64,000 bases of DNA from Thermoplasmatales archaeon (GTDB taxonomy: Archaea > Thermoplasmatota > E2 > UBA202 > JdFR-43). Position numbers and translations under genes: made by a program. The first letter of the stretch is position 1, and each line of letters starts with the position of its first letter. Positions 1-64,000 of the stretch are shown here, piece by piece. Under the pieces are notes generated by a model, which saw only the letters and a list, made by a program, of their open reading frames with translations, made no database searches and was not told the DNA's origin. The DNA lies in assembly GCA_014361195.1 (NCBI GenBank), contig JACIWA010000002.1:68310-132309 (forward strand). The letters are read 5' to 3'.

Positions 1-639
1 CTTTTCATTATACCATCCATTTGAAGAATTTTTATCAATAAAAATGCTGGTTGATGGAGGAGTTTTATCTATCTTAAATACAACGCTTTTACTTTCTTCA
101 TAATTTCCAGATTTATCGACACTATAATAATAAGCGGTATGAACTCCTTCTTCAGAAATTATTACCGATGATATATATTCCTTCCAGTTGCCTTCATCAA
201 TTTTGTAAAAAGTCTTGTTTATACCACTTAGAGCATCTTCTGCGGCTAAATTCAAAATTAAATTGCTTACATACCATCCGCTTCTTCCGTTAGCGTTTGG
301 GATTAATTTGCAAACTGTGCTAGGAGGAGTAATATCTGCTGTTATGGTTTTGGTGGTAGAATTTACATTGCCAGAATTATCCACCACAGTTAATGTCACA
401 TTATATATTCCCTCCAACTCATATGTATGATTTACAATTTTACCGATTCCTACGATTCCATCCCCAAAATTCCAGCTGTATGAAATAATATATCCATCTG
501 GGTCATAACTAGGGGAAGCATCAAAAATCACAAATTTACCATTTATTTCATAATTAAAATCTGCCACTGGAGCGGAATTTATTGCAATTACTTGATACAC
601 TAACAGGAGGAATAATACCATGTAAACAATTTTTTTCAT
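1..639 (-). CDS. PKD-domain secreted protein, 3' end beyond window
   Basis: The reading frame is open from an ATG at 639 down to base 1, so about 213 N-terminal residues are visible and the C-terminus is missing. It begins with a short signal peptide (MKKIVYMVLFLLLVYQVIA). A PKD domain follows (FDASPSYDPDG, then WNFGDG, then HTYELEGIYNVTLTVVD). After that come Ig-like repeats with SGINKTFYKIDEGNW. The order matches the secreted PKD protein at 46754-47947, so the two are probably paralogues. The likely place of action is the cell surface, in adhesion or as part of a surface layer. No catalytic motif is visible in this part. Confidence 0.85.
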   Translation of the reverse strand, partial: MKKIVYMVLFLLLVYQVIAINSAPVADFNYEINGKFVIFDASPSYDPDGYIISYSWNFGDGIVGIGKIVNHTYELEGIYNVTLTVVDNSGNVNSTTKTITADITPPSTVCKLIPNANGRSGWYVSNLILNLAAEDALSGINKTFYKIDEGNWKEYISSVIISEEGVHTAYYYSVDKSGNYEESKSVVFKIDKTPPSTSIFIDKNSSNGWYNEK

Positions 640-677
640 AGGTATTTATCAATTTCAATTTTTTATTCTTTTTGGTT

Positions 678-2402
678 TCAAATTTCATAATAATATTCCC
701 CTATTTCCTTTTGTTCTCTATCAAGCCTTGAGCCAATTTTGTTTATCCTCGGTCTATTGCTATCCTCATCTCTCCTAAATGTTATCTCCAAGTCCTTTAA
801 AAAAAGGTTCATCCCATCTCTTAAGCTCATGGGTCCTTTAGCGAATCCTTTTTTTCCTGGTTCACCATAAAAAACCATCAATGATTGACTGACCATATCA
901 ATAAAATATATATCATGCTCTACAACCAAGCAGGCTCTTCCTTCTTTCTCCATAACTCTTTTTATGGTCTTTGCAACTTTCATTCTTTGTTTTGCATCAA
1001 GATACGCGGATGGCTCATCAATTAGATATAGATCCGCATCCAAGCTTAGACAATATGCAATTGAAATAGTTTGTAGCTCTCCACCTGATAAGCTCTTCAA
1101 TTCATAATCATAAAAATATTTTATATCAAGGGGATGCAAAACTTCCTTTTCATATAAACTGTGAAACTTTTCTTTATTTTTTTCAAAAAGCTCCCCTACT
1201 TTTCCTTCAGTTGCTCTTATATACTGTGGCTTGTAACTTATTTTTATCTTTGCATCGATTTTTCCTTCAGTTGGTTCAATTAATCCAGCAAGGAGCTTAA
1301 CGAATGTTGTTTTTCCAATTCCGTTTGGTCCAACAACTCCGACAACCTCTCCCTTATTTATTTTTCCTTCATTTACATTTAATTCAAAATCATCATATTT
1401 TTTCTTTAATTTTTCAAAATAGATTAAATTTTCTACTTCCTTGAATTCTCTTGGAGGATGCTTTTCAAATTTTATTTCATCTCCAAATCTAACATTCTCC
1501 TCCTTTAAATAACCCGATAAATATATATTTACACCATGCCTCGCATTTTTTGCATCAGATACAATTCCATAAACCCCTCTCTTTCCATATAAAATATGCA
1601 CAATGTCAGCAAGGAAATCAATTATTGCTAAGTCATGCTCAACAACAACCACCATTTTATTTTCTGATATTTCCCTTATCATTTTTGCAATTTCTATCCT
1701 ATTTTTTATATCTAAATAGGAAGCGGGTTCATCAAAAAGGTAGAGGTCCGCATCCTTTTTTAAAGTAGCAAAAATGGCAACTTTTTGCAATTCACCTCCA
1801 GAAAGCTCACTCATTTTCTTGTCACTCATTCCATCAATTTTATCATCAACCCCATTTTCTAAAAGAAACTCTTTTACACTCCCTTCATAATTTGATAGCT
1901 CATCTATGTATTGGGGTTTTATTGAAACTTTCAAATTTCCGTCAGAAACATTTTTTAAAAAATGGCAGAGTTCTGTTCCCCTGTATAGTTCAATTATCTC
2001 TTCCCAGTCCGGTTCTTTTCCTATTTTTCCTAAATTTGGTTTTATCTCACCAGATAAAATTTTTATTGTGGTTGTTTTTCCGATACCGTTCTCTCCCAGC
2101 AATCCAACTACCTTACCTTTCTTTGGGACAGGTAAGCGAAAAAGCCTGAAACCATTTTCTCCATATTGATGAACAACACTCTCTCTCAATTCTTCTGGCA
2201 AATTTTCTATATGAATTGCCTTGAAGGGGCATTTATGAACACATATCCCGCAACCCGCACATAGCTCCTCCGATATAACTGGCTTATTTTCCTCCATTAC
2301 AATAACCTCGGACCCCCCTCTTACTTTTGGACAATACTTTATACATTCCATTGAGCATTTCTTTGGCTGGCATCTATCTCTATTTATTACTGCAATCCTC
2401 AT
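678..2402 (-). CDS. abce1: ABCE1/RLI ribosome-recycling ATPase
   Basis: This is the archaeal and eukaryotic ribosome-splitting factor, an ATPase that separates subunits after termination with aRF1/Pelota. Its 574 residues hold an N-terminal ferredoxin-like domain with two cysteine clusters (C11, C16, C20, C24 and C48, C51, C54, C58). Two ABC nucleotide-binding domains follow, with Walker A motifs GENGIGKTT (about 103-111) and GPNGIGKTT, and two signatures of the form LSGGELQ. The length is slightly short of the usual 590 or so. Its ATG overlaps the TGA of the upstream acyl-CoA synthetase gene by 4 bases, so the two are probably cotranscribed. Confidence 0.97.
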   Translation of the reverse strand: MRIAVINRDRCQPKKCSMECIKYCPKVRGGSEVIVMEENKPVISEELCAGCGICVHKCPFKAIHIENLPEELRESVVHQYGENGFRLFRLPVPKKGKVVGLLGENGIGKTTTIKILSGEIKPNLGKIGKEPDWEEIIELYRGTELCHFLKNVSDGNLKVSIKPQYIDELSNYEGSVKEFLLENGVDDKIDGMSDKKMSELSGGELQKVAIFATLKKDADLYLFDEPASYLDIKNRIEIAKMIREISENKMVVVVEHDLAIIDFLADIVHILYGKRGVYGIVSDAKNARHGVNIYLSGYLKEENVRFGDEIKFEKHPPREFKEVENLIYFEKLKKKYDDFELNVNEGKINKGEVVGVVGPNGIGKTTFVKLLAGLIEPTEGKIDAKIKISYKPQYIRATEGKVGELFEKNKEKFHSLYEKEVLHPLDIKYFYDYELKSLSGGELQTISIAYCLSLDADLYLIDEPSAYLDAKQRMKVAKTIKRVMEKEGRACLVVEHDIYFIDMVSQSLMVFYGEPGKKGFAKGPMSLRDGMNLFLKDLEITFRRDEDSNRPRINKIGSRLDREQKEIGEYYYEI

Positions 2403-3649
2403 TTTCTCAATTTATACCCAACAATTTTATCAATAGCACCTATCGCAACTCTTGGCTCTTCAAAAACTGGTATTTTAAGCCTCAATAATTTCTTCTTTTG
2501 TTCCTCCACAAATTTCCCACCCATGCATATTGCCAGAAAATATCTATTCATCTTTTTTAGACCGGAATAAAGCTCTTTCAAACTTTCTGCAAGTGGGGAA
2601 TCCTGAAAAACAAAAGTAAGAATTATTATATCCTCTTTGCTTCTTTCGATCGCTTCAAGAAAATCTTTTGCGGTAGCGCTTCCGGTAAGATCTATCGTCT
2701 CAGCAATCTCTATATGCCTCGCTTCGCCCGCAAAGTCGCAAGCCATCACGCTCGGCCCAGCCCCATTGGTAATTATCGCCACCTTTTGGTCCGGTGGGAG
2801 CCCTCGCATTGCAAGTATTTTTAGCACTCCGAAGAATTCTTCAAAATCATCAACGAATATTATGTTTCTTTGCTTGCATGCACCCTCAAATATCTTATGA
2901 TTTGTTGCCATCGCTCCAGTATGAAGAGAGGCAACTTTCTGCCCTAATTTGCTCCTTCCGGACTTCAAAATGACTGTAATTTTCTCATTTTCTACTTCAA
3001 AAAAATCTCGGCCAATTTCTTCTGCATATATTGCAATTATATCTGTTTTTTTATCTTTTTTGAGATATTTGACTAAATCAACTTCACTTACATCCGCTTT
3101 ATTTCCATAGGATACAAACTTTGTAACACCTATTCCCTCCACAGCACATTTTTCAAGAAGGGCTATTCCAAATGTTCCTGATTGGGTTAATATTGCAACA
3201 TTTCCTTTTTTTGGCAATTCCATATTTCTTTGGAAAAAGGTATTAAATCCATTTTCCGCATTAAATACTCCAATGCAGTTTGGTCCGATGACTCGCATTT
3301 TATATTTTCTTGCTAATTGAACTATTTTTCTCTCTATCTCCGCTTCCCCGATTTCTTTAAATCCGCCGGAGATTATCACAATATTTTTTATTCCTTTTAT
3401 TCCGCATTTCTCTACTTCTTCAACGCATTTTTTTGCTTCAACAGCAATAACTGCCAAATCAATTTTCTTATTTATTTCTTCCAAGCTTTTATAGCATTTT
3501 CTCCCTAAAATTTTTTTTCTGTTGGGATTTATAGGATATGCTTCTACTTTACTCTTTATAATATTATTAAAAATTTCATAACCTATTTTACCTTTCTTGC
3601 TAGATGCCCCTATTACTACTACACTTTTAGGTTTGAAAAATTTCTCCAT
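2399..3649 (-). CDS. ADP-forming acyl-CoA synthetase, alpha subunit
   Basis: The protein resembles the alpha subunit of archaeal NDP-forming acetyl/acyl-CoA synthetase, which converts acyl-CoA, ADP and phosphate to acid, ATP and CoA. It has 416 residues. The N-terminus is a CoA-binding Rossmann domain (KSVVVIGASSKKGKIG). A succinyl-CoA-ligase-like domain follows (GPNCIGVFN, TQSGTFG) and then the HTGAMA motif, whose His is the phosphorylated residue in this family. No beta (ATP-grasp) subunit is in the window, so it must be encoded elsewhere. The gene lies between a PRC-barrel gene that ends one base upstream and abce1, in a tight three-gene string. Confidence 0.88.
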   Translation of the reverse strand: MEKFFKPKSVVVIGASSKKGKIGYEIFNNIIKSKVEAYPINPNRKKILGRKCYKSLEEINKKIDLAVIAVEAKKCVEEVEKCGIKGIKNIVIISGGFKEIGEAEIERKIVQLARKYKMRVIGPNCIGVFNAENGFNTFFQRNMELPKKGNVAILTQSGTFGIALLEKCAVEGIGVTKFVSYGNKADVSEVDLVKYLKKDKKTDIIAIYAEEIGRDFFEVENEKITVILKSGRSKLGQKVASLHTGAMATNHKIFEGACKQRNIIFVDDFEEFFGVLKILAMRGLPPDQKVAIITNGAGPSVMACDFAGEARHIEIAETIDLTGSATAKDFLEAIERSKEDIIILTFVFQDSPLAESLKELYSGLKKMNRYFLAICMGGKFVEEQKKKLLRLKIPVFEEPRVAIGAIDKIVGYKLRK

Positions 3650-3889
3650 TTACTCTTCGCTTAATATAACAAAATCTTTGACTGATTTAACTGATTCAAA
3701 CGGGAATAGAATGTAACCTTCTTCATTCTGATTATATAAGCGAGGGTCTATTTTGTCTGATGGCTCTACAATGAGATCGAGAAGTTTTCCACTACTTGCA
3801 TCAACTGTTATATTTCTTACTATCCCTAAGTATAACCCGCTATTGCTCATAACTTTCTTTCCTCTCAATTCATTCTCCATTATCTTCAT
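3650..3889 (-). CDS. PRC-barrel domain protein
   Basis: This is a small protein of about 79 residues with the PRC-barrel pattern: LRGKKVMSNSGLYLGIV, a DASSGKLLDLIVEPS strand pair and a final FPFESVKSVKDFVIL. Archaeal single PRC-barrel proteins are linked to RNA metabolism and to cell-division proteins (CdpB-type), but nothing here decides the role. I chose the ATG at 3889. A TTG at 3898 and an ATG at 3880 are alternatives. A TATA-like run (TTTAAAAAG, near 3914-3922) lies 25-30 bases upstream. It is the first gene of the string leading to abce1. Confidence 0.8.
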   Translation of the reverse strand: MKIMENELRGKKVMSNSGLYLGIVRNITVDASSGKLLDLIVEPSDKIDPRLYNQNEEGYILFPFESVKSVKDFVILSEE

Positions 3890-4077
3890 GTTTATCAAAA
3901 TATGAAATACTATTGCCTTTTTAAATTTGCGCTTTTTTAAAAATTTAAAATCTTAGAAAAAAGTTTGAATTTTTGAAAAAAGAAGCTATGAGGCCTTTTT
4001 CTCGCAAAGAAATGCTAAAATAAATGCATTCTTGTGAAATTATTTTTTGCATAATTTTTAGCATTAAAACTATCAAC

Positions 4078-4088
4078 CTTTATATATT
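4078..4088 (+). promoter_or_regulatory. TATA-like promoter of the S15 gene
   Basis: The sequence CTTTATATATT is centred about 25 bases before the S15 ATG at 4108. That is the spacing expected if transcription starts at or next to the start codon (leaderless mRNA). No Shine-Dalgarno sequence is visible between it and the ATG. Confidence 0.65.
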
Positions 4089-4107
4089 AAAAAATTATTA
4101 GCCCAAT

Positions 4108-4533
4108 ATGGCGAGAATGCATGCGAGAAGAAAAGGCAAATCTGGCTCAAAAAGGCCGGCAGAAAGAATACATCCGGATTGGAGTTTAAAGCCACAAGAG
4201 ATAGAAGAACTAATAATAAAGATGGCGGAAGAAGGTAAAGAGCCATCTATGATAGGTCTAATTTTAAGGGATGTTCATGGCGTGCCCGATGTGAAAGCAG
4301 CTATAGGCAAAAGAATTACTGATGTGCTTGAAGAGCATAATATATTGCCTCCTTTGCCAGAAGACTTAACAAATTTGCTGGCTAAAAGAGAAAACCTCAA
4401 AAAACATTTGCAAGAGCACAGGAAAGATTTGCACAATCTAAGAAGAATGCATCTTATAGAAGCAAAGATAAATAGATTGGTAAAATATTATAAAAGAGAG
4501 GGAAGAATTCCCGCGGACTGGAGTTACTCCTAA
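4108..4533 (+). CDS. rps15: 30S ribosomal protein S15
   Basis: This is archaeal/eukaryotic S15 (uS15), which binds the central domain of 16S rRNA. The 141 residues include the archaeal N-terminal extension (MARMHARRKGKSGSKRP), the WSLKPQEIEELI segment and the conserved core ending in LVKYYKREGRIPADWSY. The length is close to the usual 150. It stands alone behind its own TATA box. It converges with the next gene, and the two stop codons overlap by 4 bases. Confidence 0.98.
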   Translation: MARMHARRKGKSGSKRPAERIHPDWSLKPQEIEELIIKMAEEGKEPSMIGLILRDVHGVPDVKAAIGKRITDVLEEHNILPPLPEDLTNLLAKRENLKKHLQEHRKDLHNLRRMHLIEAKINRLVKYYKREGRIPADWSYS

Positions 4534-5270
4534 CTTCTTTTTTGGAATTCAATTGCCTCTTCCAAGCTTATTTCCCCTATCAGCACTTTTCTAGCAAGTT
4601 CTTTTGAAATAGTTATATTTTTACTCTTTAATCTACTCAGGCGTTGTATGTTTTTAATTTCTCCCTCTTTTGGCTCAACACTCATTTTATATTTTATTTC
4701 CTTTCCTGGCGTCATCGCTATTTTGCAAGCAGAAATTGCATCGTCATCAAAAGATTGAATATCAGATTCATCGACTATTTGTATTAGTAAATTTTCATCT
4801 TGAAGCAGATTTATTATTCTATTTCTTATCAGCCCCCCTCCATTTCCTACCTTCACCACCACTTCCTCCGCCCCCGCCTCGCTTATCATTTCCTTTATAA
4901 ATAAGATTAACTCTTTGGGATCCTTTGTAACAAATTTTTTTATAAGCATAACTCCGCTATAAACCGCTATACCTATTTTTTCTCCTGGATCTATACCGAA
5001 AAGTAGCTTTTTGTTTTTTGACATAAGAAGAATGGCTTTATCAATGAGCTTGTCTATATTGCACCCTTCCTCATAGCAAATAATTTTATCAAATTTTATA
5101 TTGAGTTTTTTCTTATCAGATGTTATTATCACATCAACGCTGCTTGGTATATTATCTTCATAAGAAAGTGTAATAAAAGGTATCTTTCTTCTCTTGAGTA
5201 AATCAACAATATCGTAGTAAAATGAAAAATTTTCCGTTATCAATCCTATCATTAAAATTATATCCTTCAT
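4530..5270 (-). CDS. RNase H-fold (RuvC/YqgF-like) hypothetical protein
   Basis: I do not recognise a named gene. Of about 246 residues, the central part has an RNase H-fold signature. The first strand carries LLFGIDPGEKIGIAVY, where the Asp would be the first catalytic acid. A later QIVDES and the acidic FDDDAISACKIA could supply the others. The N-terminal 80 residues look like a separate small alpha/beta domain, and the C-terminus is helical and charged. I chose the ATG at 5270 because a TTTATAAAG box lies about 20-25 bases upstream; a start at 5324 would place that box inside the gene. In many archaea the gene beside S15 is a RecJ-like nuclease, so a nucleic-acid role is plausible but unproven. 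Confidence 0.7.
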   Translation of the reverse strand: MKDIILMIGLITENFSFYYDIVDLLKRRKIPFITLSYEDNIPSSVDVIITSDKKKLNIKFDKIICYEEGCNIDKLIDKAILLMSKNKKLLFGIDPGEKIGIAVYSGVMLIKKFVTKDPKELILFIKEMISEAGAEEVVVKVGNGGGLIRNRIINLLQDENLLIQIVDESDIQSFDDDAISACKIAMTPGKEIKYKMSVEPKEGEIKNIQRLSRLKSKNITISKELARKVLIGEISLEEAIEFQKRS

Positions 5271-5398
5271 ATTATTTAAATCTTTATAAAGGAAAATGAT
5301 GCTGCTAACTTTGGAAAAAACCAAAATCTGTTTTTCCTAAGATAAAATAATAGAAAACCGGAGTAAAGCTTTAATATTTGATTTTTTTATTATCTGGT

Positions 5399-6349
5399 AT
5401 GAAAAGAAATGTCATTGGGCTTTATACAAGACTCGCGATCGCAATAGCATTATTATTTGGAATAATATTTGGGTTGCTTACATTCATTGCCTATATAGCT
5501 GGCTATGGCCAACCAATTATAATTTCTGTTATGGCTATATCTGTTATTGTTTTGCAATATCTCGTAAGCCCCAAGATTGTGGAGTTCTCGATGAAGATTA
5601 AATATGTGAGCAGAGAAGAAATGCCAAAACTGCATGAAATAGTTGAAAGGTTATCTGAGAAAGCATCAATACCAAAACCAAAGATAGGAATTTCAGAAAT
5701 AGATTTGCCAAATGCTTTTGCTTTTGGGAGAAGCAAGAGAGATGGAAGAGTATGCGTGACCAGAGGACTGCTTGATATTTTGAACGATGAAGAAATGGAG
5801 GCAGTGATTGGGCATGAAATATCTCATATAAAGCATAGGGATATGGCGGTAATAACTCTTTTATCAGTTATACCTCTTATAAGTTATTACATTTTCTGGA
5901 GTTCATTATACGGAAGAAATAGAAATAAAGCATCTTTAATTTCCGCCCTAGCCTTTATCTTTTATTTAGTATCCAATCTACTAGTTTTATGGGTGAGCAG
6001 ATTAAGAGAATATTATGCGGATTATGGATCATACACCTTAACTGGAAAATCTCATCCTCTCGCATCTGCTCTCTATAGAATTACTATTAGTACATCCCGA
6101 ATTCCCCCAGTAAAAATAAAAAGTGTTGAAGGTGTAAAGGCATTTTTTGCAACAGATCCTTCAGCTGCGAGAAGTGAAATAAATGATTTGAGAAAGGCGG
6201 ATTTAAACTTAGATGGACATCTGGATGAATATGAAATGAGGCAATTTGCAAGTGTGGCGGAAGCGAGCCCATTTGAAAGAATTATGGAGATTTTTTCATC
6301 CCATCCGAATGTAGTTGATAGGATAAGAAGGCTGGCGAAATTATCATGA
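5399..6349 (+). CDS. htpX: HtpX-family membrane zinc metalloprotease
   Basis: This is an M48 membrane protease for quality control of membrane proteins. The 316 residues have two N-terminal membrane segments, the zinc motif VIGHEISHIKHRD and two further membrane segments. A later SRLREYYADYGS carries the third zinc ligand. A canonical EF-hand loop is inserted near the C-terminus (D268-L-N-L-D-G-H-L-D-E-Y-E279). I used the ATG at 5399 (MKRNVIGLYTRL); a TTG seven codons earlier is less likely. The stop overlaps the next start (ATGA), so it heads an operon with the DUF151 and AMMECR1 genes. Confidence 0.93.
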   Translation: MKRNVIGLYTRLAIAIALLFGIIFGLLTFIAYIAGYGQPIIISVMAISVIVLQYLVSPKIVEFSMKIKYVSREEMPKLHEIVERLSEKASIPKPKIGISEIDLPNAFAFGRSKRDGRVCVTRGLLDILNDEEMEAVIGHEISHIKHRDMAVITLLSVIPLISYYIFWSSLYGRNRNKASLISALAFIFYLVSNLLVLWVSRLREYYADYGSYTLTGKSHPLASALYRITISTSRIPPVKIKSVEGVKAFFATDPSAARSEINDLRKADLNLDGHLDEYEMRQFASVAEASPFERIMEIFSSHPNVVDRIRRLAKLS

Positions 6350-6780
6350 GTAAAAATTTGGTAAAAATGGAGATATATCCTCATGTATATCATGGTGACA
6401 ATTATTCGGAAATATTTCTAGTTGATGATGAAACTGTTTTACCAATTTTTGTTAGTTATACTCAGGCGGAGAGCATAATGAATGGTTTAGAAGGAAAGAG
6501 ATACCATCGTCCCTTTACTCACGACTTATTTATAGAAGTGATAAATTTGCTTGGCGCATCAATAAAAAAAGTGGTAATAGATGACCTTGTGAATGGGGTA
6601 TTTCTTGCAAAACTTTATATAGAATATGTAAGAAAGGGCAAATGCGAGGAGATTGTTGTTGATGCCCGTCCAAGTGATTGTATAGCACTTGCGGTAAGAG
6701 AAGGGTGTGATATATTTGTTGATGAAAAAGTTTTGAAAGAAGCGGGGAAAAGTAGGAGAGAAATGGGTATGGAGTATTAA
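6346..6780 (+). CDS. DUF151 / bifunctional nuclease family protein
   Basis: The 144-residue protein has the DUF151 pattern: an N-terminal strand with FLVDDETVLPIFVSYTQAES, the block RPFTHDLFIEVINLLGASI, and the hallmark DARPSDCIALAVR followed by a short acidic helix. Some plant and bacterial relatives have been reported to have nuclease activity, but the archaeal function is unknown. It is translationally coupled to htpX (ATGA overlap), and AMMECR1 starts one base after its stop. Confidence 0.88.
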   Translation: MSKNLVKMEIYPHVYHGDNYSEIFLVDDETVLPIFVSYTQAESIMNGLEGKRYHRPFTHDLFIEVINLLGASIKKVVIDDLVNGVFLAKLYIEYVRKGKCEEIVVDARPSDCIALAVREGCDIFVDEKVLKEAGKSRREMGMEY

Positions 6781-6781
6781 A

Positions 6782-7360
6782 ATGATTAAATTTGAAGATG
6801 GAGAAAAACTTGTGAGGTACACAAGATATGTTATAGAAAGGCATGTAAAAGGGGAAAAAATTGATGACATTGAAAATTTTGAAGAAAATAGAGGGGTTTT
6901 TGTTACAATAAACACGTATCCAGAGAGAGAGCTGAGAGGTTGCATTGGTATCCCAGAGCCAATAATGCCACTGAGAAAAGCGATAAAAGAATCCGCGATC
7001 TCCGCATGCCATGATCCAAGATTTCCTGATTTGATAGAAGATGAGTTGGATAAAATCATTATAGAAGTTACTTTATTGACTAAGCCCAAATTGCTTGAAG
7101 TTGAGCCAGAGGAATATCCTAAACATATAGAGATTGGTAGAGATGGTTTGATGGTAGAAAAAGGAATGAATCGGGGCTTGCTGTTGCCCCAAGTAGCGAG
7201 TGAGTATGGATGGGATGTTTTGGAATTTTTAAAACACACTTGCATAAAGGCGGGCTTACCGCCAAATGAATGGAAAAATAAAGACACCAAGGTTTATGTA
7301 TTTCAAGGGGAGATATTTAGCGAAGAAACACCAAAGGGAAAGATAATCAAAAATGCTTGA
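6782..7360 (+). CDS. AMMECR1 family protein
   Basis: The 192 residues match AMMECR1 throughout: GVFVTINTYPERELRGCIG near the N-terminus, then AISACHDPRFP, a central GRDGLMVEKGMNRGLLLPQVA and a C-terminal block ending in VYVFQGEIF. The conserved LRGCIG motif is intact. The biochemical role is not firmly known. Bacterial relatives sit with MEMO and radical SAM genes. Here the next gene, overlapping by 8 bases, also encodes a radical SAM protein, which fits that association. No MEMO homologue is in the window. Confidence 0.93.
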   Translation: MIKFEDGEKLVRYTRYVIERHVKGEKIDDIENFEENRGVFVTINTYPERELRGCIGIPEPIMPLRKAIKESAISACHDPRFPDLIEDELDKIIIEVTLLTKPKLLEVEPEEYPKHIEIGRDGLMVEKGMNRGLLLPQVASEYGWDVLEFLKHTCIKAGLPPNEWKNKDTKVYVFQGEIFSEETPKGKIIKNA

Positions 7361-8222
7361 AAAATACTATGAGATATTAAATAAAAAAGCAAAAAACAAT
7401 TATACAAAAAACATGGGAAAAATAGATAAATTGATAGAAGAAGCGGAAGAAATATTCAAAAAATGTCACTTCTGTGAACACAAGTGTTATGTAAATAGGA
7501 ATGAAAATAAGGGGAGATGCGGAGTAAAAAATACAAAAATTTCCTCCCATTTTTTCCATTACGGAGAAGAGAAAGTTTTAATTCCTTCATATACAATCTT
7601 CTTTTCGGGCTGTAACTTTTCCTGCATATATTGTCAAAATTGGGATATTTCTCAATTTGAAAGTGGTTCTTACATAGAGCCAAAAAAAATGGCTATTTTG
7701 ATAGAGAAAGCGGAAATAAATGGGGCAAGAAATATTAATTGGGTTGGTGGAGAGCCAACACCTCATCTTCTTTATATATTGAAAGTGTTGAAGAATTGCA
7801 ATTCAAATCTTCCACAGATATGGAATTCAAATATGTATTGCAGTTTAGAGACGATGGAAATTTTAAAGCATGTTATTGATTTATATTTAACAGATTTTAA
7901 ATACGGAAATAATCACTGTGCAAAAAAATTATCCAATATAGACAGATACCTTGAAATTATCACAAGAAATCATGAAATAGCATATAAGCAAGGGGAAGTC
8001 ATAGTGCGCCACCTTGTGCTTCCTTCGCATATAGATTGCTGTTCGAAGCCAGTAATTGATTGGATTTCTGAAAATATTCCGAATGCATTAGTCAATATTA
8101 TGGATCAATATTATCCAACATATAAAGCACATGAGAATGAAGAAATAAATAGGAGATTAACAGAAAGAGAATACAATGAAGTTTATCTATATGCTTTAAA
8201 AAAGGGGATTAAACTGATTTGA
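7353..8222 (+). CDS. Radical SAM protein, PflX/COG1313-like
   Basis: The 289-residue protein begins with a helical stretch and a cysteine-rich block (CHFCEHKCYVNR, then GRCGV). The radical SAM cluster motif CNFSCIYCQN and a WVGGEPTPH substrate/SAM-binding loop follow. The HFFHYGEEK and SGCNF-CQNW-IS pattern resembles COG1313 proteins related to pyruvate-formate-lyase activases. The substrate is unknown. The gene overlaps AMMECR1 by 8 bases, so it probably works with that protein. Its 3' end overlaps the convergent nadM gene by 27 bases. Confidence 0.87.
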   Translation: MLEKYYEILNKKAKNNYTKNMGKIDKLIEEAEEIFKKCHFCEHKCYVNRNENKGRCGVKNTKISSHFFHYGEEKVLIPSYTIFFSGCNFSCIYCQNWDISQFESGSYIEPKKMAILIEKAEINGARNINWVGGEPTPHLLYILKVLKNCNSNLPQIWNSNMYCSLETMEILKHVIDLYLTDFKYGNNHCAKKLSNIDRYLEIITRNHEIAYKQGEVIVRHLVLPSHIDCCSKPVIDWISENIPNALVNIMDQYYPTYKAHENEEINRRLTEREYNEVYLYALKKGIKLI

Positions 8223-8729
8223 GTTCTTGCAACCCATCTCAGCAATCTTTCTTATTCTTTCCTCACCATTTATTTCTTTTATGAAATTTGCTACACTCTT
8301 TGGAACAAGATTTTCCCATCTCTCTCTTTTAGAAATTTTCTCCCTTATAACCCTACCTTGATAAACATCTCTTTTAAAAAATGGCATTTCAACTACTCTA
8401 TATCCTTCTCTTTCAAAAAGCTCTTTTATCAATTGATTGTTGGAGATAACTAAATCAAAAGGTGGAACAATTTCTTTAACATGCTTTGCATAAAGTCCGT
8501 ATCTGTTTATATCAGGAACTGGCACAATGTGATAATTTTTAATTTTTTTCTCTTTCATAGCTAGAATAATCATCTCATATCTTTCACTGCATGTAAATGG
8601 ATTTTCAAAAGTAAAGCTTTCATAAGCGGAGCCAATTGCAAAAATTATTTCATATTTTTTTGATTTTTCCGAAATTTTTGCGTGTCCTATATGGAAAGGC
8701 TGAAATCTTCCAATAATTAAAGCGCGCAT
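8196..8729 (-). CDS. nadM: Nicotinamide-nucleotide adenylyltransferase
   Basis: This archaeal-type NMN adenylyltransferase makes NAD+ from NMN and ATP. Its 177 residues start with the nucleotidyltransferase motif GRFQPFHIGH. A later VPDINRYGLYAKHVKEI and the second signature region around QGRVIREKISK follow. The length fits the family (about 170-185). It faces the MBL-hydrolase gene across a 72-base divergent promoter region and runs 27 bases into the end of the radical SAM gene. Confidence 0.95.
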   Translation of the reverse strand: MRALIIGRFQPFHIGHAKISEKSKKYEIIFAIGSAYESFTFENPFTCSERYEMIILAMKEKKIKNYHIVPVPDINRYGLYAKHVKEIVPPFDLVISNNQLIKELFEREGYRVVEMPFFKRDVYQGRVIREKISKRERWENLVPKSVANFIKEINGEERIRKIAEMGCKNSNQFNPLF

Positions 8730-8801
8730 AAGAAAAATAGGGAAGAGGAATAATTATTTTTCTATTTAAAAAAAGTTATTTACTCATTTTCATATGTTTT
8801 C

Positions 8802-9644
8802 ATGGAGCTCATGCCCCTTTTCTCAGACTCAATGGGCGTTCGCTCAATGGCAACCTTAATTGCAACAAAAGAAGATAGGATTTTTATAGATGCGTCCGCT
8901 GCCCTGGGGCCATCTCGTTATGGATTGCCTCCTCATGAAATGGAAATTAATGCCCTTTATGAAGCGAAGGAGAAGATAAGAAGCATAGCCCTTGATTGCA
9001 ACATTTTTGTAATAACCCATTATCATTATGACCATTATGACCCAGATGAAAGCTTTTATTGTGGGAAAAAAATATATGCTAAAAGAATAGACAGTTTTAT
9101 AAACAGAAGCCAGCAGGAAAGGGGGAGTTATTTCTATAAATTGTTTGAAAACAAAGCTAAAATAATATACTGTGATGGAAATGAATACAGAGAAGATGAT
9201 CTTAGAATAAAATTTTCCCCTCCTTTTCCTCACGGCCCGCAGGGAGCAATTGTTGGATATGTAATTATGGTGAGTGTTGAGGAGAATGAAAAAATCCTCT
9301 TTGCATCAGATGTGCAAGGCCCAGTTTATGAGAGGGCGAGAGATTATATAATAGAAGAAGCTCCCCAGATTCTTATAATGGATGGTCCTCCTTCTTACTT
9401 TCTTGGATGGAAATTTTCCATGGAAAATTTAGAAAAAGCGGAGAAAAATTTAATTGAGATAATGGAGAAAATAGATTGCAAACTTATACTTGATCATCAT
9501 TTGCTTCGTGATATTGACTATAAAAAAAGAATGAAAACACTTTATGAGATGTACGGGGACAGAATAAAGACCTTTGCGGAATGGAATGGTTTAAAAAATT
9601 CGATTCTTGAAGCTAGAAGAAAGGAGCTATGGGAAAAATATTAA
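8802..9644 (+). CDS. Metallo-beta-lactamase-fold hydrolase, UPF0282/COG2248
   Basis: The 280 residues show the metal-binding motif THYHYDHYDP, later aspartate and histidine ligands (FASDVQGP, LDHHLLRD) and the FSPPFPHGPQGAIVGYV block typical of the archaeal UPF0282 family. The substrate is unknown. It is a single cytoplasmic domain without a signal peptide. The gene appears to stand alone; the membrane acyltransferase gene starts 21 bases later and may be cotranscribed. Confidence 0.9.
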   Translation: MELMPLFSDSMGVRSMATLIATKEDRIFIDASAALGPSRYGLPPHEMEINALYEAKEKIRSIALDCNIFVITHYHYDHYDPDESFYCGKKIYAKRIDSFINRSQQERGSYFYKLFENKAKIIYCDGNEYREDDLRIKFSPPFPHGPQGAIVGYVIMVSVEENEKILFASDVQGPVYERARDYIIEEAPQILIMDGPPSYFLGWKFSMENLEKAEKNLIEIMEKIDCKLILDHHLLRDIDYKKRMKTLYEMYGDRIKTFAEWNGLKNSILEARRKELWEKY

Positions 9645-9665
9645 AAATTTAAATTTATAACTTAT

Positions 9666-10394
9666 ATGAAATATAAGGGAGAAGAGAAAAAATTCGATGC
9701 TTCTCTTATAAGTGTTTATAGGATATTTTTGATTTTTATTGTGCCGATAATTGCATATTCTATAGCAATATTCCCTCAGGTTCTATTAATTTTTTATGTT
9801 TTAAAATTGCCATTTATTAAATCAATATACGGGATATTTATTCTATCCTTTGCACTTGTTAACAGTTATTTAATACTTATTTTTTCTTCTATTTTCTCCA
9901 CCGCTTTCTTCATAAATGTTTTAGGAATTAAATATAAAGAAGGAGAGTATTCTAAAAATATAAAAGATAAAAACACTTTCAAATATACACTCTATTTTTC
10001 TCTATATTATCCGACGTATAAACTGATAAATATTTTTGTCTTGCCACCTATAAAATCGTTTTACTTGTCTCTTATTGGTTGTAAAATAGGTAAAAATGTT
10101 TTTTTAGCTGGGGAAGAATGGATTGCGGATCCATGTGTTACTGAGATAGGGGAAAATACAATGATAGGAGGGCGGAGCTTAATAACTGCTCATCTAGCGG
10201 AAGATAAGTTGATAATAAAAAGAGTTAAGATTGGTAAAAATTGTCTTATAGGGGGAGATTCTTTCATAATGCCGGGTGTTGAAATAGAAGAAAATGTTGT
10301 TGTGGGGGCAAAAACTCTTGTAACAAAAGATAAAAAATTGAAGAAGGAAAAAGTTTATGCAGGGATACCAGCGAGGGAAATTAATTACGAATAA
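9666..10394 (+). CDS. Membrane-anchored left-handed beta-helix acyltransferase
   Basis: Roughly residues 15-75 form two membrane segments, and residues 135-240 are hexapeptide repeats of a left-handed beta-helix (CKIGKNVFLAG, TEIGENTMIGG, KIGKNCLIGGDSFI, GVEIEENVVVGA). It ends with KVYAGIPAREI, common in this fold. The arrangement suggests acyl or acetyl transfer to a lipid or surface sugar at the membrane. No specific substrate can be named. The 3' end overlaps the convergent protease gene by 10 bases. Confidence 0.8.
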   Translation: MKYKGEEKKFDASLISVYRIFLIFIVPIIAYSIAIFPQVLLIFYVLKLPFIKSIYGIFILSFALVNSYLILIFSSIFSTAFFINVLGIKYKEGEYSKNIKDKNTFKYTLYFSLYYPTYKLINIFVLPPIKSFYLSLIGCKIGKNVFLAGEEWIADPCVTEIGENTMIGGRSLITAHLAEDKLIIKRVKIGKNCLIGGDSFIMPGVEIEENVVVGAKTLVTKDKKLKKEKVYAGIPAREINYE

Positions 10395-12277
10395 CCCCCT
10401 ATCTTGAGACTCGGATCCCCGAATAAGACCCATTCTTGAACTGTTTTGCAATCAACTAATTCAATTGTATAAGGTCTTTCTCCTATCCAATCCTTACTCC
10501 AGTCAATTGGGAAATGATTGAGATAATCTGCAAGTGTGTTAGCCCATGTTTCACCAAGCACATCTTTTCCATCAATGTATACTTTGAAGAAATGTGGTTC
10601 AAGCCATCCACCTAAATATTGGATACAATCTGGTATTCCATCCGGAACACTATCTGGAACTTCATCAACCGGACCATCTCCTATTGTTCCATATCCCAAA
10701 CCCGTGTTTCCAATTGTTGCTATACTTCCCCCTTTTATATTTTTTAGCATTAGCTCGCTCCAGCACTGAGGTGTCATTTCTCCGAGATAATATGCCCAAA
10801 TTCCTTGCGTTAAAAATCTTAACAAACTGCTGTTGAACTGACTGTTATGGCAACCTCCAACAATTAAAACAGGTAATTTTTCTCCATTGCTAAGTGCTCT
10901 TATATTTTTCAATCCAAAATCAATCCATGTTTCAAAGTCATTATGGGGATGTGTTGCCCAGCTCGCTGGATTTCCGTGCCCGCTGAAATAAACAAAGCCT
11001 GCTCCTTCCGAGATAATTTTTTCTGCGTTCTCTGGAGTAAAGGAAAAATCCCCTCCTTCAACATATATCCTTATTTTATCAAATCCTTCCATAAAACTGA
11101 GAGCATGGTCACATTCAACCTGTCCTTCTATATAATCTGTTCCTACTTCTATATCAGGGAAAGAATCTCCTCCAATAGCAATCATTCTTTTGAACCAATC
11201 TTTTCCATATGCATTTTTTTCGTAATTTATTATTTTATTAATAAGCGGTTTTACTTCCCAATCATATCTTGCGGGCAGCCTCCCGACATAAATATCTGGA
11301 TATAAATCAAGAACATCCTTACTTTTCTTATTCCATTCCGCAAATATTCCATTTCCATTGCTATCCCAGTCATCAAAAACAACAGTACCATTATTTTCAT
11401 CATATCTGTACAAGTCCGCAAAATATAAGTCGCTTAAATAACCAGTTTCCCAGCTCGAGTTATCATCAAGATTTGTATATCTGACTGGCACATACCATTC
11501 CCAGAATCTCTGTCCCTTCATTCCTCCAAAAAGCAAAACATACTTTACCCCCCATTCCTCTTTTGCATTTTTAATGAAATACTTCACTTTTTCTGCATCG
11601 TCTCTCCCCTGCACAGCAAAATAAACATTATTATAGATATCATCTGTTGATACAACAATTGTTTTTATTCCATTGCTTTCCTTATGTTGCTTTAAAGTCT
11701 CAACATCATCTTTCCATTTTTGAGGACAAATAATGAGGAGATCATAATTTTCTACATTTTTATGCACTCCTTTTTCATATATTATTTTCAATTCAAATTC
11801 ACTCGCAAATTCAACAATATTTAAATGAGGGTGGTATCTTATTGGATATAGTTCGAAAGTCAAGAATATTTTATCAAGCCCCACTCCAATATTATATATG
11901 CCCCATTTATCCGGATAAAAATCAAAATAATATGCGCCTTTTGCCTCCCTATATTCTTTTCCTAAGGGTATTGCACCAATTGAAGGAGGTATTTCCTTTT
12001 TCACTGGTATTTTTTTAATTTCGTTTGGAATCATTTCAATTCTTTTTATTTTTGTTCCAATATCAAATGTAAAAGTTTTTGTAAAAGTTGGCAAACAGGG
12101 ATAGTAAGCATCGTTTGTATAGCCATTTGCCTCCTTGATTTTAATGTATCCATTATCAAATATCATTGGCTCTGAAAATATTATCTCTTCCGAAATTTTA
12201 TTCTCCGCATTTATTCCAAAAGCTAACGAGCTGGCCAAAAGAACTAAACCAACAAACAAATTTTTTAACTTTTCCAT
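10385..12277 (-). CDS. Secreted C25 (gingipain-like) cysteine protease
   Basis: The 630-residue protein starts with a signal peptide (MEKLKNLFVGLVLLASSLAFG) at the ATG at 12277. A longer frame upstream runs into the tRNA-Ser gene and is not real. A propeptide-like beta domain is followed by the C25 caspase-like fold: DLLIICPQKW, an AVQGRD-type loop, the catalytic VYFSGHGNP (His near residue 434) and VGGCHNSQF (Cys near 475). It ends with LFGDPSLKIG, a conserved C-terminal feature. It would digest protein outside the cell. A related C25 gene is cut by the right edge of the window. Confidence 0.9.
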   Translation of the reverse strand: MEKLKNLFVGLVLLASSLAFGINAENKISEEIIFSEPMIFDNGYIKIKEANGYTNDAYYPCLPTFTKTFTFDIGTKIKRIEMIPNEIKKIPVKKEIPPSIGAIPLGKEYREAKGAYYFDFYPDKWGIYNIGVGLDKIFLTFELYPIRYHPHLNIVEFASEFELKIIYEKGVHKNVENYDLLIICPQKWKDDVETLKQHKESNGIKTIVVSTDDIYNNVYFAVQGRDDAEKVKYFIKNAKEEWGVKYVLLFGGMKGQRFWEWYVPVRYTNLDDNSSWETGYLSDLYFADLYRYDENNGTVVFDDWDSNGNGIFAEWNKKSKDVLDLYPDIYVGRLPARYDWEVKPLINKIINYEKNAYGKDWFKRMIAIGGDSFPDIEVGTDYIEGQVECDHALSFMEGFDKIRIYVEGGDFSFTPENAEKIISEGAGFVYFSGHGNPASWATHPHNDFETWIDFGLKNIRALSNGEKLPVLIVGGCHNSQFNSSLLRFLTQGIWAYYLGEMTPQCWSELMLKNIKGGSIATIGNTGLGYGTIGDGPVDEVPDSVPDGIPDCIQYLGGWLEPHFFKVYIDGKDVLGETWANTLADYLNHFPIDWSKDWIGERPYTIELVDCKTVQEWVLFGDPSLKIGGYS

Positions 12278-12318
12278 AGAAATGAATTCTTTTTTGAGTT
12301 TAAATCTTTCTATGAAAG

Positions 12319-12402
12319 CGCGGGGAGCGAGATTTGAACTCGCGAGGTCATACGACCACAGGATTAGCAATCCTGCGCCTTACCAGGCTGGGCCATCCCC
12401 GC
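12319..12402 (-). tRNA. tRNA-Ser(GCT)
   Basis: Read on the minus strand, the acceptor GCGGGGA pairs with TCCCCGC and the discriminator is G. The anticodon arm is CAGGA-TTGCTAA-TCCTG, giving anticodon GCT (Ser, AGC/AGT codons). A long variable arm (class II) and a normal 7-base T-loop (GCGAG-TTCAAAT-CTCGC) are present. CCA is not encoded and no intron is visible. It lies between the CoaD-fusion gene and the C25 protease gene, all on the same strand. Confidence 0.95.
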
Positions 12403-12425
12403 TTGTAATGAAAATGATATAAAAA

Positions 12426-13361
12426 TTATAAACTTTTTCTTGGCAACAAAGCCATTTTAACACCACACTTTGTTATCTCCTTTCTGTCAATATTTTTTGA
12501 AAGATACCATATAAATCCTCTTTTTTCCTCCTCCTTATTTTTAAAAGGGACCAACTCTTTTAACTCTTTTCCTTCTCTTAGAGCTTCTATTAGGTGGGTT
12601 GGACATTGGAAAGAAGGGCTTTTTCCAAGAGTTGTATACCCTGTTTTATCAAAGATTGCGGTATATTGCTCAATAAAGTAAAATCCCTTTTCCTCTTTTA
12701 TACCAGACTCTATACCTACTCCATAATCGCCATTTATGCAAGCTTTTTTTGCCCTATTTATTGCTCCCTCAATTATTTCTTCATTCCATGGCTGTTTTTT
12801 TGTATCAATTCCAACAAATTCATAAATTATTTCAATTCCTTTAAAAAATTCATTAAAAACTTCTTTCACCGCTTCTATCTTAACTTCATTTTTCGATCCA
12901 ATAAAAACCTTTAATGGCTTAATTCTCTTTCCATTCCTTATTTCATTTGCTTTTATCCTGCTTGTGGTTATTGGTATCCCATCATTGGCGAATACATATG
13001 GCACAACTATTATTTTAATCTCTTTCCTTCCTTTTTTTCTCCTAAACTCATTTATTTCTTTAGCCCTTCCCTCAGTTTCTGGAGATACAATTATTGCATC
13101 GAAATCTTCATCAAGAGTAATGCCATAGATATTTTCAAGAGGTAAAATTTTAAATTTCTTATTCCATCTTTTATCTTTTATAATTTCCTCAATATTCTTT
13201 TTCCTTTCTTCATAGCTCCTAGCTTTTTTCCCCATTTCTTCAACAAATTTATCTGTTGATATCCCTATATAAATTTCATCACCTATTTCAAAAGCTTTTG
13301 AAAGAATTGAAATATGCCCTTCATGTATTATATCAAATGTCCCTCCTATACAAACTTTCAT
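12426..13361 (-). CDS. coaD: Fused phosphopantetheine adenylyltransferase / NTP phosphatase
   Basis: Residues 1 to about 150 are archaeal phosphopantetheine adenylyltransferase (CIGGTFDIIHEGHISILSKA, later GIPITTSRIKANEI), the penultimate step of CoA synthesis. Residues from about 151 to 311 are a YjjX-type inosine/xanthosine triphosphatase (KVFIGSKNEVKIEAVKEVF, GVGIESGI, EQYTAIFDKTGYTTLGKSP, LVPFKNKEEEKRGFIWYLS). As I recall, this fusion is known from some Thermoplasmata. The gene is separated from tRNA-Ser by 23 bases and has its own ATG at 13361. Confidence 0.92.
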   Translation of the reverse strand: MKVCIGGTFDIIHEGHISILSKAFEIGDEIYIGISTDKFVEEMGKKARSYEERKKNIEEIIKDKRWNKKFKILPLENIYGITLDEDFDAIIVSPETEGRAKEINEFRRKKGRKEIKIIVVPYVFANDGIPITTSRIKANEIRNGKRIKPLKVFIGSKNEVKIEAVKEVFNEFFKGIEIIYEFVGIDTKKQPWNEEIIEGAINRAKKACINGDYGVGIESGIKEEKGFYFIEQYTAIFDKTGYTTLGKSPSFQCPTHLIEALREGKELKELVPFKNKEEEKRGFIWYLSKNIDRKEITKCGVKMALLPRKSL

Positions 13362-13421
13362 TGCCCATAAATTAATGCAAGTATAAGAAACTTTATTATA
13401 AGAAAAAATATTTTACTATTG

Positions 13422-14141
13422 ATGATAAAGGAAATTGTTAGGAGAGATTTTAAATTAATTGATGAAAATGAAGAAATAAGGAAAATATTTGGTTATATCT
13501 ACGGGGAGGCGGAATTTCCTATAATTGTAAGTAATAAGAAAGCAATTGGAATAATAGATGAAAGGAATTTGATAAAAAGTAGAGTACTTGGAAATGAAAA
13601 AATAAAGAGGTTTGTTGTGGGTGTGCCAAAGATTGATGGAACATTTTCAATACAAAAAGCAAAAAGTGTAATGATTGCTAGTGGTGCTGATAGGCTGATA
13701 GTTACATCTGAAAAAGAAATAATTGGTTATGTAAGATTGGTTGATATTCTTAAGAAAACCGGATTGCAAAAAACCGCTAAGGAATTAATGAAATCCATCC
13801 CCTCACTGGAGGAAAAAAATACAGTTGCAGAGGCAATAAACATTATGAAGACAAGTAACAGGAAATTTGTTCCTGTTTTATTTGATAAAAAATTTTCTGG
13901 AGTAATAGGTGTTAGAGAGATTTTACCGCTTATTTCAACAAAAGAGAAAGCAAGGGATTATCATCCAGAAAAGACATCTTTGCTCGAAACATCATTGGTT
14001 GGATTGGTGAGGGAAATTCCGATATGCAATGAAAATGAAAAGGGAGATGAAATAATAAAAATTATAGAGGAGAGAGATGTTGTTGCGGTCTGTAGAGGAA
14101 ATGAATATCTTGGCTTGATAGAAGAGATTGATCTCCTATGA
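13422..14141 (+). CDS. Four-CBS-domain protein
   Basis: The protein has about 239 residues and consists of CBS repeats, recognisable by pairs such as FPIIVSNKKAIGIIDERNL, DRLIVTSEKEIIGYVRLVDI, FVPVLFDKKFSGVIGVREI and DVVAVCRGNEYLGLIEEIDL. CBS domains bind adenine nucleotides and act as energy sensors. No catalytic or DNA-binding domain is attached, so it may regulate a partner. I used the ATG at 13422 rather than the TTG just before it; a TTTATTATAAG box lies about 30 bases upstream. Its end overlaps the convergent helix-turn-helix gene by 6 bases. Confidence 0.85.
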   Translation: MIKEIVRRDFKLIDENEEIRKIFGYIYGEAEFPIIVSNKKAIGIIDERNLIKSRVLGNEKIKRFVVGVPKIDGTFSIQKAKSVMIASGADRLIVTSEKEIIGYVRLVDILKKTGLQKTAKELMKSIPSLEEKNTVAEAINIMKTSNRKFVPVLFDKKFSGVIGVREILPLISTKEKARDYHPEKTSLLETSLVGLVREIPICNENEKGDEIIKIIEERDVVAVCRGNEYLGLIEEIDLL

Positions 14142-14444
14142 GTACATTATATCATCCTTACTATCTTCTTTTTCCTCTTTAAATTTCATCTTCTTCTTTT
14201 TTATAAACTTATACTGCCTTCTCCTTCCTATAAATCTTATATCAAATCTTATAAGTCTTACAAATATTTTATCTGGAAGTGGTTCAAGAACAACAATTCC
14301 CCTTGATTGAAGTTTATTCAATTCAAACAATATTTTTTCTTCTGGCATATTTAATTTTTTGCTTAACTCCGCAACAGTAATAGGGTAATTTTCCTGCAGT
14401 GTTTTAATTATTCTTTCCTCAATAGTCCCTATTTCTATATCCAT
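14136..14444 (-). CDS. Small winged-helix DNA-binding protein
   Basis: The protein has about 102 residues. An N-terminal winged helix (TIEERIIKTLQENYPITVAELSKKLNMPEEKILFELNKLQSRGIVVLEP) is followed by a very basic, lysine-rich tail. It resembles archaeal MarR/ArsR-like helix-turn-helix proteins. The ATG at 14444 overlaps the end of hypD by 26 bases, making it the last gene of the hyp operon. A longer frame from 14501 lies inside hypD and starts with residues that do not fit the domain. It could regulate hydrogenase-related genes, but that is inferred only from position. Confidence 0.75.
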   Translation of the reverse strand: MDIEIGTIEERIIKTLQENYPITVAELSKKLNMPEEKILFELNKLQSRGIVVLEPLPDKIFVRLIRFDIRFIGRRRQYKFIKKKKMKFKEEKEDSKDDIMYS

Positions 14445-15498
14445 CTTTATACCTGTAAGAAATATTGCATGCCCCTTCAATTGAAACCATACATGGGCCA
14501 ACTGGATGCAAGGGATTACAAATTTTTCCGAAAAGCTTACATTCCTCAGGCCTCACTATGCCTCTCAGAACTTCCCCGCATTTACAATTTTTTTGTTGAG
14601 GTGCTTCTCTAACTTCAGAGATTAAATCTTCATAAATTTTCTCCGCATCATATTTCTCAAATTCTTTCCTTAAAGCCATTTTTGATTTTTTAATTACAGG
14701 AAAACCCCTCCATCCCCCATCTTTTTTACTAAAGACCTCATCTATCACTTTTAAAGCAATTATATTTCCCTCCCTCCTTACACATCTTTTATATTCATTC
14801 TCCACTTCATATCTCCCTTCTTCAACTTGTTTTGCAATCATATATACCCCAAGAAGCACATCAAGTGGTTCAAACCCCGCAATTACATGAGGAATCTTAT
14901 ATTTTTTAGCAATTTTTTCATATGGCTTTGTTCCTATTATTGTAGATACATGTCCCGGGCATATTATTCCATCTAATTTTATTTCCCCCATCCCAAGCAA
15001 TGCATCCAGGGCGGGAGGGATAAACCGATGAAAATTTAAAATAGAGAAGTTTTTTGGTTCTCTTAGCAAAGAGATGGCTGTTGCGGGGGCGGTTGTTTCA
15101 AATCCCACTGCAATGAAAACAGTTTCTTTTTCTTTTGCTATTTCAATTGCATCTGTTATGCTATAAACAACTCTTACATCCGCCCCCTCACTTCTTGCTT
15201 TTTCAAGTGTTTTGCTCGCTGGCACTCTCAGCATGTCCCCAAATGTTGCAATTGTAATTCCTTCTTCCGCTAATTTTATTCCTTTTTCTATCTCTATGGG
15301 TGTTGTAACACATACTGGACAGCCTGGTCCTTGAACTATCTCAACACCGCTTTCCGCAAGCAGATTATCCAGCCCATATTTTAAAATTGTGTCTTGATGA
15401 GTTCCACATACATGCATTATTTTTAAATTTAATCCAATTTTCTTAATTTCTTTAATTATTGCATTTGCAAAATTTTTATTGCGAAGCGAAGCAATCAT
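14419..15498 (-). CDS. hypD: Hydrogenase maturation factor HypD
   Basis: HypD is an iron-sulfur protein that works with HypC to assemble the Fe(CN)2CO centre of NiFe hydrogenases. All 359 residues match: HVCGTHQDTI, GPGCPVCVTT, TFGDMLRVPAS, AVGFETTAPATA, CPGHVSTIIG and the C-terminal cysteine-rich region (CKCGEVLRG, ECKLFGKICNP, GPCMVSIEGAC). It follows hypA with a 4-base overlap. HypE lies 44 kb away in the window; HypB, HypF and hydrogenase structural genes are not here. Confidence 0.97.
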   Translation of the reverse strand: MIASLRNKNFANAIIKEIKKIGLNLKIMHVCGTHQDTILKYGLDNLLAESGVEIVQGPGCPVCVTTPIEIEKGIKLAEEGITIATFGDMLRVPASKTLEKARSEGADVRVVYSITDAIEIAKEKETVFIAVGFETTAPATAISLLREPKNFSILNFHRFIPPALDALLGMGEIKLDGIICPGHVSTIIGTKPYEKIAKKYKIPHVIAGFEPLDVLLGVYMIAKQVEEGRYEVENEYKRCVRREGNIIALKVIDEVFSKKDGGWRGFPVIKKSKMALRKEFEKYDAEKIYEDLISEVREAPQQKNCKCGEVLRGIVRPEECKLFGKICNPLHPVGPCMVSIEGACNISYRYKDGYRNRDY

Positions 15499-15863
15499 GT
15501 TTCGACCTCAATGCTTTTTATTCTGCATTCTTTTCCTTCCAAAATTTCTGCATCATTTCCACACAATGGGCAATTTATAATAGGAAAAATGATATGAAAA
15601 TCGTTTTTTTCTCCATACCTTATTTCTCCCTTATAACCACATTTACATTTAATTTTTGCTTTTATCTTAATAATAACTAATTCCGCATTTTCAGCAATTG
15701 TTCCCTCCTTTAATAAATTGAAAGCAAATTTCATCTGCTCTTCTCCTAGGAAAGTTAGCTCACCTATTTCAACAGTAACCTTGCTAATTTTTTTAGCTCC
15801 CATCTTTTTTGCTTCCTCAATAACAATACTCATTATATTTTGCATTGTAGAAAATTCATGCAT
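15495..15863 (-). CDS. hypA: Hydrogenase nickel-insertion protein HypA
   Basis: HypA delivers nickel to the NiFe hydrogenase active site. I chose the ATG at 15863 because HypA begins MHEFS, where His2 and Glu3 bind nickel; a frame starting six codons earlier would bury these residues. The zinc site is visible as CKCGY followed by CPLCG about 30 residues later. The length of about 122 is a little above the usual 113-118. It overlaps hypC by 8 bases and hypD by 4. Confidence 0.94.
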   Translation of the reverse strand: MHEFSTMQNIMSIVIEEAKKMGAKKISKVTVEIGELTFLGEEQMKFAFNLLKEGTIAENAELVIIKIKAKIKCKCGYKGEIRYGEKNDFHIIFPIINCPLCGNDAEILEGKECRIKSIEVET

Positions 15864-16071
15864 TTTTTGAAATCTCCTCAAAGATTTTTATTGTTTCCTT
15901 TGCCTCTTTTTCATCTATAACCTGTATTGCAAAACCCGCATGAACAATCACATAATCTCCTTTTTTTGCATTTACAAGAGATATATCCACTTCCCTCTTT
16001 ACTCCTCCATAATCAACAACCGCTTTATTTCCATTCTTTTTAACTATCTTTGCAGGAATTGCAAGACACAT
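15856..16071 (-). CDS. hypC: Hydrogenase maturation chaperone HypC
   Basis: The 71-residue protein starts MCLAIPAKIV, where Cys2 is essential for holding the Fe(CN)2CO intermediate. It continues with the beta-barrel core VDYGGVKREVDISLV and GDYVIVHAGFAIQ. It heads the hypC-hypA-hypD-wHTH operon. A TATA-like TTTATATTCC about 25 bases before the ATG (16091-16100) suggests its own promoter, so the broken transporter upstream need not affect it. Confidence 0.95.
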   Translation of the reverse strand: MCLAIPAKIVKKNGNKAVVDYGGVKREVDISLVNAKKGDYVIVHAGFAIQVIDEKEAKETIKIFEEISKNA

Positions 16072-16105
16072 CGCATTTAAATTGAAAGGAATATAAATTA
16101 TTTTC

Positions 16106-17048
16106 CTAAGGTATCAATAAAATAAACAGCCAGCAGACAAGAGCATTTAAAATTGTAAGAGGAATCCCAACTTTTGCAAATTCAAAAAAGCTGATTGTCG
16201 CTCCTCTCTTTTCCGCATTCTGAATAATTATAACATTACTCGCCGCCCCAAGAATAGACAGATTGCCCGCCAGCGTGGAGGCGCCCGCGAGAGCCATCAT
16301 TTCCTTTATCGAGCTTGATGGGAGCATTGGGAGATATAGAGCACCTAATGGCACATTTGAGATGAATTGACTGAATACTATGCTTATTATAAAAATTATT
16401 CCAATTCCTGCACTTCCTATCATTTTTTGGAAGAAACCGCTTTCCCAGGCGCTTTTTGTAACTATAAACATGGATGCAAAGAAAATTAGAGTGTGCCAAT
16501 CAACTTTTTTTATTATATCTATTCTTCTCTTGCTAAATATCAATATTGGTAGAGACGCAATTAATGCAATATATACAAGCCTCGTCTCTATTCCCAAAAA
16601 AATGAGTAATATTTTCAATGCTATCAGTATAAAAATAATTGAAATTGAAATCTTGCAAATTTTAGAGAGTTCTTCGTCTTTATCAATTTTCTCCTATTGT
16701 TACTGCAAATGCAAGCGAGAGTAAAAGTAATTTTGGTTCAACACCATATTTTTTGGACAAAAGAAGCATTATGGGCGTGCCTATAATTGCTATAGTATCA
16801 TTCATTAGAATTGCGGAAAGGAAGCCCATTAGGAATAGTATAAGGAGAAGTAGTTGATTAACAGATTTTGCTTTGCTGAAAAATTTATTTGAAATCTCTA
16901 TCAAATAGCCACTTTTTTCTAATGCGGAGCCAATAACAAACATCCCGAAAAGAAAAAGCATTATCTGCCATATCTGAAGATTAAACTTCCCTATTTTTCT
17001 TACCGCTATAAGGATGAAAACAATTGCAAGTATTATTATCGAAAGCAT
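16106..17048 (-). pseudogene. Broken SLC13/ArsB-family anion transporter
   Basis: Two frames on the minus strand encode parts of one ArsB/citrate-type transporter. The first part (17048 to 16683) has MLFLFGMFVIGSALEKSGY, the helix LMGFLSAILMNDTIAIIGTPIML and LLLLSLAFAVTIG, then hits TGA. The second part resumes in another frame near 16682 (KIDKDEELSKICKIS) and continues to 16106 with WHTLIFFASMF and the repeat motif AGNLSILGAASNVIIIQ. The NPxN-type motif that normally follows TIG in the first half, and perhaps 40 residues, are missing, so a deletion shifted the frame. A second in-frame gap near QIMLFLFGM is possible. It is probably not functional. Confidence 0.78.
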
Positions 17049-17118
17049 AAATGTAATACAATTAAATATTTAAAAGCAGGAATTGAGTAAAATTTTAATT
17101 CAAAAAAAGATTGATATC

Positions 17119-17910
17119 ATGCTTCAAGAGAAGTTAAAAAGGTTAGAGGAAATTTTAAAAGATATGGATCGCTTTATCGTTGCTTATTCTGGAGGTGTTG
17201 ATTCAACTTTTCTTATTGCTGTCTCACGAAAAATTGTTGGGAAAGAAAATTTGCTTGCTGTTATTGCCAAAACAGAAGTAAATAGCGAGGAAGAAGTCGA
17301 GGAAGCAAAAAAATTATGCGGTGCTCTTGATATTAATCATAAAATAGCTGAATATTCCCTCCTTGAAAAAAGTGATTTTTCATCAAATCCTTTTAATAGA
17401 TGCTATTTTTGCAAAAAAATCCTTATAGAAAAATTAATGAAAATTGCAGAGGAAGGAAATTTTAAATGGATTGCAGATGGAACAAATGCAGAAGATAGTA
17501 AAGATATAAGGTACGGGCTTATTGCTCTCGAGGAAAGTGGAATAAGAAGCCCTTTAAAAGAGGCGGGATTTAATAAAGAAGAGATAAGATATTTATCGAA
17601 AAAGATGAAACTCCCTACATGGAATAAACCATCCAATGCCTGTCTAGCTTCAAGAATTCCTTTTGGTGTGCCAATTACCTTTGAATCAATTAAAAGAATA
17701 GAAGAAGGGGAGAAAATCCTTAAAAAAATTGGATTTAAAGTTGTCAGATTAAGAGACCATTTTCCAATTGCGAGAATAGAAGTAGATGATTTTAAAAAAA
17801 TTTTGAGCGATAATATAAGGAAAGAAATTATAAAGGAGCTGAAAGGGCTGGGATATAAATTTATTTCGGTTGATTTAGAAGGGTATAGATGCGGCTCCTT
17901 CTATAGATAA
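17119..17910 (+). CDS. larE: LarE-type sacrificial sulfur transferase
   Basis: LarE donates sulfur from a cysteine to make the nickel-pincer nucleotide cofactor of lactate racemase-type enzymes. The roughly 263 residues show the PP-loop FIVAYSGGVDSTFL, NRCYFCKK, GTNAEDSKDIRYG and the cysteine region PSNACLASRIPFG, where the sacrificial Cys is expected. I chose the ATG at 17119 because a TATA-like TTAAATATTTAAAA lies near 17061-17074; a TTG at 17083 would leave too little room. LarB, LarC and LarA are not in the window. The hyp operon beside it also concerns nickel enzymes. Confidence 0.9.
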   Translation: MLQEKLKRLEEILKDMDRFIVAYSGGVDSTFLIAVSRKIVGKENLLAVIAKTEVNSEEEVEEAKKLCGALDINHKIAEYSLLEKSDFSSNPFNRCYFCKKILIEKLMKIAEEGNFKWIADGTNAEDSKDIRYGLIALEESGIRSPLKEAGFNKEEIRYLSKKMKLPTWNKPSNACLASRIPFGVPITFESIKRIEEGEKILKKIGFKVVRLRDHFPIARIEVDDFKKILSDNIRKEIIKELKGLGYKFISVDLEGYRCGSFYR

Positions 17911-17954
17911 ATCTATGGCGAGCATTATTTATATCCCTTAATATTTTTCTTTTT

Positions 17955-18293
17955 ATGATTGTAAAAGAATACAGGGAAATAGATGAAAGTGAGGTTAAGG
18001 AAGAAGGAGCAAAAAATGTAAAAATTCAATGGCTTATAGATGAAAAAATTGCCCCGAATTTTGCGATGAGAAGATTTGTTGTTGGAAGAGATGGCTACAC
18101 ACCTTTCCATAAGCATGATTGGGAACATGAAGTTTTTGTTTTAAGTGGTCATGGGGCATTAGTGGATGAGAATGGAAAAGAGCATGATCTTAAAACAGGA
18201 AATTTCGCACTTGTTATGCCAAATGAAATGCACCAATTCAAAAATAAAGGAAAGGAAGACTTTATTTTCCTATGCATGATCCCACTAAGATGA
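17955..18293 (+). CDS. Small single-domain cupin
   Basis: The 112-residue beta-barrel has cupin motif 1 (PFHKHDWEHEVFVLSGHG, with metal-binding His and Glu) and motif 2 (PNEMHQFKNKG). The substrate is unknown. The TGA overlaps the next ATG (ATGA), linking it to the aldolase-like and MtnA genes. In methionine salvage a cupin, acireductone dioxygenase (MtnD), acts downstream of MtnA, but this protein is much shorter than MtnD, so that assignment is not supported. A TATTTATATCC box lies near 17929-17939. Confidence 0.87.
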   Translation: MIVKEYREIDESEVKEEGAKNVKIQWLIDEKIAPNFAMRRFVVGRDGYTPFHKHDWEHEVFVLSGHGALVDENGKEHDLKTGNFALVMPNEMHQFKNKGKEDFIFLCMIPLR

Positions 18294-18757
18294 ATATTTT
18301 CTTTCTTTCCCATGAAGAAGTAAAAAATCCACTGGTTGAGGAACTAAAGAAAATATGCTGTAAAAAAAGGGAGGGTTTTAGTATAAGTGTTAGATACGGG
18401 AGGAGGGTTTTAATAAATGCAAAAGGAATAGATTTTGAAAATCCAAAGAACGAGGATTTTGTTGAAATTGTTGATTATAATCCAGCAAATGATGTAGCGA
18501 TGGTGATAGGAATTAAAGAGTCATGTGAAGATGCGCCGATTCACTGCCTGATTTATAATAGAGAAGAGATAAATTCTATAGCAATATTTAGGGTAAAAAA
18601 TAAGGAAAAATTTAAGGTTGCAATGGATGCCTTGAAAAAATTGAGGAATAAGGAAGAAGTGGAAATAAAGGATTTTGGAAAAATTATAACAGGGAGAACA
18701 TTGAAGGAGGTAAAGGATGCTTGTGAAAGGGAAGCAAATGAGAAGTTTGTGGTTTGA
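18290..18757 (+). CDS. Class II aldolase/adducin-like protein (partial similarity)
   Basis: The protein has about 155 residues. The segment ISVRYGRRVLINAKGIDFE, then FVEIVDYNPANDVAMVIG and EDAPIHCLIYNREEINSIA recalls class II aldolases such as MtnB, which have the same order of substrate loop, APxH motif and RxxxN. The normal metal-binding HxH and the C-terminal half are not evident, so it is short for the family (about 200). It overlaps the cupin by 4 bases and mtnA by about 41. Position next to mtnA suggests methionine salvage or another sugar-phosphate step. Confidence 0.5.
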   Translation: MNIFFLSHEEVKNPLVEELKKICCKKREGFSISVRYGRRVLINAKGIDFENPKNEDFVEIVDYNPANDVAMVIGIKESCEDAPIHCLIYNREEINSIAIFRVKNKEKFKVAMDALKKLRNKEEVEIKDFGKIITGRTLKEVKDACEREANEKFVV

Positions 18758-19649
18758 AAAGAATTGTCTTAAAATAATTGACCAGAGAAGACTTCCATCG
18801 CAATTTGAAATTTTTGAAGCAAAGAACGAAAGAGATGTTGCATATGCAATAAAAGAAATGGTGGTGAGGGGGGCGCCTGCTATTGGATGTGCAACCGCTT
18901 ATGGAATTGCAATGGCAGAAGATGCAGAGAAGGCGAGCGAGTTATTAAGATCCGCAAGGCCAACTGCTCATGATTTATTTTATGCAATTGAGTATATGGT
19001 GGAAGGAATTAGAAAGGGAGAGAATGCTATTAAATTAGCGGAAGAATATACTGAAAAAATTGTTGAGAAATGCAGAAAAATAGGTGAGCATGGTAAAAAA
19101 TTGATAAAGAGAAAGGCAAAAATATTAACTCATTGTAATGCGGGTGCTCTTGCAACAGTTGATTATGGAACCGCTCTCTCTCCAATAAGAATGGCTAAGG
19201 ATAAAGAAATTTTTGTTTGGGTTGATGAAACAAGACCAAGATTGCAAGGGTTACTCACTTCTTGGGAATTAGAAAATGAGGGGATAGAACATGCGGTAAT
19301 AGTTGATAGCTCAGCGGGTTATTTAATGAAAAAAGGAGAGGTAGATGTTGTAATTGTTGGAGCGGATAGGATAGCAAGAAATTATGATGTTGTAAATAAA
19401 ATAGGGACATATGAAAAAGCAATTGTTGCTTATGAAAATGATATTCCATTTTATGTTGCTGCTCCAGAAAGCACATTTGATAAAAAGGCAAAAAGAGGGG
19501 AAGAGATAAAAATTGAAGTAAGAAGCATAGAAGAAGTTACCTCAATTTATTCTTATAAGCCTAAAAATGTAATAAATCCCGCTTTTGATGTAACTCCATC
19601 AAAATATATAACTGGAATAATAACTGAAAATGGAATAATTTATCCTTAA
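18717..19649 (+). CDS. mtnA: MtnA-type methylthioribose-1-phosphate isomerase
   Basis: The protein is of the aIF-2B-like isomerase family and most like MtnA, which converts 5-methylthioribose-1-phosphate to the ribulose form in methionine salvage. It has IIDQRRLP, MVVRGAPAIGCATAYG, the catalytic LTHCNAGALATVDYGTA (Cys), VDETRPRLQG and VGADRIARNYDVVNKIGTY (Asp). It ends with NPAFDVTPSKYITGIITE. A strong GGAGGT five bases before the ATG at 18717 favours that start. The ATG at 18738 (MRSLWFEKN) would fit the usual N-terminus equally well. The 3' end overlaps the convergent reductase by 4 bases. Confidence 0.9.
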   Translation: MLVKGKQMRSLWFEKNCLKIIDQRRLPSQFEIFEAKNERDVAYAIKEMVVRGAPAIGCATAYGIAMAEDAEKASELLRSARPTAHDLFYAIEYMVEGIRKGENAIKLAEEYTEKIVEKCRKIGEHGKKLIKRKAKILTHCNAGALATVDYGTALSPIRMAKDKEIFVWVDETRPRLQGLLTSWELENEGIEHAVIVDSSAGYLMKKGEVDVVIVGADRIARNYDVVNKIGTYEKAIVAYENDIPFYVAAPESTFDKKAKRGEEIKIEVRSIEEVTSIYSYKPKNVINPAFDVTPSKYITGIITENGIIYP

Positions 19650-20665
19650 CCCATTTTTCTGTAAAAATTTGATACACTTTTGCACATTTTCTCCAGAATT
19701 TTATGTCTCATATATTCACTTTTTATCAATTTGAAAAATATGATTCCCGCATAATATGAATATTTTAGTTGCTTTCCCAAAACATTCCTACATTTCCTTT
19801 CATATTCTTCAAGCTCATAATTTCCATTCCTCACCCATTTCTCAATACATTCAGAAGCTATATATGAACAGATGATGGATGGCATATTTCCCGCTCCAAC
19901 ATTAGAAAAAACCTGGCAGCATGCGTCACCAATCAAAATTGCATTTTTGCCATATGAGCGAAGGGGTTTTCCCATTGGAATATACGCTCCTCTCCATTCC
20001 AGCCCGTTATTTTCTTTTTTGAATTTTTCAAAACCTTCTCTAAAATATTTTTTATTGAAAGAGCCAATTCCAATATTCCATTTGCCTTTTTTAGGAAAAT
20101 ACCAAGCATAACCGTGCTTTATGACACTATCTCTCAAAACTACATGGCATTTACTATCATCTTTTTCAATATTTTCTTTACAGGCTTCTACTGCAAATGC
20201 TTCTTTCGGATTTCTTACATTTATATACTTTCTTGTTATAGAAAAAAAACCATCCGCTCCAACTATCAATTTTGCTTTAACATTTTGAGGAAATAAAATC
20301 CCATTTTCTATTTTTTTAACCTTTTCACCCTTCCTTATTTCTCCTTGCTCTTCCGCTTTTTTAGCAAACTCTTCCTCAACTTTATTTTTATCTATCATGA
20401 GAATAGGCATTTCAAGAAAAATTTCTCCATATTTTGTATATATAATTGTTTCCGGTATTTCCTTTTCTACACCCTTTTTGCTTCCATACAGATCCAAAAA
20501 ATCGTAACCCGCTATTTTTTGAGTTATGCCTTCTCCACATGCCTTCCTAAAAAATTCATTATGCTCTTCAAATATAACAAATGGCAATCCCTTTTCCGCT
20601 AAAAACTTACCCAAACTCAAACCCGCTATACCTCCTCCAATTATTGCAATATCAACTTTCTCCAC
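19646..20665 (-). CDS. FAD-dependent geranylgeranyl-reductase-like protein
   Basis: The protein has 339 residues with an N-terminal FAD motif (IAIIGGGIAGLSLGKFLAEKG), CGEGITQKI, LIVGADGFFSITRKY and the second FAD motif AILIGDACCQVFSNVGAGNM. This matches the geranylgeranyl reductase family that saturates isoprenoid chains of archaeal lipids. The usual YxWxFPK motif is present as YAWYFPKKGKWNIGIG. The start is a GTG at 20665 behind a TTTTATATTTTAAA box. Another menaquinone- or sugar-related flavoprotein of the same family cannot be excluded. A decayed relative lies near 38.4 kb. Confidence 0.85.
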   Translation of the reverse strand: MEKVDIAIIGGGIAGLSLGKFLAEKGLPFVIFEEHNEFFRKACGEGITQKIAGYDFLDLYGSKKGVEKEIPETIIYTKYGEIFLEMPILMIDKNKVEEEFAKKAEEQGEIRKGEKVKKIENGILFPQNVKAKLIVGADGFFSITRKYINVRNPKEAFAVEACKENIEKDDSKCHVVLRDSVIKHGYAWYFPKKGKWNIGIGSFNKKYFREGFEKFKKENNGLEWRGAYIPMGKPLRSYGKNAILIGDACCQVFSNVGAGNMPSIICSYIASECIEKWVRNGNYELEEYERKCRNVLGKQLKYSYYAGIIFFKLIKSEYMRHKILEKMCKSVSNFYRKMG

Positions 20666-20695
20666 TATTTAAAATATAAAATATGTTAATAAAGC

Positions 20696-21571
20696 TTATT
20701 TTTCAATTGCCACTCCAATGATATCTTCTATTCTTCTATATCCATTTTCCTCAAGCCATTTTTTTAAATCCCTACATATCTCCTTGAATATTCTTTCCCC
20801 CCTATAATAAATTCCTGCGCCTATCTGAACCGCGCTTGCTCCCGCCATCATGTATTCAATTACATCTCTTGCATTGGTAATTCCTCCAACTCCGATGACC
20901 GGCAAATCAAAATTTTTTGAAATTTCATATACGCATCTCAGCCCTATCGGCTTTATACCTTTTCCAGAATAGCCACCAAATACATTGCCAAGAATTGGCT
21001 TGCCCGCTTCTATGCTGATTGCCATTGCTTTAATGCTATTTATTGCAACAATTGCATCCGCCCCTCCTTCAACCGCCCACTCCGCCCTCTTTAAAGCATT
21101 CTCTGAGCCTATTTTTACAAAAACCGGTTTACCCGCTTCCTTTACCATTTCAACCGCATTTTTTATTTCTTTTTCAGGAAATTCAGCGCCAAATTTCTCT
21201 GCGTGGGGGCAACTCATATTCATTTCTACTGCTTTAACATATTTTGAAAACTTTTTTGCAACATAAAGGAATTCCTCCGCATTTTTTCCAAATATACTTC
21301 CAATCAAATTATCGACCTTTGCCCCTCTAATCTCTTTAATATAAGTATCTATTCCAGGATTTGCAAGACCTATCGCATTTAATATACCGCATTCAATTTC
21401 CACAAAGACAGGATTTTTATATCCTTTTCTTTCATCTTTTCCAATCGACTTTGTGACAACCGCACCAGCATCTCTGAATTTTTCAATACTGCTTTTAGTT
21501 AAATCAAGCACGCCAGAAGCAACCATAAGGGGATTTTTCATTTTTATGTTTAATAAGTCTATTTTAAGCAT
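20696..21571 (-). CDS. pyrD: Dihydroorotate dehydrogenase (class 1)
   Basis: PyrD oxidises dihydroorotate to orotate in pyrimidine synthesis. The 291-residue barrel has NPLMVASGVLD, GAVVTKSIG, NAIGLANPGID, the catalytic NMSCPHAEKFG (Cys, class 1B) and the FMN phosphate-binding PVIGVGGITNARDVIEYMMAGASAV. A partner PyrK electron-transfer subunit is not in the window. The ATG lies behind a short spacer downstream of the valS string, which is on the same strand. Confidence 0.95.
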   Translation of the reverse strand: MLKIDLLNIKMKNPLMVASGVLDLTKSSIEKFRDAGAVVTKSIGKDERKGYKNPVFVEIECGILNAIGLANPGIDTYIKEIRGAKVDNLIGSIFGKNAEEFLYVAKKFSKYVKAVEMNMSCPHAEKFGAEFPEKEIKNAVEMVKEAGKPVFVKIGSENALKRAEWAVEGGADAIVAINSIKAMAISIEAGKPILGNVFGGYSGKGIKPIGLRCVYEISKNFDLPVIGVGGITNARDVIEYMMAGASAVQIGAGIYYRGERIFKEICRDLKKWLEENGYRRIEDIIGVAIEK

Positions 21572-21600
21572 GATTAAAATGCATTTTTAGGAAATAAAAC

Positions 21601-21690
21601 TTACTTATAGAAAATTGCAATGAAGCCGGATAAAATCATGAGTAAAATTACTATTATTGCAATAATCCTTGCAATTGTTTCTTTTCTCAT
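21601..21690 (-). CDS. Tiny single-span membrane protein coupled to valS
   Basis: A 29-residue frame starts at an ATG that overlaps the valS TGA (AAATGA) and ends in TAA at 21601. The predicted peptide has a basic N-terminus (MRKETIAR), one hydrophobic helix (IIAIIVILLMILSGFIAIF) and a short YK tail. Direct coupling to valS and the clean one-helix design argue that it is real. I do not know the family. It recalls, in form only, tiny Prli42-like membrane peptides of bacteria. The opposite strand is also open here, but less convincingly. Confidence 0.6.
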   Translation of the reverse strand: MRKETIARIIAIIVILLMILSGFIAIFYK

Positions 21691-24296
21691 TTTTCTACTA
21701 AGATGAATATATCTCCTGCTTTTAATAGATTTTCTTTTGTTTCCTCTTTTATCTCCAGAAATTCTTTGCTTATTTTTATTTCCTCTTCTCCAAAAATGAA
21801 TGAATAAAATCCATTTTCTTCTATTTCCTTTGCAATTTTCTCAGCATTCTTCTTTATTTCCTCTAAAACAATCTGGCTTTTTTCCTTAAAACAAGGTCCT
21901 ATTTTGCTATAAACTGGAAAAGCTTTTTTTTCAGTATCTGGTTTATCCTTAAAAACTATTTCTTTTATTTTGAGGGTTCCAGCAATTATATCCTCTTCTC
22001 TCACAGAGCCATATATCACAACTTTTGATAAAGGAGCGTTCAACGGCATACTATTTTTGCTTTTCCATTCTCTTATTTCAGAAATTATTTTCTTAACTTT
22101 TTCTCCTTCTCTTTCCGCTTCTTCATCTACAAAAACTGGCTCAGGCCATTTTGAAATATGAATGCTTTCTTCTCCTTCAAATTTTTTATAAAATCTCTCA
22201 TATATTTCTTCTGTTATAAAAGGCAGGAAAGGGGAAAATGCTTTTAGTAGTCCAAGCCCTATGGTGTATAGAGTATATAAAGATGCTTCATCATTTTGTT
22301 CATAAATTCTATGCTTTACAATTTCTATATAATGATCCGCAAACTCATGCCACAGGAAATATTCAATTTCTTTCATTGCATTCGAAAATTCGAATTTATC
22401 CATATACTGAGTAGCTCTCTCAATTACCTTGCTGTACAAACTAATAATCCATCTATCAATAATTCTCAATTCACATTCTCTTGGCTTATTTTTTATCAAA
22501 TTTCCGATGAAATTTTCTACATTCCACAATTTATTCATCAATCTTATTCCTCTAACTAAATCTTTATAGCGGAAAGGATTATCCTCACCCAATTTGCAAG
22601 TTGAAGCATAATAGCGCAAAGCATCGCTCCCATTTTTTTCTATTATTTCAAGAGGGTCGACAACATTGCCTGTAGAAGTATGCATTGGCCTACCATCAGG
22701 AGCGAGTATGAAACCATCTATCATTATCTCTTCAAATGCCTTTTTACCTGTCAAAAGGTAGCATCTGAGTATTGTATAAAAAGCCCATGTCCTTATTATA
22801 TCATGTGCTTGGGGGCGAAGTGACATTGGATACAATTCTTTAAAAAGTTTTTCATTTCTTTCCCAGAAAGTGTTGAATAAAGGAGTTATTGAAGAATCCA
22901 TCCAGGTATCAAAAACATCTTCACAACCTTTTAAAATTCCACCACATTTTGGACAATTTTCCACTGGTGGTTTATCTATTGTAGGATCAACATAGCAATC
23001 TTTCTCATCCGCAAGAACTACTTCTTTACAATTAGTGCATTCCCAGAGTGGCAGGGGGGTAGCAAAATATCTTTGTCTCGAGATCACCCAATCCCACTTG
23101 AGAGAGTTTACCCATTCTTCAAATCTCTTAAACATATATTCTGGATACCACTCCATCTCCTTAGCAACTTCCATTATCTTTTCCTTTATAGGCAGAATCC
23201 TCAAAAACCATTGCTCCGCATCTATGAACTCTGTTGGCGTTTTGCACCGCCAGCAGACGCCAACGCTTTGCTCCATTTCCCGCTGAGCTACGATGTAGTT
23301 GTCTTTCTTTAAATCCTCTATTATTTTTCTTCTTGCATCCTCTATTTTCATTCCTTTATATTTTCCCGCAAGTTCATTCATTGTTCCATCTTCATTTATA
23401 CATATCTCTACTGGCAAAGAATATTTCATCGCCCATTCCAAATCATCTTTATCTCCTATTGTGCAAATCATAACTATGCCTGTTCCAAAATTTGGATCAA
23501 CCACTGGGTCTTCAACAACCTTCACTTTTTTTCCATATATTGGCACCACTACTTCCTTTCCCAACAAATATGATTTTCTTTCATCAGCGGGATTTAAAGC
23601 AACAATCTGGCAAGTTGAAAGCATTTCTGGGCGTGTTGTCGCTATCTCTATATAGCTACCTCTTTCATCCTTTTTTATTCCTTTCCCTTCGCATTCTTCC
23701 GCCAGGTAGAATTTTATTGTATTCAATAATGTTTTTCTTTCAACATGCTCTATTTCCGCATCTGCCATCGCGGTCATGCATCTAGGACACCAATTCACAG
23801 GAAATTTTCCTCTGTAAATATATCCTTTTTTATAAAGCCTTATAAATGAGATTTGAGTTAGCCTCCTAAAATATTCAGCATCTGTTCTGTAATAAATGCT
23901 CTCATCCATTGAATGACCTAGAATCATAAATTGGCGGGTCATTTCATTTATGTTTTCATCAGCAAATTTTTTGCAAAGCTCAATAAATTTATGCCTCTCT
24001 ATATTCTTCCTAGTTATTCCATACTTCCTCTCAACTCTTTCTTCTATTGGTATTCCATTTACATCAAAACACAAAGGGAAAAATACATTATATCCCCTCA
24101 TCCTTTTATATCTTGCAACGAAATCTATATGGGTGTAATGGACCGCATGTCCTATATGCAGTGCACCAGATGCATATCTTGGTGGGTTATCTATTGAATA
24201 TACTGGTTTTTTTCCTGGCTGGAATTTGTATATCTTCATTTCCTGCCATTTCCTCTGCCATTTAGCTTCTATTTCAAATGGATTGTATGCACTCAT
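21687..24296 (-). CDS. valS: Valyl-tRNA synthetase
   Basis: The protein has 869 residues and is of archaeal type. It has NPPRYASGALHIGHAVHYTH with the HIGH motif, ARYKRMRGYNVFFP, the zinc-like NWCPRCMTAMADAEIEH typical of archaeal ValRS, editing-domain blocks (EIATTRPEMLSTCQIVALN, CWRCKTPTEFIDAEQWF) and the anticodon-binding region RLMNKLWNVENF. The KMSKS position reads PMHTSTGN before VVDPLEIIEKNGSDALRYY, an unusual variant. It is followed, with a 4-base overlap, by a 29-residue membrane protein. A related IleRS/ValRS paralogue is the alternative, but the zinc motif favours Val. Confidence 0.93.
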   Translation of the reverse strand: MSAYNPFEIEAKWQRKWQEMKIYKFQPGKKPVYSIDNPPRYASGALHIGHAVHYTHIDFVARYKRMRGYNVFFPLCFDVNGIPIEERVERKYGITRKNIERHKFIELCKKFADENINEMTRQFMILGHSMDESIYYRTDAEYFRRLTQISFIRLYKKGYIYRGKFPVNWCPRCMTAMADAEIEHVERKTLLNTIKFYLAEECEGKGIKKDERGSYIEIATTRPEMLSTCQIVALNPADERKSYLLGKEVVVPIYGKKVKVVEDPVVDPNFGTGIVMICTIGDKDDLEWAMKYSLPVEICINEDGTMNELAGKYKGMKIEDARRKIIEDLKKDNYIVAQREMEQSVGVCWRCKTPTEFIDAEQWFLRILPIKEKIMEVAKEMEWYPEYMFKRFEEWVNSLKWDWVISRQRYFATPLPLWECTNCKEVVLADEKDCYVDPTIDKPPVENCPKCGGILKGCEDVFDTWMDSSITPLFNTFWERNEKLFKELYPMSLRPQAHDIIRTWAFYTILRCYLLTGKKAFEEIMIDGFILAPDGRPMHTSTGNVVDPLEIIEKNGSDALRYYASTCKLGEDNPFRYKDLVRGIRLMNKLWNVENFIGNLIKNKPRECELRIIDRWIISLYSKVIERATQYMDKFEFSNAMKEIEYFLWHEFADHYIEIVKHRIYEQNDEASLYTLYTIGLGLLKAFSPFLPFITEEIYERFYKKFEGEESIHISKWPEPVFVDEEAEREGEKVKKIISEIREWKSKNSMPLNAPLSKVVIYGSVREEDIIAGTLKIKEIVFKDKPDTEKKAFPVYSKIGPCFKEKSQIVLEEIKKNAEKIAKEIEENGFYSFIFGEEEIKISKEFLEIKEETKENLLKAGDIFILVEK

Positions 24297-24385
24297 TTTC
24301 CATGAAGTATTTTTGTGCTTATAAATTTGTTGTGTTTTTTAACATTTGCATAATTATTTTAATATGAAAATATTTTCTTGATTGG

Positions 24386-25783
24386 ATGATTGATAAAGAA
24401 AAGTTTGATGAATGGTATAATGAAATAGTTGAAAAAGCGGAGCTATGCGATAAAAGATATCCTGTAAAAGGAATGAATATATGGAAGCCCTATGGATGGA
24501 AAATAATGCAAAATATAGATAAAATTATAAGGGAGGAGATGGAAAAGACAGGACATCAAGAAGTTTATTTCCCTCTTTTAATTCCAGAGAGTCTTTTCAA
24601 AAAAGAAGAAGAGCACATAAAGGGCTTTTCATCTGAAGTATATTGGGTTACTCATGCGGGTGATAATGAGCTTGAAGAAAAATTGCTTCTCCGCCCAACT
24701 TCAGAGACTGCCTTATATTCCATCTTTTCATTATGGATTCGCTCACATGCGGATTTACCCCTTAAAACTTTTCAGATTGTAAATACATTTAGATATGAAA
24801 CAAAGATGACAAAAGCATTTATAAGGGTTAGGGAAATCCATTTTTTTGAAGCCCACACATGCCACGAAAATTTTGAGGACGCAGAGAAACAGATAAAAGA
24901 AGACTTGCAAATTGCCAAATCATTTTTCTCCGCCCTCTGCATGCCTTTCATTGCCAGCAGGCGCCCGGACTGGGATAAGTTTGCGGGCGCATATTATTCA
25001 ATTGGCTTAGATATTCTCATGCCATCTATGAAAAGTCTGCAAGTAGGTTCGATTCATCAATATAAGGAGAATTTTTCTCGCCCCTTTGAGATAAAGTATG
25101 AAGGATTGGATGGGAAGCATTATTACTGCCACCAGACAACTTATGGGATGTCTGAAAGAGTTTTAGGGGCAATTGTGGGTATGCATGGAGATGAAAGAGG
25201 TATAAAGTTGCCATCTTCAATAGCTCCTATACAGGTTGTAATCATACCAATATTCTTTAAAGGATGGAAAGAAAAAATAATTGAAGAATGCAATTTCTTG
25301 AATGAAAAACTTAAGGAAAATGGAATAAGAAGTTTTATAGATGCAAGAGAAGATAAGACACCCGGAAGCAAGTTTTTTGACTGGGAGCTAAAAGGTGTGC
25401 CTCTTAGGGTTGAGATAGGGCCGAGAGATATTGAAAATAATTCTTTAACTATTGTTTCGAGAGATGGAATTAAAAAAATAATTGGAAAAGATAATATAGT
25501 AGATAGAATAAAGCAGGAGTTAAAAGAATATGATGAGAGACTTTATAAAAATGCAGAAAAAATTTTAAAAGAAAATATACATAGAATAACCAGAGAAGAG
25601 GAGATCAAGGAAGGTATTTTGGAAATCCCCTGGTGTGGAAAAGAGGAATGTGGAAAAAAAGCGGAAGAAAAGTTTGCAATGAAAAGTCTCGGTGTGCCAG
25701 TTGATGAGGAAGAATGCAATGAATACTGTTTTATCTGTGGAGAAAAAGGAGTTAGTTGGCTCCGTATTTCAAAAAATTATTGA
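24386..25783 (+). CDS. proS: Prolyl-tRNA synthetase, archaeal type
   Basis: The class II synthetase charges tRNA-Pro. Its 465 residues show VYFPLLIPESLFKKEEEHI, LRPTSETALYSIFSLW (motif 2 region), RVREIHFFEAHT, a THAGDN-type loop and a C-terminal zinc-binding domain (WCGKEECGKK followed by ECNEYCFICG) ending in Tyr, as in archaeal and eukaryotic ProRS. It starts at an ATG at 24386, divergent from valS. Its end overlaps the convergent RNase P gene by 32 bases. Confidence 0.97.
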   Translation: MIDKEKFDEWYNEIVEKAELCDKRYPVKGMNIWKPYGWKIMQNIDKIIREEMEKTGHQEVYFPLLIPESLFKKEEEHIKGFSSEVYWVTHAGDNELEEKLLLRPTSETALYSIFSLWIRSHADLPLKTFQIVNTFRYETKMTKAFIRVREIHFFEAHTCHENFEDAEKQIKEDLQIAKSFFSALCMPFIASRRPDWDKFAGAYYSIGLDILMPSMKSLQVGSIHQYKENFSRPFEIKYEGLDGKHYYCHQTTYGMSERVLGAIVGMHGDERGIKLPSSIAPIQVVIIPIFFKGWKEKIIEECNFLNEKLKENGIRSFIDAREDKTPGSKFFDWELKGVPLRVEIGPRDIENNSLTIVSRDGIKKIIGKDNIVDRIKQELKEYDERLYKNAEKILKENIHRITREEEIKEGILEIPWCGKEECGKKAEEKFAMKSLGVPVDEEECNEYCFICGEKGVSWLRISKNY

Positions 25784-26018
25784 TAACCTTTTTTATTTTT
25801 TTTATTGTGCCAGATGTGTAGATAGTTTTGCAATCAATAGAATTTAAAAAATTTATAACCTCTTCCTTCTCAATATGGGAGCATTTAACCGCTCCATATT
25901 TTCCATCATAAAATACCAGTTTCAATTTATTTTTGTATTTTTTGAGCAACCCTATTTTTTCAGAGTTAGCGGTAAATAGGATATATCTATGCCTTCCAGT
26001 TTTATCTTTTACAACCAT
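25752..26018 (-). CDS. rnp2: RNase P protein component 2 (Pop5-like)
   Basis: The 88-residue protein starts KDKTGRHRYILFTA and ends with CKTIYTSGTIKKIKKVINNF. The N-terminal GRxRYI and the C-terminal TSGTIKK are the typical ends of archaeal Pop5, a protein subunit of RNase P that helps mature tRNA 5' ends. It is shorter than usual (about 110-120), with less middle, so a related Rpp14-like protein is possible. The upstream 56-residue gene overlaps its ATG (TGATG), so the two are coupled. The 3' end runs 32 bases into proS. Confidence 0.6.
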   Translation of the reverse strand: MVVKDKTGRHRYILFTANSEKIGLLKKYKNKLKLVFYDGKYGAVKCSHIEKEEVINFLNSIDCKTIYTSGTIKKIKKVINNFLKYGAN

Positions 26019-26188
26019 CAGATTTCTCCGAATTCTTCCTGCAAATCAATGAACAACTCTCTTAACAAATCCTCGAAGATTGTATTTCTGTATTCTTTTG
26101 TTCCCCCCTGCATGGTCGCTTTTGCTATGAACTCTCTCCCTTCCTTCAGTATTTCAATTCTGCATAAACTTTCTTCTACCGTTACCAT
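26018..26188 (-). CDS. Small 56-residue protein coupled to rnp2
   Basis: I do not recognise this gene. The frame starts at the ATG at 26188 and ends in a TGA that overlaps the rnp2 ATG (TGATG). The product is short and acidic, with a strand-rich first half (VTVEESLCRIEILKEG) and a helical second half (NTIFEDLLRELFIDLQEEFG). A TATATAAAAG box about 27 bases upstream (26209-26219) supports a promoter here. Coupling to an RNase P subunit suggests an RNA-related role, which is only inference. Confidence 0.65.
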   Translation of the reverse strand: MVTVEESLCRIEILKEGREFIAKATMQGGTKEYRNTIFEDLLRELFIDLQEEFGEI

Positions 26189-26208
26189 CTTCCCACTGTA
26201 TATATAAC

Positions 26209-26219
26209 TTTTATATATT
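26209..26219 (-). promoter_or_regulatory. TATA-like promoter of the rnp2 string
   Basis: On the minus strand the sequence reads AAATATATAAAAG and is centred about 27 bases before the ATG at 26188. A second TATATATAC lies between it and the start codon at 26198-26207 but is too close to act from the usual distance. Confidence 0.5.
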
Positions 26220-26304
26220 TTTTTTCATTTTAGGTGCTGTAAAAATTTTCATTTATCGAATCAAATTAAGCGAAGATATTTATATTAAGTGGATATAAAA
26301 TTTT

Positions 26305-26766
26305 ATGAAAATTCAGATTGATGGATGGAAGAGCGGTTTAACATTTTCATCCGCGCATTTCTTGCCAGATTATTCAAATTGCTCCCGCCTCCATGGGCAC
26401 ACCTATGGGATAAGTGTGGTGATAGAAGGAGAAATGACAGAAGGAATAATAGTTGATTTTAGAATCGTGAAAGAAAAAATAAGAGAAATCATAAGCAAGA
26501 TAGACCATAAAGTTATAATTTCCACAGAAGGAAAATTGGAAATAAAAAAAGGAGAGGAAATTGAAATAAAATATAAGAACAAGAGATATGTTTTCCCACC
26601 CGAGGATTGTGCCTTATTACCTATCTTTTCCTCATCGGCGGAGAATTTGGCAACATATATACTGAAGGAATTTTTGAAATCAATAGAGCTAAAAAATATA
26701 AGTAAGATAGAGATCGGGGTTGATGAAGGATACGGGCAGGGGGCGTGGGCGAAATGGGAAAAGTAG
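26305..26766 (+). CDS. queD: QueD-type 6-carboxytetrahydropterin synthase
   Basis: This is the second enzyme of 7-cyano-7-deazaguanine (preQ0) synthesis, which in archaea feeds archaeosine in tRNA. The 153 residues have FSSAHFLPDYSNCSRLHGHTYG with the zinc-binding histidines, IVDFRIVKEKI, and the C-terminal SSAENLATYILKEF and IGVDEGYGQGAWA. A TATTTATATTAAG box lies about 25 bases before the ATG. It overlaps queC by 13 bases and heads the queD-queC-queE operon. Confidence 0.95.
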   Translation: MKIQIDGWKSGLTFSSAHFLPDYSNCSRLHGHTYGISVVIEGEMTEGIIVDFRIVKEKIREIISKIDHKVIISTEGKLEIKKGEEIEIKYKNKRYVFPPEDCALLPIFSSSAENLATYILKEFLKSIELKNISKIEIGVDEGYGQGAWAKWEK

Positions 26767-27413
26767 TTTGCTTGCTTTCGGGAGGAGTTGATAGTGCGGT
26801 TGCATCAGCAATTGCAAAGAGCAGGGGATATGAGCTTTATACCCTAACTTTTGACTATGGGCAGAGGCATAAGAAAGAAATAAGATGTGCAGGAGAAATT
26901 GCAAAATGGCTTAATTCAAAGCATAAATTGATAAAGGCGGATTTAAGGCAAATTGGAGGAAGTGCCCTAACAGATAATATTGAAGTGCCGGAAGAGGCGG
27001 AAGGCATCCCACCAACTTATGTTCCAGCAAGAAATACAATATTCCTTTCCTATGCCCTTGCTTATGCAGAGTTAATTGATGCAAACTCTATTTTTATAGG
27101 AGCGAATGTTGTTGATTACTCTGGCTATCCAGATTGCAGGGAAGAGTATTTGAAGGCATTTCAAAATATGGCAAATCTTGCAACAAAAAGAGGAGTAGAG
27201 GGTAAAGGGATAAAAATAGAAGCTCCTATCTTATATTTAACAAAAGGAGAAATCATTAAAAAAGGATTGGAGCTTGGTGTGCCTTTTGAAAAAACATGGA
27301 GTTGTTATAGAGGGGGTAAAAAAGCATGTGGAAGATGTTCATCATGCAAGATAAGATTGAAAGGATTTAATGAAGCGGGAATTGAAGACCCTATTGAGTA
27401 TGAAAGTAAATGA
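26754..27413 (+). CDS. queC: 7-cyano-7-deazaguanine synthase QueC
   Basis: QueC converts carboxydeazaguanine and ammonia to preQ0 using ATP. The roughly 219 residues start with the PP-loop VVCLLSGGVDSAVASAIA. They include TFDYGQRHKKEI, TYVPARNTIFLSYALAYAE and GANVVDYSGYPDCR, and end in the zinc-binding CYRGGKKACGRCSSCKIR. I chose the ATG at 26754 (MGKVVCLL) inside the end of queD; a GTG three codons earlier is the alternative. It overlaps queE by 14 bases. Confidence 0.96.
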   Translation: MGKVVCLLSGGVDSAVASAIAKSRGYELYTLTFDYGQRHKKEIRCAGEIAKWLNSKHKLIKADLRQIGGSALTDNIEVPEEAEGIPPTYVPARNTIFLSYALAYAELIDANSIFIGANVVDYSGYPDCREEYLKAFQNMANLATKRGVEGKGIKIEAPILYLTKGEIIKKGLELGVPFEKTWSCYRGGKKACGRCSSCKIRLKGFNEAGIEDPIEYESK

Positions 27414-28023
27414 AATTTTCTATTCTATACAGGGAGAAGGAAAAGACGCTGGATTGCCAACAATATTTATTCGTCTAACCGGTTGTAATTTGAGGTGCAG
27501 GTGGTGCGATGCAAAATATGCATATTTTGAAGGAAAAGAAATGAGTGAAGAAGAGATAATAGAAAAAATTAAGGATTTTGGGAGCAAGAGGGTTTGCATA
27601 ACAGGAGGAGAACCCCTTTTGCAGGAAGGAGTTTATGAGCTAATTGATAGATTAATTGAATCAGGATATGAAGTAAGTGTTGAGACCAATGGATCAATAA
27701 GCATAAGGAAGCTATCTGAAAAAAATGTTATAATAAAAATGGATTATAAGTTACCATCAAGTGGATTTAATAAATTTATGCTGGAAGATAACTTTAATTT
27801 TCTGAGAAGTAAAGATGAATTGAAATTTATAATAATGGACAGGGAAGATTATGAATTTGCAAAGAATATTATCAGAAATAAAAATATAGGATGTGAAATA
27901 ATAATGCAACCTGTATGGAATAAATGCAAAAAACTGGCGGACTGGATTTTGGAAGATAAAATAAGAGTGCGCTTATCCCTTCAAATTCACAAGATAATAT
28001 GGGGGAATAAGAGAGGTAAATAG
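27400..28023 (+). CDS. queE: 7-carboxy-7-deazaguanine synthase QueE
   Basis: This radical SAM enzyme rearranges carboxytetrahydropterin to carboxydeazaguanine. The roughly 207 residues have NEIFYSIQGEGKDAGLPT, the cluster motif CNLRCRWCD, RVCITGGEPLLQ and VSVETNGSISI. The ATG at 27400 gives the usual N-terminus; the frame extends ten codons further upstream into queC. With queD and queC it completes preQ0 synthesis from dihydroneopterin-type substrate. The first enzyme (FolE/MptA type) is not here. Confidence 0.96.
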   Translation: MKVNEIFYSIQGEGKDAGLPTIFIRLTGCNLRCRWCDAKYAYFEGKEMSEEEIIEKIKDFGSKRVCITGGEPLLQEGVYELIDRLIESGYEVSVETNGSISIRKLSEKNVIIKMDYKLPSSGFNKFMLEDNFNFLRSKDELKFIIMDREDYEFAKNIIRNKNIGCEIIMQPVWNKCKKLADWILEDKIRVRLSLQIHKIIWGNKRGK

Positions 28024-28050
28024 TTTTATTTAATTCGTGCATATTTTATT

Positions 28051-28683
28051 GTGGATAAAGAGAAATTGATAAATAAACTCATAAAGGAAGGATATTTGAA
28101 AAGCAAGGAAGTTATTGAAGCAATGAGGGAAATACCTAGGGAAATTTTTGTTTTAGAGAAGGATAGGGAGGATGCATATGTAGATACACCCCTATACATT
28201 GGATATGGCCAGACAATATCCGCTCCTCATATGGTAGCAATGATATTAGAAAATCTAGAAATAAAGGAGGATAGCAAAATACTTGAAATAGGAACTGGCA
28301 CTGGTTACAATGCAGCGGTTGCCTCAAGAATAGCAAGAAAAGGAATTGTATATACTGTTGAAAGAATAAAAGAGCTGGCTGAAACAGCAAAGGAAAACTT
28401 CAAAAAAATTGGCCTGGAAAATATAAAAGTATTCTGCCAGGATGGCTCACTTGGCCTGCCAGAGCATGCGCCTTACACACATATATATGCGACATGCTCC
28501 GCTCCTTCAATAAGGCGGGAGCTAATTGACCAGCTGGCCAGAGGAGGGAGGATGATAATCCCGGTTGGAAGAATTTACGGGGAACTATGGCTTGTTGAGA
28601 AAAATGATAAAATTGTTAAGAAAAGCTTGGGAGGATGTGCCTTTGTTTCAATGATTGGAAAAGGAGGGTATGATGAGGATTAG
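28051..28683 (+). CDS. pcm: Protein-L-isoaspartate O-methyltransferase
   Basis: Pcm repairs isomerised aspartyl residues in aged proteins, which matters at high temperature. The 210 residues have VDTPLYIGYGQTISAPHMVA, the SAM motif LEIGTGTGYNAAVAS, EHAPYTHIYATCSAP and the C-terminal RGGRMIIPVG. The start is a GTG at 28051 behind TTATTTAATTCG. It overlaps the next radical SAM gene by 11 bases. Confidence 0.95.
   Translation: MDKEKLINKLIKEGYLKSKEVIEAMREIPREIFVLEKDREDAYVDTPLYIGYGQTISAPHMVAMILENLEIKEDSKILEIGTGTGYNAAVASRIARKGIVYTVERIKELAETAKENFKKIGLENIKVFCQDGSLGLPEHAPYTHIYATCSAPSIRRELIDQLARGGRMIIPVGRIYGELWLVEKNDKIVKKSLGGCAFVSMIGKGGYDED
28661..28668 (+). promoter_or_regulatory. Shine-Dalgarno site for the second radical SAM gene
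   Basis: AAGGAGGG sits inside the end of pcm, four bases before the ATG at 28673. It favours that start over the ATG at 28670 and an in-frame start at 28655. Confidence 0.6.
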
Positions 28684-29575
28684 GGCATCGCCAGCAACAG
28701 CGGATTTTTTAGGATTGAAAAAATTGAGGATTGATGCTCCACAAAAAACTCTTTATTTTTTGATGGATGGAATCTGTGAGGGAAATTGCTCTTATTGCGG
28801 GCAAAAAAATGGCAAGCTGGGGAGAATGTACTGGGAGAGTTATGGTTTTAATTATTTAAAAGAAAAGATGGAGAAAAAAGCGAAAAAAGCGAAAAGAATA
28901 TGCATTCAGACAATATATGGGGAAAAATACTGGAAAGATTTGCTTTGCATATTAAAAGAATTCAGTAAATATGAAGCGCCAACTTCAGTTTCAATCAATG
29001 CGATTGGGGAAGAGAAAATGCTTGTTTTGAAAGAAAATGGGGTTGAAAGGGTTGGTATAGGACTTGACTGCTTTACTGAAGAAATTTTTAATAAATTTAA
29101 AAAAAATGTGCCATCCTGGAAAGAATATTTATTTTCGTTAAGAAATGCAAAAAGAATATTTGGAAATGCAACCTGTCATCTTATTGTTGGATTGGGAGAA
29201 AATGATAAAGAAGTTATTGATTTGTTTAAAAAATTGTCAGAAATGAAAATAAAAATTGCTTTATTCCCTTATTCAAAAGGAAATGAAACTGTTGTGAGTT
29301 TGGAAAGATACAGGGCTATTCAACTTTCTATTTTTGCTATAGAAAAAAACAAAGGAAAAATTTATTTTAATGGAGAAAAAATATCATCAATTGAGCTATG
29401 CTCTTTTCCAAAAAATGCTTTCTCCACGCTTGGTTGCCCAGATTGCAATAGACCTTTTTACAATGATAGAGTTAAAAAAATATATAATTATCCTTATAAA
29501 ATAAGTGAAAAGGAATTAGTTAAATGTATAGAAGAGGCGGAAAAATATGCCAGAATATATATTGCTGATAAATAG
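28673..29575 (+). CDS. Radical SAM protein, biotin-synthase-related (COG2516-like)
   Basis: The roughly 300 residues include a DGICEGNCSYCGQKNG cluster motif (CxxxCxxC), VERVGIGLDCFTEEIF and TCHLIVGLGENDKEV, as in the biotin synthase-related family COG2516. A C-terminal GCPDCNRPFYNDR adds extra cysteines, possibly an auxiliary cluster. The archaeal two-protein lipoyl synthase LipS1/LipS2 belongs to related groups, and a second candidate lies at 53307-54083. This is therefore a possible LipS2. It overlaps pcm and trmI on either side. Confidence 0.75.
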   Translation: MRIRASPATADFLGLKKLRIDAPQKTLYFLMDGICEGNCSYCGQKNGKLGRMYWESYGFNYLKEKMEKKAKKAKRICIQTIYGEKYWKDLLCILKEFSKYEAPTSVSINAIGEEKMLVLKENGVERVGIGLDCFTEEIFNKFKKNVPSWKEYLFSLRNAKRIFGNATCHLIVGLGENDKEVIDLFKKLSEMKIKIALFPYSKGNETVVSLERYRAIQLSIFAIEKNKGKIYFNGEKISSIELCSFPKNAFSTLGCPDCNRPFYNDRVKKIYNYPYKISEKELVKCIEEAEKYARIYIADK

Positions 29576-30278
29576 CGAGGATAGCTTGCTTGTTGAAAAA
29601 GGAAAAGTAAATCAAACAAAATACGGGAAAATAGATGCAAGGAATATAAAGGAAGGAGATATTGTGATAGCTTCTAAATCCAGATTCATTGCAATAAAAC
29701 CGAATGTGATTGATTTGTTGAATAGGTGCAAGAGGGGCTCACAGGTTGTTTTGCCAAAAGATGCTTCCCAGATTTTATCAATAACTGGCTTATCTTATGG
29801 TTGGAGATGCTTGGATAGTGGCGCTGGCTCGGGTTTCCTTGCAATTTTTCTAGGAAACATAGTTGGGAAGAAGGGGAGAGTTTATACTTACGAAAAAAGG
29901 AAAGAATTTTACGAAATTGCTAAAAAAAATATTGAAATATGTGGGTTGGAGAAAATAGTTAAGATAAAAAATGAAGATGTTAAAAATTTCAGAGAAAGAA
30001 ACCTGGATTTAATTACTCTTGATATGAAAAACTCGCATGAAATTGTAACAAAGGCAAAAAAAGCACTGAAGTCAGGGGGATGGCTTGTCGTGTATTCTCC
30101 TCACGTAGAAGGCCAGATTGCATGTTTAGATGAAATGAGAAAAAATGGATTCCATATATATGCAACAATAGAGAATATACAGAGAAAATGGAAAAGTATA
30201 GGTGGCTATACCCATCCGGAGCCAAGTGGTATTTTGCATACAGGTTTTATGACTTTCGGGAGGAAAACAATGGATTAG
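29547..30278 (+). CDS. trmI: tRNA (adenine-N1)-methyltransferase TrmI
   Basis: TrmI methylates A57/A58 of the tRNA T-loop to m1A in archaea. The 243 residues have an N-terminal small beta domain (LLVEKGKVNQTKYGKID), LPKDASQILSITGLSYGWR, the SAM motif CLDSGAGSGFLAIFLG and LDLITLDMKN. The C-terminus includes WKSIGGYTHPEPSGILHTGFM, typical of the family. It overlaps the radical SAM gene by 29 bases and converges with the next gene after one base. Confidence 0.92.
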   Translation: MPEYILLINSEDSLLVEKGKVNQTKYGKIDARNIKEGDIVIASKSRFIAIKPNVIDLLNRCKRGSQVVLPKDASQILSITGLSYGWRCLDSGAGSGFLAIFLGNIVGKKGRVYTYEKRKEFYEIAKKNIEICGLEKIVKIKNEDVKNFRERNLDLITLDMKNSHEIVTKAKKALKSGGWLVVYSPHVEGQIACLDEMRKNGFHIYATIENIQRKWKSIGGYTHPEPSGILHTGFMTFGRKTMD

Positions 30279-30279
30279 T

Positions 30280-30786
30280 TTATCCTAATTTATCATATCC
30301 TATAAAAAGAATTGATGAGCCAACAAAAATATGAGTGTCTTCTCTTAATTTCCATCCTATTTTTATATGCAGGCCAACAAAACCGAGCATAATTCCAAAC
30401 TGGTTTCCGATCATTAAACCATAATCATCAATGCTCTTTCCTTTCCATACATAGTTTGCTCCAAACTTTGTAATTGTAATTCCTTTTGAATAATGGAATA
30501 AAATCGGTCTGAGCATTAATCTAAGAAAACTTCTTTCCTTGGAAAATGGAATAAATACTTTCCCTCCTCCACAACTTATTATATAATTTGAAAAACCAGA
30601 ATCGTGCTTTATTCGGAGCGGGCTTAAGTCACCTTCCTCAATCCTTTTTGCATCTTCATAAGAAATTTTAATTTCCTTAACTTTTTCATTTACCGCATTA
30701 AAAATTTCAACATCAACACTATTTTCTGCAAGGCTAACTGGTAAGACAAACAAAGCAAGCGTTAAAATCGCCACAAACTTTTTCAT
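30280..30786 (-). CDS. Secreted or membrane-bound hypothetical protein
   Basis: I do not recognise a family. The protein has 168 residues with a clear signal peptide (MKKFVAILTLALFVLPVSLA). A charged segment follows (NAVNEKVKEIKISYEDAKRIEEG) and then a hydrophobic beta-rich C-terminal half (GLMIGNQFGIMLGFVGLHI, then HIFVGSSILFIGYD). The second half could be membrane strands or two weak membrane helices. It is divergent from the next membrane gene and convergent with trmI. Confidence 0.7.
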   Translation of the reverse strand: MKKFVAILTLALFVLPVSLAENSVDVEIFNAVNEKVKEIKISYEDAKRIEEGDLSPLRIKHDSGFSNYIISCGGGKVFIPFSKERSFLRLMLRPILFHYSKGITITKFGANYVWKGKSIDDYGLMIGNQFGIMLGFVGLHIKIGWKLREDTHIFVGSSILFIGYDKLG

Positions 30787-30868
30787 GTTTTTATAACTTA
30801 ATTGTTTATAAATCTTTTCAAAATTAATTTTGAAAAAATATTATAAATGCCTATTTATTGGGTAATAT

Positions 30869-31327
30869 ATGGAAAGATGGGAAGAATGGGCAATATTTTC
30901 ATCTATGGTATCGGTTGCAATTTTTATTTTCCTGAATATAATAAATTATATACTCTTACTTTTTGGTTATCCAAATCTTGGAATATTTTTTCCAATAAAA
31001 ACCATTATAATAATAGGGATAGGATGGTGGTTTATGATAACCGCCATAACGATATATTATGAAAGAAATAAGAAAAAAGGTGTAATATGGTATTTGCTAT
31101 CAATTCTTTCAGTATCCGCTCTCATGGCATCGATCTATTGGGCATTTTTTGTTAAAAGAATTTACTCCATCAACAGCATAAACGAGCTAACCGGGGCGGG
31201 AATGGTGAGTGTATTTGTATATGGTTCAATATCCCTTTTAATAGGAATAAGCTCACTGATTTATTACACTTTTTCAGAGGCAAGGAGCTGGAAATATTTT
31301 TCTTACAGACTCAGGCTATTTAGATAA
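30869..31327 (+). CDS. Four-span membrane protein, unknown
   Basis: The 152-residue protein has four hydrophobic spans: MVSVAIFIFLNIINYILLLF, then IKTIIIIGIGWWFMITAI, a third around YLLSILSVSALMASIYWAFF, and AGMVSVFVYGSISLLIGISS. No motif is recognisable. It starts with an ATG at 30869 behind ATTATAAATGCC at about 30838-30849. The convergent gene overlaps it by 12 bases. Confidence 0.65.
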   Translation: MERWEEWAIFSSMVSVAIFIFLNIINYILLLFGYPNLGIFFPIKTIIIIGIGWWFMITAITIYYERNKKKGVIWYLLSILSVSALMASIYWAFFVKRIYSINSINELTGAGMVSVFVYGSISLLIGISSLIYYTFSEARSWKYFSYRLRLFR

Positions 31328-31957
31328 TATTTCTTTTCTTGTCAGCATTTCAAATGGAAGATATTTTTTATAAAGGAGAGCAAAGATTGAGAAGGATAAA
31401 GCAAATGAGAGCATTGAAACAAAACTATAGTTAGGAAAAACAATAATGATGACCCATATTAAAACTCCTATCAAAAATGAAATTATAAAATATTTCAATT
31501 TCTCCTTCCTCCTTATCCCAAGGGCTATTATTATACCTGTGTCGCAATTATATATTATAACAGATATGACAAGAATTATGAAAAAAATTGAATCAATACC
31601 TATAACAAATTCAATAACAAAAAATGTGGCAAATATAGATGAAAAACCCAGCCCGAAGGCGGCGCCATAAATAGTTATTGCTTTATCATAGAATCTTTTA
31701 AGATTAATAACCACAAATTTCGAAAGCTGTTCAACAAGAGAAAATAAAAAAGAATAAATTAGCAGATTCAATCTAAATTCTTCAAAAATTGTAAATCTTT
31801 CAAGAAGATATAGGAATATACCAAAAATAAAACCGCTTATGAACAAAATGAAAATATTTTTTTCCTTGAATTTTCCTTCGTAATTTCTTACTATCAAATA
31901 CAGGATAAAAATGGATGGGAATAATCCTAAAGGAAAAAGAAGAGTGGATATATTCAT
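31316..31957 (-). CDS. Polytopic membrane protein, possibly PrsW-like
   Basis: The 213-residue protein has about seven hydrophobic spans. SLVEQLSKFVVI could be a divergent form of the EExxK motif of PrsW-type intramembrane proteases, and GAAFGLGFSSIFATFF matches the second PrsW region in shape, but the diagnostic histidines are unclear. Function is therefore tentative. It overlaps the F420-type beta subunit gene by 4 bases (ATGA), which suggests coexpression. Confidence 0.5.
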   Translation of the reverse strand: MNISTLLFPLGLFPSIFILYLIVRNYEGKFKEKNIFILFISGFIFGIFLYLLERFTIFEEFRLNLLIYSFLFSLVEQLSKFVVINLKRFYDKAITIYGAAFGLGFSSIFATFFVIEFVIGIDSIFFIILVISVIIYNCDTGIIIALGIRRKEKLKYFIISFLIGVLIWVIIIVFPNYSFVSMLSFALSFSIFALLYKKYLPFEMLTRKEILSK

Positions 31958-33024
31958 GGAAAATCCTTCTTTTCTTTTCTAATTGTCCATTCTTCAATTA
32001 TCTTTATCAATTTTTCTTTTCGACTTTTATCCCATTCTGGATGAATCTCTATGTAACCATCATCAATTGCTTCTTCAAAAATTTTTCTTCCTTTGTCATT
32101 CCTTATAATAACACTTGTATATCCTTTTTCCGAGCCTATTCCTCCCAAAGATATATCGCCGTATATATTTGAAAAAGAAATCTTGCATTTTAGACAAGAT
32201 TTTCTTGCCACTTCTTTTAATGATTTCAGAGATATTTCCTTTACATTTCCATTTTTGAATTCAACCATCATCTTTTCCTTGATATTTATTTTTTCAATGT
32301 CACTTAATCTCCCAACAATCTCTTCAAATTTTCTTATTGAAATTGCATCAAATGAAAAATTTTCTATGCAGAAAAGACCAACTATAAAATTTACCGCTCC
32401 AGATGGAAGAATATTTACCGCCTGCATCTTTCTTATACTTTTTGTCTGGCAAGGTGTGCCGGTCATTGCTATACTTTCTATCCCTCCATACCCAACTTCC
32501 TTTAGCTCCGGTAAAAGAGAAGTATAGGTGCTAAAATATTTAATTTCTTCAATACTCGGAACCGTTGAAATAACGGATCCAGCGCAAGAAACTACCTCAC
32601 TATATGAAGACGCAAGAAATGGTATGCTCTTCCCTCCTCTCATTTTCTTAACCGCTAAAACCGCATCAACAATTCCTGCATCTAGCAAATAGTTGAGCAG
32701 AGAAGTTGCCACTCCTCCATCACAGCATTTTTTCAGTATATTTTCATCTGTGGAGCGAGATGAATAAACATCTATTATTTTTCCTACACCTTCACCATAT
32801 TTCTTGGCAAGATCTTCATCAAGTTCTCCTGTAAACGGGCAAATCATATAGCATATTCCACATTTTAAGCAGTTTTCTTCATTTATATACCCGGGCAAAC
32901 CATCTTTTAATCCAATAGCAACCAGCCTATTAGCCCTGCAAAAGGATGTGCAACCCCCGCATAGCGCACAAAGTCCCTTATCAATAACCTCTTCTTTTAG
33001 ATCATTGAAAGAAATTTCCTTCAT
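31954..33024 (-). CDS. Coenzyme F420 hydrogenase/dehydrogenase beta-subunit family protein
   Basis: The 356-residue protein belongs to the FrhB/FdhB family: two 4Fe-4S motifs at the N-terminus (CALCGGCTSFC and CLKCGICYMICP), then SSYSEVVSCAGSVISTVPSI, MTGTPCQTKSIRKMQ and a further cysteine pair CLKCK. Such proteins pass electrons between F420 or another carrier and iron-sulfur partners. No hydrogenase subunit is next to it. It follows trmY by 39 bases and is probably in the same transcription unit as ubiD-trmY. Confidence 0.88.
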   Translation of the reverse strand: MKEISFNDLKEEVIDKGLCALCGGCTSFCRANRLVAIGLKDGLPGYINEENCLKCGICYMICPFTGELDEDLAKKYGEGVGKIIDVYSSRSTDENILKKCCDGGVATSLLNYLLDAGIVDAVLAVKKMRGGKSIPFLASSYSEVVSCAGSVISTVPSIEEIKYFSTYTSLLPELKEVGYGGIESIAMTGTPCQTKSIRKMQAVNILPSGAVNFIVGLFCIENFSFDAISIRKFEEIVGRLSDIEKINIKEKMMVEFKNGNVKEISLKSLKEVARKSCLKCKISFSNIYGDISLGGIGSEKGYTSVIIRNDKGRKIFEEAIDDGYIEIHPEWDKSRKEKLIKIIEEWTIRKEKKDFP

Positions 33025-33063
33025 ATTTTGTATTAAAAATAGTTATAAATTTATTTCTAATGC

Positions 33064-33654
33064 CTAAAGTCTTTCAATTTTATCTAAGAACCAGTTTATT
33101 ATTGTAATGCAATGACTGCTGAGATATGATTTTTCTCCTATTGAAACATCTATTGCTCCATATTTATGCAGGATTTCTTTCTCTTCTTCGCTCAACCCTT
33201 TATTATCACCTAAGAAAAATAATGTTTTTTCTCCAAACTTTATATTTTCAATATTTTCTCCTTTTTCATCCATAAGATAATATTCCTTATCCCTATTTTC
33301 TTCAACAAATTTTTTAAAGTCTTTTTTGCTGGCAAATATTCCAGGTGTTGTTTCTTTTTCTTCATCAGATGCTTTCTCTATCGCTTTTATTATAAAAATT
33401 GCTATATTTCTTTCATCCGGACTTACTTTACGCATTTTTTCTCCTTCAAATCTTATATAGATGGGGGGATTTGGTTCTCCATGAAGTATTGTATGGAAAA
33501 AAACATTCCTCCTTATATCATTTGAAAGCCAGAAAGCGGAATTAATACATCTTGCAACTATATCAATTCTGCCAGCTGAAGGTAAATCCCTCAAATTTAT
33601 GTTCGGCTTTGTTACTGCATTTGATTTCAGATAGAAATGCCTATAAATAGTCAT
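33064..33654 (-). CDS. trmY: tRNA pseudouridine(54)-N1-methyltransferase TrmY
   Basis: TrmY methylates pseudouridine 54 of the tRNA T-loop in archaea. The 196 residues have FYLKSNAVTKPNINLRDLP, ARCINSAFWLSNDIRRN, GEPNPPIYIRF, the SPOUT-knot region FFLGDNKGLSEEE and the end SYLSSHCITIINWFLD. It overlaps the upstream ubiD gene by 14 bases. TrmI (29547) modifies the same T-loop. Confidence 0.94.
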   Translation of the reverse strand: MTIYRHFYLKSNAVTKPNINLRDLPSAGRIDIVARCINSAFWLSNDIRRNVFFHTILHGEPNPPIYIRFEGEKMRKVSPDERNIAIFIIKAIEKASDEEKETTPGIFASKKDFKKFVEENRDKEYYLMDEKGENIENIKFGEKTLFFLGDNKGLSEEEKEILHKYGAIDVSIGEKSYLSSHCITIINWFLDKIERL

Positions 33655-34909
33655 CTTTATTTATTTTCATTGGCAAATCAGGCTTTTTGAAATCTTCCTT
33701 ATCTTTATCATATGGAACGGTCAAATCAAATCCGATTTTTGTTGTTTCTCTTGTAATTGGATTTGCAGAGGGATCAAGTGAAGATCCCTTCTCATATTTT
33801 ATTATCATATCCTTATTTCCTTGAAAACGTGTCGCCATCGCCCACTCTATCTGACTCCAATCATGAACATCAATATCATCATCTACGATAAAAACATGCT
33901 TCATCGATTTGTGCCCTCTGAAAGCTGCTTCAATCGCCTTCTTCCCGTCCTCCTCGCTCCTTTTCCTTATACTCACCACCCCGTGAAGCCAAGAGCATCC
34001 GCCAGGCGTAATATAGACATCGACAACATCACAAACCTTTGACACTTCTTTGAATATAGTCGGCTCCTTCGGCAGGCCCATCAAAACCTTGTGCTCCAGC
34101 CCGCCGGGCAGAAGGGCGTGGTATAGCGCATTTTCCTTTGCATATATTTTCTTTATTTTTGCAACTCTTTCCTTTCTAACTATGTCAAATGTTTCTGTTA
34201 AATCAAGGAAAGGTCCTTCGTCATGCATCTCACCCGTTAGCTCCGCAATCATAATTATCTCCGCCTCTGGAACAAGGTGGTGATCAACTTCTATCAGATT
34301 TGTTGGGTATAATGAATTTGCTATCTCTAGCTCATTTACATCTGGAGCCATTGAAATTGCGGAAGAAATAGAGACAGATGCTGGGTTTCCAATGCAAATT
34401 GCAAATTCTTTGAGTCCTCTCTCGATGTATAGGTTAAAATCCCTTGGTAAAATTCTCATCACGACTTTATTGCTATCAATAACCATCATTCTATGATATG
34501 ATGCATTGATGCCATATTCTTTATCAGAAGCAATAACTACTCCAGATGAAATATATTTTCCCCCATCTTGGGGATAGTGCTTTAATATTGGCAAATCATC
34601 TAAACTTTTTATGCTTCTGTAACTCTCCGCTTTTTTAATTTCTAATTTTTTTGGATTTTCCATAGCAAAAATTATTTTTTTGAGCAGATCTTTTTCATCT
34701 ATTCCAAGAGATTCAGCAAGCAATTTCCTTGTACTAAATACATTTCCAACAACTTTCATATCATATCCACTAACATTTTCAAATAAAATTGGCTTTCCAT
34801 CAAATACCCTCATTAAGGAAGATATCTCATATTCAGTGCTAACTTCTTTCCTTATTTTTAAAATTTTATTCTCCTTTTCAAGTTTTTCTATAAATTCCCT
34901 GAACTTCAT
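33641..34909 (-). CDS. UbiD-family decarboxylase (anhydromevalonate phosphate decarboxylase)
   Basis: The 422-residue protein is of the prenyl-FMN-dependent UbiD family: FENVSGYDMKVVGNVFSTR, then KYISSGVVIASDKEYGINAS, YHRMMVIDSNKVVMRI, IEVDHHLVPEAEIIMIAE and the metal and Arg-Glu-Glu region. The close fit to archaeal members suggests anhydromevalonate phosphate decarboxylase of the archaeal mevalonate pathway, which makes isoprenoid precursors for lipids. The flavin prenyltransferase UbiX is not in the window. It is the first gene of a string with trmY and the F420-type gene. Confidence 0.85.
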   Translation of the reverse strand: MKFREFIEKLEKENKILKIRKEVSTEYEISSLMRVFDGKPILFENVSGYDMKVVGNVFSTRKLLAESLGIDEKDLLKKIIFAMENPKKLEIKKAESYRSIKSLDDLPILKHYPQDGGKYISSGVVIASDKEYGINASYHRMMVIDSNKVVMRILPRDFNLYIERGLKEFAICIGNPASVSISSAISMAPDVNELEIANSLYPTNLIEVDHHLVPEAEIIMIAELTGEMHDEGPFLDLTETFDIVRKERVAKIKKIYAKENALYHALLPGGLEHKVLMGLPKEPTIFKEVSKVCDVVDVYITPGGCSWLHGVVSIRKRSEEDGKKAIEAAFRGHKSMKHVFIVDDDIDVHDWSQIEWAMATRFQGNKDMIIKYEKGSSLDPSANPITRETTKIGFDLTVPYDKDKEDFKKPDLPMKINKDDYL

Positions 34910-34919
34910 AATAGTATAT

Positions 34920-35096
34920 ATGTCTGTTTTTAATCTTTATTGCTTTCAAGAGGATGGAAAGAAAATATTTTTGGATGAAGTTTCTAATGAGAATGAGGCC
35001 ACAGGAAAGGAAGAGAAAAAAAAAGATTTTTCCTCAAGAAATGAAAAATTTAAGGCCATGGAAATAGCTTTTTATGGAGAAATCCCAAATTTTTAA
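34920..35096 (+). CDS. Possible small hydrophilic protein (58 residues)
   Basis: A frame from the ATG at 34920 to TAA at 35096 lies between the divergent ubiD gene and the aldolase gene. The product starts MSVFNLYCFQEDGKKIF, is strongly charged in the middle (ENEATGKEEKKKDFSSRNEK) and ends KAMEIAFYGEIPNF, which looks like real coding sequence. I know no family. The start lies 10 bases from the ubiD start, leaving little promoter room, so chance cannot be excluded. Confidence 0.4.
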   Translation: MSVFNLYCFQEDGKKIFLDEVSNENEATGKEEKKKDFSSRNEKFKAMEIAFYGEIPNF

Positions 35097-35172
35097 GCTT
35101 AAGAAAGATGAAAATGTTGGATAAGCTTTACCGCTATCTTGGCCTCTTCTTAATCGAGCTTTAATGACAAAA

Positions 35173-35185
35173 CTTTTATAATATT
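35173..35185 (+). promoter_or_regulatory. TATA-like promoter of the aldolase gene
   Basis: CTTTTATAATATT is centred about 24 bases before the ATG at 35202, consistent with a leaderless transcript for the aldolase-dehydrogenase pair. Confidence 0.6.
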
Positions 35186-35201
35186 CATATTTCTAAATTT
35201 C

Positions 35202-35975
35202 ATGGATTGGGGAATTAAAAACAGGCTATCAAGAATAATAAAGAAAGATAATAGAACAGTTATGCTTGCTGTTGACCATGGGTATTTTATGGGTCCTACT
35301 ACTGGCTTGGAAAATCTTGGAAAAACAGTTATTCCATTGCTTGATTATACCGATAGCTTAATGCTTACAAGAGGTGCTTTGAGGAGATATATTCCTCCAG
35401 AAATTGATATCCCTATTGTTCTTCGCATTTCTGGTGGAACAACCATATTGAATAAAAATTTACTACATGAAGGAATAATAACTTCAATTAAGGATGCAAT
35501 AAGATTAAATGTTGCGGGGGTCGCTTTTTCAATTCTTGTTGGAGCGGAATTTGAAAGAGACACACTTCTTGCCTTCGCAAAAGTGATTGATGAGGCGGAA
35601 GATTATGGAATTCCTGTTGTTGCGGTGACTGCTGTTGGGAGGGAAATGGGTAAAGATGCAAAATACCTCAGCCTTGCTTCAAGGATAGCTGCTGAATTTG
35701 GTGCCCATATTGTTAAGACATATTATTGCGAGAATTTTGAAAAAGTTGTTGAAACATGCCCGGTGCCAGTAGTTATTGCGGGCGGGAAAAAGATTCCAGA
35801 AAAAGATGCTCTGGAAATGACCTATAATGCAATCCAGGCGGGGGCGGCGGGCGTTGATATGGGGAGAAATATTTTCCAATCAACAAATCCCGTGGGGATG
35901 ATAAAGGCGGTGAGAGCAATTGTTCATGAGAATGCAACTGCAAAGGAAGCTTATGAGATATTTGAAAAAGGTTAG
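35202..35975 (+). CDS. DhnA/LsrF-family class I aldolase
   Basis: The 257-residue barrel has MLAVDHGYFMGPTTGLEN, then VLRISGGTTIL, RLNVAGVAFSILVGAEFE, the Schiff-base lysine region HIVKTYYCENFE and VVIAGGKKIPEKDALEM. It ends GAAGVDMGRNIFQSTNPVGMI. The pattern is closest to LsrF-like thiolases and archaeal class I FBP/ADTH aldolases. I cannot tell from sequence which sugar phosphate it uses. The next gene, a zinc alcohol dehydrogenase, starts 9 bases after its stop and probably works with it. Confidence 0.88.
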   Translation: MDWGIKNRLSRIIKKDNRTVMLAVDHGYFMGPTTGLENLGKTVIPLLDYTDSLMLTRGALRRYIPPEIDIPIVLRISGGTTILNKNLLHEGIITSIKDAIRLNVAGVAFSILVGAEFERDTLLAFAKVIDEAEDYGIPVVAVTAVGREMGKDAKYLSLASRIAAEFGAHIVKTYYCENFEKVVETCPVPVVIAGGKKIPEKDALEMTYNAIQAGAAGVDMGRNIFQSTNPVGMIKAVRAIVHENATAKEAYEIFEKG

Positions 35976-35984
35976 GTGTTTTTG

Positions 35985-37004
35985 ATGCGAGTCGGGATGT
36001 ATTATTGCAATAAGGATGTGAGAGTAGAAGAGATGTCTGTTCCAAAGATAAGTGAGAGGGAAATTCTTGTGAAAGTAAAGGCGAGCGGTATATGTGGAAG
36101 CGATGTAATGGAATGGTATAGGATAAAAAAAGCCCCGAGGGTTTTAGGGCATGAAATAACTGGAGATATTGTAGAAGTTGGAAAGGATGTAAAAAATTTT
36201 AAGGTAGGAGATAGGATATTTGTTTCACATCATGTTCCATGCAACAACTGCAGATATTGTCTTCAAGGAGAGCACATTCTCTGTTATACGCTTCGTTCAA
36301 CAAATTTTGATCCCGGAGGATTTGCGGAATATATAAGAGTTCCTGAAATAAATGTTGATAGAGGGGTTTTTATTCTTCCAGATGAAATTTCTTATGATGA
36401 AGGAGTATTTATTGAGCCGTTAGCTTGTGTAATAAGAGGATTTAGGATAGCGGATATAAGGGCGAATCAGACAGTGCTGATAATAGGGAGCGGAATAACC
36501 GGATTGCTACAGGTAAAGCTTGCAAAAGCATGGGGGGCAAAGAAAATAATAGCAGTTGATATAAATGATTTCAGACTTAAAAAAGCAGAAGAATTTGGAG
36601 CGGATTTAACTTTTAAAGCGGATGAAAATATAGAGAAAAAAATAAGAGAATTTAATGATGGGTGGCTTGCGGATAGAGTTATTTTATCAACTGGAGCAAC
36701 AAGTGCTTTTTATCAGGCTCTGAGATGTGTTGAAAAAGGAGGGGTGCTATTGCTTTTTGCTCCTTTAAGTCCAGACAAGGAATTGCCAATCAACATATTT
36801 GATATATGGAATAGAGGAATAAAAATAGTTTCTTCATATGCAGGAGCCCCCGCAGATATATATGAAGCAATAGAAATTTTAAAAAACAAGAAAATAGAAG
36901 TAAATGATATGATAACTCACAGGCTAAGTTTAGATGAAATCCAGAAAGGATTTGACTTGGTTGCGGAAGCAAAGGAATCAATTAAAGTTATAATTTATCC
37001 ATAA
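35985..37004 (+). CDS. Zinc-dependent medium-chain alcohol dehydrogenase
   Basis: The protein has about 339 residues. The catalytic zinc site is ASGICGSDV with GHEITG. The structural zinc lobe is CNNCRYCLQGEHILC. The Rossmann motif is VLIIGSGITGLLQVKLAKAWG. It resembles sorbitol/threonine-type dehydrogenases. I chose the ATG at 35985; a GTG three codons earlier is possible. It follows the LsrF-like aldolase in the same unit and is the last intact gene before the decayed 3-kb region. Confidence 0.9.
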   Translation: MRVGMYYCNKDVRVEEMSVPKISEREILVKVKASGICGSDVMEWYRIKKAPRVLGHEITGDIVEVGKDVKNFKVGDRIFVSHHVPCNNCRYCLQGEHILCYTLRSTNFDPGGFAEYIRVPEINVDRGVFILPDEISYDEGVFIEPLACVIRGFRIADIRANQTVLIIGSGITGLLQVKLAKAWGAKKIIAVDINDFRLKKAEEFGADLTFKADENIEKKIREFNDGWLADRVILSTGATSAFYQALRCVEKGGVLLLFAPLSPDKELPINIFDIWNRGIKIVSSYAGAPADIYEAIEILKNKKIEVNDMITHRLSLDEIQKGFDLVAEAKESIKVIIYP

Positions 37005-37259
37005 ATTTCAGCAAAATGATTTTTAAAATTTGGGCAAATTAGTTGGATAAAATGAAAATAGCACCGCCCTAAGATTAGGACAATGTATAAAGATAAGAAA
37101 GCATAGAAAGCATGACTCTATTCTTCATTTCTAACCTTCAGTATCTCCTGAATGATTCTGACTCAAAATTTTATTAAGGTATATAATCTGTTTGACCAAA
37201 TTTCAAGAGTTATACCTGCTTTCATAGCTCTGCTCTCATCTCCTCTTAAGTTATATATT

Positions 37260-37811
37260 ACTCTTCTAAGGAAAGGATTTGCAGAGATAAAAGATTTAAA
37301 CTTGCACCTAAAGAAACACCACTTATTAATGGAACTGTTGCAGGATTTATGAACAATGCAGGATGTTACAGCAGAGGCAACAGAATTACCTGTATCATAT
37401 ACAACATAGCATTGAAATGATCCAAAGATGACTGAGACCCTTTTATTACAAAGGTAGTCAACTCTGGGTTTATGAGTGAATTTGTTATGTTAGCTTTTGG
37501 CATATTCACAATATCTATTTAAGAAAGGTATTGGAAGGGAAGATGAAATTTTTGGAGAAGTTATAAAGAAACTACCAGATTGCTATATGATAGTTGGGAC
37601 ATCAATCGATGCTATAAGGCGATCAGAAATTATCAGTTTTTTGATTAGATTATTTAATTATGTAGTAAATATAGGCATATCGACAGATTTAAACATGCAC
37701 ATCTGTACAACTCATGGTATGAAAGAAACAAGCAAATTATTCATGAAATCAACAATAAAACTGCGGTACCAGAATTGCTAAGAGTATTAGATAGTCTGAG
37801 GGATTTTTAAA
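37260..37811 (+). pseudogene. Unidentified decayed coding sequence
   Basis: No long frame is open, but protein-like stretches switch between frames in order. They are INGTVAGFMNNAGCYSRGN near 37332-37390, then FGEVIKKLPDCYMIVGTSID near 37550-37610, and finally FKHAHLYNSWYERNKQIIH near 37688-37745 followed by PELLRVLDSLRDF and a stop at 37811. The stretches look like one broken gene with several frameshifts. I cannot name the family; a luciferase-like monooxygenase is a weak guess from the VGT and GREDEIFGEVI region. Confidence 0.4.
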
Positions 37812-38094
37812 TGAGAAAACAATGATTCAAGAATTCTCTACTATCCAATATCCTTTAAAAGACACAAACGGGATATTCATAGAGTAATGCCAGGTATTAT
37901 GGGAAACTCTATAATAATTCCTTGTGTATTAGGAAAAAGTGAAGTTTCGATTCCCACGATCGTGGAAGTAATTAATTAAAAATTTAGAATTTTTTAACAA
38001 AATACAGCCAGAATTTGGAATAATTTCAACATTTGTTATTTATATTAGAAACTCTTGATTACAAAATAAATATACTCAAGAAAAGACTTTAAAC

Positions 38095-38290
38095 TATTTT
38101 AAAGAAAAACCTTTCGTAATGTTTTTTAGTCCAGGAGAAGGTAACTATTCGCCTTCCAATATTATAACTTATGCAAATATGTCCTTTAATACAGTTGTAT
38201 TTGGACATGATCGAAAAATAGCTATTTGAGTTTGCAACGGAACGTATTTTTTCCAACTATGTGATTTTGGAAACGCATTTTATAATCATT
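38095..38290 (+). pseudogene. Decayed fragment, possibly DUF169-like
   Basis: The frame beginning FKEKPFVMFFSPGEGNYSPS and continuing NIITYANMSFNTVVFGHD is interrupted by a TGA, then reads VCNGTYFFQLCDFGNAFYNH. The order of a PxxVxFxPxE-like strand, an iiYAN segment and a C-rich strand recalls DUF169 proteins. Only a short piece is legible, so the family is a suggestion. Confidence 0.25.
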
Positions 38291-38560
38291 AAATAAAAAA
38301 ATTATCATTTTCAAACGATTCAACAATTGTAGATGCTGCTAAATCCCTTAAGATAATGCTAAATGAATACCTCCACCTACGGCATAATCTATAACTGCAG
38401 CATCTCCAACTAAGAGTATGTTAAGGTAAGAGAAAGACCAATCATCCTCTGCTACGGGTATGGAATAACTATAACAATGCTGTGGATTCACATAAATATT
38501 TCTAGTTTGGAGTTCGCGAGCAAAATCTTTTTAGATCCGCTCTTTGTCAGGTATGATAAA
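38225..38560 (-). pseudogene. Remnant of a geranylgeranyl-reductase-like FAD protein
   Basis: Reading the minus strand from about 38535 gives KDFARELQTRNIYVNPQHCY, then SYSIPVAEDDW, NILLVGDAA (near 38396-38416) and VGGGIHLALS, after which there is a TAA. One base out of frame the sequence goes on as RDLAASTIVESFENDNFF. The LLVGDAA and GGGIxxAL pair is the C-terminal FAD motif of geranylgeranyl reductases. A stop precedes the legible part near 38530. It is a broken relative of the intact gene at 19646-20665 and lies antisense to the neighbouring remnants. Confidence 0.7.
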
Positions 38561-38579
38561 TACGTAAATCTCCTATACC

Positions 38580-38790
38580 GTGGTTCATAAAGAGTTGGTT
38601 TTCATAAAAACATGGAAAATGCCATATGGAGAAAAATCTATAGTGACGGAATTTTTAAAAAAATTCATGATCGTAATTTGGATTCATTGGAGAAAATATC
38701 TCGATAGTAGGTGCGAGGCTTGGGCTTTTAAGAGATTTTATACTTCTTCGTACTTTGCTTGAAGCAATCTACACCAAACAAAACATGTAA
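38580..38790 (+). pseudogene. Unidentified decayed fragment
   Basis: One frame reads FHKNMENAIWRKIYSDGIFK and on to NLDSLEKISR before two stops. A shifted frame then reads GARLGLLRDFILLRTLLEAI and ends in TAA at about 38790. The two parts look like one C-terminus broken by a frameshift. No family is recognised. Confidence 0.3.
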
Positions 38791-38841
38791 TTTATATTTT
38801 TTTTCGAGTTGTCTTCACTAAAGAAAATGGTATTTATAAAT

Positions 38842-39635
38842 TGGAAAGGGGTATTTACAAATTAGATTTAAAAGATAGAAAGATACTTTACTACTTGGAT
38901 TTGAATGCTCGAGAATCTTTAACTAAGATTGGAAAAATGATTGGTCTTAAAAGGGATGTAGTTGCTTACTGAATAAAAAATCTGATAGAAAATGGAGTAA
39001 TTGTAAATTTCTTTACAGAGATAGATAACTTTAGATTAGGTTACAATGTATTTAGAATATACATAAACTTTCAATATGTTACAACTGAGATAAAAGAGGA
39101 GATCATAAATTACTTTGCCAGGGATGTAATATCTATTTATACCAAAGCACATGTTTATAAAAAATCTTACCTGTTACCTGAAGATTATATAAAGGATATA
39201 GAAACTGAAAGAGAGATATTTACTATGAACTGTGGTGGTAAAGCTGTTGAGATAGATGAATTAGATTATAAACTTTTAAATGAATTAGCAGTAAATGCCA
39301 GGTTTCCTCTAATTGAATTAGTTGATAAACTAGGTTGCTCATCGAAGACAGTAAATTATAGAGTAAATAATCTCATTAAACAGAAGGTTATAAGAGCTTT
39401 TCGAGATCTACAGCATTATTCGGTTGGTATTAACTTCCATATCTAGAGCACATGAACCTGGCAATAGTTTGAGCAGATCTGCAACCTGAGTTTGTAGTTA
39501 AAGATATGAATGAATTAAATAGATACAATCAATCAAAAATTCTCAGGTGCAATAAATAGTCATGCATTCTGGATAACAGAAAAGATACATAAGATAAGAT
39601 GTCTGCCTGAATTATTTATTTTAGAATTTAATTAA
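38842..39635 (+). pseudogene. Broken Lrp/AsnC-type regulator with two winged-helix domains
   Basis: Restoring a few mutations gives a full regulator. The N-terminal domain reads KLDLKDR, then a one-base deletion near 38880, then ILYYLDLNARESLTKIGKMI. A TGA at 38970 replaces the codon where Lrp proteins usually have Arg (VAY-stop-IKNLIENGVI). A sensor-like middle follows, then a second winged helix (EIDELDYKLLNELAVNARFP, SKTVNYRVNNLIKQKVI). A TAG at 39444 and further frameshifts follow before NELNRY, FSGAINSHAFWITEKIHKIR and CLPELFILEFN to TAA at 39635. The order matches archaeal double-HTH Lrp-like proteins. Confidence 0.8.
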
Positions 39636-39987
39636 TTTTTGAAATTAAAACCTTAATGGTTATATACAATAGATGCATTTAATGAGCTTGCAATTGCATA
39701 AATTATCTTCTCCATCTCCATCATCACCTACTTTGTTTAATATTATCATGCTATACTTTATCTTGCGTTGTCTGTAAACCTTTGCTGTTAAAATTACAAA
39801 CTGATGAAACATTGCATAATTTTAACAAATTAACAGTTAAATCCTGAAGATAGTGCATCTTTTAAGATTGGAAAAAGAATAATGCAAATTTTTTTGATCT
39901 CGTTGGCATAATGACCCTTTTAGAAAGAAAAATTTCATTGACAAACAGTTCAATATTAGAAGTTTATGACAAAATAATATTTATTAA
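39636..39987. other. AT-rich spacer without recognisable gene
   Basis: About 350 bases between the broken regulator and tRNA-Glu. I see no reading frame with protein-like content, no tRNA-like fold and no repeat. It looks like the tail of the decayed region. Confidence 0.5.
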
Positions 39988-40062
39988 TGCTCCCGTCGGG
40001 ATTTGAACCCGAGTCTTCGGCTCGAAAGGCCGAAATGATTGTCCGGGCTACACTACGGGAGC
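39988..40062 (-). tRNA. tRNA-Glu(TTC)
   Basis: On the minus strand the acceptor GCTCCCG pairs with CGGGAGC and the discriminator is A. The anticodon arm TCGGC-CTTTCGA-GCCGA gives anticodon TTC (Glu). The T-arm is normal (TCGGG-TTCAAAT-CCCGA). There is no encoded CCA and no intron. It is the downstream member of a tandem with tRNA-Gln, three bases apart. Confidence 0.96.
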
Positions 40063-40065
40063 ATG

Positions 40066-40138
40066 TAGCCCCGGGCAGATTCGAACTGCCGTCGGCGGGT
40101 CCAAAGCCCGCCATGCTTGACCACTACACCACGGGGCT
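40066..40138 (-). tRNA. tRNA-Gln(TTG)
   Basis: On the minus strand the acceptor AGCCCCG pairs with CGGGGCT and the discriminator is A. The anticodon arm GCGGG-CTTTGGA-CCCGC gives anticodon TTG (Gln). The T-arm is normal (GGCAG-TTCGAAT-CTGCC). The A1-T72 first pair is the kind recognised by the archaeal GatDE amidotransferase. The gatD gene starts 40 bases away on the other strand. Confidence 0.96.
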
Positions 40139-40149
40139 GAATTGCATGG

Positions 40150-40172
40150 TTTATATACAAACAAATATTTAA
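40150..40172. promoter_or_regulatory. Shared divergent promoter of gatD and tRNA-Gln/Glu
   Basis: TTATATAC at 40151-40158 is centred about 25 bases before the gatD ATG. On the other strand a TTAAATATTTG at 40161-40172 is about 28 bases before the tRNA-Gln 5' end. The two elements overlap in a 40-base gap, so both genes probably start from the same short region. Confidence 0.55.
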
Positions 40173-40178
40173 CTTTTG

Positions 40179-41423
40179 ATGATTGAGCCAGGTGATTTGG
40201 TTGAGATAAGGAAAGGAAATAATGTTTATAAAGGTATTGTTATGCCTCATCATTCCTTCAGCGGGAAAAATATAATGGTTATAAAACTCGAAAACGGTTA
40301 CAATGTTGGAATAAATATTAAAAATTGCGAGATAAAGTTAATAGAGAAAAGTAGGGAGAAAGAAATTGAAAAAAAGGAAATTTTTTGCCGGGAAGAAAAG
40401 CCAGAAATTGCAATAATTGGGACAGGGGGAACAATAGCAAGCTATGTTGATTATGAAACTGGAGCGGTGCATCCCGCAACAACCGCTGAAGAAATCTCAA
40501 TTAGCGTGCCTGAAATATTTGAAATATGCAATATAGAAGCAAAAATATTGTTTCAAAAATTCAGCGAAAATATAAAGCCAAGGGATTGGAGGAAAATAGC
40601 GAGAGAGGTTGCTAAATTTTTAAACTCGGGCAAGAAAGGAGTTATAGTTACACATGGAACTGATACAATGAGCTATACTTCAGCATCTCTTGCATTTATG
40701 CTAAAGAATTTAAATGGCCCGGTTGTTTTTACTGGCTCACAGCGCTCCTCTGATAGGCCAAGCAGTGATGCTTTCCTTAACCTGATTTCCTCTGCAAAAG
40801 TTTCAACTACTGATTTAGGAGAAGTGGTTGTTGTAATGCACAGAAATATATCTGGCGAAATAGCCATTCATAGAGCAACAAAGGTAAGAAAGATGCATTC
40901 TTCAAGAAGAGATGCTTTTATTTCAGTAAATTCAAGCCCGATAGGATATGTAAATGAAGAAGTGGTTTTTACCCAGCCCTATAATAAAAGAAAGGATGGA
41001 AAAGTTAAAGTTAAAGATAGGTTAAATGAAAATGTCTGCCTTATTTATTATTATCCTGGCTTAAGCAAAAAATATTTTGAAAAAATAGTGGATGGAAAAG
41101 ATGGGGTTGTGATTGCGGGCACGGGCCTGGGGCACATAAGCGAGGAATTAATTCCCTCTATTAAGAAATTGACATCAAAAGGTATTCCTGTTGTTATAAC
41201 AACTCAATGTCTCTGGGGGAGTGTGAATTTAAATGTCTATGCTACTGGTAGAAAATTGCTTAAAGCAGGGGTAATTGATGGAAAGGATATGCTCCCGGAG
41301 GTTGCCTATATAAAACTGATGTGGGTATTAAAAAATGAGAAAAATTTAGAGGAAGCAATGCAAAGAAATATTGCGGGAGAAATATCTGAAAAAAGATGCG
41401 TAAAGGATTTCTTGGGTAAATGA
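40179..41423 (+). CDS. gatD: Glutamyl-tRNA(Gln) amidotransferase subunit D
   Basis: GatD is the asparaginase-like subunit that releases ammonia for GatE to convert Glu-tRNA(Gln) to Gln-tRNA(Gln); archaea lacking GlnRS need it. The roughly 414 residues have the N-terminal SH3-like domain (PGDLVEIRKGNNVYKGIVMP), the first catalytic Thr in IIGTGGTIASY, VTHGTDTMSYT with the second Thr and Asp, and VFTGSQRSSDRPSSDA. I used the ATG at 40179; a TTG just before it is less likely. GatE is not in the window. Confidence 0.96.
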   Translation: MIEPGDLVEIRKGNNVYKGIVMPHHSFSGKNIMVIKLENGYNVGINIKNCEIKLIEKSREKEIEKKEIFCREEKPEIAIIGTGGTIASYVDYETGAVHPATTAEEISISVPEIFEICNIEAKILFQKFSENIKPRDWRKIAREVAKFLNSGKKGVIVTHGTDTMSYTSASLAFMLKNLNGPVVFTGSQRSSDRPSSDAFLNLISSAKVSTTDLGEVVVVMHRNISGEIAIHRATKVRKMHSSRRDAFISVNSSPIGYVNEEVVFTQPYNKRKDGKVKVKDRLNENVCLIYYYPGLSKKYFEKIVDGKDGVVIAGTGLGHISEELIPSIKKLTSKGIPVVITTQCLWGSVNLNVYATGRKLLKAGVIDGKDMLPEVAYIKLMWVLKNEKNLEEAMQRNIAGEISEKRCVKDFLGK

Positions 41424-41463
41424 TAAAATTTATATGCAAAATCATATTCAATTTGGGATGGTG

Positions 41464-41691
41464 ATGAATGAGGAAGAAATAAGGAGAGAAAGGATAAGAA
41501 GCCTTATAACACCGGATGTTGTGGTTTGTAAGGACTGCAGGGAAAGGTACAAAGATGAAGTATCATGTTCAATATGTGGAAAAAATATGCTTGATCCGAA
41601 TTATAAAGGGCTTGTTTATGAGTGCCCAGTCTGTGGGAAACTTTACTGTCAGGATTGTTGGGTTAAAATAGAAGAGAAAAGAATTCATTAG
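41464..41691 (+). CDS. Small zinc-binding protein
   Basis: The 75-residue protein has four CxxC pairs (CKDC, CSIC, CPVC, CQDC) arranged as a two-zinc ribbon or RING-like fold: VVVCKDCRERY, then SCSICGKNM and YECPVCGKLYCQDCW. Function is unknown. The ATG at 41464 is preceded by GGATGGTG; a TTTATATGC box lies at about 41427-41437. The gyrB ATG follows 8 bases after its stop. Confidence 0.75.
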   Translation: MNEEEIRRERIRSLITPDVVVCKDCRERYKDEVSCSICGKNMLDPNYKGLVYECPVCGKLYCQDCWVKIEEKRIH

Positions 41692-41699
41692 TTTTTAGC

Positions 41700-43571
41700 A
41701 TGCCAGCGGAAGAATATGGAATAGATAAAATTAAAGTACTTGATGGCTTAGAAGCGGTCAGAAAAAGACCCGCAATGTATATTGGCTCTACTGATGAGAA
41801 GGGATTGCATCATTTAGTTGAGGAAGTTGTTGATAATTCTGTTGATGAAGCGATTGCTGGATATTGTAATAAAATAGAGATAGTAATTCATAAAGATGGT
41901 AGTATAAGTGTGGAAGATAATGGAAGAGGAATTCCAGCAGAAATACATGCGGAATATGGAGTGTCTGGAATAGAAGTGGTTATGACAAAGCTCCATGCGG
42001 GCGGGAAATTTGAGAGAGGGGCCTATAAGGTATCTGGCGGGTTGCATGGGGTTGGTGTAAGCGTTGTAAATGCTCTTTCTGAGTGGCTTGAAGTAGAAGT
42101 GAGAAGAAACGGAAAAATTTATAGGCAAAGATATATAAGAGGGAAGCCAGTTTCTCCTGTTGGAATTTTTGGAGAAGCTAACTCAACTGGAACAAAAGTT
42201 ACTTTTTTGCCTGATAGGGAAATTTTTGGCAATTTAACATTTGATTATCATACAATAAGGAGAAGATTGCAGGAGATAGCATTTTTGAATAAAGGATTGA
42301 GAGTAGAGATTCTTGATGAGAGAGATGGTAAGAAAGATTTCTTCCAATATGAAGGAGGAATTTGTGAATTTATTGAATATTTAAACAAGAATAAGAACCC
42401 AATTCATCCAGTAATTTATTTCAGTAGTCAAAAGGAAAATGCGGAGATTGAAATAGCTTTTCAATATAATGATGGCTATACTGAAAATATTTTGACATTT
42501 GTAAATAATATAAATACAAAGGAAGGGGGAACGCATCTATCTGGTTTTAGATCCGCTCTTACAAGAGTTTTAAACGAGTATGGTAGGAAAAATTATTTCA
42601 AAAATGATGAGAGTTTTGATGGAGAGGATGTCAGGGAAGGTTTAACCGCTATAATATCATGTAAAATTGAAAATCCTCAATTTGAAGGGCAAACGAAAAC
42701 AAAACTTGGAAATAGTGAAGTAAGGGGGCTTGTGGAAACAATGTTTTATGATAAATTGATGACATATCTGGAGGAGAATCCCGCAATTGCAAAAAAAATA
42801 CTTGATAAAGTTTTGCAAGCAGCAATGGCAAGAGAAGCAGCGAGAAAAGCAAAAGAACTCGCAAGAAAGAAAAATTATATCGAATCTTCTCTTCCGGGTA
42901 AATTGGCGGATTGCGTTGAAGATGATCCAGATAAATGCGAACTTTTTATAGTAGAAGGCGAATCCGCTGGAGGGTCCGCAAAGCAGGGGCGTGATAGGAG
43001 ATTTCAGGCGATTTTGCCTTTGAGGGGGAAAATACTTAATGTAGAGAAATCACCAGAGAAGTTGTTTAAAAATGAGGAGATAAATGCATTAATTTCTGCA
43101 ATCGGCACTGGTATAGGAGAGGGATTTGACATAAGGAAGATAAATTACAAAAAAATAATCATAATGACAGATGCAGACGTAGATGGTGCGCATATAAGAA
43201 CACTTCTTTTAACGTTTTTCTTCAGACGAATGCGAGAGCTAATTGAAAATGGCTATGTTTATATTGCTCAACCACCTCTATATAGAATAAAGAGGGGTAA
43301 AGAAGAATATTATGCATATAGTGAAGAAGAAATGAGGGGTATAGCGGGAGATGGAGCGATAATTCAACGTTATAAGGGCTTAGGAGAAATGAATCCTGAA
43401 CAACTATGGGAAACAACAATGAACCCCGCTAAAAGAATACTGAAAAAAGTTGAAATAGAAGATGCAATAAAAGCAAATGAATTATTTACAATTTTAATGG
43501 GGAAAAATGTTGAAGAAAGAAGAGAATTTATAAAGAAGCATGCAAAGGAAGTGATGAACCTTGATATCTGA
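41700..43571 (+). CDS. gyrB: DNA gyrase subunit B
   Basis: This is the ATPase subunit of gyrase, which introduces negative supercoils. The 623 residues have the GHKL motifs ([39 protein letters not shown]), the transducer domain, and the TOPRIM metal sites [16 protein letters not shown] and [19 protein letters not shown]. The short C-terminus ends in a PAKRIL-type block. It overlaps gyrA by 11 bases. Bacterial-type gyrase in archaea is a known transferred gene, found especially in Thermoplasmatota and halophiles. Confidence 0.98.
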
Positions 43572-45942
43572 TGAAAGAATTCTTATAAGAGCTATTGAAG
43601 AAGAAATGAAGACTTCTTATTTAGATTATTCAATGAGCGTAATAATAGGAAGAGCTCTTCCAGATGTAAGAGATGGGTTAAAACCAGTTCATAGGAGGAT
43701 ACTCTATGCAATGAATGAAATGGGAATAAGGCACAACAAGGCTCACAGAAAATCCGCAAGAATAGTCGGAGATGTTCTCGGGAAATATCATCCACACGGC
43801 GATCAGGCGGTTTATGATGCTTTAGTAAGAATGGCACAGCCATTTTCAATGAGATATCCTCTTGTAGATGGTCAAGGTAATTTTGGAAGCATTGATGGAG
43901 ATGAGCCCGCAGCAATGAGATATACTGAAGCAAGGCTTTCAAAAATAAGTGAGGAAATACTTAAAGATATAGACAAGGATACGGTGACATGGAGGGATAA
44001 TTTCGATGGCACCTTAAAAGAGCCAGATTTCCTACCATCTTTATTGCCAAATCTGCTTGTAAATGGATCAAGAGGAATTGCGGTTGGGATGGCAACTGAA
44101 ATTCCCCCTCATAATTTAAATGAAGTTGTTGACGCTGTAATAGCAACAATTGATAATCCTGATATAACAATTCAAGAACTATTTAATTATATAAAAGGAC
44201 CGGATTTTCCAACAGGAGGAATAATTTGCGGGAGAGGAGCAATATTAAATGCATATGAAAAGGGGCAGGGAGTAATAAAAGTAAGGGCAAAAACGAGGAT
44301 TGAGGAAGATGCTATAATAGTAAATGAAATTCCTTATGGTGTAAATAAATCAAAATTGATTAAAGATATTGCAAATTTGGTTAAAAAAGGAAAAATAGAA
44401 GGAATTGCTGAATTGAGGGACGAATCTGATAGGAGTGGATTGAGAATATTTATAAGAGCTAAAAAGGGCATTGATCCAGAAATTGTGCTAAACCAGCTTT
44501 TCAAACACACACAGCTTGAAATCTCATATGGGATTCTGAATATTGCAATTGTAGATGGAACTCCAAAAATATTGAATTTAAAAGAAATGATTGTTGAGTA
44601 TATAAAACACAGAAAAAATATAATAACAAGAAGATGCGAGTATGAACTAAAGAAGGCGATAGAGAGAAAACACATTCTTGAAGGGCTTGTTAAAGCACTT
44701 GAAAATATAGATATGGTAGTTGATATCATAAAGAAATCAAAAGATAGTAAAGAAGCAATGGAAAATTTGATAAAATCCTTCAATTTTTCTCAAGCACAGG
44801 CAAAGGAAATTATATCAATGCCATTGTCAAAGCTAACTTCTTTTGAAACAGATGAAATAAGGAAAGAAAAAATTGAAAAAGAAAATGAAATAGAAAAACT
44901 CAATAGAATTTTAGGAGATAAAAATGAGATTTATAAAATAATAAAGGAGGAGTTGATTTATCTAAAAAGCACATATGGAGATGAAAGGAGAACTGAAATA
45001 GTGGAAGAGATAAGCGAGTTTGATAGGGAAGATTTTATCCCAGAAGAGAATATCATTATAATTTTAACCGATAAGGGCTATATAAAGAGAGTAAAACTTG
45101 AAGAATATAAAAGCCAGAGAAGAGGTGGAAAAGGAATTTTAGGAATGAAAGTAAAGGATGAAGATGAGGTTTATAGAACAATTGTTTCATCCACACATGA
45201 TGTATTACTTTTCTTTTCATCAGACGGAAAGATATATAAAAAGAAGGCTTATGAAATTCCACAGGGAGATAGATATTCTAAAGGAAGGGCAATAATAAAT
45301 TTACTTGGGTCAAGAGAGATAAAGGAAATTTTGCCAGTAAAAAATTTTGATGACTATCTTATTTTTGCAACAAAAAAGGGTATGGTAAAGAAAACATCTC
45401 TTAAAAACTTTATAAATATAAGGAGGAATGGAATAATTGCAATAAAACTCGATAAAGGAGATGAAATTATAGGTGTTAAAATCTTAAAGGAAAATGATAA
45501 AATAGTTTTATCTACAAGAAATGGATATGCATGTGTTTTTAATGAAAAAGATGTTAGGGCAATGGGAAGAAATGCGAGAGGGGTTAGAGGAATAAAGTTG
45601 AGAGGCGATGATGAAGTGGTATCTCTTGAAATAGGAAAGGATGATTTACTCACAGTAACTGAAAAAGGATATGGAAAAAGAACAAGTATAGATGAATATA
45701 GATTGACAAAAAGAGGAGCTAAAGGAGTGATCACAATAAAAATTAGTGAAAAGAATGGTAAGGTAGTGGGTGTTTTGTCGGTTAGGGAAGGAGATGAAAT
45801 TTTAATATCCACATCACAGGGAATGATTGAAAGAATAAAAGTCTCTGATGTAAGGAAGCAAGGAAGAAATACAATAGGAGTTAGGTTGATAAAACTCTCT
45901 GAAGAAGATAGAATAAAAAGCGTGACAAAAATAAGCTTTTAA
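43561..45942 (+). CDS. gyrA: DNA gyrase subunit A
   Basis: This is the cleavage subunit of gyrase. The 793 residues have [31 protein letters not shown], the catalytic Tyr121 in [10 protein letters not shown], and a C-terminal beta-propeller. The propeller holds the GyrA box SQRRGGKGI near residue 519, which marks true gyrase rather than topoisomerase IV. The start is a TTG at 43561 that overlaps the gyrB stop; no in-frame ATG exists nearby. Its TAA ends one base before tRNA-Ala. Confidence 0.98.
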
Positions 45943-45943
45943 T

Positions 45944-46028
45944 GGGCCGGTGGATCAGAGGAAGATCGCCTGCTTCGCAAGCAGGAGGTCGCGGGTTCGA
46001 AATGCAAACGAAAATCCCGCCCGGTCCA
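45944..46028 (+). tRNA. tRNA-Ala(CGC) with 13-base T-loop intron
   Basis: The acceptor GGGCCGG pairs with CCGGTCC (one G-T pair) and the discriminator is A. The D-arm is GATC-AGAGGAA-GATC, and the anticodon arm CCTGC-TTCGCAA-GCAGG gives anticodon CGC (Ala). Between T-stem strands GCGGG (45991-45995) and CCCGC (46016-46020) there are 20 bases instead of 7. Removing 46002-46014 leaves a perfect TTCGAAT loop and a 72-base tRNA. The gene starts one base after gyrA. CCA is not encoded. Confidence 0.88.
46002..46014 (+). other. tRNA-Ala intron at position 59/60
   Basis: The 13 bases ATGCAAACGAAAA interrupt the T-loop. TTCG at the start of the loop pairs with CGAA of the insert to form a 4-base-pair helix. 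A three-base bulge (AAT) separates this helix from the T-stem on the 3' side. Cutting two bases into that bulge, and two bases after TTCG, gives exactly a 7-base loop. There is no inner helix, so it is a minimal bulge-helix form. Confidence 0.75.
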
Positions 46029-46556
46029 TTATTCTTTAAATCTCTCCCATTCGCTTATCAGGCATCCGCAATATTTTTGGGTATATAGTGCATAGAGTTT
46101 TGTAATTGCTCTAGATTGGCTAACTCCTTCTCTAAAATCCTCATAATAAAAATCAATTTCATATTTTTTGCCGATTTCCTCACCTATTCTCTTTATTTCG
46201 CTGTGATATTGGTTATGGGAAGAAAGCAGTGTCGTTGAAAAAGCATCAAAGTAATTATCTTTCGCATATTTTGCGGTTTTATTAAGCCTGTATTCATAGC
46301 AATAAATGCATCTGTTGGGCCTTTCAAAATTTTTCATCTGCCTTAAATAATCTATAAAATCATATTTTTCATAAATTATTTTAACATCCTCAATTTTTGA
46401 ATATTTAATCAAAGTATCCTTCCTTGCTTTATATTCCATATAAGGATGTATATTTGGATTATACCAATAACCAACAACTTCATATCCTTCATCATTCAAT
46501 TTTTTATGAGGGTATACAAAACATGGCGCACAGCATACATGCATTAGAATTTTCAT
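46029..46556 (-). CDS. queH: QueH-like (DUF208) epoxyqueuosine-reductase family protein
   Basis: The roughly 175 residues have MHVCCAPCFVYPHKKL, GYWYNPNIHPYMEYKAR, RPNRCIYCYEYRLNKTA, FSTTLLSSHNQYHSEI and the C-terminal KYCGCLISEWERF. These cysteines match QueH, which in bacteria reduces epoxyqueuosine to queuosine using iron-sulfur and another metal centre. In archaea, which make archaeosine instead, the role is unclear. I used the ATG at 46556; the frame upstream overlaps tRNA-Pro. It lies exactly between two intron-bearing tRNA genes. Confidence 0.9.
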   Translation of the reverse strand: MKILMHVCCAPCFVYPHKKLNDEGYEVVGYWYNPNIHPYMEYKARKDTLIKYSKIEDVKIIYEKYDFIDYLRQMKNFERPNRCIYCYEYRLNKTAKYAKDNYFDAFSTTLLSSHNQYHSEIKRIGEEIGKKYEIDFYYEDFREGVSQSRAITKLYALYTQKYCGCLISEWERFKE

Positions 46557-46618
46557 AAAGTTAAAACATTCTAAAAATTTAATTTTACCCATTAATTTAT
46601 TTTGCTTTTTGCCTTTTA

Positions 46619-46723
46619 TGGGCCCGCCGAGATTCTCAAGCAACCCGCAATGGGAGTTGCAATTTGAACTCGGGTCTATGGCTCCCGAAGCCACAAGGAT
46701 AAGCCAAACTACCCTACGGGCCC
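46619..46723 (-). tRNA. tRNA-Pro(CGG) with 30-base T-loop intron
   Basis: On the minus strand the acceptor GGGCCCG pairs with CGGGCCC and the discriminator is A. The anticodon arm GTGGC-TTCGGGA-GCCAT gives anticodon CGG (Pro). The T-stem strands CCGAG and CTCGG are 37 bases apart instead of 7. Removing 46633-46662 restores the loop TTCAAAT and a 75-base tRNA. A TTTAAAAATT box about 30 bases upstream may be its promoter. CCA is not encoded. Confidence 0.88.
46633..46662 (-). other. tRNA-Pro intron at position 59/60
   Basis: Read on the minus strand, the 30-base insert holds a hairpin (GCAAC paired with GTTGC, with a CCC-GGG extension). Around it TTCA of the loop pairs with TGAG of the insert. 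A three-base AAT bulge lies on each side of that 4-base-pair helix, and the T-stem closes the outside. This is a bulge-helix-bulge. Cutting two bases into each bulge gives TTCAAA plus T, a normal 7-base loop. Confidence 0.82.
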
Positions 46724-46753
46724 ATTTTGAAAAAATTTACTAATTTTTAAATT

Positions 46754-47947
46754 TTAAGATAATCTATTTTCCTCTAATAAGGCATTTTCGCTCCATGGTT
46801 TAAACAAGCTAAATATTGTAACTTCTATTGATGAAAATGAATTTAAGCCCGCATAATCATAAGCTATTACGGTTAAATTTTTACTTCCAATAGCTCCTCC
46901 CCATCTCCATTCATATGGTGGCTCAGTGTCATTATATTTTTCCTCCTCATTAACATAGAATTTTACCATGTTTATACCTATATTATCACTCGCACTCGCC
47001 TCAACTGTTATCTTTCCAACTATTATTGTTTTTCTAAGTGTGGGCAAGATTTTTCTTCCAAATACATAGAATTTTCTTTCTTCAGGTGTAATTATGCTTA
47101 TTGAAGGGGATGTTTTATCTATTTTTATTGTTACATTTTTTATTTCTTCGCTATTTCCAGCAACATCAGTTGAATAAAACTCAAGAAGATGAATTCCTTC
47201 GCTACTTATATTGAAAGTTCCATTATAAACAGTCCAGTTTCCTCCATCCAGCCTGTAAAATGTTTTATTTACACCACTTGTCGCATCAGTTACGTTGAAT
47301 GTAACATTTACATCGCTTATATACCATCCATTCTCGCCAGATGTACCATTTAACACACATTCTGTTACTGGTGCAACTGTATCTATAGTTACATTGCATA
47401 TATCTGTTGCATAAGAACCATTGTTATCAGTTACATTCAAAACAACAGTGAAATTTCCATCTATCGCATAAATATGTGTTAAAATTTTACCGCTTCCAGT
47501 TGAGCCATCTCCAAAATCCCAGTTATAGGCAGTAATATTTCCATCTGGATCATAACTTGCGGATGCATCAAAAGTAACATTTCTAACATTCAAAATCTGG
47601 TCAGGGCCCGCATTCGCGACGGGCGGGCGGTTCAAAATTACTATTGTTTTCTCTCTCGAAGAGCCATAAATGGTGCCACTTATATTCCAAAGAACAACAA
47701 GCTTTACAGTATAGTTTCCAGGTTTTTCATATATATGGGTAGGATTCTTTGTTGTTGCTCCATATCCGTCACCAAAATACCAGACTCTATCTATAATCTG
47801 GGATTGATTTTGAGATGTATCATTAAAATGCACAACTTCCCCGGAAGAAGGTGTGGCGGGATACCAATCAAAATCAACTATGGGATCTGAGGCAATCACT
47901 GGCATAGCCATGATGATAGCCAAACTCAATACAAGCAATTTCTTCAT
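46754..47947 (-). CDS. Secreted PKD/Ig-repeat surface protein
   Basis: The 397-residue protein has a signal peptide (MKKLLVLSLAIIMAMPVIA) and two PKD domains (VWYFGDGYGATTKNPTHIYE and FDASASYDPDG...WDFGDGS). An Ig-like region with SGVNKTFYRLDGGNW follows, then a C-terminal module (FYVFGRKI, IIVGKITVEASASDNIG, VKFYVNEE, PPYEWRW). Many NxS/T sites are present. The module recurs at 52491 and 60570. It is most likely a cell-surface protein with no enzymatic motif, paralogous to the protein at 1-639. Confidence 0.9.
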   Translation of the reverse strand: MKKLLVLSLAIIMAMPVIASDPIVDFDWYPATPSSGEVVHFNDTSQNQSQIIDRVWYFGDGYGATTKNPTHIYEKPGNYTVKLVVLWNISGTIYGSSREKTIVILNRPPVANAGPDQILNVRNVTFDASASYDPDGNITAYNWDFGDGSTGSGKILTHIYAIDGNFTVVLNVTDNNGSYATDICNVTIDTVAPVTECVLNGTSGENGWYISDVNVTFNVTDATSGVNKTFYRLDGGNWTVYNGTFNISSEGIHLLEFYSTDVAGNSEEIKNVTIKIDKTSPSISIITPEERKFYVFGRKILPTLRKTIIVGKITVEASASDNIGINMVKFYVNEEEKYNDTEPPYEWRWGGAIGSKNLTVIAYDYAGLNSFSSIEVTIFSLFKPWSENALLEENRLS

Positions 47948-47995
47948 GTGTTTATATGCAGAAAGAGTTTTTAAGCATATCGGCTTTTAATAATA

Positions 47996-49213
47996 ATGAT
48001 TGTTTGTGGTAATATTTATAAAAATGGCATAAAAAATGCCTGCTTGATTATAGAAGATGGGAAAATAGTTGGAATAAAAAAATATATAAAAGGGAGTAAA
48101 ATTGATTATGGTAATGCAATCATTTTTCCTTCCGCTATTGATATACATGTGCATTTCAGAGAACCAGGAAATGAAGAAAAGGAAGATTTTTTTACTGGCA
48201 CAAGAGCTGCTTCCCTTGCTGGAGTAACCTGTGTTTTTGATATGCCAAATAACAAGCCTCCCGTATCTAATAAAAAAATTTTTGAGGAAAAGAAAAGAAG
48301 AGTGAGCAAAAAAGCTTGCATTGATTTTGCTCTATATGGGGGAATAAAAGAGAAAGTTGAGGAAATGGATTGTATAGCATATAAGTTATTTTTATCGAAG
48401 GATAATGAGCTTTTTTGTGAGAATGTGAAAAAAATTCTTATTGAAGTAAAGAAAAGAAATAAAATAGTTGCAATACATGCGGAGAGCGAAGAATGTATAC
48501 AAAGAAAAAAATCAAGGAATCTGGTAGAACATGAAAAAAATAGGGGCTTGGAATGCGAGCTAAATGCAATAAAGAAAATAGTTGATTTAAATAAAAAAAT
48601 AAAAGCTAAAGTACATATATGCCATGTCACATCAAAAAAATCAATAGAAATCATAAAAAGGAAGGCAAGTTTTGGAGTAACCCTTCACCACCTACTATTT
48701 TCTTTTGAAAATCTTTTTAAAAAAGAGGGTTTTGGAAAAGTAAATCCTCCTTTAAGGAATAAATTTGAAAGGGAAATGCTTTTTGAAGTATTCAAAAAAG
48801 GAGAGATTAAGATTTTTGAGTCAGACCACGCCCCTCACTTGGTGGGGGAGAAGGAAAATTTTGAAGATGCGCCATGCGGGATGCCAGGGGTGGATGCTTT
48901 TGTGCCAGTTCTTCTTTATTTTGCGAAAAATGGAATGATTGATTTCAAGATAATTGAAAATTCTTTTTGCAGAAATCCAGCAAAACTATTTGGCATAAAA
49001 AAAGGAGAGATTAAAGTTGGAAATGATGCGGATTTCATGGTTATAGACTTAAGAAAAGTTAAAAAGATTAAGCCATTATCAAAATGTGGATGGAGTCCAT
49101 ATGAGGGAATGAAATGCATCTATCCAATGCATGTATATCTTAGAGGAGAAAAGGTGGTTGATAGCTTTGAATTTGTTGGAGAAAAGGGAAAGGGCAGGAT
49201 GATAAATGGATGA
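47996..49213 (+). CDS. pyrC: Dihydroorotase
   Basis: PyrC closes carbamoyl aspartate to dihydroorotate in pyrimidine synthesis. The 405 residues have FPSAIDIHVHFREPGNEEK with metal-binding HxH, then YKLFLS (the carboxylated Lys region), AIHAESEE, VHICHVTSKKS and ESDHAPHLVGEK with the catalytic Asp. It ends with the NDADFMVIDL amidohydrolase strand. It starts at an ATG at 47996, divergent from the PKD gene, and overlaps the next gene by 8 bases. PyrD is 26 kb away. Confidence 0.95.
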   Translation: MIVCGNIYKNGIKNACLIIEDGKIVGIKKYIKGSKIDYGNAIIFPSAIDIHVHFREPGNEEKEDFFTGTRAASLAGVTCVFDMPNNKPPVSNKKIFEEKKRRVSKKACIDFALYGGIKEKVEEMDCIAYKLFLSKDNELFCENVKKILIEVKKRNKIVAIHAESEECIQRKKSRNLVEHEKNRGLECELNAIKKIVDLNKKIKAKVHICHVTSKKSIEIIKRKASFGVTLHHLLFSFENLFKKEGFGKVNPPLRNKFEREMLFEVFKKGEIKIFESDHAPHLVGEKENFEDAPCGMPGVDAFVPVLLYFAKNGMIDFKIIENSFCRNPAKLFGIKKGEIKVGNDADFMVIDLRKVKKIKPLSKCGWSPYEGMKCIYPMHVYLRGEKVVDSFEFVGEKGKGRMING

Positions 49214-49670
49214 AATAATAAAATGGCTTATAGTTATTGGTGCATCTCTCTCACCTTTTTCGGAGTTAAGAGGAGCAATACCTCTTGCATTCTATTATAA
49301 GCTAAACTTATTTTTTGCAATCCCATTGATATTATTTGCAAATTTTCTTCCTTCCCCTTTAATAATTAAATTTCTTTATCCTGTTGAAAGATGGCTTAGA
49401 AAATGGAATTTTTGGAATAAATTTTTTGAAAAAATGTATAAATATACGAGAAGAAAAACTGAAAAAAGCATCGAAAGATGGGAAACACTCGCCCTGATAA
49501 TATTTGTAGCGATTCCCTTGCCTTTTACTGGAGCATGGACAGGAAGCTTAGCATCCTATCTTTTTGGCTTAAATTTCAGAAAATCATTGATATGCATATT
49601 TACAGGGATATGCATTGCTTGCATGATAGTTACATTACTTACATTTGCGGGAGTAAAAATTTTTGGATAA
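49206..49670 (+). CDS. Small export-type membrane protein (COG2426)
   Basis: The 154-residue protein has about four membrane spans and the family's marker block SLSPFSELRGAIPLAFYY. A conserved FVAIPLPFTGAWTGSLASYL segment follows. Members are annotated as putative small multidrug exporters, but the substrate is not established. It is coupled to pyrC by an 8-base overlap and converges with the next gene. Confidence 0.85.
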   Translation: MDEIIKWLIVIGASLSPFSELRGAIPLAFYYKLNLFFAIPLILFANFLPSPLIIKFLYPVERWLRKWNFWNKFFEKMYKYTRRKTEKSIERWETLALIIFVAIPLPFTGAWTGSLASYLFGLNFRKSLICIFTGICIACMIVTLLTFAGVKIFG

Positions 49671-49678
49671 TCAAAATT

Positions 49679-50782
49679 TCAAACTTCTTCAAATCTATCT
49701 TTAAGTTTTTCCATAATCTTTGGGAAAGTTGTATATTCCATTTCCTCTAATGGGAGGCGATGTGGTTCAAATGGGCCATGCCTGCGCATATATTCCGCTA
49801 TTTCCATTGCTTTTTGGCGGGTGTAATCAAATGCGGGGTCATCAAATAAGTCTTCATGGGAAGTAATTTCTCCATTTTTTACTTGAAAACCAATTGCGGT
49901 AACCCTTGGAGGGCCATCAAAGCGTGTGCACTTTGCATTTTTAAGCGAGACGGGCATAATCGGGCCATTGTGGCTTCCTCTCATCCATCCAGAAACAAGA
50001 TGGGGGAAAGAGAATGGTTCGAGAATTTCTCCGACCGCGGGCAGGCCCGATTGAGCTCTTACCGCAGCAACAGGGTCATCTTTTCCTACATATTCACCCG
50101 CTATCTGATATAATTTTTCTGTTGATATCACCGCTACAGGCTCATTTGTTGGCAATTTTTCTCTCGGAAAAACTCTTTTTATTACAAATCTCGATTTTGC
50201 TCCTATTAAAGCCAATAGGTCATACATTTCCTCAGGGGTATTCATCAGCACTTTTTTATGCTCTTTTATGTCCCATACCTCAAATGTAAATCCTGAATGC
50301 AGGCTTGGATCTATAATTAGGCCAGCGGTATTAAATGGATCAGCGAATATTTTAAAAATTGGCAGGTTAAATGCTCCCGGCTCCGTTTTATCCATTAAGA
50401 ATGCAATAACCGGCTCTGATTTTCTTTCAGTAAATTCCATCTCTGCTATTCCTGGACCCATTCCCTTTATATTTCCGGAAAATGCATCTTTCAACAAGTC
50501 CTGACCCGCTCCATAAAATCCAAGTTTATTAGCTATATCGCTTGCGGATTTAAAAATATCCCATGCCAATGAATGCACTTCTTCATTATCCTCTCCTCTA
50601 TGATGGGTCATTATAAGCTCTAAATCATCTCCACAATTGGTTACAAAAAAATCCTTTATCACTCCTTTCTCTTTTGCATCTTTAAGCATTTCCTCCGCTT
50701 TTTTTATAAGTCTTTCATCAACCCTTGAATGGCCTGGTGAGCCACCTACATCCGCTTTTATTATACTAAATGTAGTTTTCAT
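49679..50782 (-). CDS. fbp: Fructose-1,6-bisphosphate aldolase/phosphatase
   Basis: This bifunctional archaeal enzyme makes FBP from triose phosphates and then F6P, the gluconeogenic direction. The roughly 367 residues have SIIKADVGGSPGH, THHRGEDNEEVHSLAWD, GMGPGIAEMEF, the metal-binding ADPFNTAGLIIDP and the catalytic Lys/Tyr region. The SHNGPIMPVSLKNAKCTRFDGPPR block is fully conserved in type. I chose the ATG at 50782; an ATG five codons upstream gives MRYTFM, which does not fit the family. Confidence 0.96.
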   Translation of the reverse strand: MKTTFSIIKADVGGSPGHSRVDERLIKKAEEMLKDAKEKGVIKDFFVTNCGDDLELIMTHHRGEDNEEVHSLAWDIFKSASDIANKLGFYGAGQDLLKDAFSGNIKGMGPGIAEMEFTERKSEPVIAFLMDKTEPGAFNLPIFKIFADPFNTAGLIIDPSLHSGFTFEVWDIKEHKKVLMNTPEEMYDLLALIGAKSRFVIKRVFPREKLPTNEPVAVISTEKLYQIAGEYVGKDDPVAAVRAQSGLPAVGEILEPFSFPHLVSGWMRGSHNGPIMPVSLKNAKCTRFDGPPRVTAIGFQVKNGEITSHEDLFDDPAFDYTRQKAMEIAEYMRRHGPFEPHRLPLEEMEYTTFPKIMEKLKDRFEEV

Positions 50783-50818
50783 GAAAGTGTAACGCATTAT
50801 ATGTTAAATTCTTTACTG

Positions 50819-51781
50819 TTAATATCTCAATCCAAGTTTTGGAACCTCTATACCATTACCTTTTTTAACTTTACCAACAATTTTTGTTTCTTCATATTTA
50901 TTCAAAAAATCAACAACATCATCCGCAATTTCTTTTTCCACCGCCAATGCCATTCCCATTCCCATATTAAATGTCTGATACATTTCTCTATCACTTATTT
51001 TTCCCAATTTTTGGATTATCTTAAATATGGGTTGTGGCTCAAATGGTTGATCTATGCTTAAAAGGGCATTTTTTGAAATCCTCCTCATTTTCCTTAGCCC
51101 TCCTCCAGTAATATGTGCAATTCCTTTTATTTCAAAATTCTTCCATAAAGCAACAATTGGCCTGACATAAATTTTTGTTGGCTCAAGCAGCGCGTGTCCG
51201 ATTATCCCTATTTCATCAATTTCATCATGAAATGAGTAACCATTTTCCTTAAAAACTTTCCTTGCTAGAGTATAACCATTCGAGTGAATTCCACTGCTCC
51301 TTATACCTATTATTACATCTCCTTCCTTCACTTCTTTTGGTATATCCTTTTCTACAATCCCCACACATGTCCCAGCCAGATCAAATCCTCTTATTATTTC
51401 AGGCAAGCTGGCGGTCTCACCCCCTATTATTGAAATATTTGCTTCATCTGCCCCCCTTTTTAATCCTCTTGCAATTTCCCTTGCTATCTCAACATTTAAT
51501 TTCTCAAAAGCTACATAATCAACAAATGCAACTGGCCTCGCCCCCATTACAAGAGCATCATTGACATTCATTGCAATGCAATCAATTCCAACTGTATCCC
51601 ATTTTTTCATTTCATTTGCAACCATTACTTTGCTTCCGACTCCATCAGTACATAAAACAATTTTAAAGCCATTTATTTCAACCCTGTCTTTTTTAAAACC
51701 TATTCCTTTTAAAATTTCATTAACAATTCTCTCTTCCTCATCAATATCAACTCCCGCTTTAGCATAAGTTAGTTCATCCAT
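50819..51781 (-). CDS. purM: Phosphoribosylformylglycinamidine cyclo-ligase
   Basis: PurM makes aminoimidazole ribotide in purine synthesis. The 320 residues have TYAKAGVDIDEEERIV, TDGVGSKVMVANEM, GIDCIAMNVNDALVMGARP, GGETASLPEIIRGFDLAGT and IGIRSSGIHSNGYTLARKV. The C-terminus is ATP-grasp-like, with HITGGGLRK. It stands on the minus strand after the FBP enzyme. Other pur genes are not in the window apart from guaAA. Confidence 0.96.
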   Translation of the reverse strand: MDELTYAKAGVDIDEEERIVNEILKGIGFKKDRVEINGFKIVLCTDGVGSKVMVANEMKKWDTVGIDCIAMNVNDALVMGARPVAFVDYVAFEKLNVEIAREIARGLKRGADEANISIIGGETASLPEIIRGFDLAGTCVGIVEKDIPKEVKEGDVIIGIRSSGIHSNGYTLARKVFKENGYSFHDEIDEIGIIGHALLEPTKIYVRPIVALWKNFEIKGIAHITGGGLRKMRRISKNALLSIDQPFEPQPIFKIIQKLGKISDREMYQTFNMGMGMALAVEKEIADDVVDFLNKYEETKIVGKVKKGNGIEVPKLGLRY

Positions 51782-51814
51782 GCTTGAAATATTGCATCAG
51801 TAATTAATTTTTCC

Positions 51815-52486
51815 CTAAATTATTAAAGAAAAGAGGCTAATTATTGCAAGAGAGGTAATTGGAATTGCTGAATATTTTGATATCCCTGCATTCTCTCTTA
51901 GCTCAACTCTTTCAAAAACAAAAACAAAGATTGGAAGAACTAATGAAGTTGAGATTATATGCCATATCATAAAAGGAATTGCCAAGGTATAGCATAAGCT
52001 CAGATATTTCAAGTTTCCACCATAGTAGCCAAGCCACCACCCAAAATTTGTCCATAAATCATATAAAATTATAGATGGAATACTTAAAGATATAAAACAT
52101 TTTGCGGATTTTTTTCTGAGCAAATAGCCAATTCCCGCAATTATTGAAAACCCTGACCATGTAAATAAAAATATAAAGTTATTCCCTATGAAAACATCAG
52201 TTATCACCATTATTATGAAAGGAACAAGAAAAGTAAAATATTCCTTCAAATACCTTCCAGAAATTAAGGAAATAGATGCAATCACAAAGAAAACATCTCC
52301 CGCTATAAAAATCGGTTGCGATATACCAAAAATATTCAAGTATATGGGGGGCGGTGGCGGGAGGAAGTTTCTCAGGAATATTCTCGAAATTATTCCAATT
52401 GAAATAAGTAGCGATGCTATTGCTATTTTTTTCATGTTCTGGGGCATATTCATGGATATCATTTTACCATTTAAATTTTTAACCAT
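51815..52486 (-). CDS. Six-span membrane protein, DUF6580/ECF S-component-like
   Basis: The roughly 223-residue protein has about six hydrophobic spans and a proline run (FLPPPPPIYL). The block PIFIAGDVFFVIASISLISGR and VPFIIMVITDVFIGN resembles DUF6580/ECF-type substrate-binding S-components. The start is the ATG at 52486, four bases after the upstream stop; AAGGTGTG just before it can serve as a ribosome-binding site. The partner gene encodes a secreted DUF4430 protein, so the pair probably imports one small molecule. The ATPase and T-component are not here. Confidence 0.7.
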   Translation of the reverse strand: MVKNLNGKMISMNMPQNMKKIAIASLLISIGIISRIFLRNFLPPPPPIYLNIFGISQPIFIAGDVFFVIASISLISGRYLKEYFTFLVPFIIMVITDVFIGNNFIFLFTWSGFSIIAGIGYLLRKKSAKCFISLSIPSIILYDLWTNFGWWLGYYGGNLKYLSLCYTLAIPFMIWHIISTSLVLPIFVFVFERVELRENAGISKYSAIPITSLAIISLFSLII

Positions 52487-52490
52487 CTTA

Positions 52491-53261
52491 TCACACCTTG
52501 AATAATATAGCTTCATCACTTGCGTTATTTCCCGCCATATCATATGCAATTGCATTTAATTTATATTTTCCTTTTCCATTATCAAAAAGCCAGATATAAG
52601 GCTCTTTTTCAGCCCTATAAACCAATTCACCATTTAGATAAAATTCTACTTTTTCTATCTCGCATTGCAAATCGTTTGCATCCACTTCAACATTGATTTC
52701 TCCTATAACAATGGAAAATCCAGGAAATGAAATTATCTGTCTATCAAAAATGTATATGCCACCACTCGGCTTTTTTATTTTTACAGAAGGGGCAATATCA
52801 TCAACTGAAACATGAACGCGTATCCTTATCAATATATCGCAATTGCTTGGATTGCTTGAAAAATCCCCGTAGAACCAATCAACAACATCTCCTTCTTTTA
52901 CTTCATATCTATCCGCCCCAACCCATGGGAGAGGTTCATCTGGATAATTTACCCAGTATTGCCATCCTTTCATCCCTTCATTTTTAATGCCATTTACTGA
53001 ATCAACAAGCAATGAGCCATATTGGACATACCAACTATCATCGATAGTGTAGCTAAATTCCGCAATTTTTGATGCTTCATGCAAAGCTCCTAATGCGGTT
53101 GCATGATTTATTTTATATTCCTTTCCACTTTTCGCAATAGCTCTGAATTTCGCATTTTTAAAAAGATTTACATCTCCTTCCCACCCATCGATTGCTAAAG
53201 CAGGTATCATAGTGGTTGTTAATATTATTCCTACTAATATTGCAATTATTCCTTTTTTCAT
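52491..53261 (-). CDS. Secreted DUF4430 protein with C-terminal Ig-like module
   Basis: The 256-residue protein has a signal peptide (MKKGIIAILVGIILTTTMIPALA). The DUF4430 fold follows, with NHATALGALHEASKIAEFSY, GWQYWVNYPDEP and VKEGDVVDWFYGDF; this fold is related to the small-molecule-binding domain of cobalamin-binding intrinsic factor. The C-terminal module (GIYIFDRQIISF, IVIGEINVEVDAND, VEFYLNGELVYR, PYIWLFD) is shared with the PKD and beta-helix proteins. An AGGTGA site lies 6 bases before the ATG. It probably captures a substrate for the membrane protein encoded next. Confidence 0.88.
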   Translation of the reverse strand: MKKGIIAILVGIILTTTMIPALAIDGWEGDVNLFKNAKFRAIAKSGKEYKINHATALGALHEASKIAEFSYTIDDSWYVQYGSLLVDSVNGIKNEGMKGWQYWVNYPDEPLPWVGADRYEVKEGDVVDWFYGDFSSNPSNCDILIRIRVHVSVDDIAPSVKIKKPSGGIYIFDRQIISFPGFSIVIGEINVEVDANDLQCEIEKVEFYLNGELVYRAEKEPYIWLFDNGKGKYKLNAIAYDMAGNNASDEAILFKV

Positions 53262-53281
53262 TTCATCACCTGTAAACTTTT

Positions 53282-53297
53282 TTTTACAATTGTAAAA
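53282..53297. promoter_or_regulatory. Palindromic operator candidate before the DUF4430 cassette
   Basis: TTTTACAATTGTAAAA is a perfect 16-base palindrome about 21 bases before the DUF4430 ATG. The half-site GTAAAA recurs just upstream (GTAAAATTTATTTTAC), so three half-sites lie in a row. On the minus strand the TATA-like TTTAAATAG is just upstream, so a protein on the palindrome would cover the start of transcription. A repressor sensing the imported molecule is a reasonable guess. Confidence 0.6.
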
Positions 53298-53306
53298 TAA
53301 ATTTTA

Positions 53307-54083
53307 CTATTTAAATTTTTGCAAGCCACAGCAAAAATTCCTTATTTCAACTTTTTTTGCTTCCTGCATTGCTTTTTTTGAAGGAATTGCAATTTCCTTT
53401 ATTCCAAGCTTTACCAGCTCTACATCAAATTTTCTGGGGCGCATGCAACCTATTGAGAAATTAAAACCCTTTGAATATTCTATAAATTTTAATACTTCTT
53501 CCTTATTTATGGCTAGATTTTCAAAAGGGGTAAAAGGGGTTGGCATTACTATATTTAATACTATTTTTTTTATCTTATAATTTTTAAGTTTATCAATTAC
53601 TTCCCATTCCTCAACTTTTCCATAGTTCAATCCGATTGTTATATGAGGCGTTATCTCATTTCCTGCTTCAATAAGGCGATTCATATTGGCAAAGTAATCA
53701 TCGGATTTTTTTTCTAGATTAAAAACGTTTTTTATTGCATTATCAGATGGTAAATCAACAAATGCAATATCACAAGCCTCAACTAGTTGATCAGCCATTT
53801 TTTTGTCAACAAATCCAGGATGAATTGCAATATAAAACCTTTCTCTCAGTTTTTTAATTGCATCAATCATTTTATTGAGATTTATCAACTCTCCATTTCT
53901 GTTGAAACCTCCGCTTATAAGAATTCCATATCCTTTGAATTTTTCCCCTAATTTTAAAAGCCCTTCTCTATCTCCTATTTTTATCATTCCATTTAGATAT
54001 TTTCCCATGCAATGCTTGCAATTTAGTTCGCAATCAGATATTGCAACAGGAATAAAATTTGGTTTTGGAAAATAAGCTATCAT
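53307..54083 (-). CDS. Radical SAM protein, biotin-synthase homologue (COG1856-like)
   Basis: The 258-residue protein has the cluster motif DCELNCKHCMGKYL (CxxxCxxC), then LISGGFNRNGEL, FYIAIHPGFVDKK and VDLPSDNAI. A C-terminal SIGCMRPRKFD and a final FCCGL follow. The CxRPR motif and short length match the COG1856 group, which includes archaeal LipS1 lipoyl synthase. With the gene at 28673 it could form the LipS1/LipS2 pair. Its stop overlaps no gene; its start overlaps the guaAA stop by 4 bases. Confidence 0.75.
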   Translation of the reverse strand: MIAYFPKPNFIPVAISDCELNCKHCMGKYLNGMIKIGDREGLLKLGEKFKGYGILISGGFNRNGELINLNKMIDAIKKLRERFYIAIHPGFVDKKMADQLVEACDIAFVDLPSDNAIKNVFNLEKKSDDYFANMNRLIEAGNEITPHITIGLNYGKVEEWEVIDKLKNYKIKKIVLNIVMPTPFTPFENLAINKEEVLKFIEYSKGFNFSIGCMRPRKFDVELVKLGIKEIAIPSKKAMQEAKKVEIRNFCCGLQKFK

Positions 54084-54637
54084 ATCAATTCAATAAAATT
54101 TTTGAATATTTCTTTTCCATATTGAGTATGCTCAACTTCTGGATGAAATTGCAACCCAAAAAATGGCTTCTCCTTATGCATCATTGCCTGCACTCTACAA
54201 TATTTAGAGGAAGCAAGTAAGGAAAAATTTTCCGGAATTTTAACAACCTCATCATTATGATTTTCCCAAACAAAAAATTTATCTGGCAATCCTTTAAATA
54301 GAGCATCCTTCTCAATTATCTCAATTTCAACCTTTCCATATTCTGGAGTAATTGCCTCAGCGCATTCCCCTCCAAAAAATCTTGCCATGTATTGATGCCC
54401 CGCGCATATACCCAATACAGGAAAATCAGCTTTCGCAAGATATTCATCGCAATTCCCAAGCTTTTCCCGCAGGCCAACGCGGGGGGCGCCCCCAGACAGC
54501 ACTATGGCATCCGCATCCTCTATTTTTTCAAAAGGAGTTGTATTTGCCACTATTTCCGCTTTTACTCCTATATCTCTTAAGGTTCGCCATTCTAAATGCG
54601 TCCATTGTCCGCCATTGTCTATTACATATACTTTCAT
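54080..54637 (-). CDS. guaAA: GMP synthase glutaminase subunit
   Basis: This is the separate glutamine amidotransferase subunit of archaeal GMP synthase. The 185 residues have VIDNGGQWTHLEWRTLRDIG, IVLSGGAP, the catalytic Cys in LGICAGHQYMARFFGG, and the His-Glu pair in GLQFHPEVEHTQYG. The ATP-pyrophosphatase subunit is not in the window. It is the first gene of a two-gene unit with the radical SAM protein. Confidence 0.95.
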   Translation of the reverse strand: MKVYVIDNGGQWTHLEWRTLRDIGVKAEIVANTTPFEKIEDADAIVLSGGAPRVGLREKLGNCDEYLAKADFPVLGICAGHQYMARFFGGECAEAITPEYGKVEIEIIEKDALFKGLPDKFFVWENHNDEVVKIPENFSLLASSKYCRVQAMMHKEKPFFGLQFHPEVEHTQYGKEIFKNFIELI

Positions 54638-54683
54638 TAAGGATAAATTTTTTTTGTATAATATTTTTTGCGAAAATTTGAAA

Positions 54684-55109
54684 ATGCATGAATGTTTAAG
54701 GAATGTGATCAGGAGATGCAGTGAAGATGACTTAAAAGAAGTGCTGGAAATAGAAAATTTATCATTTAACTACCCATATCCTCCCTACTTTTTTTATGAA
54801 TATCTCAATAAACTTTTTTTTGTTGCAGAAGAAAATGGGAAGATTGTTGGATATATAATAGGAGATAGCGAAAGAAACATGATAATATCGATTGCAGTTC
54901 ATCCTAGCCATAGGAGGAAGGGTTATGGAAAAAAATTGATGGAGCATCTCCTAAAATTTATGAAAGGAGATGTTTTTCTGCAAGTGAGGAAGAGCAACAA
55001 TGGAGCGATAAAATTTTATGAAAATATGGGTTTTAAAAAGAAAGGTGAAATAAAAAACTATTATTTTGATGGAGAAGATGCTTATATAATGGTAAAGAGG
55101 ATAGATTAA
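54684..55109 (+). CDS. rimI: GNAT N-acetyltransferase, RimI-like
   Basis: The roughly 141 residues have the acetyl-CoA-binding motif VHPSHRRKGYGKKLMEHLL, preceded by VAEENGKIVGYIIGD, and the C-terminal FYENMGFKKKGEIKNYY. This is the pattern of RimI/Ard1-type N-terminal acetyltransferases. I used the ATG at 54684; the longer frame upstream runs antisense through guaAA. The 3' end overlaps the convergent nac gene by 4 bases. Confidence 0.88.
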   Translation: MHECLRNVIRRCSEDDLKEVLEIENLSFNYPYPPYFFYEYLNKLFFVAEENGKIVGYIIGDSERNMIISIAVHPSHRRKGYGKKLMEHLLKFMKGDVFLQVRKSNNGAIKFYENMGFKKKGEIKNYYFDGEDAYIMVKRID

Positions 55110-55417
55110 GAAGAAAGGTTAATTATTGCTTGAGCAATGTCTCCCTTTGCCTCTTCAAGGGCTTTTCTTGCCTCCTCCCTGCCTTTTCCAGTTTTTTCTG
55201 CGACCATCTCCACATCTTCTTCTCTTATTTTAACTCTTACTTTTGGCTCACCACTTATCTGATAGATTTTTTTGCCTTTCATGTCCATTATTCCAACTGT
55301 TGTTTTTTCAAAAACATATTCTTTATCCTTTGTTTCAATTATTATTCTTTCTGCATCAATCTCCTTAAAATCTATTCCCATTCTCTTCATGGCCAGACGA
55401 ATTTGCTTTTCATCCAT
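55106..55417 (-). CDS. nac: Nascent polypeptide-associated complex protein
   Basis: Archaeal NAC binds ribosomes near the tunnel exit and new chains. The roughly 103 residues have an N-terminal helix (MDEKQIRLAMKRMGIDFKEI), the NAC beta-barrel (AERIIIETKDKEYVFEKTTV, MDMKGKKIYQISG) and a C-terminal UBA domain (AEKTGKGREEARKALEEA, GDIAQAIINL). I chose the ATG at 55417; the extra six residues upstream look like leader. Confidence 0.94.
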   Translation of the reverse strand: MDEKQIRLAMKRMGIDFKEIDAERIIIETKDKEYVFEKTTVGIMDMKGKKIYQISGEPKVRVKIREEDVEMVAEKTGKGREEARKALEEAKGDIAQAIINLSS

Positions 55418-55492
55418 AAATAAAAACTTTTTCAATTATTTTAGTTTTTGCATAAATCACATAATTTTTAAATCAAATTTTACTTATTGAGC

Positions 55493-56887
55493 ATGGAAAC
55501 AAAGATTCTTGATAAAAATGCTGAATTTTTTGGCGTAACCACAGAGCAACTCATGGAAAATGCGGGTAGAGCTATTGCGAATGAGGCAAAAAAATTGCCA
55601 TTTAAAAGATGGCTGATTTTATGCGGGCCCGGGAATAATGGAGGGGATGGATATGTTGCATCTCGCTATATAAAAAATTGCAGGGTAATTGTGATTGAAA
55701 AACCAAAAACAAAGCTTGCAATGAAAAATTTCAGGAGAGCAAAGACGAAGTGCAAAATTTACCATTATAGCAAGGAGAAATTTATCCAGCTTTTAGAAGA
55801 AAGCGATGCGGTAATAGATGCAATGCTTGGAATCGGAATAAAAGGTGAGCTAAAAGAGCCATATCGTCAAATAGTTGAAATTTTGAATAGATCAGAAAAA
55901 TTTATTCTTTCTGTTGATGTTCCCACAGGTTTTGGAAGCGACTTAATGCTCAATCCAAATCTTACAATAACATTTCATTTAGTAAAAGACGGAATGGATG
56001 AAAGATGTGGAAAAATATTGGTAGCGGACATAGGGATACCAAAAGAAGCGGAGCAATATGTTGGGGCGGGGGAGCTAATTTTATATCCAAGGCGAAGAAA
56101 AGATAGTCACAAAGGAGAAAATGGGATAGTAGCGATTATAGGGGGAGGAGCATATACTGGTGCCCCTTTCCTGGCGGGTATGTCAGCTCTCAGAGCGGGA
56201 TGTGACCTTGTTTATATTTGCTGTCCTTCTTCTGTTTGGAGTGTAATTGCGTCTTTCTCTCCTGATTTGGTTGTTAGAAAAATGAGCGGGGATTTTTTAA
56301 CAGTTGATGGTTTAAAGGAAGTAGAGGATGTTATAGAAAAAGCGGATGCAATTCTGGTTGGGCCGGGTTTAGGCAAAAACAAGGAAATCATTGAAGCATG
56401 CAAATTCATCTTTGAAAATTATGATAAGAAGTTTGTTTATGATGCGGATGCAATAGAAAGCCTGAAAGGAATGAAATGTAACCAGAGAGTTGTTATCACG
56501 CCTCACTCTGGGGAATTCAAAAGATTGACAGGAATAGATTTGCCATCTGAAATTGATGAAAGAGCAAAAATAATCAAGAATGAAGCAAAAAAGCTGGATG
56601 CAACAATTCTTGCTAAGGGGGTAATTGATATAATAAGCGACGGAAAAAGGTTAAAAATGAATAAAATACATAATGAAGGAATGACTGTTGGAGGTACAGG
56701 TGATACGCTTGCGGGTATATGCTGTGCAATGCTTGCCAAAAAAATTGAGCCATTTTATTCCGCATGCATTTCAGCATTTATAAATGGAATGGCTGGAAAT
56801 ATGGCTTATGAAGAAAAAGGAAATATTACCGCAACTGATTTAATAGAAAAAATACCGATTGTAATTAAAAAATTCACTCAGGAGTAG
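55493..56887 (+). CDS. nnr: Bifunctional NAD(P)H-hydrate epimerase/dehydratase
   Basis: The protein repairs hydrated NADH/NADPH. Its 464 residues hold an N-terminal YjeF epimerase domain (LMENAGRAIANEA, CGPGNNGGDGYVASRY) and a C-terminal kinase-like dehydratase domain. The latter shows GENGIVAIIGGGAYTGAPFL, VGPGLGKNKE, VITPHSGEFKRLTG and GGTGDTLAG. I used the ATG at 55493; a TTG two codons earlier is the alternative. Its end overlaps the convergent bpsA gene by 14 bases. Confidence 0.96.
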   Translation: METKILDKNAEFFGVTTEQLMENAGRAIANEAKKLPFKRWLILCGPGNNGGDGYVASRYIKNCRVIVIEKPKTKLAMKNFRRAKTKCKIYHYSKEKFIQLLEESDAVIDAMLGIGIKGELKEPYRQIVEILNRSEKFILSVDVPTGFGSDLMLNPNLTITFHLVKDGMDERCGKILVADIGIPKEAEQYVGAGELILYPRRRKDSHKGENGIVAIIGGGAYTGAPFLAGMSALRAGCDLVYICCPSSVWSVIASFSPDLVVRKMSGDFLTVDGLKEVEDVIEKADAILVGPGLGKNKEIIEACKFIFENYDKKFVYDADAIESLKGMKCNQRVVITPHSGEFKRLTGIDLPSEIDERAKIIKNEAKKLDATILAKGVIDIISDGKRLKMNKIHNEGMTVGGTGDTLAGICCAMLAKKIEPFYSACISAFINGMAGNMAYEEKGNITATDLIEKIPIVIKKFTQE

Positions 56888-57878
56888 CCCAACTTTCCTT
56901 GTCAATATAGAACTCTTTTCCTATATCAACATCACCTCTTATTATAGGCTTTATCTCCTTAATCGCTTCTATCCTATAAAAAGATGATTTATACCAGTTA
57001 TAATCCATATCCACCTTCAACTTCTTGTAGATAGGGAGTTTGTGCTGATATGAGGAGAAATTTTTTTTCTCAATTGGATAGGTGCTGAATCTCCTTCTTA
57101 TATCTGTTATCACAAAACCCATATCATAAATCATTTTCTGAATTTCATACCACTTTTTTAAAGATGCTTCAAGCGTCGTCAGCCCAAAATAACCCGCCCC
57201 ATTTCTTTTTAAGGAAGAAGCTCCTCTTGATAAAAACAATTTTATTCCAGGTATAGTTTCAACTGGATCAGTGACAAAAACATCGAATTTTTTAGAGAAT
57301 TTTTCATTTTCCTTCCTTATATCATTTACATATGCATCAACTGGTAAGCTATATTCATCCGCTACTTTGTTTATAAAATTAACAATTCTTTCATCTATAT
57401 CTATTGCAACAACTTTTTTTGGCATAAAAGTTAGCCCGCATGCTATACTAAAAAAATCATCATCCCCTATAACAAATATTTTCCCTATTAAATCTCCTCT
57501 TTCATATACAAAAGCTAATCTCCTCAAAACATCTTCGCATCTCATATACCCTTGATCATATTTTTCTTTAGCTTCAGGGCGTTTTTTCATTATCCTCTTG
57601 TAATCTTTCTCTATTTGATGGAAAAAATTGTATCCTGTGCCACCACAAGCTTTACATTTAAAATCGATCCATCTCCATATATTCATCCCTTTTTTAGTTA
57701 GCCTTAATTTACCATCTCTTATTTCTATTATATTTTTCTTTTCCAATTCCCTTATTTTTTTATAAAATTCCCTCAAACTGGCATCCACATCAGCAATTAA
57801 TTCCCATATTGAAATAACTCCTCTACTTAAGATAGAAATTATTTGGTATTCTATTCTATTCATTTCATCCTCTGTCAA
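56874..57878 (-). CDS. bpsA: Branched-chain polyamine synthase BpsA (DUF43)
   Basis: BpsA adds aminopropyl groups to make N4-bis(aminopropyl)spermidine, a branched polyamine of thermophiles. The 334 residues have an N-terminal winged-helix region, CKACGGTGYN, VIGDDDFFSIACGL with the catalytic GDDD, IDIDERIVNFINK and VTDPVETIPGIK, all typical of the DUF43 family. It overlaps speD by 14 bases, forming a polyamine pair. It supports a thermophilic lifestyle. Confidence 0.93.
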   Translation of the reverse strand: MTEDEMNRIEYQIISILSRGVISIWELIADVDASLREFYKKIRELEKKNIIEIRDGKLRLTKKGMNIWRWIDFKCKACGGTGYNFFHQIEKDYKRIMKKRPEAKEKYDQGYMRCEDVLRRLAFVYERGDLIGKIFVIGDDDFFSIACGLTFMPKKVVAIDIDERIVNFINKVADEYSLPVDAYVNDIRKENEKFSKKFDVFVTDPVETIPGIKLFLSRGASSLKRNGAGYFGLTTLEASLKKWYEIQKMIYDMGFVITDIRRRFSTYPIEKKNFSSYQHKLPIYKKLKVDMDYNWYKSSFYRIEAIKEIKPIIRGDVDIGKEFYIDKESWATPE

Positions 57879-58206
57879 GTATATAATGTCTGAAATTTTT
57901 CGGTTTCAAATATTTTATGAAAAGCTCGAAAGCAATCTCACTCTTCTTTTTATCACCGCATGTAAATATATCAAGATTAACTAATTCATATTCAGGCCAG
58001 GTATGAATTGAAATGTGCGATTCTGAAATTAATACAATGCAAGTTACTCCATGTGGATTGAATTGCTTTGTTAAAATTCCTATTTTCTCTATTTTTGATT
58101 CTTCAATCACTTTTTCAACTATCTCTTTTAGCACACTTTCTTCGGATATCAGTTTTTTATCCACGCCATAGAACTCTGCTATTATATGTCTTCCGAGTAT
58201 CTTCAT
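57865..58206 (-). CDS. speD: S-adenosylmethionine decarboxylase proenzyme
   Basis: The enzyme makes decarboxylated AdoMet, the aminopropyl donor for BpsA. The roughly 113 residues have LGRHIIAEFYGVD at the N-terminus, the self-cleavage site ISESHISIHTWPE (Ser forms the pyruvoyl group) and VNLDIFTCG with the catalytic Cys. I chose the ATG at 58206; GAGAGAGGTGA lies just before it and serves as a Shine-Dalgarno site. The next gene, bpsA, overlaps its end. Confidence 0.95.
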   Translation of the reverse strand: MKILGRHIIAEFYGVDKKLISEESVLKEIVEKVIEESKIEKIGILTKQFNPHGVTCIVLISESHISIHTWPEYELVNLDIFTCGDKKKSEIAFELFIKYLKPKNFRHYILDRG

Positions 58207-58474
58207 TTTTTCACCTCTCTCCAAGATAATAAAATTTAAGTATAAGATAATCCTAAATTATTTCTTAAATTTTTCGATGATTTCGAGAAATTTCCAGAAT
58301 TTGAAAAATGCTTTACTCATTTTTATAAGGGATGAATTGCTATTTTACTTGATTGAAGGTAAAGAGTAAAATATTTTTGCTGAATGTGTGGAAAAAGAGA
58401 TATAACAAAATGGGTTAAAATTAAGCAAGAGGAGGGTTCAATTTTCTCAAGGGTTAGAAATATGGGCGAGATAA

Positions 58475-58485
58475 CTTTTATAAAT
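58475..58485 (+). promoter_or_regulatory. TATA-like promoter of radA
   Basis: CTTTTATAAAT is centred about 30 bases before the radA ATG at 58511. The rest of the gap from 58207 to 58510 holds the speD promoter (TACTTAAATTT, near 58233-58243) and no other feature that I can see. Confidence 0.6.
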
Positions 58486-58510
58486 CCAATATGTATTGAA
58501 AATTGATAAT

Positions 58511-59449
58511 ATGATCGATTTGGAAGATTTACCTGGTGTTGGGCCTGCAACAGCAAAAAAGCTAGAGGAAGCGGGTTATACCGATTTGATGGCAATTGCG
58601 GTTGCATCCCCTGCGGAGCTTGCGGAAATTGCTGAAATAGGCGAGGGCACCGCACTTAAAATAATACAGGCAGCTAGAGAAAAAGCGGATGTTGGCGGAT
58701 TTGAGACAGGTGATACATTGCTTGAGAGATTGAAGGAAAGGAAACATCTTACAACCGGCTCAAAAAGTTTCGATGAGTTACTTGGTGGAGGATTTGAAAC
58801 CCAAGCAATAACAGAACTCTTTGGAGAATTTGGCTCAGGAAAGACACAGATTGCACATCAGTTATGTGTAAATGTTCAGCTTAAGGAAGAAGAGGGTGGG
58901 CTGGAGGGTGAGGCAATTTTCATTGATACGGAAAATACATTTCGCCCTGAGAGAATAATTCAGATGGCAAATGGCTATGGAATGGATGGAAAAGAAGCAT
59001 TGAAAAAAATACATGTTGCTACCGCATTTAATTCAAATCATCAAATGATGCTTGTTGAGAAAGCAAATGAAATTGCAAAAGAGCACAATGTAAGGCTACT
59101 AGTTGTTGATTCATTGACAGGGCATTTCAGAGCGGAATATATTGGAAGAAGTTCCCTTGCGGAAAGGCAACAGAAATTAAATAAACATATGCATAGTTTG
59201 CTAAAATTTGCAAGAATAAATAATGCAGTCATATGTGTAACAAATCAAGTCGCTGCTCGTCCAGATGTATTCTTTGGAGACCCAACTCAACCGATAGGAG
59301 GCCATATAGTTGGCCATACCGCAATGTTCAGGCTTTATTTAAGAAAATCAAAGGGAGGAAAGAGAATTGCTCGCCTAATTGACTCACCACACCTTCCAGA
59401 AGGAGAAGTTGTATTTTCGGTTTCGGAAGAAGGAATAAGAGATGCATAG
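58511..59449 (+). CDS. radA: DNA repair and recombination protein RadA
   Basis: RadA is the archaeal RecA/Rad51 recombinase. The roughly 312 residues have the N-terminal helix-hairpin-helix domain ([20 protein letters not shown]), the polymerisation motif region, Walker [27 protein letters not shown] and Walker [13 protein letters not shown]. The later [10 protein letters not shown] and [18 protein letters not shown] are also typical. I chose the ATG at 58511, which fits the TATA spacing; a TTG at 58496 is the alternative. It overlaps hypE by 8 bases. Confidence 0.98.
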
Positions 59450-60470
59450 AATAGAACTCTCGCATGGCGCTGGCGGGCGAGAAATGGCAAAACTTATAGA
59501 GGAGTTTATAGTAAAAAAAATTAAAAACGAGAAGGCGGAAGTTGCTTTGCAAGAAATGGATGATTCAGCGGTTTTTGAAGATATTGTCTTTACAACAGAT
59601 AGTCATGTAGTTCAACCAATTTTTTTCCCTGGTGGAGATATAGGAAGGCTGGCGGTTGCTGGCACGATAAATGACATAGCTTCATTAGGGGCGAAACCTC
59701 TTGCAATGTCTCTTGCAATGGTAATAGAAGAAGGATTTGAGATGGAGAAATATGAAAAAATTCTTGAGAGTATATCTAAGACAGCAATTGAAGGAGATGT
59801 GGAAATAGTTACTGGTGATACAAAAGTTGTTGAGAGAGGGGGAATAAAGGATATGATTATAACAACCTCTGCAATTGGAAAAGAAACAAAATATCTAGAA
59901 GAAAATTTTGAATTCACAAAAAGAAATAAATGGCTTCTCGATTCTTGTCTAGAGGCAGGAGATAAAATAATTTTAACTGGAACAATTGCGGATCATGGTA
60001 TTGCAATTATTTCTAAAAGAGAGGGATATGGATTTAAAGGAAAAGTCAAGTCAGATGTTGCTCCATTATATGGGCTTATTGAAAAAGCTTTAAAAGTAGG
60101 AGGGGTTGTTTCTGCAAAAGATGTAACAAGAGGAGGGATTGCAAGTGCTTTAAATGAAATGGCAAAAAAATCTAGGGTTTCTATTCATATCGAGGAAGAG
60201 AAAATACCAATAAAAGAAGCGACGCTTTCTGCTTGTGAGATGCTTGGAATTGATCCATACATAGTTGGAAATGAGGGGAAAATGGTTATAGGAGTGATGG
60301 AGGAGATGGCAGAGGATGTGCTTGAAGCAATTAGGAAACATAAATATGGCAGAGATGCGGAGATAATTGGAGAAGTGAATAATGGAAATTATGTTATTTT
60401 GAATACAAAAGTGGGGGGAAAAAGAATTCTTGAGATGCCAACAGGAGAAATAATTCCAAGAATATGCTGA
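59442..60470 (+). CDS. hypE: Hydrogenase maturation factor HypE
   Basis: HypE turns carbamoyl into the cyanide ligand of NiFe hydrogenase iron. The 342 residues have [64 protein letters not shown] and [14 protein letters not shown]. It ends in the essential C-terminal Cys of PRIC, where the thiocarbamate forms. It is coupled to radA by an 8-base overlap, away from the other hyp genes at 14.4-16.1 kb. Confidence 0.97.
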
Positions 60471-60545
60471 GAGATATTATGTCCTTCTTTAATAATATTT
60501 AGATTTCAAGCGAGATTTTGCCAAAAATTTTTAAATATAAAAACT

Positions 60546-60556
60546 TATTTATAAAT
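60546..60556 (+). promoter_or_regulatory. TATA-like promoter of the beta-helix gene
   Basis: TATTTATAAAT is centred about 20 bases before the ATG at 60570. It supports 60570 as the original start, upstream of the frameshift in the signal peptide. Confidence 0.5.
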
Positions 60557-60569
60557 TGAAGGCTAAAAA

Positions 60570-61794
60570 ATGAAAAGAAAATATCTGATATATGGGCTCA
60601 TTTTGTTTGGGTTAATTGATAGCTTTGAGCTTTGTAAAAGAAGCAAGAGCAGACACTTTTTATGTTCCTGATCAGTATCTTACTATACAAGATGCTATCA
60701 ATTCATCAAGCAATGGAGATATAATAAAAGTTAACACAACAGCAGAGCTTTATAGAGAAAACATTGTTGTAAATAAAGAAATAAGATTAGTTGTCGATCC
60801 TGTTATAGATGCTATGGGAGGAATAGAAATAACAGTTGAAGCATCCAACGTTTCTGTTGAAAATTTCACTATACTCAATGCATCTAAAGGAATTTATGCC
60901 CATAATACATCATTCATTTTACAAAATGTTACCATCAATAATTGCACAATATACAACTGTACATATTATCCTGGATATGGAATCGAATTTAATAAAGTAA
61001 ATGAAAGCCTTATCAACAATACACAAGTCAACAATACCAACTATAGCATCCGCCTTTCCTATTCAAGCTATAACACCATCACCAACAACAATGTTGTTTC
61101 GAATTATGACGATGGCATCTGGCTTTGCTTTTCCACCAATAACACCATATCTAATTGCAATGTTTATAGCAATAACGATGATGGAATTTGGATAGAGAAG
61201 TCATCTGACAATACTATAACATATTCAAATATTTACAATAATACAGACGATGGGATAGTAGCATATGAAGCTTCAAATACTCAGGTTCATTATTGTAATA
61301 TTTATGGAAATGCAGATTATGGAATTTACAATTACAATGAAGAAAAGGTGTATCAAGTAGATGCAACCTACAACTGGTGGGGTCATGCAAGCGGACCATA
61401 TCATCCAACTTTAAATCCATTCGGAAAAGGAGATAATGTGAGCAAAAATGTTTTATTTAAGCCATGGCTTGAAGCACCATATGAAATCTCACTAACAGTA
61501 AGCGTAGTTAAACCAAGAAATGCATTGTATATCTTTGATAGAGAAATAATTTCATTGCGAATTCCAGTGATAATAGGAGGAATAACAATTGAAGCAACTG
61601 CAAGCTCAACTATAGGCATAGAAAAAGTAGAATTCTATATTGATAATGTTCTTAAATTCACAGATACAAGTGAGCCATATTCATGGAAATGGGATGAAAG
61701 AGCAATAGGAATGCATGAAATAAAAGTAATTGCATATAATAGCATTGCTCAAACAGCGGAAGACAGAATAAACGTCTTCATAATAAACTTCTAA
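60570..61794 (+). CDS. Secreted beta-helix protein with Ig-like module, frameshifted signal peptide
   Basis: The body from 60616 reads ARADTFYVPDQYLTIQDAIN, then right-handed beta-helix repeats (NTITNNNVVSNYDDGIWL, NTISNCNVYSNNDDGIWI and so on) as in NosD-type proteins. The C-terminal module (ALYIFDREIISL, VIIGGITIEATASS, VEFYIDNVLKF, PYSWKWD) is shared with two other secreted proteins. The true signal peptide appears to start at the ATG at 60570 (MKRKYLIYGLILFGL), then one extra A at about 60615 shifts the frame. Without it the sequence runs on as LIALSFVKEARA. A sequencing error is possible; so is a real off-switch. Confidence 0.8.
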
Positions 61795-61902
61795 CCTTCT
61801 TTCCTCCCTATCTTAATTTAATTAACACACCCAGTAAAATTATGAAAAATATGGTGTGAATTTTTGAGAGATAAATTTTTTTAAACATAAATGTTTTATT
61901 TT

Positions 61903-63366
61903 ATGCTCAAAATATTTAATACTCTTAGCAGAAAAAAAGAAGTTTTTATTCCAATTGAAGGAAGAAAGGTAAGAATGTATGTTTGTGGAATAACCCCATA
62001 TAGCGATGCTCATATTGGGCACGCTCGCACGTATGTGGCATTTGATATAATAAGGAGATATCTTGAATATAAAGGATATGATGTTTTTTATGTTCAAAAT
62101 ATAACAGATATAGACGATAAGATAATAGATTCAGCAAATAAAATAGGTATGCCTCCTCTGGTTTATTCTGAGATGTATGCAAAAAGATGTCTTGAGGATA
62201 TGAGAAAACTAGGAATAAGAGAAGCAAGTTTATATCCAAAGGCAACAGAACATGTTGAAGATATGATAAACTTTATAGAAAAATTGATTGAAAAAGGATA
62301 TGCATATCTAAGTGATGGAGATGTTTATTTCAGTGTCAAAAAATTTGAAAGATATGGGATGTTATCAAAGCAGAATATGGAAGAAATAATAGCGGGTGCA
62401 AGGGTAAGTGGAGAAGGAAAGATAAATAAGGAAGATTTTGCTCTGTGGAAATCAGCAAAGCCAAATGAACCAAAATGGACAAGTCCATGGGGTGATGGAA
62501 GGCCTGGATGGCATATAGAATGCTCGGTAATGAGCTCAAAATATCTTGGTGTGCCAATCGATATACATGGAGGAGGTGAAGATTTAATATTTCCTCATCA
62601 CGAAAATGAGATTTCTCAATCAGAAGCATTCTTTGGGAAAAGATTTGTTAATTATTGGCTACACTGCGGGCTTTTAAAGATAAGGGGTGAAAAAATGAGC
62701 AAATCTCTTGGAAATATAATAAATTTGAGGGATGCAATTGATGAATGGGGAGCTGACAATCTGCGCTTCTTTTTTGCTTCATACCATTATAGAAGTCAAG
62801 CAGATTTTAGTGAAGAAGGAATAGAGAATGCAAAAAATTCCTTGAAAAGGATCATCTCTATGAAGGAAAAACTTAGCGAGATGGCAGGAGAAAGCAAAAA
62901 ATTTAGGAAGAAAGAGCTAAGTATAGAAGAAAAAAAATACTTAGAAGAGATAAAAAATATAAAAGCAAATTTCGAGAAAGCAATGGATGATGATTTTAAC
63001 ACTCCAAGGGCAATAGAAGAAATATTCAATTTTGTAAGGATAACCAATAAGTTTTTAATGGATAAAAAAGAGCCAAATAGTAGTGTTTGTAAGTTTGCAT
63101 TAGATGAATTCATTAGCATGAATAGTGTATTAAATATATTCCAGGAAGAAAAGAAAATTGATGAAGCATCACTTATGGCTATTGCGGAGAAATATGGAAT
63201 AAAAGAAAAAAAGAGTGAAAAAATAATAGAGAAAATTATTGAAATAAGGAGAGAGGCGAGAGAAAATAAAAATTACAAGCTCGCTGATGAAATAAGAGAT
63301 GATTTGAGAAAATCGGGTATTGAGCTTGAAGATATAGGAAAAGAAACAAAATGGAAAATAATTTAA
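61903..63366 (+). CDS. cysS: Cysteinyl-tRNA synthetase
   Basis: The 487-residue protein has VCGITPYSDAHIGHARTYV with the first zinc Cys and HIGH, NITDIDDKII, WHIECSVMSSKYLGVPIDIH with further zinc ligands, FPHHENEISQSEA and the KMSKS loop GEKMSKSLGN. The C-terminal helical domain is normal. I chose the ATG at 61903 because a TTTTTTAAAC box lies near 61876-61886; an ATG at 61891 is also possible. Confidence 0.97.
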   Translation: MLKIFNTLSRKKEVFIPIEGRKVRMYVCGITPYSDAHIGHARTYVAFDIIRRYLEYKGYDVFYVQNITDIDDKIIDSANKIGMPPLVYSEMYAKRCLEDMRKLGIREASLYPKATEHVEDMINFIEKLIEKGYAYLSDGDVYFSVKKFERYGMLSKQNMEEIIAGARVSGEGKINKEDFALWKSAKPNEPKWTSPWGDGRPGWHIECSVMSSKYLGVPIDIHGGGEDLIFPHHENEISQSEAFFGKRFVNYWLHCGLLKIRGEKMSKSLGNIINLRDAIDEWGADNLRFFFASYHYRSQADFSEEGIENAKNSLKRIISMKEKLSEMAGESKKFRKKELSIEEKKYLEEIKNIKANFEKAMDDDFNTPRAIEEIFNFVRITNKFLMDKKEPNSSVCKFALDEFISMNSVLNIFQEEKKIDEASLMAIAEKYGIKEKKSEKIIEKIIEIRREARENKNYKLADEIRDDLRKSGIELEDIGKETKWKII

Positions 63367-63387
63367 GCAAAATAGACTTCCAAAAGC

Positions 63388-63684
63388 ATGTTTTGCCAAA
63401 AATGTGGCTCCTTGCTTTATCCGAAAGGGAATGAATTGATATGCAAAAAATGCGGCTATTCACAAAAAAAGGAAGATAAAAAAGTTGTTGTATCTAGAAG
63501 AAGAGAAAGTGAGGCGATTGTAATCGAAGAGGAAATAGCCCTTCTGCCAAAAACATCAATAATATGTCCTAAATGCGGAAATAATGAAGCATACTGGCTT
63601 CTGCGTCAGACGAGAGCGGCGGACGAGCCAGAGACAAGAATTTATATATGCACGAAATGCAACAATAGGTGGAGAGAGTATTAA
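63388..63684 (+). CDS. tfs: Transcription factor S (TFS)
   Basis: TFS rescues backtracked RNA polymerase by stimulating cleavage, as TFIIS does. The 98 residues have an N-terminal zinc ribbon (FCQKCGSLLYPK, CKKCGYSQ) and a C-terminal zinc ribbon (CPKCGNNEAYWLLRQTRAAD, CTKCNNRWREY). The acidic tip AADEPETR carries the catalytic Asp-Glu. It follows cysS after 21 bases. Confidence 0.95.
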   Translation: MFCQKCGSLLYPKGNELICKKCGYSQKKEDKKVVVSRRRESEAIVIEEEIALLPKTSIICPKCGNNEAYWLLRQTRAADEPETRIYICTKCNNRWREY

Positions 63685-63697
63685 TTTTTGTATTTAA

Positions 63698-64000
63698 TTA
63701 TCCATTGTTTATGGGTTGATATGGGTTGAAGGCTGGGTCACCATATATAGTGAATTCTCTAAAGCAAACATATTTTTTATCCAAGAATATTCCACTTTCA
63801 TATCTTGCTTTTGTTAGAGGAGGTGTCCATAGAAAAGTTGAGTTTGCATCTTTTGGAAGATATGCATTCTTTGCATTTCTTAAAGCCATTCCAATCGTCT
63901 CATTCTTATTGAGATTTATAATAAAATCTTCTGCTATAACCGCTCCAAAATGTGGTTCTGGAAATTCTCCTTTGATTAGATAATTTACCAATGCTTTTAC
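63698..64000 (-). CDS. C25-type protease, C-terminal end, 5' part beyond window
   Basis: The minus-strand frame is open to the window edge, so only the last 100 residues are visible. The segment PHFGAVIAEDFIINLNKNET, then AYLPKDANSTFLWTP and the end FTIYGDPAFNPYQP matches the C-terminal part of gingipain-like C25 proteases; the YGDPxxNPY signature is also conserved in form in the complete protease at 10385. Catalytic residues lie outside the window. Confidence 0.75.
   Translation of the reverse strand, partial: VKALVNYLIKGEFPEPHFGAVIAEDFIINLNKNETIGMALRNAKNAYLPKDANSTFLWTPPLTKARYESGIFLDKKYVCFREFTIYGDPAFNPYQPINNG

Follow-up and report, generated by a model that had tools for sequence, protein, structure and literature searches.

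The tRNA-Pro(CGG) gene of this Thermoplasmatales archaeon is interrupted in its T-loop by 30 nucleotides that we read, with high confidence, as a protein-spliced archaeal tRNA intron at position 59/60, one of a group of introns that reuse a single TTCRAA-T site and are spreading among tRNAs. Their removal is almost certainly the work of EndA, with RtcB joining the exons. Splicing is supported by covariation between exon and intron, the restoration of a 7-nt T-loop, the presence of introns in sole-copy tRNA-His and tRNA-Asp genes, and the presence of genes for both EndA and RtcB. Comparison of related genomes indicates that, within the host's Thermoplasmatota family, tRNA genes acquire and lose T-loop introns and that copies pass from one tRNA gene to another.

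Frequent, recently spreading non-canonical tRNA introns are thereby extended to a Thermoplasmatota lineage in which they occupy one site and are accompanied by an endonuclease of a type that has been described as narrow in specificity. Two questions become testable: whether the spread of tRNA introns needs broad-specificity loops in the endonuclease, and by what route archaeal tRNA introns move. There is also a practical side, in that ARAGORN and Rfam, run with default settings, miss most of these tRNA genes or report them cut short, and tRNA-Asp, among others, then seems to be absent from such genomes.

Results

The tRNA-Pro(CGG) gene occupies positions 46619-46723, minus strand, of the window (the whole 64,000-nt stretch of DNA that was analysed); a manual cloverleaf and a genome scan mark it as the sole CGG gene found in the genome. 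Read from 46723 to 46619, the minus strand begins GGGCCCG TA GGG, passes through the CGG anticodon, and ends with CCGAG TTCAAA, the insert TTGCAACTCCCATTGCGGGTTGCTTGAGAA, and T CTCGG CGGGCCC A. The 5' exon (positions 1-59) thus lies at 46663-46723, the 30-nt intron at 46633-46662, and the 3' exon (T60 to A73) at 46619-46632, all on the minus strand. The exons supply an acceptor stem GGGCCCG/CGGGCCC, an anticodon stem GTGGC/GCCAT around TTCGGGA, and a T-stem CCGAG/CTCGG. As expected of an archaeal bulge-helix-bulge (BHB) intron, excision leaves a standard cloverleaf with the 7-nt T-loop TTCAAAT, and the insert is missing from the orthologue in the congener G001. The 30-base T-loop insert described for this gene by the first-pass annotation is confirmed. 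Because AA stands at both edges of the insert, its boundaries can be shifted by as much as 2 nt, and sequence alone cannot separate 57/58, 58/59 and 59/60; all three placements give an identical mature tRNA, and the cuts are placed at 59/60 by the BHB cutting rule. The predicted spliced T-arm would read TTCAAATCTCGG. The same annotation had named an intronless copy elsewhere in the genome, with no promoter for this copy, as evidence against the intron; the scanned genome holds no other CGG gene, and a TATA-like element, TTTAAAAA, lies about 28 bp upstream. Orthologues of the gene in relatives are 80-97% identical over the matched part, and its T-arm also matches the tRNA-His of another genome, G004 (81% over 55 nt, E 2.6e-6). 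Downstream of tRNA-Pro and on its strand, between the two intron-bearing tRNAs of the window, is a gene for the epoxyqueuosine reductase QueH (46032-46556, minus; PF02677, E 3e-56).

In the fold drawn for the precursor, the exon bases T54-A57 (TTCA, 46665-46668, minus) pair with TGAG in the intron (46635-46638, minus) through one G-U pair, forming the central 4-bp helix of the BHB; across the family, the first base of TGAG co-varies with base 57. The 3' bulge is AAT (46632-46634, minus), and by the BHB rule the 3' splice site would fall between its second A and T60. On the 5' side, A58, A59 and T are followed by an extra U opposite U, and then by a 7-bp inner helix, GCAACTC/GGGTTGC. One edge of the predicted BHB accordingly holds a U-U mismatch, so the motif departs from a perfect 3-4-3 structure. 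Of the full BHB described in the first-pass annotation, the TTCA/TGAG helix and the 3' AAT bulge can be drawn as stated; the 5' bulge is followed by the mismatch, and the minimum free energy (MFE) structure takes a shifted register. By ViennaRNA, the drawn BHB has -14.4 kcal/mol, a 5-bp variant -16.1, and the MFE structure, which uses a shifted TTC/GAA register, -16.8; the BHB and its variant lie about 2.4 and 0.7 kcal/mol above the MFE, close enough that a single fold is not decisive. The fold of the whole gene has z = -3.4 against shuffles. In the MFE structures of two other intron-bearing T-arms, Lys(TTT) forms a 3-4-3 BHB whose inner helix has 4 bp, and Ala(CGC) forms a bulge-helix-loop made up of a TTCG/CGAA helix, an AAT bulge and a loop that closes it.

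Covariation across the family bears on the same helix. Of the four bases that the intron contributes to the central helix, the search pattern (given below) specifies three and leaves free n4, the partner of exon base 57. With counts collapsed to one row per anticodon and genus, base 57 and n4 are A-T in 17 rows, G-C in 19, A-C in 1 and G-T in 3 (Fisher p 4e-7 from the 2x2 table of A/G against T/C). In these rows n4 is T in 17 of the 21 with A57 and is C or T in 22 of the 31 with G57; in the others, where G most often faces A, the central helix has just 3 bp. A full 4-bp central helix is present in 55 of 73 short introns and is imperfect in the other 18. The inner helix, from i2:n5 to i7:n10, is paired in 68-75%, compared with 38-49% in shuffles and 23-26% in slid registers.

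The host is represented by a 1.25-Mb metagenome-assembled genome (MAG), designated G000, of which 1,245,541 bases were scanned, including 14,891 N (contigs C17-C29 are N, and C30-C39 fell outside the scan). A cloverleaf scan that tolerated inserts in the T-loop and the anticodon loop recovered about 44 tRNA genes, 8 of them (about 18%) with T-loop inserts: His(GTG), 29 nt; Lys(TTT), 18; Ala(CGC), 13; Pro(CGG), 30; Leu(CAG), 13; Ala(GGC), 15; Asp(GTC), 17; and Arg(CCT), 15. Canonical introns occur in four tRNAs (Tyr, Thr(TGT), Trp and elongator Met), and 59/60 is the only non-canonical site seen. No second His, Asp or Pro(CGG) gene was found in the scanned DNA, with 1.5% of the genome missing; since the sole His and Asp genes carry inserts, the inserted copies must work, unless a second copy lies in that 1.5%. 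A loose scan of the same DNA gave nothing credible for Ala(TGC) or Arg(CCG), genes that may be on contigs outside the scan or otherwise interrupted.

The second intron-bearing gene of the window, tRNA-Ala(CGC), is on the plus strand at 45944-46028, about 590 bp from tRNA-Pro, with a 13-nt insert, ATGCAAACGAAAA, at the equivalent place in its T-loop (46002-46014, plus). It begins 1 nt past the gyrA stop codon (window 45940-45944) and may be co-transcribed with gyrBA. The first-pass annotation was right to pair two intron-bearing tRNAs some 600 bases apart, but its count was too low, as the genome-wide search for 59/60 insertions that it proposed yields six more. Its statement that tRNA-Ser, -Glu and -Gln of the window have no introns holds for tRNA-Ser(GCT) (12318-12402), tRNA-Glu(TTC) (39987-40063) and tRNA-Gln(TTG) (40065-40138), all on the minus strand and all recovered by ARAGORN and Rfam. 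With default settings on the window, neither program reported Pro(CGG) or Ala(CGC), because the T-loop of each is interrupted. ARAGORN with its intron options still missed seven of the eight intron-bearing genes of the genome, and Rfam missed five outright, gave weak or truncated matches to two, and found one whole.

Both enzymes expected for such introns are encoded. EndA, on contig C3, has 313 residues and two PF01974 (tRNA_int_endo) units, with A. fulgidus as its best PDB match (E 5e-31), and RtcB is on C9 (E 3e-184). By its domain arrangement, the host EndA is assigned to the alpha'2 type, like that of A. fulgidus. The named relatives of the host by EndA are Thermoplasmatota MAGs, for example Thermoplasmatales archaeon JdFR-43 at 64%, and we read their isolate names as pointing to hydrothermal sites. 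Aligned to the M. jannaschii and A. fulgidus proteins, the catalytic unit of the host EndA appears to have no lysine-bearing ASL/CSL-like insertion of 11-18 residues, and the catalytic region equals that of M. jannaschii EndA in length; such an insertion is likewise seemingly absent from all 16 EndA proteins aligned. The alpha'2 EndA of A. fulgidus is tabulated as narrow in specificity (PMC6379350), and the type has been described as limited to the canonical BHB (PMC12397907); homodimeric EndA also cuts BHL-like motifs (PMC8707768). A narrow enzyme could serve most of the T-loop introns here, because most offer 3-nt bulges around 4 bp, with the 13-nt introns as the hard case. Given the narrowness reported for the A. 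fulgidus enzyme, bulge-helix-loop forms such as these may be hard substrates for an alpha'2 EndA.

We searched related genomes with the pattern RGTTCRAAN{6,36}GRRAATCY, which gave 88 matches in 17 genomes of the host's family (17 for the reversed pattern) and 16 in the sister family of the order (reversed, 0). In the host's family, cloverleaves confirmed 73 distinct short T-loop introns (13-41 nt) from 14 genomes and 20 anticodon types. A longer class of 42-50 nt adds 16 confirmed cases from the host's family and the sister family, bringing the total for the two to at least 89 T-loop introns in more than 20 anticodon types. The 42-50-nt introns often contain an internal TTTCC and have two possible hairpin partners for the 5' arm. 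A T-loop intron sometimes coexists with a canonical one in the same tRNA, as in Leu(TAA), Thr(CGT) and Glu(CTC) of the host's family. Outside the order, the pattern gave about 1.8 matches per genome and its reverse about 1.0, many of them in ordinary T-loops or unrelated DNA, and we make no claim from these. Pro(CGG) itself has introns in G000, G002, G006, G009 and G011, and none in G001, G003, G007, G008, G010 and G012; the intronless gene of the congener G001 is 97% identical to that of G000 over the 63 nt matched. In G013 (family f2), tRNA-Pro(CGG) has an intron beside the anticodon and an uninterrupted T-loop.

Introns are shared between tRNAs of different amino acids. The 13-nt intron of Ala(CGC) is identical to that of Leu(CAG) (C2:165098) in G000, and in G011 a 16-nt intron is identical in Arg(TCT) and Gln(CTG), each case falling within a single genome. 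These last two tRNAs have different third T-stem pairs, so the stretch that moved extended little past the loop. Cross-amino-acid pairs with similarity >=0.6 number 33, against a shuffle mean of 0.7. One hairpin, TGCAACTTG..CAAGTTGC, turns up repeatedly in tRNAs for Cys, Arg, Lys, Glu, Val, Gly, Ser and Ala; a search of 390 genomes of the phylum found it in the host's family alone, and all matches whose surroundings were inspected lie in T-loops. Between G000 and G001, orthologous introns are conserved in Lys(TTT), Leu(CAG) and Ala(CGC), and those of Arg(CCT) differ. To judge from their sequences, such identical and near-identical introns show copying between genes. A shared origin or spread of the introns, suggested at first from the window pair, is supported by these identities and by the recurrent family, although the 13-nt Ala and 30-nt Pro introns are themselves not near-identical, and each has its nearest relatives in other tRNAs. 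The comparison with introns of related genomes that had been proposed points to cross-tRNA copies as well as gain and loss.

One case places a T-loop intron inside a viral attachment site. In G001, a 22-kb head-tail provirus (C4:16831-38920) lies within the intron-containing tRNA-Arg(CCT) and encodes an integrase (PF00589), Terminase_6, Phage_portal_3, capsid, tail tube and tape measure proteins. It is bounded by a 75-nt direct (att) repeat that runs from the anticodon loop to the tRNA 3' end and includes the 30-nt T-loop intron. Its terminase has distant phage matches only, below 30% identity among the matches listed, and no viral contig matched either the intron-family pattern or this terminase. 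The provirus shows that an integrating virus can carry an intron-bearing tRNA segment; it is a single case and does not prove transfer.

Discussion

Few parts of tRNA vary as little as the T-loop, and this constancy offers a mechanism for the reuse of one site. In the precursor, T54-T55-C56-R57 would pair with YGRR near the 3' end of the intron, and an AAN bulge on either side of the TTCR/YGRR helix would complete the bulge-helix-bulge. The alpha'2 EndA would then cut both bulges, and RtcB would join the exons into a standard TTCRAAT loop. Since TTCRAA-T is nearly invariant across tRNAs, an intron ending in YGRRAA should be spliceable from almost any T-loop into which it is copied, and one site could therefore be reused while the identity of the tRNA changes. 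Candidate routes for copying at the DNA level are short-tract conversion, reverse splicing, and the attachment sites of mobile elements. We tentatively propose, as a conjecture that may well fail, that in this order the T-loop offers a small mobile intron (13-50 nt) a target already fit for splicing, since any tRNA provides one strand of the helix, and that such an intron spreads through the tRNA set and among hosts, partly in viral attachment sites, with a plain alpha'2 endonuclease that has no specificity loop.

Two readings would dispense with splicing. That the insert is kept, giving mature tRNAs with enlarged T-loops, is highly improbable: contact between the T-loop and D-loop is near-universal in tRNAs, the inserts differ in length (13-50 nt) between exons that keep the standard form, they are absent from orthologues in the congener, their 3' ends co-vary with base 57 as a BHB requires, and EndA and RtcB are encoded. 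The failure of ARAGORN and Rfam to report the Pro and Ala genes might suggest decaying pseudogenes with chance insertions, an explanation to which we give almost no credence, as the cloverleaf exons are intact, each gene is the single copy with its anticodon, the sole His and Asp genes have the same insertion, many related genomes have insertions at the same site, and a TATA-like element precedes the Pro gene. A self-splicing group I or II intron was rejected, the introns, at 13-50 nt, being too short for a catalytic core, which takes up roughly 100 nt or more, and Rfam giving only tRNA matches in the window.

Accepting protein-spliced introns, one may still ask how they came to occupy so many tRNAs. 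Old introns inherited at 59/60 with repeated loss, their likeness across tRNAs arising by convergence on the BHB motif, would account for those conserved between G000 and G001 in Lys(TTT), Leu(CAG) and Ala(CGC). The likeness, however, extends outside the motif, in that a 13-nt and a 16-nt intron each recur unchanged in a second tRNA of their genome and Cys, Arg, Lys and Glu introns have an inner hairpin in common; together with the excess of cross-amino-acid pairs over shuffles and the different Arg(CCT) introns of G000 and G001, this makes purely vertical descent unlikely. Copying between genes is the reading we prefer, and it could be driven mainly by integrating viruses that use an intron-bearing tRNA 3' half as attachment site, between hosts as well as between tRNAs. 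The intron within the att repeat of the G001 provirus agrees with the proposal of intron gain through an intron-bearing attP (PMC3293823). We nevertheless regard a mainly viral route as doubtful: there is one case, whose att copies are identical so that the direction of transfer cannot be read from them; the route accounts more easily for exchange within one tRNA type than for moves from one type to another; and the intron-family pattern matched no viral contig.

The primary lists of archaeal non-canonical tRNA introns are reportedly those of Marck and Grosjean 2003 and Sugahara 2008. The 59/60 site, splicing at a BHB and the transposition of introns each have precedent in archaea. What is new, as far as we have found, is a lineage-wide expansion at a single site in Thermoplasmatota, with an alpha'2 EndA that has none of the loops associated with broad specificity, together with a 22-kb provirus that has an intron inside its 75-nt att repeat. 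A literature search, with subscription papers and tRNA databases outside its range, found no paper on tRNA introns of this Thermoplasmatota group.

The position, which the first-pass annotation had called odd, is indeed non-canonical but is listed among archaeal tRNA intron sites in the review PMC4090602. The introns described there resemble ours in position, size range (11-129 nt), BHB motif and use of EndA and RtcB, but there 59/60 is one of many sites, and Crenarchaeota and Nanoarchaeota are the rich sources, whereas here a single non-canonical site is used in Thermoplasmatota across more than 20 anticodon types. Intron transposition in Thermoproteales (Fujishima 2010, as described in PMC4090602) likewise involves very similar introns in unrelated tRNAs and recent gain; our case differs in its phylum, in a single T-loop site that the invariant TTCRAA could explain, and in an alpha'2 EndA without the crenarchaeal loop. 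Asgard archaea also have numerous non-canonical tRNA introns outside Thermoproteales, but there 92-95% of tRNA genes contain introns, often several (PMC11291895), compared with about 18% and one non-canonical site here. Finally, in Caldiarchaeum an integrated element has duplicated its attachment site in tRNA-Thr together with the intron that the site contains (PMC3293823), and the same holds for tRNA-Arg(CCT) of G001, where the element is a head-tail provirus, the intron lies in the T-loop, and the repeat spans 75 nt.
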